DNA of 32,452 nucleotides, taken from Devosia equisanguinis (GTDB lineage Bacteria > Pseudomonadota > Alphaproteobacteria > Rhizobiales > Hyphomicrobiaceae). Every line of letters begins with the position of its first letter. Position 1 is the first letter of the stretch. Positions 1-32,452 of this stretch are shown here, one piece after another. The DNA is taken from positions 1 through 32,452 of the forward strand of contig CAMAYR010000033.1 of NCBI GenBank assembly GCA_945862355.1. Direction: 5' to 3'. The position numbers and the translations under genes were made by a program. The notes beneath the pieces were generated by a model. That model did not search any database. It was given only the letters and a program-made list of their open reading frames with translations, and was not told where the DNA came from.

Positions 1-964
1 CTCCGGCAGCCGTGATAGGGTTTGAAAAGGCAAGCGCCAGCTTGCCCGCAGCCCCGAACACGCCCGCGCCCAGGGCGCCACCACCCGTGATGCCGAGCCA
101 GACCTTGTCCCGCATGCGGAACTTCACCTCGGTGTTGGGAAACACCATCTCTACATCGGACTTCGGGATGTTCTTGAAGACCTTGATGTAGACGTTGCCC
201 GGCTTGATCTCGGAGGAGATGTCGGCACGCATCCGGCGGACCTTCTTTGTCGCCTCCTCCTCCGTCACCTTGAGGTGGTCCCTGACATCCTCGATGTGCT
301 TTTCCGGCGTCTTGAGCTTGAACAGCACGACCATGCGACGGAAGATCGGAACAGAGAACTCCTCCCTACGGAAGAACCGTGAGAGCTTTCGGCGATGGGC
401 CTTGGCCACGGATTCGCCGCGGAACGCCACCACCAGCTCTTCGAACGTGTCGAAGTCGACGGTCAGGTCGAGGCCATAGTGGCTGTCTTTCGACATGATC
501 GTCGCGGCGATTTTTTCGCGGGGGACGACGGTGTAGTTGGCCTGGGTGAGGAGGTTGTTCACCCCGCCCATTACCTCGGCCAGCATTTCCCGCCGCTCGG
601 CGTCCGTGTAGTGACGGGTGACGAACAGATCGCTGTCGGGGCTGAATGGCTCGTAGGCCTCTTGAAGGCGCGTCAGTGCGGCGGAATAGCGCTGCTTGCG
701 CCAGTAGTCGAGGTAGCGGAAGAACCGTCGCGCCTCCCCTGCCATGCCCGCCGGCCACACCTGCGGACTGGATAACCGGTCGATCAGTGCGTAGCGCGTG
801 ACGGGCAGGAATCGCTCGTCGCCCCGCGGCACTATCGCTGTGGTGTGCAGGGATGGCTCGTCGTCTTCGTTGGCGAACGCCATGGCAGCGGCGAGTGCCT
901 CATTGGAGGCTTGTGGAGACTTGCCGCCGTCGAGCGGCATCCGGGGGCTTGCGGGCGTCGACAT
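1..964 (-). CDS. TMEM143/DUF3754-like membrane protein, partial (3' end outside window)
   Basis: The minus-strand frame is open from an ATG at 964 to the left edge of the window (321 codons, no stop), so the C-terminus is missing. A purine-rich AGGGAG lies about ten bases before the start. The visible protein is mostly soluble. Around residues 180-225 it has an FRGES segment followed by a basic stretch and VVLFKLK. Near 265-295 it reads VYIKVFKNIPKSDVEMVFP, close to the 'KxFKDIPxxxLEMLFP' signature I associate with DUF3754, the bacterial relatives of mitochondrial TMEM143. The last visible residues are glycine/alanine-rich and hydrophobic, probably the start of a membrane helix. The family has no established biochemical role, so no function is assigned. 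It diverges from the repeat protein at 1230 across 265 bp. Family assignment is from memory of motifs; the gene itself is secure. Confidence 0.75.
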   Translation of the reverse strand, partial: MSTPASPRMPLDGGKSPQASNEALAAAMAFANEDDEPSLHTTAIVPRGDERFLPVTRYALIDRLSSPQVWPAGMAGEARRFFRYLDYWRKQRYSAALTRLQEAYEPFSPDSDLFVTRHYTDAERREMLAEVMGGVNNLLTQANYTVVPREKIAATIMSKDSHYGLDLTVDFDTFEELVVAFRGESVAKAHRRKLSRFFRREEFSVPIFRRMVVLFKLKTPEKHIEDVRDHLKVTEEEATKKVRRMRADISSEIKPGNVYIKVFKNIPKSDVEMVFPNTEVKFRMRDKVWLGITGGGALGAGVFGAAGKLALAFSNPITAAG

Positions 965-1229
965 TTTGGGTGGCTCCCTCTCACCTGCGCGCCGACGGCT
1001 GAGCGACGCATCCGCGTTGCCTGCTCCGGCGAGATCGTCCGCCCTCCGACGGAAGAGGAACGGGTCTGTTCATCAGTAGTTTGGCACATGATTGGCGGCA
1101 AGGCCGCGTTGTGCACATGATCCTGCCGCATCTGCCGCCGATGAACGCGCCGTGGTTCATAAATCCCGATTGCGGCGTCAGCACGCCCGAAAGGGCGCTG
1201 GCAGATGAACGGGGTCGTGCAGGGGTGGC

Positions 1230-3620
1230 ATGGTGTACGAAAACGAGGCTGATGGGACGGCATTGACCGAGACCGAGGCCGCGCTCGTCAAAGCGGCAAC
1301 GGCTGGTGAGCATGCCGATCTGAAGCGGCGGCCGATCCGCGCAAGTGTGCTTCGCGATCTGTTGCTGGAGGCGCGACCGGGCTGGGTGTTGCCACCGGTC
1401 GGGTTGCGGCTCAGCAAGGCCATCGTTCAGGGGTGTCTCGACCTCGAAGGCGCGGTGCTGACAAAGCCCTTCCTGATCTGGCATTCGCGGTTCGAGGGGG
1501 GAGGCGATAAAGGCGCATTGGTGCTGCGCGAGGCCCGGCTGCGAAGGCTCGGTATTCACTCTTGCACCGTAGAGGGCAATATCGTCGCGGACCGTGCCGA
1601 GCTCGACAATGGCCTGTTCCTCGGCGGCGGTACCTTCAAGGGGTTGCTGCAACTGCGCGGGGCGAGCATCGGCGGTGCGCTTTCGCTGGACGGGTCGGAA
1701 CTCGGCGACGGGACGACGGCGCTGCAAGCCGCGGGCCTGCGCGTAGAGGGGCCCCTCATCATCAGGCGCGCCAGAATTTCAGGTGGTATCGCGGTATCGC
1801 GGGCGCATCTGGAGGCAGGTATCTATGGAGAGGCCATCCGTATCGTCGCGCCTGGCCGGGCCATCGAGGCCGAAAGCGCCCGGATCGGTGGCGATGTGCT
1901 GCTTACGGATAGCCGGATCGAAGGCAGCGTGGGCCTCGTCAACGTGCGCCTGCAGGGCCGTTTTGCCGGCGAGCGGATGGAGGTGACGGGCGGGCCCGTC
2001 GCCATCGACGCTCGGGGCCTCGAGGCAAGTCACGGGGTCGTGCTGGATGGTGCCCGCTTGCGCGGCTCGCTTCTCCTCGATGGCGCGAAGATCGGCAATA
2101 TGTTTAACGCAGAAGGCGTCGAGATCGACGGCGGCGAGACGGCAATCGGTGCTGACGTGGTGCAGATCGGGGGGAATTGCGCGTTACCTCGGGCAAAGCT
2201 GATAGGACAGGTCTCTCTCCCAGGCGCCAGTATCGAGGGGCAGCTTCGTCTGACGGAGGCGCGTCTATTCGGGACGGACATCGCGCTACGGGCAGACGGC
2301 GCCCGCATTCGGGGTGGGTGCTTCATGTCGCGGGCCAAGGTGCACGGACTGGTGCGCTTTCCCGCCGCCGACATCGGCAACCAGCTGCGGCTGAGGGGGG
2401 CCTCCATCAAGGTCGAGGCTGGCGCTGCGCTGCTGGGTTCAGGTGCCACGTTTCGCCGCGACATCGAGTTGACCGACGGTTGCCAGCTTACCGGCGCGGT
2501 GGTGCTCGATCAGGCCCATGTCCTGGGCGCGCTCGACCTCACCGGAAGTCGGATCTCGAGTGCGGCGATCACGCGCGGAAGCCTGCCTGTCCCGCCGGCC
2601 TGGTCGAATGCGGTAGCGTTTGCCGACGAGACGGCGATCAGCCTCGTGGACAGCGTCGTCAATCGCCTCGTAATGCCCGCATCGCGGGACGATCGGCCGC
2701 GCGGTGTCGTGGACCTGTCACGTGCGCGAGCGGGGAGCTTCGAGGATTACGCCGAGGCCTGGCCGCCTCCGGTTGAGGCGCGGGCCCGCGCCAAGGACGG
2801 TCGCGACATCGAGCACATGCGGCTCGACGGGTTCGTCTACGAGCATTTGACAAATCCCTCCGGCGCGACGGTGCTGGCGCAGGGGCAGTCGGGCTCGAAG
2901 GCGTCGGAGCGCGTCGCGAGCCGCCGGGTGCTGTGGCTCAAGGGCCAGGACGAGCGCGACGTCAGGGGGCATTTCAAGCCTCAGGCCTGGGTGGCACTTG
3001 CAGATCGGCTGGCGCGCCAGGGCTACACGGACGATGCGCGCCGGATCGAGATCGCGCGGCGTCGGCGCGAGCGACGCAGCGATGCCGCGACGTTCGGCGC
3101 GCGCTGGCAGAGCCGTTTGCTCGATTGGCTGGCCCTTTATGGGCACAATCCATGGCGCACGGTTGTGTGGATGGCCGTCGTGGTCATCGTGTTCGCCGGG
3201 ATCTGGGGGGGCGCGGCGCGGCTGTGCGCGGAACCGGGATGCTTCGACGAAAGCGTGCTTGTCGTCCGCAACAAGGACGCCTACCGCGACGAGCGCTTCC
3301 ACCAGACGTATCCGGCCTTCCACGCCCTCGCCTACTCCTTCGACGTGTTCGTCCCGTTCGTGGCGTTCGGCTATGAGGACCACTGGCGGCCCAACCTCGA
3401 TTACGGCCCGATCGCCGAGCTGCCGCTGCCCTGGCCCATAGCGACCGAGGCTGCAGCGCCCTCGTCAACGCCGAATGCGCTGGGGAAAGGACCGACGCTG
3501 TCGATCACGATCGGCGGTATTCTCTACGTCTTGACGATCGTGGAGGCGCTGCTCGGCCTTGTGCTGACATCGCTGATGGTGACGGGCTTCACCGGCCTGT
3601 TGCGCGATCGCAGCGAGTAG
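1230..3620 (+). CDS. Repeat-rich (pentapeptide-like beta-helix) membrane-anchored protein of unknown function
   Basis: A 796-residue protein with three parts. Residues about 10-45 form a short helical head (LTETEAALVKAATAGE). Residues about 55-480 are an array of roughly 20-residue units with recurring patterns such as LRGASIGGALSLDGSEL and LDGARLRGSLLLDGAKI: alternating hydrophobic positions with Gly/Ala/Arg turns, expected to wind into a parallel beta-helix like pentapeptide-repeat or bactofilin-type solenoids. Residues about 570-630 are charged and helical (WLKGQDERDVRGHF). The C-terminus has one membrane helix near 635-660 and another near 755-790, with a domain of about 100 residues between them containing a Cys pair (CAEPGC). 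Similar actinobacterial proteins are, from memory, annotated only as 'membrane-associated oxidoreductase', without a visible redox motif. The ATG at 1230 follows AGGGGTGG closely. The gene stops 8 bp before the convergent rsmB stop. Function unknown. Confidence 0.8.
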   Translation: MVYENEADGTALTETEAALVKAATAGEHADLKRRPIRASVLRDLLLEARPGWVLPPVGLRLSKAIVQGCLDLEGAVLTKPFLIWHSRFEGGGDKGALVLREARLRRLGIHSCTVEGNIVADRAELDNGLFLGGGTFKGLLQLRGASIGGALSLDGSELGDGTTALQAAGLRVEGPLIIRRARISGGIAVSRAHLEAGIYGEAIRIVAPGRAIEAESARIGGDVLLTDSRIEGSVGLVNVRLQGRFAGERMEVTGGPVAIDARGLEASHGVVLDGARLRGSLLLDGAKIGNMFNAEGVEIDGGETAIGADVVQIGGNCALPRAKLIGQVSLPGASIEGQLRLTEARLFGTDIALRADGARIRGGCFMSRAKVHGLVRFPAADIGNQLRLRGASIKVEAGAALLGSGATFRRDIELTDGCQLTGAVVLDQAHVLGALDLTGSRISSAAITRGSLPVPPAWSNAVAFADETAISLVDSVVNRLVMPASRDDRPRGVVDLSRARAGSFEDYAEAWPPPVEARARAKDGRDIEHMRLDGFVYEHLTNPSGATVLAQGQSGSKASERVASRRVLWLKGQDERDVRGHFKPQAWVALADRLARQGYTDDARRIEIARRRRERRSDAATFGARWQSRLLDWLALYGHNPWRTVVWMAVVVIVFAGIWGGAARLCAEPGCFDESVLVVRNKDAYRDERFHQTYPAFHALAYSFDVFVPFVAFGYEDHWRPNLDYGPIAELPLPWPIATEAAAPSSTPNALGKGPTLSITIGGILYVLTIVEALLGLVLTSLMVTGFTGLLRDRSE

Positions 3621-3628
3621 CACGACGG

Positions 3629-4924
3629 CTAGACGGCCCGGCGCAGCGTTGCAATGAAGAAGCCATCGGTCCCGTGGCTGGCCGGCGTCAGTAGCAGCGT
3701 GTCGTCGCGTCCGTCGGCGGAGACCGGTGGCGCGCTGCCGATGACCGTGCGCCACGTCTCGGCAAAGGGCACCACGCTGAGCTCGGGGGCTTCGGCGAGC
3801 AGGGCAGCGATCGTGTCGGTGTTCTCCTCCGGCAGGATGGAGCACGTCACGTAGACGATCCGGCCACCGGGCTTCACGGATTTACGGGCGAGCTCGAGCA
3901 CGGCCCGCTGCTCGGCCTGCCGTTCGACGAGGTTGGAGGGCTTCACGCGCCACTTGGCATCGGGCCGCCGCCGCCAGACGCCCGATCCTGTGCACGGCGC
4001 GTCGACGAGTACGACGTCGAAACGAGCACCGATCGCTCCCAGTGCGGCCTCGTCGCCCGCGTCGAGCACCTGGACGTTGCGGGCGCCCGCACGCTTCAGT
4101 CGCTCGAAGATGGGGCGCAGGCGCGCGCGGTTGCCGTCGTAGGCGTAGATCTGTCCCGTGTTCTGCATGATCGCGGCGAGCGCCAGCGTCTTGCCGCCCG
4201 CTCCCGCACACAAGTCGAGCACCTGCATCCGCTGGGTGGTGCCGGTCAAAAGCGCCGCGATCTGGCTGCCCTCGTCCTGGACCTCGAACCATCCCTTGCC
4301 GTGCCCAGCCTCAGCCTCGACGTTCGGTGTCCGGCCAGGGCCGGTCGGCGGGGGAATGCGCACGCCCCACGGGGAATGCGGCGTCGCCTCCGCGTCGTAC
4401 CGTTCGAGCGCCTTCAGAACGCGATCGCGCTCCGATTTGAGCGTGTTCACGCGCAGATCGACGGGCGCGCGGCGGGCAAGTGCTGCCCCTTCGGTGGCGG
4501 CACGATCGCCGAAAGTGCGTTCCAGGGAGGGGGCGAGCCACTCGGGAAAATCGCCGAGCACGTGAGCGGGCGCGGTAGCGTCCGGCTCGCGGACGAGCGC
4601 GGCCTGCTCGTCGGCGGTGAGCGGCTCGAGTGCGTGCGGGGAGCCGTCGGCGCCGGCCGCGATCTCGTCGGCCGACATGCCGAACGCGACGTGGGCTGCC
4701 GCCAGGACGAGGGCGCGCGGCGTTTCTGCTTGCATCCGGGCTGCAAGAGAGTGACGGCGGCGCAACACGTCGTAGACGAGGTTGCCGATCGCGGCGCGGT
4801 CGCCGGAGCCCGCGAAGCGATGTCCACGGCCCCATTCCGCAAGCGCTTCGGCGGCCGGCCGGTGGCGCGTCTCGATCGTCTCGAGCACCTCGACGGCGGC
4901 GCGCAATCTTGCTCCGGGCTTCAC
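3629..4924 (-). CDS. rsmB: RsmB/NOP-family 16S rRNA (cytosine-C5) methyltransferase
   Basis: A 431-residue SAM-dependent RNA m5C methyltransferase. Residues 1-150 form a NusB-like helical RNA-binding domain (AAIGNLVYDVLRRRHSL near 45-60). The Rossmann methyltransferase domain follows, with the SAM-binding motif LDLCAGAGGKTLALAA (236-251), motif IV DAPCTGSG with Cys311, and motif VI VTCSILPEEN with Cys361. By family knowledge the motif VI Cys is the nucleophile attacking C6 of cytosine and the motif IV Cys helps release product. The NusB domain argues for RsmB (position 967 of 16S rRNA), but alphaproteobacteria can carry several paralogues, so the exact target is inferred. It starts with GTG at 4924, preceded by AAGGGA at a good distance. 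It is the last gene of the minus-strand run from gltB, 81 bp after the MAPEG gene. Confidence 0.87.
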   Translation of the reverse strand: MKPGARLRAAVEVLETIETRHRPAAEALAEWGRGHRFAGSGDRAAIGNLVYDVLRRRHSLAARMQAETPRALVLAAAHVAFGMSADEIAAGADGSPHALEPLTADEQAALVREPDATAPAHVLGDFPEWLAPSLERTFGDRAATEGAALARRAPVDLRVNTLKSERDRVLKALERYDAEATPHSPWGVRIPPPTGPGRTPNVEAEAGHGKGWFEVQDEGSQIAALLTGTTQRMQVLDLCAGAGGKTLALAAIMQNTGQIYAYDGNRARLRPIFERLKRAGARNVQVLDAGDEAALGAIGARFDVVLVDAPCTGSGVWRRRPDAKWRVKPSNLVERQAEQRAVLELARKSVKPGGRIVYVTCSILPEENTDTIAALLAEAPELSVVPFAETWRTVIGSAPPVSADGRDDTLLLTPASHGTDGFFIATLRRAV

Positions 4925-5005
4925 GGCAATTCCCTTCGGTATGTGGACAGCTTGGCCACCGATCCAGACAGTGACGGAGCGGCGATCAGGTGTCGGACGC
5001 CGCTG

Positions 5006-5434
5006 TCAGGCGCCTTCGATCATGATGCGTGCGCCGAGCCACACCCACATCGCAACGAGCGCGACGAGACCGGCGCCATAGGCCCGGCAGCGTGAGGGCA
5101 CATGGTTCGACGTCGTATAGATGTAGGCGTGCGCGAGCCGGGACAGAACGAAAATCCAGGCTCCGGCGACAATGAGCCAATCGACCTTGCGCAATACCAG
5201 CGCCAGCAGCACCAGGGCATATAGCAGCACCGGCAATTGATACTGGTTGTTATGGGCGTTGGCGATCTGGGTGATCCGCTCGGGCCAAGCGCTCTGGCCG
5301 AGCGCCACGTCCCCGAGTTTCACCTCGCCCCGGCGCAACGCATCGAGCCGGGCAGGTCCGAGCCGGAACAGGAGTGCGAAGGTGAGCCCGACCTGGATGA
5401 AGAGGGGGATGAGAAGCAACGTCGCCTGGCTCAT
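5006..5434 (-). CDS. MAPEG-family integral membrane protein
   Basis: A 142-residue protein with four predicted membrane helices: about residues 3-24, 65-83, 86-104 and 122-140. The segment AHNNQYQLPVLLYALV followed by a helix and then SRLAHAYIYTT is characteristic of the MAPEG family (membrane-associated proteins in eicosanoid and glutathione metabolism), whose eukaryotic members use glutathione. In bacteria the substrate is usually unknown. The reading frame continues upstream, but the start at 5434 is chosen because it is preceded by GAGGTG at a correct distance and because the first helix then begins at the N-terminus. It lies 35 bp after gltD and 81 bp before rsmB on the same strand, so it is probably co-transcribed. 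No functional link to glutamate synthesis is evident beyond position. Confidence 0.85.
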   Translation of the reverse strand: MSQATLLLIPLFIQVGLTFALLFRLGPARLDALRRGEVKLGDVALGQSAWPERITQIANAHNNQYQLPVLLYALVLLALVLRKVDWLIVAGAWIFVLSRLAHAYIYTTSNHVPSRCRAYGAGLVALVAMWVWLGARIMIEGA

Positions 5435-5469
5435 GTCCCACCTCGTCTGGCTCTGCGTTCGGTCTCGCC

Positions 5470-6915
5470 TCAGCGCGGCAGGTCGGTTTTGCCCATCAGG
5501 AACCGATCGATCGCGTGGGCGGCCTGACGGCCTTCTCGGATCGCCCATACGACGAGCGACTGGCCACGGCGGATGTCGCCTGCGGCGAACAGCTTCTTGG
5601 TGCCGGCCCCGCGGATACGATAGTCGCGTTCGTCGGCATCGACGCCTTTGAAGCGGCCGCGCGGCACGATGTCGAGAGCGAGCTCCTTGATGACGTCGCC
5701 GTCGAGCGGGCCCTCGAAGCCCATTGCGAACAGCACCAGATCGGCCGGCAGCTCGCCCTCGGAGCCGGGGACCGGCTGCAGCTTGCCGTCGACCTTGACG
5801 TACTTGAGGCCGGTCACGACCCCGTCCTTGCCGGCAAAGCCCGTGGTGTTGATCGAGTAGATCACCTCCGCGCCCTCGGCCTGCGACGAGGACACGCGCA
5901 GCTTGAGCGGCCAGTGGGGCCAGCTCAGCGCCTTGTTCTCGCTCGCAGGCGGGCGCGGCATGATCTCGAGTTGGGTGACGCTCGCGGCGCCCTGGCGGAA
6001 GCTCGTGCCGATGCAGTCCGAGCCGGTGTCTCCGCCGCCGATGACGATAACATGCTTGCCCTTGGCAGAGATTTCCCTGGTCTTGGCCGGTTGCTTCTCG
6101 CCGGAAACGCGGCGGTTCTGCTGTGGCAGGAAGTGCATGGCGAAGTGAAGGCCGGCGAGATCGCGGCCGGGGGCGCTCGCGAAAAAGTCGAAGGGTTTTT
6201 CCGATCCGCCGGCGAGTAGCACGGCGTCATGGTCTTTCTCGAGCTTCTTGATCTTGACGTCTTTCCCGACATGCACGCCGCAGTGGAACGTCACACCTTC
6301 CGCCTCCATCTGCTCGATGCGCCGGTCGATGATATTTTTTTCCATCTTGAAGTCGGGAATGCCGTAGCGCAGCAGGCCGCCGGCCTTGGCGCTCTTCTCG
6401 TAGACGTGGACGTCGTGTCCTACCCGTGCGAGCTGCTGTGCGGCTGCGAGGCCGGCAGGGCCCGAGCCGATAATGGCGATATTCTTGCCCGTCTTGCGTT
6501 CGGGCGGTTGCGGCGCGATCCAGCCGTTCTCGAAGGCCTTGTCGGCCACGGCGCACTCGATCGTCTTGATGGTGACGGGCTTGTCGTCGATGTTGAGTGT
6601 GCAGGCCGCCTCGCAAGGCGCTGGGCAGACGCGACCGGTCACCTCGGGGAAGTTGTTGGTGGAGTGCAGGTTCTGCGCCGCCGTCTGCCAGTCGCCGCGG
6701 TAGACCAGATCGTTCCAGTCGGGGATCTGGTTGTTCACCGGGCAGCCGTTGTGACAATACGGGATGCCGCAGTCCATGCAGCGGCTCGCCTGCGCCTTCG
6801 TCGGCTCATCGCCGAGCGGCACGACGAACTCCTGGTAGTTCTGCACCCGCTCGTCTGCAGGCTTGTACGTCCGGTCGTTGCGATCGAGCTCGAGAAAGCC
6901 GGTGATCTTGCCCAT
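5470..6915 (-). CDS. gltD: Glutamate synthase (NADPH) small (beta) subunit
   Basis: A 481-residue flavoprotein, full length for GltD. It oxidises NADPH on FAD and passes electrons through iron-sulfur clusters to the FMN of the large subunit. The N-terminal domain carries two low-potential [4Fe-4S] cysteine sets: Cys46, 49, 54 and 58 ([13 protein letters not shown]) and Cys97, 101 and 105 (CPAPCEAAC). The FAD-binding Rossmann motif GSGPAG is at 150-155 and the NADPH-binding motif GGGDTG at 293-298. Near the C-terminus [16 protein letters not shown] is the conserved second FAD segment. The ATG at 6915 is preceded by GAGGAA at suitable spacing. It sits 100 bp downstream of gltB, as expected for a gltBD operon working in the GS-GOGAT cycle, and is followed by the MAPEG gene. 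Confidence 0.96.
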
Positions 6916-7015
6916 TGTCGTTCTTCCTCAAGTCGGGCTGACGAAGGATGCCCGAAATGCCTCGTCACTAGTTCCATCGCGTCGGGCTTCGCTGAACCGC
7001 GCAGCCCGACCCACG

Positions 7016-10000
7016 TTATTCTCTGACGCCGATCTCGAGCACCTCGAGGCCGGTCTTGTCGGCGGCTTGCGCCTTGCCGAGCTTGGCGAGCGCCTCGCGG
7101 TACTCGACCGGCATCACCTTCTTGAATTTCGGCAGCCAGCTCGGCCAGTCCGCCAGGATGGTCCGGGCCTTGGCCGAGTTGGTATAGTGCAGGTGTCGCG
7201 TGACCAGCCGGTGCAGGCGCTCGGCATCCTGGCTCGTCATGTCGGCCATGACGTCGACGAGACCGTGGCTTTCCAGGCTCTGACTCTGGCCCTGCAGCGA
7301 CTTCATGACTTCTTCCTCGGCAGCGACAGGTGCGAGGTCGATCATGGCGAGGTTGCAGCGCCGGTCGAAGTCGCCGGCCTCGTCGAGCACGTAGGCGATG
7401 CCCCCCGACATGCCGGCCGCGAAATTGCGGCCTGTCTCGCCCAGCACTACGACGACGCCGCCCGTCATGTACTCGCAGCCGTGGTCGCCGGTGCCTTCGA
7501 CGACGGCGATCGCGCCGGAGTTGCGAACCGCGAAGCGCTCGCCGGCGACGCCACGGAAGTAGCATTCTCCGGTGATTGCGCCGTAGAGCACGGTATTGCC
7601 GACGATGATGCTCTTCTCCGGCTCGATGCCCGACGTGGGATCAGGCCGCACGATGATCTTGCCGCCGGAGAGGCCCTTGCCGACGTAGTCGTTGCCTTCG
7701 CCGATCAGGTCGAGCGTGACGCCGCGCGCGGTCCAGGCGCCGAAGCTCTGCCCGGCTATCCCATTGAAAGTGAGCCAGATGGAATCTTCGGGCAGGCCCG
7801 TGTGGCCGTGCCGCTTGGCGATCTGGCCGGAAAGCATGGCGCCGGCCGTGCGATCACGATTTGAGATGACGATCGGCTTATTGGGATCGGTCTGATAGGT
7901 CGCACCGCCCTCGATGGCCTTGCCGACCATTTTGATGAGCTTGTTGTCGAGGACCTTGTCGAGCCCGTGGTCCTGGCGCTCGCAGTTTCTGATGGCGACG
8001 CCATCGTCGACCTCGGGCTTGTAGAACAAGCGGCGGAAATCGAGACCGCGCGTCTTCCAGTGGCGAATGGCGACATCCTTGTCTAGGAAATCGGACTGGC
8101 CGATCATTTCCTCGAACTTGCGGAAGCCCATCTGGGCCATGTGCTCACGGACCTGCTCGGCCACGAAGAAGAAGAAGTTGATGACGTGCTCTGGCTTGCC
8201 CTGGAAGCGGGCGCGCAGCACGGGGTCTTGGGTGGCGACGCCGACCGGACAGGTGTTGAGATGGCACTTGCGCATCATGATGCAACCCGCCGCTATCAAT
8301 GGTGCGGTGGCGAAGCCGAACTCGTCGGCACCGAGCAGTGCGCCGATCACTACGTCGCGGCCGGTGCGAAAGCCGCCGTCGACCTGCACAGCAATCCGCC
8401 CGCGCAGGCGGTTGGCCACCAGCGTCTGATGCGTCTCGGCGAGCCCGATCTCCCACGGCGAGCCCGCATGTTTGATCGAGGTCAGCGGCGATGCACCCGT
8501 GCCGCCCTCGAAGCCAGCGATGGTCACGTGATCCGCGCGGGCCTTGGCGACACCGGCCGCGACTGTGCCGACGCCGACCTCGGAGACGAGCTTGACCGAT
8601 ACGTCTGCGGCCGGGTTCACGTTCTTGAGGTCGAAGATGAGCTGCGCCAGATCCTCGATGGAATAGATGTCGTGGTGGGGTGGCGGCGAGATCAGTCCGA
8701 CGCCGGGCGTGGAGTGGCGCACGCTCGCAATCACCTGGTCGACCTTGTGGCCGGGAAGCTGGCCGCCTTCACCGGGCTTGGCGCCCTGCGCCATCTTGAT
8801 CTGCATCATGTCCGAGTTGACGAGGTACTCGGCCGTGACGCCGAACCGGCCCGAGGCGACCTGTTTGATGGCCGAGCGCATGGAATCGCCATTGGGCATA
8901 GGCTTGAAACGGTCGGCTTCCTCCCCGCCCTCCCCCGTGTTCGATTTGCCGCCGATGCGGTTCATGGCGATGGCGAGCGTGGTGTGTGCCTCGCGGCTGA
9001 TCGAGCCGTAGCTCATCGCACCCGTAGCAAACCGCCTGACGATCGCCGCTGCCGGCTCCACCTCGTCGAGCGGCACGGGCTTGCCGTCCATCTCGTCGGC
9101 CGTCTTGATGCGGAACAGGCCGCGCAGCGTCATCGACTGCTCGGACTGCTCGTCGATCTGGCGAGCATAGTCGCGGAACTTCTGCGGCACCTTGCCGGCT
9201 GCCGCGTCCTTGTTGTCCGTGGACCGCACGGCGTGCTGCAGATCGGCGACAACGCCTGGCCGCCACATGTGGGCCTCGCCGCGGACGCGATAGGCATAGT
9301 CGCCACCGACCTCGAGGGCCGTGGATAGTGCCGGCACGTTGCCGAAGGCCTGACGGTGCCGCTCGACGGTCTCTCGCGCGATCTGGGGCAGGCCGATGCC
9401 CTCGACCTGGCTGTGCGTGCCGGTGAAATAGCGGGCGACAAAGCTCGAACGCAGCCCGATCGCGTCGAAGATCTGGGCGCCGCAGTAAGACTGGTATGTC
9501 GATATGCCCATCTTGGACATCACCTTCAGCAGGCCCTTGTCCACCGCCTTGATGTAGCGCTTCTGGGCCTCCTTGATGGTGAGCTTCTCATCGATCCCGT
9601 ACTTGACGGGGTCGGCGCAGAGGTCCGTCAGGGTCTCGAACGCGAGGTAGGGGTTGATCGCCTCTGCGCCATACCCGGCCAGCGTGGCGAACTGGTGCAC
9701 CTCGTGGGCCTCGCCGGTCTCCACGACGAGGCCGACAGAGGTGCGCAGCCCCTGTCGGATGAGGTGATGGTGAACCGCGGAGGTTGCCAACAGGGACGGT
9801 ATCGGGATGCGGTCAGGGCCGGTGGCGCGGTCCGACAGGATGACGATGTTGAAGTCGGCGGAACGCACCGCCTCCTCGGCTTCCGCGCACACCACGTCGA
9901 GCGCATCGGACATGCCCTTGGCACCGCGGTCGGCGGGGTAGGTTATGTCGAGCGTGATCGAGGTGAAGTGGTTGTCCTTCACCTCGCCGATCTGTCGCAC

Positions 10001-11794
10001 GCGCTCGAGATCCTCGTTGGTCAGGATCGGCTGGCCGACCTCGAGGCGCTTCACCCGGGAGGTGCCTTCCAGGTCGAGGAGGTTGGGTCGCGGGCCGATG
10101 AACGAGACGAGGCTCATGACGAGCTCCTCGCGGATCGGGTCGATCGGCGGGTTCGTCACCTGCGCGAAGTTCTGCTTGAAATACGTGTGCAGCAGCTTCG
10201 ACTTCTGGGACAGCACGGAGACGGGTGTGTCCGTGCCCATCGAGCCGACGGCCTCCTGGCCGGTGGCCGCCATCGGCGACATCAACAGTTTAAGGCTCTC
10301 CTGCGAGTAGCCGAACGCCTGTTGCAGATCGAGCAGCGCGACGTTGGAAGCGCGCCGTGTGGTGGCCTTGCTCGCCAGCGGCAGGTCCGAGACCTGGATC
10401 TGGGTGCGCTTCAGCCAGGTCTCGTAGGGGTTCTTCCCCGCGATCTCGGCCTTCAACTCGTCGTCGGACACGATCCGGCCCTTGGCAAGGTCGATCAGCA
10501 GCATCTTGCCGGGTTGGAGCCGCCACTTCTGCTTGATGTTGGGCTCGGGAATGGCGAGCACGCCCGATTCCGACGACATGACGACGCGGCCATCGTGCGT
10601 CTCGAGATAGCGTGCCGGCCTGAGCCCGTTGCGATCGAGCGTTGCGCCGATCTGCAACCCATCGGTGAACGCCATTGCCGCCGGGCCGTCCCACGGCTCC
10701 ATCAGGCAGGCGTTGTACTCGTAGAAAGCCTTGCGGCGGCGATCCATCGTCTCGTGGCCGGCCCAGGCTTCCGGTATCAGCATCATCGCGGCGTGCGCGA
10801 GGCTGTAGCCGCCCATCACCAGGAATTCGAGAGCGTTGTCGAAGCAGGCGGTGTCGGATTGGCCTTCGTAGGAGATCGGCCACAGCTTCTCGATGTCGCG
10901 TCCCCACAGCGGCGAGGTCACCGAGGCTTGCCGCGCCGCCATCCAGTTGACGTTGCCGCGGAGCGTGTTGATCTCGCCGTTGTGGGCGACCATCCGGTAG
11001 GGGTGGGCGAGCTTCCACGACGGGAATGTGTTGGTCGAGAACCGCTGATGCACGAGGGCCAGAGCGGAGGCGAGTAGCGGATCGGACAGGTCGTTGTAGT
11101 ACTTCTTGACCTGGTAGGAGAGGAACATCCCCTTGTAGACCAGCGTGCGCGAGGACAGGCTGACCGTGTAGTGGCCGATGTCGCGGCCCTTATAGGCATC
11201 GTAAACAGCGTTGGAGACGATCTTGCGCACGAGGTAGAGCTTGCGCTCGAACTCCGCATCGTCCGTCATGTCGGCTGGTCGTTTTATGAAGACCTGCCGA
11301 TGTACGGGCTCGGTTTCCTTCACCATCCCGGACATGCAGGAGTTGTCGACGGGCACGGACCGCCAGCCCAGCAACTCCAGCCCCTCCTCCCGGATGATCC
11401 GAGACCAGACACGCTTGCAGTGCGCCATCAGGCGCTCGTCCTGCGGCATGAAGAGGTGGCCCACGGCGTACTGGCCCGGTGCCGGCAGAGCGAAGCTGTT
11501 GGGCTGGCTGCTGCACTCGCGAGCGAGAAATTCGTGGGGAATCTGGATGAGGATGCCCGCACCGTCCCCTGAAAGCGGATCGGCACCGACTGCGCCGCGA
11601 TGCTCCAGGTTCTCCAGTATCGACAGCGCGTCCGCTACGATGCCGTGCGACTTGGCGCCCTTCAGATCGACGACGAAGCCCACGCCGCAGGCATCCCGCT
11701 CGTGACGGGGATCGAACAGCCCCTCGCTCGCCTCAGCAGTGGTCTCGTCGGCCTTGGCGTATGGCAGCCCGCGGGAATACGACTGGTTCGTCAT
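7016..11794 (-). CDS. gltB: Glutamate synthase (NADPH) large (alpha) subunit
   Basis: A 1592-residue protein of GltB length that makes two glutamates from glutamine and 2-oxoglutarate. Residues 1-35 look like a propeptide removed to expose Cys36 (RDACGVGF), the N-terminal nucleophile of the class II glutaminase domain (about 36-430). A central domain follows (about 480-770). The FMN-binding synthase barrel (about 830-1230) contains [22 protein letters not shown] and the [3Fe-4S] cysteines of [19 protein letters not shown]. The C-terminal beta-helix (about 1290-1480) shows GxxGG repeats such as [12 protein letters not shown] and [10 protein letters not shown]. Ammonia is channelled between the active sites. 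The start ATG at 11794 has only a weak GAGAG ribosome site. It is the first gene of the block gltB-gltD-MAPEG-rsmB. A hairpin lies in the presumed leader (11905-11935). Confidence 0.97.
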
Positions 11795-11904
11795 GTGGCT
11801 CTCTCAGAGGCTTTGCCGGTTGCGCCGATGCTGATGGCGCAGGGCTGATTGGGACGTCAGGCCGGCGCACCGCGGTCCCTTCACGTGTCGGCGGCGTCGC
11901 GGTA

Positions 11905-11935
11905 CGGAGCCGAAGCGAGATTTCGCCCGGCTCCG
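11905..11935 (-). promoter_or_regulatory. Stem-loop in the presumed gltB leader
   Basis: An 8-bp stem (CGGAGCCG with CGGCTCCG) encloses an inner 4-bp stem (GCGA/TCGC) with loop GATT, separated by a small AA/C internal loop. It lies 111-141 bp before the gltB start and has no T-run, so it is not an intrinsic terminator. It could be a leader-RNA structure or chance pairing in GC-rich DNA; no function is shown. Confidence 0.35.
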
Positions 11936-12407
11936 CGTCAAGCTCGGTCTGGCAGGCGTTTTCGCCTAGCCCGCCGCGGCCCAGCCAGCCACGGGCTGAA
12001 TAGCCAGCCGGAGGCTTGACTGGACCCAACCCGCCTTGGTGCGGAGCATGCAGTCTGCCGGGACGCGAAATCCGTGCGCACAGCGAGCCCGCTGGCTGTG
12101 CGAGGCGAATTCTCGGACATGTCGCGTAGGCGATGCACAGCTAGGCTCTGGTCCGTTTGCTATCGTTCAGTGTTCAGCTCGAATACGGGTCCGCAGGTCG
12201 CAACAATCTATCCCCTCCAATAAAGGACAGGAATACTGACCCTTTTTCGCCGCACTCTAACCACAAAAGATTCTGTCGGACAAGAGTTGTTGCGGCCATC
12301 GTCCTGCATGTAGTGCCGTCAGGGTGGATGTGATGGTCGAGGGCGGGCGCGCACAGGCGGCATTCACCTCGAGGCCGGGTCGACTGGGGCTCGACTGCAG
12401 TTCTCCA

Positions 12408-12437
12408 TTGATTTCCGCAACGTGGGACAGATATATG
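12408..12437 (+). promoter_or_regulatory. Putative sigma-70 promoter for tRNA-Leu
   Basis: TTGATT (12408-12413) is followed after 17 bp by ATATAT (12431-12436); with an 18-bp spacer the -10 would read TATATG. It lies about 90 bp before the tRNA on the same strand, in a locally AT-richer patch. Readthrough into tig is possible because no terminator is seen after the tRNA. Confidence 0.4.
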
Positions 12438-12528
12438 TCGCCGCATCTCCCGGCGACTGTTGGTTGCTGTATCCGCAAGCGGTCCTGCCGCTACCGGTGC
12501 CGGCTTCGGCCGATGCTGGTTGCAGGGA

Positions 12529-12614
12529 GCGGGCGTGGTGGAATTGGTAGACACACCAGATTTAGGTTCTGGCGGTCAAAAGCCGTGGGGGTTCAAGTCC
12601 CTCCGTCCGCACCA
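12529..12614 (+). tRNA. tRNA-Leu (anticodon UAG)
   Basis: An 86-nt gene with encoded CCA. The 7-bp acceptor stem GCGGGCG pairs with CGTCCGC (one G-U pair). The anticodon stem CCAGA/TCTGG encloses the loop TTTAGGT, giving anticodon TAG, which reads CUN leucine codons. A long variable arm is present, as expected for a class II tRNA. The T arm is GGGGG-TTCAAGT-CCCTC, followed by discriminator A. It lies about 140 bp upstream of tig, a neighbourhood I recall as common in Rhizobiales. Confidence 0.97.
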
Positions 12615-12755
12615 ATCGCAATTCGCGGCGACCGGCGCATGGTGGCTGAGGGTCGAGGTTCTCTGTCGCGGCCGCAAGATGGCGCGCGGCACCGGGGCTG
12701 GAAGTCGAGACGTTGATACGTGACTGAGGTTCGAGGTTCGAAGGCACAGGGCAAG

Positions 12756-14135
12756 ATGCAAATCACCGAAACCAGCTCCGAAGGCTTGAAGCGTCAGCTT
12801 CGCATCGTGATCGGAGCCGACGAGATCGGCGCGCGCTTCAAGGAGCGGCTGAGCGAGATCAAGGGCAACGTACAGCTCAAGGGCTTCCGCAAGGGCATGG
12901 TGCCCGACGCGCACCTGAAGAAGCTGTTTGGCCGATCGATGATGGCCGAGACGCTGCAGCAGATGGTCGACGACGCCACGCGCAACGCGCTGAGCGAGCG
13001 CAATCTGCGGCCGGCGATGCAGCCCAAGATCGATCTTCCCACAGAGGATGGCGAGATCGAGAAGGTGCTGGAGGGCAAGGCGGATCTCGCCTACGACATG
13101 TCGCTCGAGGTTCTGCCGACGATCGCCATGACGGACTTCGCCGGGCTCGGCCTGACGCGTCTCATCGCCGAGGTGGACGATGCCGCCATCGGTGCCGCGC
13201 TCGATACCATCGCTGAGCGCAATACGCGCTACGAGGCCGAGGACGGCCGCGCGGCGACCGACGCCGATCGCGTCACGATCGACTTCACGGGTTTCGTGGA
13301 CGGCGAGAAGGTCGACAACGCCTCCGGCGAGGACATGGCCGTCGTGCTCGGCCAGTCGCAGCTCATTCCAGGGTTCGAGGACGGACTTAAGGGTCTGAAG
13401 CCGGGCGAGGAGAAATCGCTGGAACTGAAGTTCCCCGAGGAGTACCCCGTCGACACGATGAAGGGCAAGCAGGCCCGCTTCGACGTCAAGGTCAAGGAGG
13501 TCGCCAAGCCGACCAAGCCGACAGTCGACGACGAGTTCGCCAAGTCGCTCGGCGCCGATGATCTGGCCAAGTTGCGCGAGATGGTCGCGGCCCAGATCAA
13601 GCGCGAGTACGATCAGGTCTCCCGCACCAAGCTTAAGCGGCAGTTGCTCGACGCGCTCGACAAGGCGCACGACTTCGAGTTGCCGCCGAGTCTGGTGGAC
13701 GCCGAGTTCAACGCCGTGTGGGAGCAGGTGACGCGCCAGCTCGAATCCGCCAAACGGACCTTTGCCGATGAGAACAAGACCGAGGACAGCGCGCGCGAGG
13801 AGTATCGCAAGATCGCCGAGCGCCGGGTGCGGCTTGGCCTTCTGATCGGTGAGATCGGCGACAAGAACAAGATCGAGGTCACCCAGGACGAGCTGCGCGA
13901 TGCGCTCATCCAGCAGGCGCGCCAGTTCCAGGGCCAGGAGCAGAAAGTCTTCGAGTTCTACCAGAAGAACCCGCAGGCACTGGCCGAGATCCGCGCTCCG
14001 ATCTTCGAGGACAAGGTCGTCGACTTCATCCTGGAGCTTGCAAAGCCGGCCGATCAGGCCGTCGACAAGAAAGAGCTCCTGAAGCCGGAGGCGGATGATG
14101 GGGCCGGGGTGCCTGCTGCTGGCAGCACCGCCTGA
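12756..14135 (+). CDS. tig: Trigger factor, ribosome-bound chaperone
   Basis: A 459-residue chaperone that binds nascent chains at the ribosomal exit tunnel. The N-terminal ribosome-binding domain (about 1-115) has the signature LKGFRKGMVP, with GFRKG at 43-47 docking to ribosomal protein L23 by family knowledge. A FKBP-type peptidyl-prolyl isomerase domain follows (about 160-245; VTIDFTGFVDGEKVDN and IPGFEDGLKGLKPGE). The rest is the helical substrate-cradling domain with an acidic, low-complexity tail. The frame is open from a GTG at 12720, but the ATG at 12756 gives the family-standard N-terminus (MQITET) and is preferred. It opens the chaperone-protease series tig-clpP-clpP-clpX-lon. Confidence 0.95.
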   Translation: MQITETSSEGLKRQLRIVIGADEIGARFKERLSEIKGNVQLKGFRKGMVPDAHLKKLFGRSMMAETLQQMVDDATRNALSERNLRPAMQPKIDLPTEDGEIEKVLEGKADLAYDMSLEVLPTIAMTDFAGLGLTRLIAEVDDAAIGAALDTIAERNTRYEAEDGRAATDADRVTIDFTGFVDGEKVDNASGEDMAVVLGQSQLIPGFEDGLKGLKPGEEKSLELKFPEEYPVDTMKGKQARFDVKVKEVAKPTKPTVDDEFAKSLGADDLAKLREMVAAQIKREYDQVSRTKLKRQLLDALDKAHDFELPPSLVDAEFNAVWEQVTRQLESAKRTFADENKTEDSAREEYRKIAERRVRLGLLIGEIGDKNKIEVTQDELRDALIQQARQFQGQEQKVFEFYQKNPQALAEIRAPIFEDKVVDFILELAKPADQAVDKKELLKPEADDGAGVPAAGSTA

Positions 14136-14264
14136 GGCCGTAGCGCTGCCACATTGGCCAGTGTAGGAGTCGCGGTGATCTGACCTGAGTCGCTCAAGGC
14201 TCGGGCGTGGAGCAGCGCAGCCTCAGGCCGACCATAACCGTCGCGCTATAGGAGACTTTCATCG

Positions 14265-14900
14265 ATGCGGGATCCGACCCAGACCTACATGGATCTCGTT
14301 CCCTACGTGATCGAGCAATCGGCGCGTGGCGAGCGGGGTATGGACATTTTCTCGCGTCTGCTGCGCGAGCGGATCGTATTCCTGACCGGCCCCGTGCACG
14401 ACGGGATGGCCTCTATCGTCATCGCCCAGTTGCTGCTGCTGGAATCGGAGAACCCCAAGAAGGAGATCTCCATGTACATCAACTCGCCCGGCGGGTTGGT
14501 GACGGCGGGAATGGCGATCTACGACACGATGCAGTTCGTGCGCAGCCCGATCGTGACGCTGTGCGTCGGGCAGGCGGCTTCAATGGGCTCGCTGCTCCTT
14601 TGCGCGGGTGCGAAAGGCATGCGCTTCGCCTTGCCGAATGCCCGCGTGATGGTTCACCAGCCCTCCGGCGGCTTTTCAGGTCAAGCCTCCGACATTCAGC
14701 GCCACGCCGAGGACATCGTCAAGATGAAGCGGCGGCTGAACGAGATCTATGTCAAGCACACCGGCCAACCCTACGAGGTGATCGAGAAGACGCTCGATCG
14801 CGATCACTTCATGACTGCCGAGCAGGCCCAGGCCTTCGGCATTATCGACAGCGTGCGCGACAAGCGCGAGGACGTCGAGCCCGGCAAGGACCGTGGCTGA
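14265..14900 (+). CDS. clpP: ATP-dependent Clp protease proteolytic subunit, copy 1
   Basis: A 211-residue serine peptidase that forms a double heptameric ring and degrades substrates unfolded by ClpX or ClpA. The catalytic triad is intact: Ser106 (GQAASMGS), His131 (MVHQPSGG) and Asp180 (LDRDHF). The spacing between them equals that of the E. coli enzyme. The N-terminus ([18 protein letters not shown]) is the standard alphaproteobacterial form, so this is the canonical copy. A clear ribosome site (TAGGAGA) lies about 10 bases before the ATG. It is followed at once by a second clpP, then clpX, so the products can act together. Confidence 0.96.
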
Positions 14901-14916
14901 GAGGACACCTGCAGAC

Positions 14917-15564
14917 ATGACGACGAACACGACGCCGCCACAGGCAGCCTTCTGGCCCTCGGTCATCGACAAGGTCGGTGGACGCGAGGCGACCTTCGAC
15001 CTCGCGTCGCGGATGCTGATCGACCGCATCATCTTCGTGGTCGGGCCGATCGAGGATACGATGGCGACATCGGTCTGCATGCAATTGCTGTTCTTGGAGT
15101 CGCAGAACCCCAAGAAAGAAATCTCCATGTACATCAACTCGCCGGGCGGCGTCGTCACGGCTGGCATGGCGATCTACGACACGATGCAGTTCATCAAGTG
15201 TCCGGTGGCGACCCTGTGCATCGGTCAGGCGGCCTCGATGGGCTCGCTGCTGCTTTGCGCGGGGGAGCCGGGGATGCGCTTCGCGCTGCCCAATGCCAGG
15301 ATCATGGTTCACCAGCCGTCGGGTGGTTTCCAGGGGCAGGCCTCCGACATCGAGCGGCACGCGCTCGACATCATCAAGATCAAGCAGCGTCTCAACGAGG
15401 TATACGTCAAGCACACCGGCCGGACCCTCGAGGAGGTCGAGACGACGCTCGACCGCGACCATTTCATGTCGTCGGACGAAAGCCAGAATTGGGGTTTGAT
15501 CGACCGGGTTCTGGCGAAGCGGGAAGATATCGAGGCGGTGCTGCCTGCCTCGCCCGTCGCCTAG
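14917..15564 (+). CDS. clpP: ATP-dependent Clp protease proteolytic subunit, tandem second copy
   Basis: A second intact ClpP of 215 residues, directly after the first. The triad is present: Ser107 (GQAASMGS), His132 (MVHQPSGG) and Asp181 (LDRDHF). By eye it is roughly 70 percent identical to copy 1 over the protease core, with long identical stretches around the catalytic serine and from [15 protein letters not shown]. The N-terminal 40 residues are unlike copy 1 ([19 protein letters not shown]), which is where ClpP contacts its ATPase and forms the axial pore. The ATG at 14917 is preferred, leaving a 16-bp gap to copy 1. A GTG at 14893 would overlap copy 1 by 8 bp and add eight residues. 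Co-transcription with copy 1 is almost certain. Whether the copies mix in one ring cannot be told from sequence. Confidence 0.93.
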
Positions 15565-16181
15565 ATATGACTTGCTCGATTTGCGCTGGCCCAATCGTCA
15601 GCTACACGTCGCCGCAGCAGGGGAGCCCGACGGTGGCGATGCCATGCGCCACCCGTCTCGGTTTGGGCTGGTCACTCTGGACTCACGAAGTTTTGTAGCC
15701 AGCACGTCGTTCGAACCGGCAGGTATCCTTCGCGCCAAAAGGCGGGGCAGGTCGATTTCGAACCGTTTTGCTGCGGCGGTATGCCTCGCATGACTTCGTC
15801 AAGGCAGGACAAGCCGACTTTTTGCTAACGCTGACACCGACAACGTGCCGGTTAGTCAAAAAACTGTTGTATTGATCGGGGATTGCGCGCTAGCAGCTGC
15901 AACATGACGGCCGGCTTTTTGCGTTGTAGTTCGGCAACGGTGCTGTGCTCGTGGTGCAGCACTTTATTGAGATTGCCCCAGGAGTTGTTGCCAGATGGCC
16001 TTGATCCGGCCTCCCGGGCCGTGTTCAATCGGGTTGACGGATTCTGGCGCACAAATGCAATGCCGGAGTCTCCGGGCTTGATCCGGGTCGGGATGCGTAC
16101 CAACATCCAAACTCGAATCAGCTGGCGTATCTGGTGTGCCGTCGGGCCCCGGAGCGGGATGATAGAAGGGTGAGATAGCGG
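15565..16181. other. 617-bp gap between the second clpP and clpX, degenerate repeat-like sequence
   Basis: No convincing gene. A 43-codon frame begins 2 bp after clpP (15567-15698) with a CxxC, but it has no ribosome site. On the minus strand an open frame (15852 upward) runs on antisense through clpX. Its sequence around 16040-16110 contains CCCGGATCAAGCCCGG, which I recall as a type of dispersed intergenic sequence in alphaproteobacteria. CTTGATCCGG occurs twice (near 16000 and at 16077). The middle (about 15790-15890) is AT-richer than its flanks and could hold a clpX promoter, but no good -35/-10 pair is visible. Confidence 0.45.
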
Positions 16182-17447
<1,266 letters not shown>

Positions 17448-17467
17448 GACCGGCCATTCCCGCCACC

Positions 17468-17489
17468 GGGCGGGGCGGGGCGGGGCGGG
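17468..17489 (+). other. Putative G-quadruplex motif after clpX
   Basis: Five G-runs of three or four, each separated by a single C, start 20 bp after the clpX stop. Four runs with one-base loops fit a very stable quadruplex pattern. The first runs can instead pair with CCCGCC at 17459-17464 in a 6-bp hairpin. There is no T-run, so it is not an ordinary intrinsic terminator. Confidence 0.5.
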
Positions 17490-17716
17490 CTCGGCACGGG
17501 GCGGACCCGCTGTGCACCAATCGTTTGCAGGCGTTCGATCTCGACGGCCGCGGCTACTGTGCGATCGTCCGAGCTGGATCTACCGAGGCCGTATGAAGCA
17601 CGACAAATCAAAGGCTAGAGCCTTCCTGGCGCTTCGACTTCCGCTGGAATGCCTCTAGGAGGCGCGGCTCTTACTGCTCTTGCTCTGGCTACTGACTGAT
17701 GCGGTCTTGATACTGT

Positions 17717-17746
17717 CTTGGAACTAAACGTCGCGATACCCATCTA
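17717..17746 (+). promoter_or_regulatory. Putative heat-shock (RpoH) promoter upstream of lon, distal
   Basis: CTTGGA (17717-17722) and ACCCATCTA (17738-17746) with a 15-bp spacer resemble the sigma-32 pattern CTTGAA and CCCCATNTA. lon is a classic heat-shock gene, which supports the reading. It lies about 210 bp before the lon start. Confidence 0.4.
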
Positions 17747-17764
17747 ACAACGTCCGGTGCCTTG

Positions 17765-17791
17765 CTTGAACCGATCTTGGGCGGGCTATCA
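17765..17791 (+). promoter_or_regulatory. Putative heat-shock (RpoH) promoter upstream of lon, proximal
   Basis: A perfect CTTGAA -35 (17765-17770), a 14-bp spacer and GCTATCA (17785-17791) resemble the alphaproteobacterial heat-shock form CTTGAA and CYTATNT. It lies about 165 bp before the lon ATG with no gene between. Confidence 0.5.
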
Positions 17792-17956
17792 TGCCACCCA
17801 GAGGCGGCTGACTGGTGGCAGGCCGGAAGCCGCTGGTCGCTGCACTGGTGTCCGCCTCATCGAGGGGAGCCGGGCGATCGAAATGACATCCGGGCGGTCC
17901 CCACGATCCTCGTGGCGGAATTCGCGCCGATCACCAGAACAGAGCGGTAGGTCAAC

Positions 17957-20365
<2,409 letters not shown>

Positions 20366-20411
20366 GCCGCATGGCTCGCCTGGCAAGTGACCTGCCCTGC
20401 AAATTTGTACA

Positions 20412-20443
20412 CCCTGGGCCAGCCATTCTGGCCCAGGGTTTTT
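20412..20443 (+). terminator. Intrinsic terminator of lon
   Basis: A perfect 11-bp stem (CCCTGGGCCAG and CTGGCCCAGGG) with a 5-base loop CCATT is followed immediately by TTTTT. It starts 46 bp after the lon stop. Confidence 0.93.
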
Positions 20444-20481
20444 CACAACCATCCACAGGGTCGTGGCAATCTGGAAAATTT

Positions 20482-20501
20482 CCCGTATTTACGGGCTTTT
20501 T
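20482..20501 (+). terminator. Second, weaker terminator-like hairpin before hupB
   Basis: A 5-bp stem CCCGT/ACGGG with loop ATTT is followed by C and TTTTT. It lies 38 bp after the strong lon terminator and about 220 bp before hupB, so it may be a back-up terminator or belong to the hupB leader. A weak TTGACG (20517-20522) just downstream could be a hupB -35, but no good -10 is seen. Confidence 0.5.
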
Positions 20502-20719
20502 CACAGAGTTTTGTGCTTGACGCGGCGGCCCTGAGAGGATTGTTTGTGACCACTCTGTTGCGGTTGCAGCTGCGACAGACACAGCGGGTGCTGCCAGACA
20601 ATCTATCCGTTCGATGCCGCCTTGTTGCGGCACGAACCGGCACGGCCCAGGCGTCGAAACGAACCGTCGAATACAAACGACGGACTCGCTCGGCAGAACA
20701 ACCAGAAGGACGAGGCTCA

Positions 20720-20995
20720 ATGAGCAAGCAGGATCTCATCGACGCAGTGGCCCAGCAGGCCGACATCACCAAAGAGAAGGCAGCCTCGGCGGTGAATGCC
20801 ATGATCGGCTATATCGAGGTGACACTGGCCAAGGGCGAAGAGGTCTCGGTGCCTCCGCTCGGCAAATTCAAGATCTCCAAGCGCAAGGCGCGGGACGGCC
20901 GCAACCCCACGACGGGCGCTACCATCAAGATCCCGGCGTCCAATGTGCCGAAGTTCCAGCCGTCCAAGACGCTGAAGGACGCGGTGAACAAGTAA
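20720..20995 (+). CDS. hupB: HU-family DNA-binding protein
   Basis: A 91-residue nucleoid protein of standard HU length that dimerises and bends DNA. The N-terminal helices (MSKQDLIDAVAQQADITKEK) form the dimer core. The DNA-gripping arm contains GRNPTTGATIKIPAS, and the C-terminus ends with the typical F-x-P-S-K-T-L-K-D segment. The ATG at 20720 is chosen over longer upstream readings because it gives the family N-terminus and follows AGAAGGACGAGG. It lies downstream of lon, as in many alphaproteobacteria and in E. coli, but is separated from it by terminator structures. It has its own terminator at 21023. Confidence 0.97.
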   Translation: MSKQDLIDAVAQQADITKEKAASAVNAMIGYIEVTLAKGEEVSVPPLGKFKISKRKARDGRNPTTGATIKIPASNVPKFQPSKTLKDAVNK

Positions 20996-21022
20996 GCCGG
21001 CTGCCGGCACGTTTGGCAATTG

Positions 21023-21052
21023 GCGACGTCTGGGCAACCAGGCGTCGCTTTT
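21023..21052 (+). terminator. Intrinsic terminator of hupB
   Basis: An 11-bp stem (GCGACGTCTGG with CCAGGCGTCGC, one G-U pair) with a GCAA tetraloop is followed by TTTTC. It begins 28 bp after the hupB stop. Confidence 0.9.
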
Positions 21053-21113
21053 CTCGCTCACGCGCTCGATCCGATCCCTTGCGCGACCGGCGCGCTCCGC
21101 GGGGGCGGCGCTC

Positions 21114-21232
21114 GCGCCGGGCGGCTTGCCGCCTCGCCCTGCGGGCGTGGCGTGTTTGCCGTGGGCGTGGGTTGGGTGAGGTTTGGAGGCGCTGCCCGCG
21201 CCGGGCGGGCTTGCCGCCACGCCCTTCGGGCG
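21114..21232. repeat. Two copies of a GC-rich palindromic repeat
   Basis: 21114-21147 and 21198-21232 share GCGCCGGGCGG(G)CTTGCCGCC followed by (T/A)CGCCCT(G/T)CGGGCG with very few changes. Each copy contains two small hairpins (GGCGGC-type and CGCCC/GGGCG), resembling REP-like extragenic palindromes. The 50 bp between them are also GT/GC-rich. Confidence 0.6.
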
Positions 21233-21233
21233 C

Positions 21234-21265
21234 TATGTCCGTGGTGGGTTATGTCCGTGGTGGGT
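21234..21265. repeat. Perfect 16-bp tandem duplication before tRNA-Val
   Basis: The unit TATGTCCGTGGTGGGT occurs at 21234-21249 and again at 21250-21265 without change, ending 2 bp before the tRNA 5' end. It occupies the place of the precursor leader and of any close promoter. Confidence 0.85.
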
Positions 21266-21267
21266 AC

Positions 21268-21342
<75 letters not shown>

Positions 21343-21440
21343 TGCTCAGCCGACAGTCGGCAATCGGCAGTCGGTCAGGCTTGCAGGGCGCCACGCGGAT
21401 GCGAGGCACCGCCGCCAGCAGCCCTGCTATTACAGCTGCC

Positions 21441-22664
21441 CTATTGCCGCTCCGGCACCGCCGGCTTGCCGGCGCGCTCGCGCATCAGGTTGGCGAAGCG
21501 CACGAACAGGTAGTGGCTGTCCTGCGGGCCGGGCGAGGCCTCGGGGTGGTACTGCACCGAGAACACGGGCTTGCCATCGAGACGGATGCCGCAATTCGAG
21601 CCGTCGAACAGCGATACATGGGTCTCGGTCACGCCGGCGGGCAGGCTGTCGCGGTCGACTGCGAAGCCGTGGTTCATCGAGGTGATCTCGACCTTGCCGG
21701 TGGTGTTGTCCTTGACGGGATGGTTCGCGCCGTGATGGCCCTGGTGCATCTTGCTGGTGCGGGCGCCCAGCGCCAGCGCCAGCATCTGGTGACCGAGGCA
21801 TATGCCGAACACCGGCAGGCCGCTGGCGACGAGCTTGCGGATCTGCGGCACCGCGTAGACGCCGGTGGCGGCCGGGTCGCCGGGGCCGTTCGACAGGAAA
21901 ACGCCGTCGGGCTTGCGGGCGAGTACGTCCTCGGCGGTCGCCGTTGCCGGCAGCACGGTAACGCGGGCCCCGGCGCTGGCGAGGCAACGCAGGATGTTGC
22001 GCTTGAGGCCATAGTCGATCGCGACGACATGGTGCTCGGGCCCCTCCTGCCGGCCATAGCCCTTGCCCCAGGCCCAGCGCATCTGGTCCCAGGTATAGCT
22101 CTGGCCGCAGGTGACGTCCGGCACGAGGTCCATGCCGATGAGACCGGGCCAGGCCTTGGCGTCGGCTTTCAGCTTCGCGATGTCGAACTTGCCCGACGGC
22201 TCGTGCGCGATGACGCCGTTCGGCATCCCGCCCTCGCGGATGCGGGCGGTTAGCGCGCGCGTGTCGATGCCGGCGATGGCGATGATGCCGCGCGCCTTCA
22301 GCCAGGCATCCAGATGCTCCCCCGAGCGATAGTTCGATGGCTCGGTGACGCTTGCGCGCAGCACGCAGCCGCGCACGCCCGAACGCATGGCGAGGTTCGA
22401 GGTTTCGCTGTCCTCGGTGTTCGTGCCGACATTGCCGACATGAGGGAACGTGAAGGTGATGATCTGTCCTGCATAGGAGGGGTCGGACAGGATCTCCTGG
22501 TAGCCGGTGATCGCCGTGTTGAAGCACACCTCGCCAACCGCCGATCCGGTGGCGCCGAGCCCTTCGCCTTCGATCACTGTCCCGTCGGCGAGAACGAGCC
22601 GCGCGGTCGTCGGCTCGACACTCCAATCCGGTGGCGCGGGGCGCGGCTTGATGGTCGTGCTCAT
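21441..22664 (-). CDS. carA: Carbamoyl-phosphate synthase small (glutaminase) subunit
   Basis: A 407-residue subunit that releases ammonia from glutamine for CarB in arginine and pyrimidine synthesis. The N-terminal domain (about 20-160) has FNTAITGYQEILSDPSY and GNVGTN, typical of CarA. The class I glutaminase domain (about 212-400) carries the triad Cys289 (GICLGHQ), His373 and Glu375 (QYHPEASPGP). The frame is open further upstream, but the ATG at 22664 has GGAGAT at good spacing, gives the usual length, and lies about 57 nt inside the transcript from the strong promoter at 22729-22757. carB is not in the window; separate carA and carB loci are, as I recall, usual in this group. Confidence 0.97.
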   Translation of the reverse strand: MSTTIKPRPAPPDWSVEPTTARLVLADGTVIEGEGLGATGSAVGEVCFNTAITGYQEILSDPSYAGQIITFTFPHVGNVGTNTEDSETSNLAMRSGVRGCVLRASVTEPSNYRSGEHLDAWLKARGIIAIAGIDTRALTARIREGGMPNGVIAHEPSGKFDIAKLKADAKAWPGLIGMDLVPDVTCGQSYTWDQMRWAWGKGYGRQEGPEHHVVAIDYGLKRNILRCLASAGARVTVLPATATAEDVLARKPDGVFLSNGPGDPAATGVYAVPQIRKLVASGLPVFGICLGHQMLALALGARTSKMHQGHHGANHPVKDNTTGKVEITSMNHGFAVDRDSLPAGVTETHVSLFDGSNCGIRLDGKPVFSVQYHPEASPGPQDSHYLFVRFANLMRERAGKPAVPERQ

Positions 22665-22728
22665 GGGATCTCCGCTGGCTGGTTGCCGCAGGGTGCGCGA
22701 AACGTCCGCTTGTTCGGTGACTCTGGCG

Positions 22729-22757
22729 TATCTAGGGGTGGGGGACCTGCGCGTCAA
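22729..22757 (-). promoter_or_regulatory. Sigma-70-type promoter of carA
   Basis: On the minus strand TTGACG (22757-22752) is followed after exactly 17 bp by TAGATA (22734-22729). It lies between the cyclase stop and the carA start, so carA has its own promoter. No PurR/ArgR-like box is recognised. Confidence 0.72.
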
Positions 22758-22798
22758 CACTACCCCGTCGCGGCCGGGCGAGCACGGCTGCGGCTGCG

Positions 22799-24886
22799 TC
22801 AGCAAATTCGATCTGCGAGCCCAGCCAGGGCGTTGTCGCCAGGATGCTCGGCGACGAGGCCTGCCAGGGAGGTCCTGGCGGCGTGAGGCGCCGTGGCGGC
22901 CGTGCTTATCGCTTTCAGGTAGGTGGCACGATGAGCGGGCGGCATCGTGTCGGGCCAGATGTCATATACCTCCATCGCCTCGCTGCGCCCGCGGACCTCC
23001 AGCTTGCCGAGCGGTCGCAGCATCGAGGCATCGACGAGGAGTGCGGCTGTGCCCGGGCCGATGCAAATCGCGCTGCCGAGGTCTTTGTTGGCTGCCTCGA
23101 GCCGGGCGGCGGTGTTCATCGCGTTGCCATAGGCGGTGTAGTCGAGGCGGGTGCCCCCGCCCACGTCGCCGACGATGACGGGGCCGGTTTCGATCCCGAC
23201 GCGCGTGCGGCCGAAACCCAGTGCGCGGGGCTCGGGCTCGGCGGCGAATCGCTCGGAGAACTCTCGAATGGCGCGCGCGCAGGCGACCGCCTTGTCGGCA
23301 TGTCGGGGGAGGTCGAGGGGCGCGTTGAACAGTCCGTGGAAACCGTCGCCGACGATCTTCTCGACCATGCCGCCGTGGGCGACGATGATCGCGCTCATCT
23401 CGTCGAGGTAGCGATCCAGGACGCGGATCAGCAGCGTCGGGTCCGAACGCTCGGTCATGGCAGTGAAGCCTTCGACGTCGGTGAACAGGATCGACGCCAC
23501 GCGCGTCTCACCGGCGAGCTTGAGGAGGCTCGGGTCCTGGGCGATCCGGGTGACGAGCTCGGGCGCAAGGTGCTGCTCGAAGCGCCGGCGCAGCGCCGCC
23601 TCCGTCCGCCGAGCGTGGATGGCGACGATCAGCGCGGCAAGGCCATAGCTCGCTACGAGGGCCAGCGGAATCGCGATCGGATCGACGAGCCATTGCCTGG
23701 CGCCGAGCGCCATGATGCTGAGACCGATCCAGCCGAGCGTGAGCCCGATGGTCACCACGGCGGCGCGCAGTGGCGGCAGCCACAAGGCGGCGATCAGGCC
23801 GGCGAGCACACCCAGCACCTGCGCGCTGGTCTCCAGGAGGTCGCCCCCGATCAATCGCAGGGGATGGACGCGCTCCAGGAGTTGGGCCGCGGCGCTGGCC
23901 TGGCTCTGGACGGTGGGTACGAGCGCGCCGCCGCTCACAAGTCGCAACCCGCCGAGCTCGGGTGCGGAGCTGCCTATCATGACGACCTTGCCGGCAAGGT
24001 TTGCGCGGACAGCCGCCGTCGTCACATCGACGGCCGAGATCGTGCGCTGCTCCATCGCGATCCTGGAGGGTGGCAGCAGGCGCAGGGTGGCGTCAGCCGA
24101 AATCGGCACCGCGAGGCTGCCGGCGCGGATCATATTCCCGCTTGCCAGAATGTAGGCCGACGCCTGATTTGCCGCCCTTACCGTCTCGAGGGCGAGGCCA
24201 GGGCGCAACTGGCTTCCTGCAGCCGTGAGCAGCGGAACGCGGCGCACGTGGCCGTCGGCATCGCCGGCCAGGGCCAGAACGCCGAGGCCGCCGGCCGCCT
24301 CGGCCAGCACAGGGGGGGGGCCGGCGGCGCCCGCGGCCTGCCAGATCCCCGAAAGGTCGATATTGCCACGCGCCAGGATCGGCGCCGCCGGAAGTGGGTC
24401 GCCTGGCCGGTCGGGGTCCAGCGCCAGGCCGAGCACGACCGGCTTGCGCGTTATCGCGGCGGCGAGCTGCTCGTCGCCGTCCTGCAGGCCTTCGGTCAGC
24501 GCCTTCGCCGCCGCGCTGCCGGTCAGCTCCGACAGCCGCCGCGCCAGGGCGGCGGGCGAGCGCTCGTCGGCGCCGTCGATCAGGATGTCGAGGCCTACGG
24601 CGGCCGGCTCCGCTGCCAGAACGTCGGACAGCAGCCTTGCAATCTGCTCCCGGCTCCACGGCCAGGGACCAAACCGCTCCAGGCTCTGCCGGTCGATGTC
24701 GACGACGCGGACAGGGGCCGTCAGCGACGGGTTTGCCACGTGGGAAAGAAGAACATCGAAGGCCCGCTCCCGCAGCGCGTCGTAGGCTGCGAGCGTGTGG
24801 GTTGCCACGATCATCGCAAGGCCCAGGAGCCCAGCAGCGGCCGTGGCCTGCAGGGCGCTGCCCGTCTTATCAAACCTGCTCGTCAA
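22799..24886 (-). CDS. CHASE2-domain class III adenylate cyclase, membrane bound
   Basis: A 695-residue sensor-cyclase. A first membrane helix (about 15-33) leads into a periplasmic CHASE2 sensing domain (about 40-330; VRVVDIDRQSLERFGPWPWSR and GKVVMIGSSAPELGGLR). Then come two or three helices (about 353-425) and a cytoplasmic cyclase domain (about 462-645). The catalytic set is intact: metal-binding Asp470 (FTDVEGFT) and Asp514 (VGDGFHGLF), the substrate pair Lys510 and Asp582 (LDYTAYG) that favours ATP over GTP, and Asn591/Arg595 for the transition state. It should make cAMP in response to an unknown signal. A run of nine C residues on the coding strand (24312-24320) encodes consecutive prolines in CHASE2. 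It diverges from the FecR-like gene across 388 bp holding two foldback elements. No clear ribosome site is visible. Confidence 0.92.
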   Translation of the reverse strand: MTSRFDKTGSALQATAAAGLLGLAMIVATHTLAAYDALRERAFDVLLSHVANPSLTAPVRVVDIDRQSLERFGPWPWSREQIARLLSDVLAAEPAAVGLDILIDGADERSPAALARRLSELTGSAAAKALTEGLQDGDEQLAAAITRKPVVLGLALDPDRPGDPLPAAPILARGNIDLSGIWQAAGAAGPPPVLAEAAGGLGVLALAGDADGHVRRVPLLTAAGSQLRPGLALETVRAANQASAYILASGNMIRAGSLAVPISADATLRLLPPSRIAMEQRTISAVDVTTAAVRANLAGKVVMIGSSAPELGGLRLVSGGALVPTVQSQASAAAQLLERVHPLRLIGGDLLETSAQVLGVLAGLIAALWLPPLRAAVVTIGLTLGWIGLSIMALGARQWLVDPIAIPLALVASYGLAALIVAIHARRTEAALRRRFEQHLAPELVTRIAQDPSLLKLAGETRVASILFTDVEGFTAMTERSDPTLLIRVLDRYLDEMSAIIVAHGGMVEKIVGDGFHGLFNAPLDLPRHADKAVACARAIREFSERFAAEPEPRALGFGRTRVGIETGPVIVGDVGGGTRLDYTAYGNAMNTAARLEAANKDLGSAICIGPGTAALLVDASMLRPLGKLEVRGRSEAMEVYDIWPDTMPPAHRATYLKAISTAATAPHAARTSLAGLVAEHPGDNALAGLADRIC

Positions 24887-24961
24887 ACCGGGATCGCCTG
24901 CTCGGTGTGGAACCGTTTGGGGCTTTGTAACCTATAACTGTTGTTCATGTATTTTGCCTGC

Positions 24962-25038
24962 CTAGTGTTCCTGATGTCTCAGACATTTGCTCGGAACCCA
25001 GACGCAGGGGGTAGCAAATGTCTGAGACGGAACACTAG
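24962..25038. repeat. Foldback element 1 (77 bp)
   Basis: Outer arms CTAGTGTTCC (24962-24971) and GGAACACTAG (25029-25038) pair perfectly. The inner arms GTCTCAGACATTTGCT (24976-24991) and its exact complement (25013-25028) add 16 bp. Four bases TGAT are bulged on the left side only, and the loop is 21 nt. The ends are the palindrome CTAG. It has no coding content and no T-run. Confidence 0.88.
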
Positions 25039-25051
25039 CAACTCTATGATT

Positions 25052-25129
25052 CTAGTGTTGCAATTGTCACTGACGCTTGGCAGCCCCCCTGCGACAATCG
25101 GAGACCAAGCGTCAGTGACGCAACACTAG
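25052..25129. repeat. Foldback element 2 (78 bp), same design, different stem
   Basis: Outer arms CTAGTGTTGC (25052-25061) and GCAACACTAG (25120-25129), a 4-base left bulge AATT, and inner arms GTCACTGACGCTTGG (25066-25080) with their exact complement (25105-25119) match the design of element 1, 13 bp away. The 24-nt loop contains CCCCCTGCG, complementary to CGCAGGGGG in the loop of element 1. Confidence 0.88.
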
Positions 25130-25274
25130 TGCTGATGGGCACAGCCAGGGGTAGACTTGTCCTGGCAGGCTATTCGTCGTGGCACCCCAAGGCGATGCCA
25201 TTTGGTTGTCGTGCGATTGGTAGCATTCAGCCCGTGCCAGCATGAAATCCCTGCCCAAGAAGGAGTGAAGTTCG

Positions 25275-25910
25275 ATGCCGAGTGATCCCGGGAAGTCCAT
25301 ACGCGACCGCCGCGACATGCTGAAGGCTGGCGTCGGGCTCGCCGGCTCGATGCTCGTGATCCCGGCTCTGGCCCAGACGAGGCCCGAGCAGATCGGAACG
25401 ATCGAGGAAATGCGGGGGGAGGCATTCGCCGAGCTGGCGGGCCAGCGCCGGGCAATTGGCCCCAAGGCCGCGATCTTCGTGGGCGACATACTATCGACCG
25501 GCAGCACCGGGCGGCTCACGATGAAGCTGGGTGCGGCGACGACGATCAAGCTCGGCGGCCAGTCCCGACTCAAGATCGACCGCTATCTGGCCGAGGTGGG
25601 CGGTGAATTCGACATGCAAGCCGGCCACATGATGTTCGAGCGGCGCGGCAAGCCGGCCACCCAGGGCATCACATTTCGCAGCGCGTACGGTCTGATGGCA
25701 GTGCGAGGCACGCGGTTCTTCGCCGGCCCGAGCCGCGGCGTGTTCGGCGTGCTGGTAGGCGAGGGCAAGGTCGAGGTGACGGGCGGCGGGCGCTCCGTCC
25801 TAGTTCTCCCGCAGCAGGGCGTGGACATCAAGGCGCCGGGACAGCCACCGACGGCTCCAGCGCCGTGGGGCCTCCCACGCATCCGCGAAATGCAGCGCAA
25901 TTTCGCCTGA
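25275..25910 (+). CDS. FecR-domain periplasmic protein with Tat-type signal
   Basis: A 211-residue protein. The N-terminus has DRRDMLKAG followed by a hydrophobic run and ALA-QT, a twin-arginine signal (Arg12-Arg13) with likely cleavage after Ala33. Residues about 45-165 form a FecR-like beta domain (VGDILSTGSTGRLTMKLG, a GFxVRGTRF-type segment as MAVRGTRFFAG, then GVLVGEGKVEV). FecR domains sense or relay signals in the periplasm. Classic FecR proteins work with a FecI sigma factor and span the membrane; this one has no sigma-factor neighbour and no cytoplasmic anti-sigma part. AAGGAG lies about 9 bases before the ATG. Its divergent partner is a cyclase with a periplasmic CHASE2 domain, so a shared pathway is plausible but inferred. 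It converges with nuoF, 34 bp away. Confidence 0.88.
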   Translation: MPSDPGKSIRDRRDMLKAGVGLAGSMLVIPALAQTRPEQIGTIEEMRGEAFAELAGQRRAIGPKAAIFVGDILSTGSTGRLTMKLGAATTIKLGGQSRLKIDRYLAEVGGEFDMQAGHMMFERRGKPATQGITFRSAYGLMAVRGTRFFAGPSRGVFGVLVGEGKVEVTGGGRSVLVLPQQGVDIKAPGQPPTAPAPWGLPRIREMQRNFA

Positions 25911-25944
25911 TCCCGCTGTCGGGGCGCCAATCCGGGGCCGCGAT

Positions 25945-27240
25945 CTACTCCGCGGCGTGGCGTGCGCTGGCGGCCTTGGCCGTGTAGGCGTCGATGCGCG
26001 CCTCGATCAGCGGCCGGAAATTGCGGATGAGGCCCTGCACAGGCCAAGCTGCGGCATCACCAAGCGCGCAGATGGTGTGTCCCTCGATCTGCTTGGAGAC
26101 GTCGAACAGCCGGTCGATCTCGGCCCGCGTGGACCGGCCTTCCACCATGCGCTCGAGCACGCGCCACATCCAGCCAGTCCCCTCGCGGCAGGGTGTGCAC
26201 TGGCCGCAGCTCTCGTGCTTGTAGAAATAAGCGATGCGAGCGATGGCCTTGATCGGGTCGGTGGTCTTGTCCATCACGACGATGGCAGCGGTGCCCAGGC
26301 CCGATTTGAGCTTCGACAGGCTGTCGAAGTCCATCGTCAGATCCTGGCACTGATCCACCGGGATCATCGGCATGGATGAGCCGCCTGGGATAACGGCGAG
26401 CAGGTTGTCCCAGCCGCCGCGCACGCCGCCGGCATGACGCTCGACGAGCTCGCGCAGGGGTATTCCCATCTCCTCCTCGACGACGCATGGTTGGGCGACG
26501 TGACCGGAGATCTGGAATAGCTTGGTGCCGGTATTGTTCGGCTTGCCGATGCCAGCGAACCAGGCAGGGCCGCGGCGTAGAATCGCCGGCGTGACGGCGA
26601 TCGATTCGACATTGTTCACCGTCGTCGGACAGCCGTAGAGGCCCGAGCCCGCCGGAAACGGCGGCTTCATGCGCGGCTGGCCCTTTTTGCCCTCCAGGCT
26701 TTCGAGCAGCGCGGTCTCCTCGCCGCAGATGTAGGCGCCCGCACCGTGATGCACGAAGATATCGAAGTCCCAGCCATGCACGTTGTTCTGGCCGATCAGC
26801 TTGGCCGCATAGGCCTCGTCGATTGCCCGTTGCAGCGCCTCGCGCTCGCGGATGAACTCGCCGCGGACGTAGACGTAGCAGGTGTGCGCCTTCATCGCGA
26901 ACGAGGCGACGAGGCAGCCTTCGATGAAGATGTGCGGGTCGTGGCGCAGAATTTCCCGGTCCTTGCACGAGCCGGGCTCCGATTCGTCGGCGTTGACGAC
27001 GAGATAGCTGGGGCGGGGATCGTTCTTCGGCATGAACGACCACTTGAGCCCGGTCGGAAAGCCCGCCCCGCCGCGGCCGCGCAGGCCGGAGGCCGCGACC
27101 TCACTGACGATCCAATCCGGGCCCCGATCGACGAGGATCTTGGTGCCGTCCCACGCCCCGCGCTTCCTGGCGGCATCCAACCCCGGCGAATGAAAGCCGT
27201 AGATGTTCGTGAAGATGCGGTCTTTGTCAGCAAGAGCCAT
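25945..27240 (-). CDS. nuoF: NADH-quinone oxidoreductase subunit F (complex I, NADH/FMN subunit)
   Basis: A 431-residue subunit that oxidises NADH on FMN at the tip of complex I. The start [17 protein letters not shown] is of mitochondrial/alphaproteobacterial NuoF type. The FMN/NADH site includes [19 protein letters not shown] (51-69), NADESEPG (83-90) and [19 protein letters not shown] (166-184). The [4Fe-4S] cluster N3 ligands are Cys345, Cys348, Cys351 and Cys391 (SCGQCTPC and HTICALG). The minus-strand frame stays open far upstream through antisense parC, but the ATG at 27240 gives the correct N-terminus. No nuoE or nuoG flanks it: it is isolated between a FecR gene and parC. It is either part of a split complex I cluster or an extra copy. 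Confidence 0.95.
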
Positions 27241-27468
27241 GTCGGGACCGTTTCGGTGGCGGCTATAGTTCAAGGCGCAGCAGTAGCGCGTGCAAGGGGC
27301 GGGCTCAAGGCTTGCGCTGCCGCAGTGGCGCAATCTCTCGTGCGCGGCTTGCAGGCAGGCGAGCTGGTGGGGTCGGCGAGGGCGGTCGAGTCGAGGCTCC
27401 AGTTGGCGCGTAGCGGGGTGTGCGTCAACTTGTGTGTGAACGCCACCCCGTGGCTCTGTAGCACTTGA

Positions 27469-27496
27469 GAGGGGCAGCGCGGCGCTGTAACCCCTC
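27469..27496 (+). promoter_or_regulatory. Hairpin immediately upstream of the parC start
   Basis: An outer 6-bp stem GAGGGG/CCCCTC and an inner 5-bp stem CAGCG/CGCTG, with a 3-nt loop and a TAA bulge, end 5 nt before the parC ATG. The only Shine-Dalgarno-like purines (GAGGGG) lie inside the stem. It could restrain translation; this is inferred. Confidence 0.45.
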
Positions 27497-27501
27497 GCTG
27501 C

Positions 27502-29760
27502 ATGACTCAAAAACCGATTCTGCCGCCCAATGGCGGTCCCATCGAGCCGATCGCGCTGAAGGATGCGCTCGAGGAGCGCTATCTGTCCTATGCGCTGTCC
27601 ACCATCATGGGCCGCGCGCTGCCCGACGTGCGCGATGGCCTGAAGCCGGTGCATCGGCGCATTCTCTTTGCCATGCGCGTGCTGGGGCTGAACCCCACCG
27701 ACGCCTACAAGAAGTGCGCGCGCGTCGTCGGTGACGTGATCGGCAAGTACCACCCGCACGGCGATCAGGCAGTCTACGACGCGCTGTGCCGCCTCGCGCA
27801 GGATTTCGCCGTCCGCTATCCGCTGATCGACGGGCAGGGCAATTTCGGCAACATCGACGGCGATAACCCAGCCGCCTATCGCTATACCGAGGCGCGGCTG
27901 ACGGATGTGGCAGCCGCGCTGCTCGACGGCCTGGATGAGGACACCGTCGACTTCCGCGCCACTTTCAATGGCGAGGAGCACGAGCCGAGCGTGATGCCGG
28001 CTGCGTTCCCCAACCTGTTGGCGAACGGCTCCTCGGGCATCGCGGTCGGTATGGCGACCAACATTCCCCCGCACAACCTGGACGAGTTGTGCGCGGCAGC
28101 GCTCCATCTCATCAAGCACCCCAGCGCGACGGTCGAGAAGCTCGTCGAGATGGTGCCGGGGCCTGATTTCCCCACCGGCGGTGTGCTTGTCGAGCCACGC
28201 GCGAGTATCATCGAGTCCTATCGCACGGGGCGCGGTGGCTTTCGCCTGCGCGCCAAGTGGGAGAAGGAGGACACAGGCCGCGGCGGCTGGCAGGTGGTGG
28301 TCACCGAGATCCCCTACCAGGTGCAGAAGGGCCGCCTCTACCAGCACATCGCGGAGTTGATCGGGGAGAAGAAGCTGCCGCTCGTCGGTGACGTGCGCGA
28401 TGAATCGGCCGAGGAGATCAGGCTGGTCATCGAGCCCAAGAGCCGCACGATAGATCCCGTCCTGATGATGGAAAGCCTGTTCAAGCTGACCGAGCTGGAG
28501 ATCCGGTTCGGCCTCAACATGAACGTCCTTACTGGCGGCCAGATCCCAAACGTACTGGGATTGAAGGACGTGCTCAGGCAGTGGCTCGAGCATCGCGTCG
28601 AGGTGCTGGTGCGGCGGACCGCGTTCCGCCTCAGGAAGATCGAGCATCGCCTCGAGGTCCTGGACGGCTATCTGATCGCCTTCCTCAACATCGACGAGGT
28701 GATCCGGATCATCCGCTTCGAGGAACAGCCCAAGCAGAAGCTGATTTCGGTATTCAAGCTCTCCGAGGTGCAGGCCGAGGCGATCTTGAACCTTCGCCTG
28801 CGCTCGCTGTCCAAGCTCGAAGAGATGGAGATCAAGGCCGAGCACGACAGGCTATCGAACGAGCAGCGCCAATTGAATGCGTTGATGGCATCGGAGGAGC
28901 TGCAGTGGGAGCGGATCTCGAGCGAGATCCGCGAGGTGCGCGACACTTACTCCAAGAAGACCGATCTCGGACGCCGCCGCACGCTGTTCGCCGACGCGCC
29001 GGATATCGAGATCGATCTGGAGGCAGCCCTCGTCGAGAAGGAGCCCGTGACGGTGATCTTGTCCGACAAGGGCTGGATCCGCACCATGAAGGGGCACATC
29101 GAGGATACGGCCAAGCTCGATTTCAAGCAGGGCGACGGCCTCAAGAGCGTCATTCATGCGCAGACGACGGACAAGCTCGTCGTTTTCGCCACCAACGGCA
29201 AGTTCTTCACACTCGAGGTGAGCCACCTCCCCGGCGGCCGCGGCCATGGCGAGCCGGTGCGGCTGATGATCGACATGGAGGAGAACACCGACTTCGTGGA
29301 GGTGTTCGTGCACGAGCCCGGCCGCAAGCTGCTTGTCGGCTCCACCGCCGGACACGGATTCATCGTGCCGGAGGAGGAGGTGCTGGCATCTACCCGCAAG
29401 GGCAAGCAGGTGCTCAACGTCGATGCGCCCGACGAGGCGAAGCTCTGCGTGCCCATCCCACCAGGGGCCGATCAACTCGCCACCATCGGCGACAATCGCA
29501 AGATGCTGATCTTCCCGCTCGAGGAGGTCAACGAGATGACGCGCGGCAAGGGCGTGATCCTCCAGCGCATCAAGGATGGCGTGCTACTCGACGCCCGCCC
29601 GTTTGTCCGCAAGGACGGACTGACCTGGCTCGACACCGCGGGGCGAACCTTCACGCTCGAGTGGAAGGAACTCGGCGACTGGATCGGGACCCGTGCGCAG
29701 GCCGGCCGTCTCGCGCCCAAGGGCTTCCCACGCTCGAACAAATTCGGTCCGGCGTTCTGA
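27502..29760 (+). CDS. parC: DNA topoisomerase IV subunit A
   Basis: A 752-residue type IIA topoisomerase A subunit that decatenates chromosomes with ParE. The N-terminal winged-helix/tower region starts with [20 protein letters not shown]. The active-site tyrosine is Tyr128 in [10 protein letters not shown]. The length and the short C-terminal beta-pinwheel (from about residue 500, with [15 protein letters not shown] and [15 protein letters not shown]) fit ParC better than GyrA, which has a longer tail with a GyrA box. In the quinolone pocket ([14 protein letters not shown]) position 89 is Gln where E. coli ParC has Ser80; the acidic partner Asp93 is kept. No Shine-Dalgarno is visible apart from purines in the hairpin just upstream. 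It is convergent with the copper ATPase, 21 bp away. Confidence 0.94.
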
Positions 29761-29779
29761 TCTGCTCGGGCCGTAAAGG

Positions 29780-29806
29780 TCTCACGATCCCTTGCGGGTC
29801 GTGAGA
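29780..29806. terminator. Hairpin between the convergent parC and copA 3' ends
   Basis: TCTCACGA-T-CCC pairs with GGG-TCGTGAGA (11 bp, one bulged T) around the loop TTGC. It overlaps the last codons of the copper ATPase gene. No long T-run follows on either strand, so termination is possible but not secure. Confidence 0.4.
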
Positions 29807-32169
29807 TCCGCGCGCTCCAGCCGCAACGCATTGGTGATGACGGAGACCGAAGACAGGCTCATGGCGACCGCGGCCACCATTGGCGACAGCAGGACGCCGA
29901 AGAGCGGATAGAGCACACCCGCCGCGATCGGGATGCCGAGCGCGTTGTAACCGAAGGCGAACGCGAGGTTCTGGAGGATATTGGAGCGCGTGGCCTCGGC
30001 GAGCTTGCGGGCGCGTACCAGCGCGGCCAGGTCGCCCTTCGGCAAGGTGAGGCCGGCGCCGTCTATGGCGACCTGTGAGCCCGTGCCCATCGCGATACCG
30101 ACATCGGCGGTCGCAAGCGCAGGCGCATCGTTCACGCCGTCGCCGGCGAACGCGACCTTGCGGCCGTGCGCCTTGAGCTCGGAGACCAGACGCGACTTGT
30201 CGGCTGGTAGCATGTCGGCGTGCACGCGCCCGATGCCGAGGTCGGCGGCGACGTGCTCGGCGGTCTCGCGGCGATCACCGGTGGCCATGATGACCTCGAT
30301 GCCGCGTGCGCGCAGTGCCTCGAGCGCTGGGCGCGCGCTGGGCTTGATGGTGTCGGCGACGGCGATGAGGCCGGCAAGCTTGCCGTTGATGGCAGCGAAC
30401 AGAACCGTCTTGCCCGCGCGCGCGTGATCGTCGGCAAGGGGGGCAAGCTCGGCCGGATCGAGGCCAAGGCGAGCCATCATGCGACTGTTGCCCAGCGCGA
30501 CGTCCTGCCCACTGACGACGCCCTGCGCGCCCTCGCCCGTGATCGCCTCGAAGCTCTCTGGCTTCAGAAGTGCTACCTTGCGCTCTCGTGCGCCGGCCAC
30601 GATGGCAGCGGCGATAGGATGCTCGCTGCCGCGCTCGAGGGAGGCGGCGAGGCGGAGCAGCATCTTCGCGTCGGTGCCGGCCGCTGGCGTGACGTCGACG
30701 AGCTTCGGCTTGCCTTCTGTGAGTGTGCCGGTTTTGTCGACGATAAGCGTGTCTATGGCGGCGAGCCCTTCTAGGGCGGCGGCATCCTTGACGAGCACAC
30801 CCTCTCGTGCGCCGCGACCCGTCGCAACCATGATCGACATCGGTGTCGCAAGGCCGAGCGCGCAAGGACAGGCGACGATCAGCACGGAGACCGACGCGAC
30901 GATCGCATAGGCCAGTCGCGGCTCGGGGCCGAACACCATCCACGCGACGAACGCCAGCACAGCGACGACGACGACGGCCGGCACGAACCACGCAGCGATC
31001 GCGTCGGCCAGCCTCTGGGCAGGCGCGCGGCTGCGGCTTGCCTCGCTCACCATGCGAACGATCTGGGAAAGGACGGTCTCCGCACCGACGCGGCGCGCCT
31101 CCATCACGAAGCTGCCCGTAGTGTTGCGCGTGCCGCCGGTCACGGTCGCATCACGCGTCTTCTCGACCGGCAGCGGTTCCCCCGTCAGCAGCGCCTCGTC
31201 GACGGCGGACTGGCCGTCGACGACGATGCCGTCCACAGGCACGCTGTCGCCGGGTCGAATGCGCAGGCGGTCGCCGGGAACGATTTTGTCGAGTGGTGTC
31301 TCGACCTCCTGGCCGTCGACGCCGATTCGCCAGGCCGTCTTGGGCGCTAGCTTCATCAGCGCGCGAAGCGCGTCGCCGGTGCGTTCGCGCGCCTTCAACT
31401 CCATCACCTGCCCGGCGAGCACCAGCACGATGATGACGGCGGCCGCTTCATAGTAGACGCCGACGACGCCGCCATGCCCCTTCAGCTCCGGGGGGAACAA
31501 GTCCGGTGCGAAGGTGGCCGCGATGCTGAAAAGGAAGGCCGCCGAGACACCGAGGCCGATCAGCGTCCACATGTTCGGGTTGCGGCTCCGGACGGATTGG
31601 ACTCCGCGCTCCAGGAATGGCCAGCCGCACCACAGGACGACAGGCGTAGCCAGGATCAGCTCGATCCACTGGCTGGTACGTGGGGCGATCCAGTCGTGGA
31701 TCGGAAGGCCGAAGTGCCCGCCCATCGCGAAGAACGCCAGCGGCACAGTGAGCACGGCACCGACCCACAACCGGCGGGTGAAATCGACGAGCTCGGGGGA
31801 AGGTCCGCTGTCGAGCGTCGGCACCATCGGCTCCAGCGCCATGCCGCAGATCGGGCAGGTACCTGGTCCGTCCTGAATGATCTCGGGGTCCATCGGGCAG
31901 GTGTACTTGGCCCCGCTCGCGACAGCCTTCGCGTGGGTAGCTTCCGCTTCGGCGGCTTTGCGTTCTGGATCGAGGAACTGCGGCGGGTCGGCTGCAAAGC
32001 GCGTCTTGCAGCGCGGATTACAAAAGTAGAACGTCGCACCGTCGTGCTCGTGGATGTGCTTGGCGGTCGCGATCTCGACCGTCATGCCGCAGACGGGATC
32101 GATGGCCTTACCCGTCCCGGGTGAAGGCGCGCCAGGAGGCGGGGCGTCGTCGTGGTGGCCGGGCTGCAT
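29782..32169 (-). CDS. copA: Copper-translocating P1B-type ATPase (CopA-like) with YHS and heavy-metal-binding N-terminus
   Basis: A 795-residue inner-membrane exporter. The N-terminus lacks the usual ferredoxin-like CxxC domain. Instead it has a YHS domain (about 23-66; DPVCGMTV and FYFCNPRC) and a heavy-metal-binding segment (89-115; YTCPMDPEI and CPICGMALEP), preceded by His-rich residues. Eight membrane helices are expected. The transport motif CPC is at 434-436 in the sixth. The actuator TGEP is at 329-332, and the phosphorylated Asp478 (DKTGT) with SEHP and GDGVNDAPAL forms the catalytic core. CPC with this N-terminus points to Cu(I), though silver is also possible. It diverges from a CsoR-type repressor gene across 103 bp of palindromic DNA, which suggests copper-induced expression. 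Confidence 0.93.
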   Translation of the reverse strand: MQPGHHDDAPPPGAPSPGTGKAIDPVCGMTVEIATAKHIHEHDGATFYFCNPRCKTRFAADPPQFLDPERKAAEAEATHAKAVASGAKYTCPMDPEIIQDGPGTCPICGMALEPMVPTLDSGPSPELVDFTRRLWVGAVLTVPLAFFAMGGHFGLPIHDWIAPRTSQWIELILATPVVLWCGWPFLERGVQSVRSRNPNMWTLIGLGVSAAFLFSIAATFAPDLFPPELKGHGGVVGVYYEAAAVIIVLVLAGQVMELKARERTGDALRALMKLAPKTAWRIGVDGQEVETPLDKIVPGDRLRIRPGDSVPVDGIVVDGQSAVDEALLTGEPLPVEKTRDATVTGGTRNTTGSFVMEARRVGAETVLSQIVRMVSEASRSRAPAQRLADAIAAWFVPAVVVVAVLAFVAWMVFGPEPRLAYAIVASVSVLIVACPCALGLATPMSIMVATGRGAREGVLVKDAAALEGLAAIDTLIVDKTGTLTEGKPKLVDVTPAAGTDAKMLLRLAASLERGSEHPIAAAIVAGARERKVALLKPESFEAITGEGAQGVVSGQDVALGNSRMMARLGLDPAELAPLADDHARAGKTVLFAAINGKLAGLIAVADTIKPSARPALEALRARGIEVIMATGDRRETAEHVAADLGIGRVHADMLPADKSRLVSELKAHGRKVAFAGDGVNDAPALATADVGIAMGTGSQVAIDGAGLTLPKGDLAALVRARKLAEATRSNILQNLAFAFGYNALGIPIAAGVLYPLFGVLLSPMVAAVAMSLSSVSVITNALRLERADLTTRKGS

Positions 32170-32212
32170 GGGCGGTCTCCTCGGCTGGGCTCTCGACGGG
32201 AGCCACCGAACA

Positions 32213-32229
32213 ATACCCTCTATGGGTAT
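32213..32229. promoter_or_regulatory. Putative CsoR operator, copA-proximal
   Basis: ATACCC-TCTAT-GGGTAT is a 17-bp inverted repeat between the divergent copA and csoR starts. Its GC-tract-with-TA-ends form resembles operators of CsoR/RcnR-family repressors. Binding is inferred from position and pattern. Confidence 0.55.
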
Positions 32230-32236
32230 GTCTCGC

Positions 32237-32270
32237 TTGACCAGCTATACCCCATACCGGTATTGGTCAA
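32237..32270. promoter_or_regulatory. Nested palindrome with promoter-like ends before csoR
   Basis: TTGACCA (32237-32243) and TGGTCAA (32264-32270) are inverted. Between them lie ATACCCC and the perfect 10-bp palindrome ATACCGGTAT (32254-32263). TTGACC on each strand could serve as a -35 for divergent promoters, so repressor binding here would block both. The -10 elements are not clear. Confidence 0.5.
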
Positions 32271-32272
32271 GT

Positions 32273-32452
32273 ATGAGCGCACCACACAAAGCCGCGACAC
32301 TGAAGCGCCTGAAGCGCATCGAGGGCCAGGTCCGTGGTCTTGCCCGGATGGTCGAGGAGGATCGCTACTGCATCGACATCGTCACGCAGATTTCCGCGGT
32401 GCGTGCCGCGCTCCGGCGCGTCGAGGAAGAAGTCCTGAGAGATCATGTGTCG
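32273..32452 (+). CDS. CsoR-family (DUF156) metal-sensing repressor, partial (cut by window end)
   Basis: Sixty in-frame codons from ATG 32273 to the right edge. LKRLKRIEGQVRGLARMVEEDRYCIDIVTQ is the hallmark helix of the CsoR/RcnR/FrmR all-helical repressor family (read here as segments shorter than 20: LKRIEGQVRGLARMVEED, then YCIDIVTQ). Cys33 and His58 have the same 25-residue spacing as the copper ligands Cys36 and His61 of M. tuberculosis CsoR; the third ligand, expected at about residue 62, is beyond the window. Divergence from a CopA-type ATPase supports copper sensing rather than formaldehyde or nickel. Metal binding would release it from the palindromes in the 103-bp gap. Confidence 0.88.
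   Translation, partial: MSAPHKAATLKRLKRIEGQVRGLARMVEEDRYCIDIVTQISAVRAALRRVEEEVLRDHVS

Follow-up and report, generated by a model that had tools for sequence, protein, structure and literature searches.

A CTAG-bounded unit of two bulged hairpins in Devosia equisanguinis, a probable non-autonomous mobile DNA element

The window analysed here, a stretch of 32,452 nt from the draft genome of Devosia equisanguinis, contains a divergent intergenic region between a CHASE2-adenylate/guanylate cyclase gene (22,799–24,886, minus strand) and a FecR-domain gene (25,275–25,910, plus strand). In this region, outside both genes, lies a whole two-hairpin unit (24,962–25,129), which has no strand of its own and is bounded by CTAG, the putative target copies, on the left (24,962–24,965) and on the right (25,126–25,129), again with no strand assigned. 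On the plus strand the unit begins with hairpin 1 (type B, 24,962–25,038, 77 nt), in which the outer arms CTAGTGTTCC (24,962–24,971 paired with 25,029–25,038) are followed, on the left arm only, by the 4-nt bulge TGAT (24,972–24,975) and then by an inner stem of 16 perfect pairs (24,976–24,991 with 25,013–25,028) and a 21-nt loop, stem and loop together filling 24,976–25,028. The 13-nt spacer CAACTCTATGATT (25,039–25,051, plus strand) is among the three commonest spacers of the repeat family described below. Hairpin 2 (type C, 25,052–25,129, plus strand, 78 nt) has the outer arms CTAGTGTTGC (25,052–25,061 paired with 25,120–25,129), the 4-nt bulge AATT (25,062–25,065), also on the left arm only, and an inner stem of 15 perfect pairs (25,066–25,080 with 25,105–25,119) with a 24-nt loop, which occupy 25,066–25,119. 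The first-pass annotation had described two hairpins 13 nt apart with a common plan and a 4-nt bulge on one arm, and it was exact in both coordinates and sequence, the stems being perfect.

Folded as RNA, each hairpin on either strand reaches −43.7 to −48.5 kcal/mol with z-scores of −7.9 to −9.1, which none of 200 shuffles match, and the hairpin pair folded as single-stranded DNA has a z-score of −10.9. The window has 4 occurrences of the motif CTAGTGTT, against an expectation of 0.16, and all of them are within the two hairpins. A promoter-like site at 25,022–25,050 with the hexamer TATGAT and 9 of 12 matches overlaps the conserved spacer.

The expectation that dispersed copies of the same plan would exist in this genome and its relatives proved right. 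The pattern CTAGTGTT-N(55-85)-AACACTAG is found at 28 places in the source draft genome against 0 for the reversed-pattern control; 27 of them are single hairpins of 77–79 nt, and the remaining one, on contig C164, measures 86 nt and has an altered inner end. The same pattern occurs 8, 0 and 4 times in the three genus-mates G001, G002 and G003, respectively. A covariance model, R2, gave matches in all 4 genomes of the genus and, under a filter stricter than that of the genus search, in 52 of 103 genomes of the bacterial family (21 of 25 genera) and in 19 of 387 genomes of the class, the source genome included. In a scan of named genomes the repeat was placed, among the matches listed, in Hyphomicrobium, in Hyphomicrobiaceae assemblies and in a few other alphaproteobacteria, and many matches in distant phyla were rejected as chance matches to the short ends. 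No plasmid or phage copies were found by blastn. A literature search that covered few subscription journals returned, among the matches listed, no paper that we recognised as describing the element. Being short, multi-copy and non-coding, the family has these properties in common with miniature inverted-repeat transposable elements (MITEs). The heaviest load was met in genome G091, where 34 of 40 sampled stretches (L360–L399, a biased sample of short contigs) carry family ends, often identical and often at contig ends; this load suggests a recent spread.

To describe the unit itself, we used a set of 120 distinct hairpin pairs lying 8–22 nt apart, which is enriched for good matches and is not a random sample. 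The gap between the hairpins is 13 nt in 108 of the 120, and both bulges face the spacer in 112. The two hairpins of the window are therefore two different halves of one unit of about 168 bp, and the earlier reading of them as twin elements, that is as twin copies, is to be given up. The bulges (224 hairpins) are mostly T-rich and on the inner arm, with a length of 4 nt in 158 hairpins and 3 nt in 63, and the spacer is conserved, starting with CAA in most copies and ending in a TATGATT-like sequence. The CTAG at the feet of the hairpins is paired. Among the 8 exceptions to the inward-bulge rule is the window copy itself, whose hairpin 1 turns its bulge toward the flank while hairpin 2 keeps the usual orientation with the bulge toward the spacer. 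The bulge is lost in two others, L108 and L270; L174 consists of two hairpins brought close by another route; and L029, L156, L157 and L171 we read as adjacent hairpins that belong to separate units of a nested or tandem array, a reading that is directly visible in the sequences of L156 and L157 and is partly resolved for L029.

In the window copy, hairpin 1 read on the opposite strand matches copies on contigs C72 and C149 of the same genome at 100% identity, while the direction of the spacer and of hairpin 2 is the usual one. Being the exact reverse complement of other copies, hairpin 1 has flipped in place, and the window copy, a unit with a flipped hairpin 1, is an instance of hairpin flipping in nature. 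As the outer 10-bp arms form a perfect inverted repeat, exchange between them, or template switching at the hairpin, would flip the hairpin; through such near-perfect inverted-repeat arms, recombination or template switching may occasionally flip a hairpin, flip a loop or delete a bulge. Events of a related kind are the bulge losses given above, the hybrid hairpins at L122 and L089, and two loops that by eye are inverted relative to the bulge, one on C153 of the source genome and one on C276 of G001. Frequent loop flipping is rejected, as 142 comparable pairs are alike and 0 inverted. Complementary 9-mers are present in the two loops of the window copy, and a loop-loop contact had been considered; however, pairing of at least 9 nt occurs in only 1 of 112 other units, a rate like that of re-paired controls (24 of 2240), and the mean is 5.2 nt in these units against 4.9 nt for re-paired loops, so that the 9 nt of the window are not a family feature and a kissing contact is rejected.

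Conservation of the stems was examined in 34 copies, picked out of 56 to limit near-duplicates. In these copies, 96.8% of cells pair, and the double-changed cells number 91, compared with 25.6 in shuffles and 5–15 with slid partners. Double changes occur at 11 pairs against 8.0 in shuffles, and only 2 of 500 shuffles reach 11, whereas for further pair types the count is no higher than in shuffles (23 against 22.8). The earlier claim of compensated stem changes is thus borne out by the count of double-changed cells and not by the variety of pair types. Within a hairpin, the two arms of the inner stem are 94.9% alike, whereas the two outer ends of the unit, which have CTAGTGT in common, agree at 67.1% over the same 15 positions, those after the first ten. 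The hairpin fold is therefore kept better than the end symmetry, and folding seems to be what is kept. It could be argued that passive self-correction of palindromes holds the arms alike, but such a process would tend to erase the bulge, and yet the bulge persists in nearly all hairpins. G-T mismatches modestly outnumber A-C mismatches (46 against 27 overall; 25:16 for hairpin 1, 21:11 for hairpin 2), and the excess is in both hairpins on the strand that has the outer arm first, which means on opposite strands of the unit and speaks against one RNA.

Units are also found within units. On contigs C149 and C228, one unit, made of types A and D, is inserted whole in a second one, of types B and C, where the inner end of B has its CTAG. 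When 165 nt including one CTAG are taken out of the C149 locus, what is left is the uninterrupted unit of C72. The two sequences are identical across the junction, through the spacer and into hairpin 2; of 197 positions compared, 172 agree, and the tail of the comparison is unrelated flank. An empty site with a single CTAG is thus obtained for this nested insertion, and the duplicated target is either CTAG or just its inner TA, which cannot be distinguished here. In genome G032, two tandem units have one common CTAG. The orthologous cyclase-FecR region of G001 is also without the unit, at a locus too diverged for a base-by-base view of the CTAG junction. The view of the CTAG ends taken in the first-pass annotation, as insertion sites of MITE type, is borne out by the nested units. 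As for the genomic setting, assessed in 87 units by a crude ORF prediction, 8 units had no neighbour to judge by, and 78 of the 79 with classifiable neighbours are outside predicted ORFs; the neighbouring genes are codirectional in 41 cases, divergent in 23 and convergent in 14. The TAG within CTAG serves as the stop codon of the adjacent predicted gene at 18 of 156 boundaries, and an insertion by which CTAG is doubled would spare such a stop codon.

Taken together, these genome comparisons show a unit that is multi-copy and dispersed, present or absent at corresponding places, and that apparently moves as one and, once inserted at a CTAG, is flanked by CTAG left and right. We consider it to be a non-autonomous, MITE- or REPIN-like mobile DNA element of about 165–170 bp, built from two bulged hairpins that mirror each other, with a probability of roughly 0.87, and both the mobility of the family and the structure of its unit are, so far as genome sequences can tell, well supported. 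The plan is hairpin 1, 13 nt and hairpin 2, each hairpin with a bulge of 3–4 nt on the arm that faces the spacer and with none on its outer arm, and an enzyme supplied in trans may recognise the hairpins or the outer arms and duplicate CTAG or its inner TA. Against this explanation stand the outer ends, only 67% alike and thus poor for a classical inverted-repeat transposon, and the searches for Y1, DDE_3 and rve_3, in which no autonomous partner or enzyme was found. The family is REPIN-like in plan and MITE-like in target duplication, and its two-hairpin anatomy is unusually strict. MITEs of IS630 or IS5 origin, such as Correia and RUP, are short, non-coding and intergenic, with inverted ends and a short target duplication. 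The present family resembles them in these respects, its ends being inverted at least over CTAGTGT; in contrast to them, its two internal hairpins are kept better than its end match, and no parent IS was found at the Y1, DDE_3 and rve_3 loci or in 456 kb of G091. Elements of the IS200/IS605 type, which like the present family have hairpins close to both ends, differ in that their insertion duplicates no target and their ends are not inverted repeats. Compared by description alone, as far as given in the accessible parts of PMC2573895 and PMC10800456, the RIME and Bru-RS repeats of Rhizobiales are also dispersed palindromic intergenic repeats of related bacteria. The GTAG- and CGTC-tagged REPs are likewise palindromic repeats common in Proteobacteria, but they are 20–40 bp long, and CTAG is unmentioned in the accessible part of the source (PMC3733652).

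Several other explanations have to be weighed. A conserved RNA or transcription element, for example a double-hairpin terminator or a small RNA, spreading only with its genes would go with the strong folds, the compensated stem changes and the promoter-like site with TATGAT over the spacer. Yet no intrinsic terminator was found at the window hairpins, where no Rfam match is above its gathering score either (the best, weak match has an E-value of 0.017, far below the threshold of its family), the arrangement of neighbouring genes given above reveals no clear preference of orientation, no one strand has G-U over A-C in both hairpins, and nested and tandem insertions exist. The RNA role proposed by the first-pass annotation is accordingly not upheld, nor is a regulatory one, and an element of this kind is highly improbable. 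A narrower version of the mobile-element reading has about an even chance in our estimation: an ordinary MITE moved by an IS5-like or IS630-like DDE transposase that duplicates CTAG or TA, the hairpins being a by-product of end formation. It draws on the inverted CTAGTGT ends, on the CTAGTGTTYC-ended single palindromes that occur also in Clostridiaceae and Spirochaetia genomes, and on the CTAG duplication, which E. coli IS5 produces as well according to the accessible text of PMC11894529. What speaks against it is that pairing within the hairpins exceeds end-to-end similarity, that a bulge is kept on one arm, and that neither DDE_3 nor rve_3 has a match in the source draft genome. The 8 DDE_3 matches in G001–G003 have no family hairpin nearby, 25 rve_3 loci contain no parent (CTAGTGT is in 2 of them, once each and unpaired), and a parent with matching ends is missing around the DDE_3 loci and from the 456 kb of G091, in which a 1.6-kb pair of facing ends was rejected as decayed hairpins flanking an unrelated gene.

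REPINs and BIMEs (REP doublets) are close in appearance, and the two inverted palindromes as repeated unit that define a REPIN are present in this family. As far as described in the accessible parts of PMC3116915 and PMC8266576, they have in common with it short intergenic mirror palindromes, a short spacer, bulged hairpins, compensated changes and tandem arrays. Their movement depends in this scheme on a Y1 (HUH) transposase, RAYT, and for such a mover one could cite the mirror-oriented palindromes with their short spacer, the bulged stems, the tandem arrays and an IS200-type Y1 transposase gene in G091 (L387, 16–603, contig C62) whose start is about 117 bp away from a family hairpin located where the contig begins. 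Unlike in REPINs and BIMEs, however, the hairpins here are 70–80 nt long with the near-constant spacer, CTAG is doubled on insertion and is paired at both feet of each hairpin, with no unpaired GTAG or CGTC tag, and Y1_Tnp was matched in only 3 of 20 genomes picked for many copies (at least 11 family matches each). The Y1 proteins typed, from the source genome and G091, score above the cut-off as IS200/IS605 and below it as REP-associated; the G091 gene is accordingly rejected as the mover and its proximity taken as chance. The one Y1 gene of the source genome has a 3.4-kb locus without family hairpins, and there is none around any of the Y1 and DDE_3 loci L146–L155. Movement by RAYT is hence very unlikely. 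A more speculative idea, which we regard as rather doubtful, is that of an enzyme which recognises the two bulged hairpins in their folded state, with the bulge as the mark of the inner arm and the spacer of 13 nt setting the geometry, and which still duplicates CTAG; it would be neither a classical inverted-repeat transposase nor Y1/RAYT.

Small mobile repeats, whose enzyme is mostly not known, account for a large part of the changes between genes in bacterial genomes. The present element has an unusually strict plan of mirror hairpins, inward bulges, 13-nt spacer and CTAG. It is carried by roughly every second genome sampled in one bacterial family, and in some of these it occupies many sites. 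It offers a clean system to ask if a mobilising enzyme recognises the shape of the folded DNA and not the sequence of its ends.

Some minor observations may be added. On contigs C1 and C2 of G032, one orientation of the unit is apparently favoured, by roughly 21 to 8, and the GC skew there is too weak to place the replichores, so the bias cannot be related to replication. Single palindromes with CTAGTGTTYC ends were seen in Spirochaetia and Clostridiaceae genomes (L043, 4,226–4,323; L073, 1,542–1,639; L116, 263–339), and they are perhaps the ends of a widespread type of IS. The element seems to break the assembly of G091, many contigs of which terminate in identical hairpins. Two hybrid hairpins, at L122 (6,384) and L089 (4,900), have a left arm of one type and a right arm of another, as if the two hairpins of one unit had recombined.
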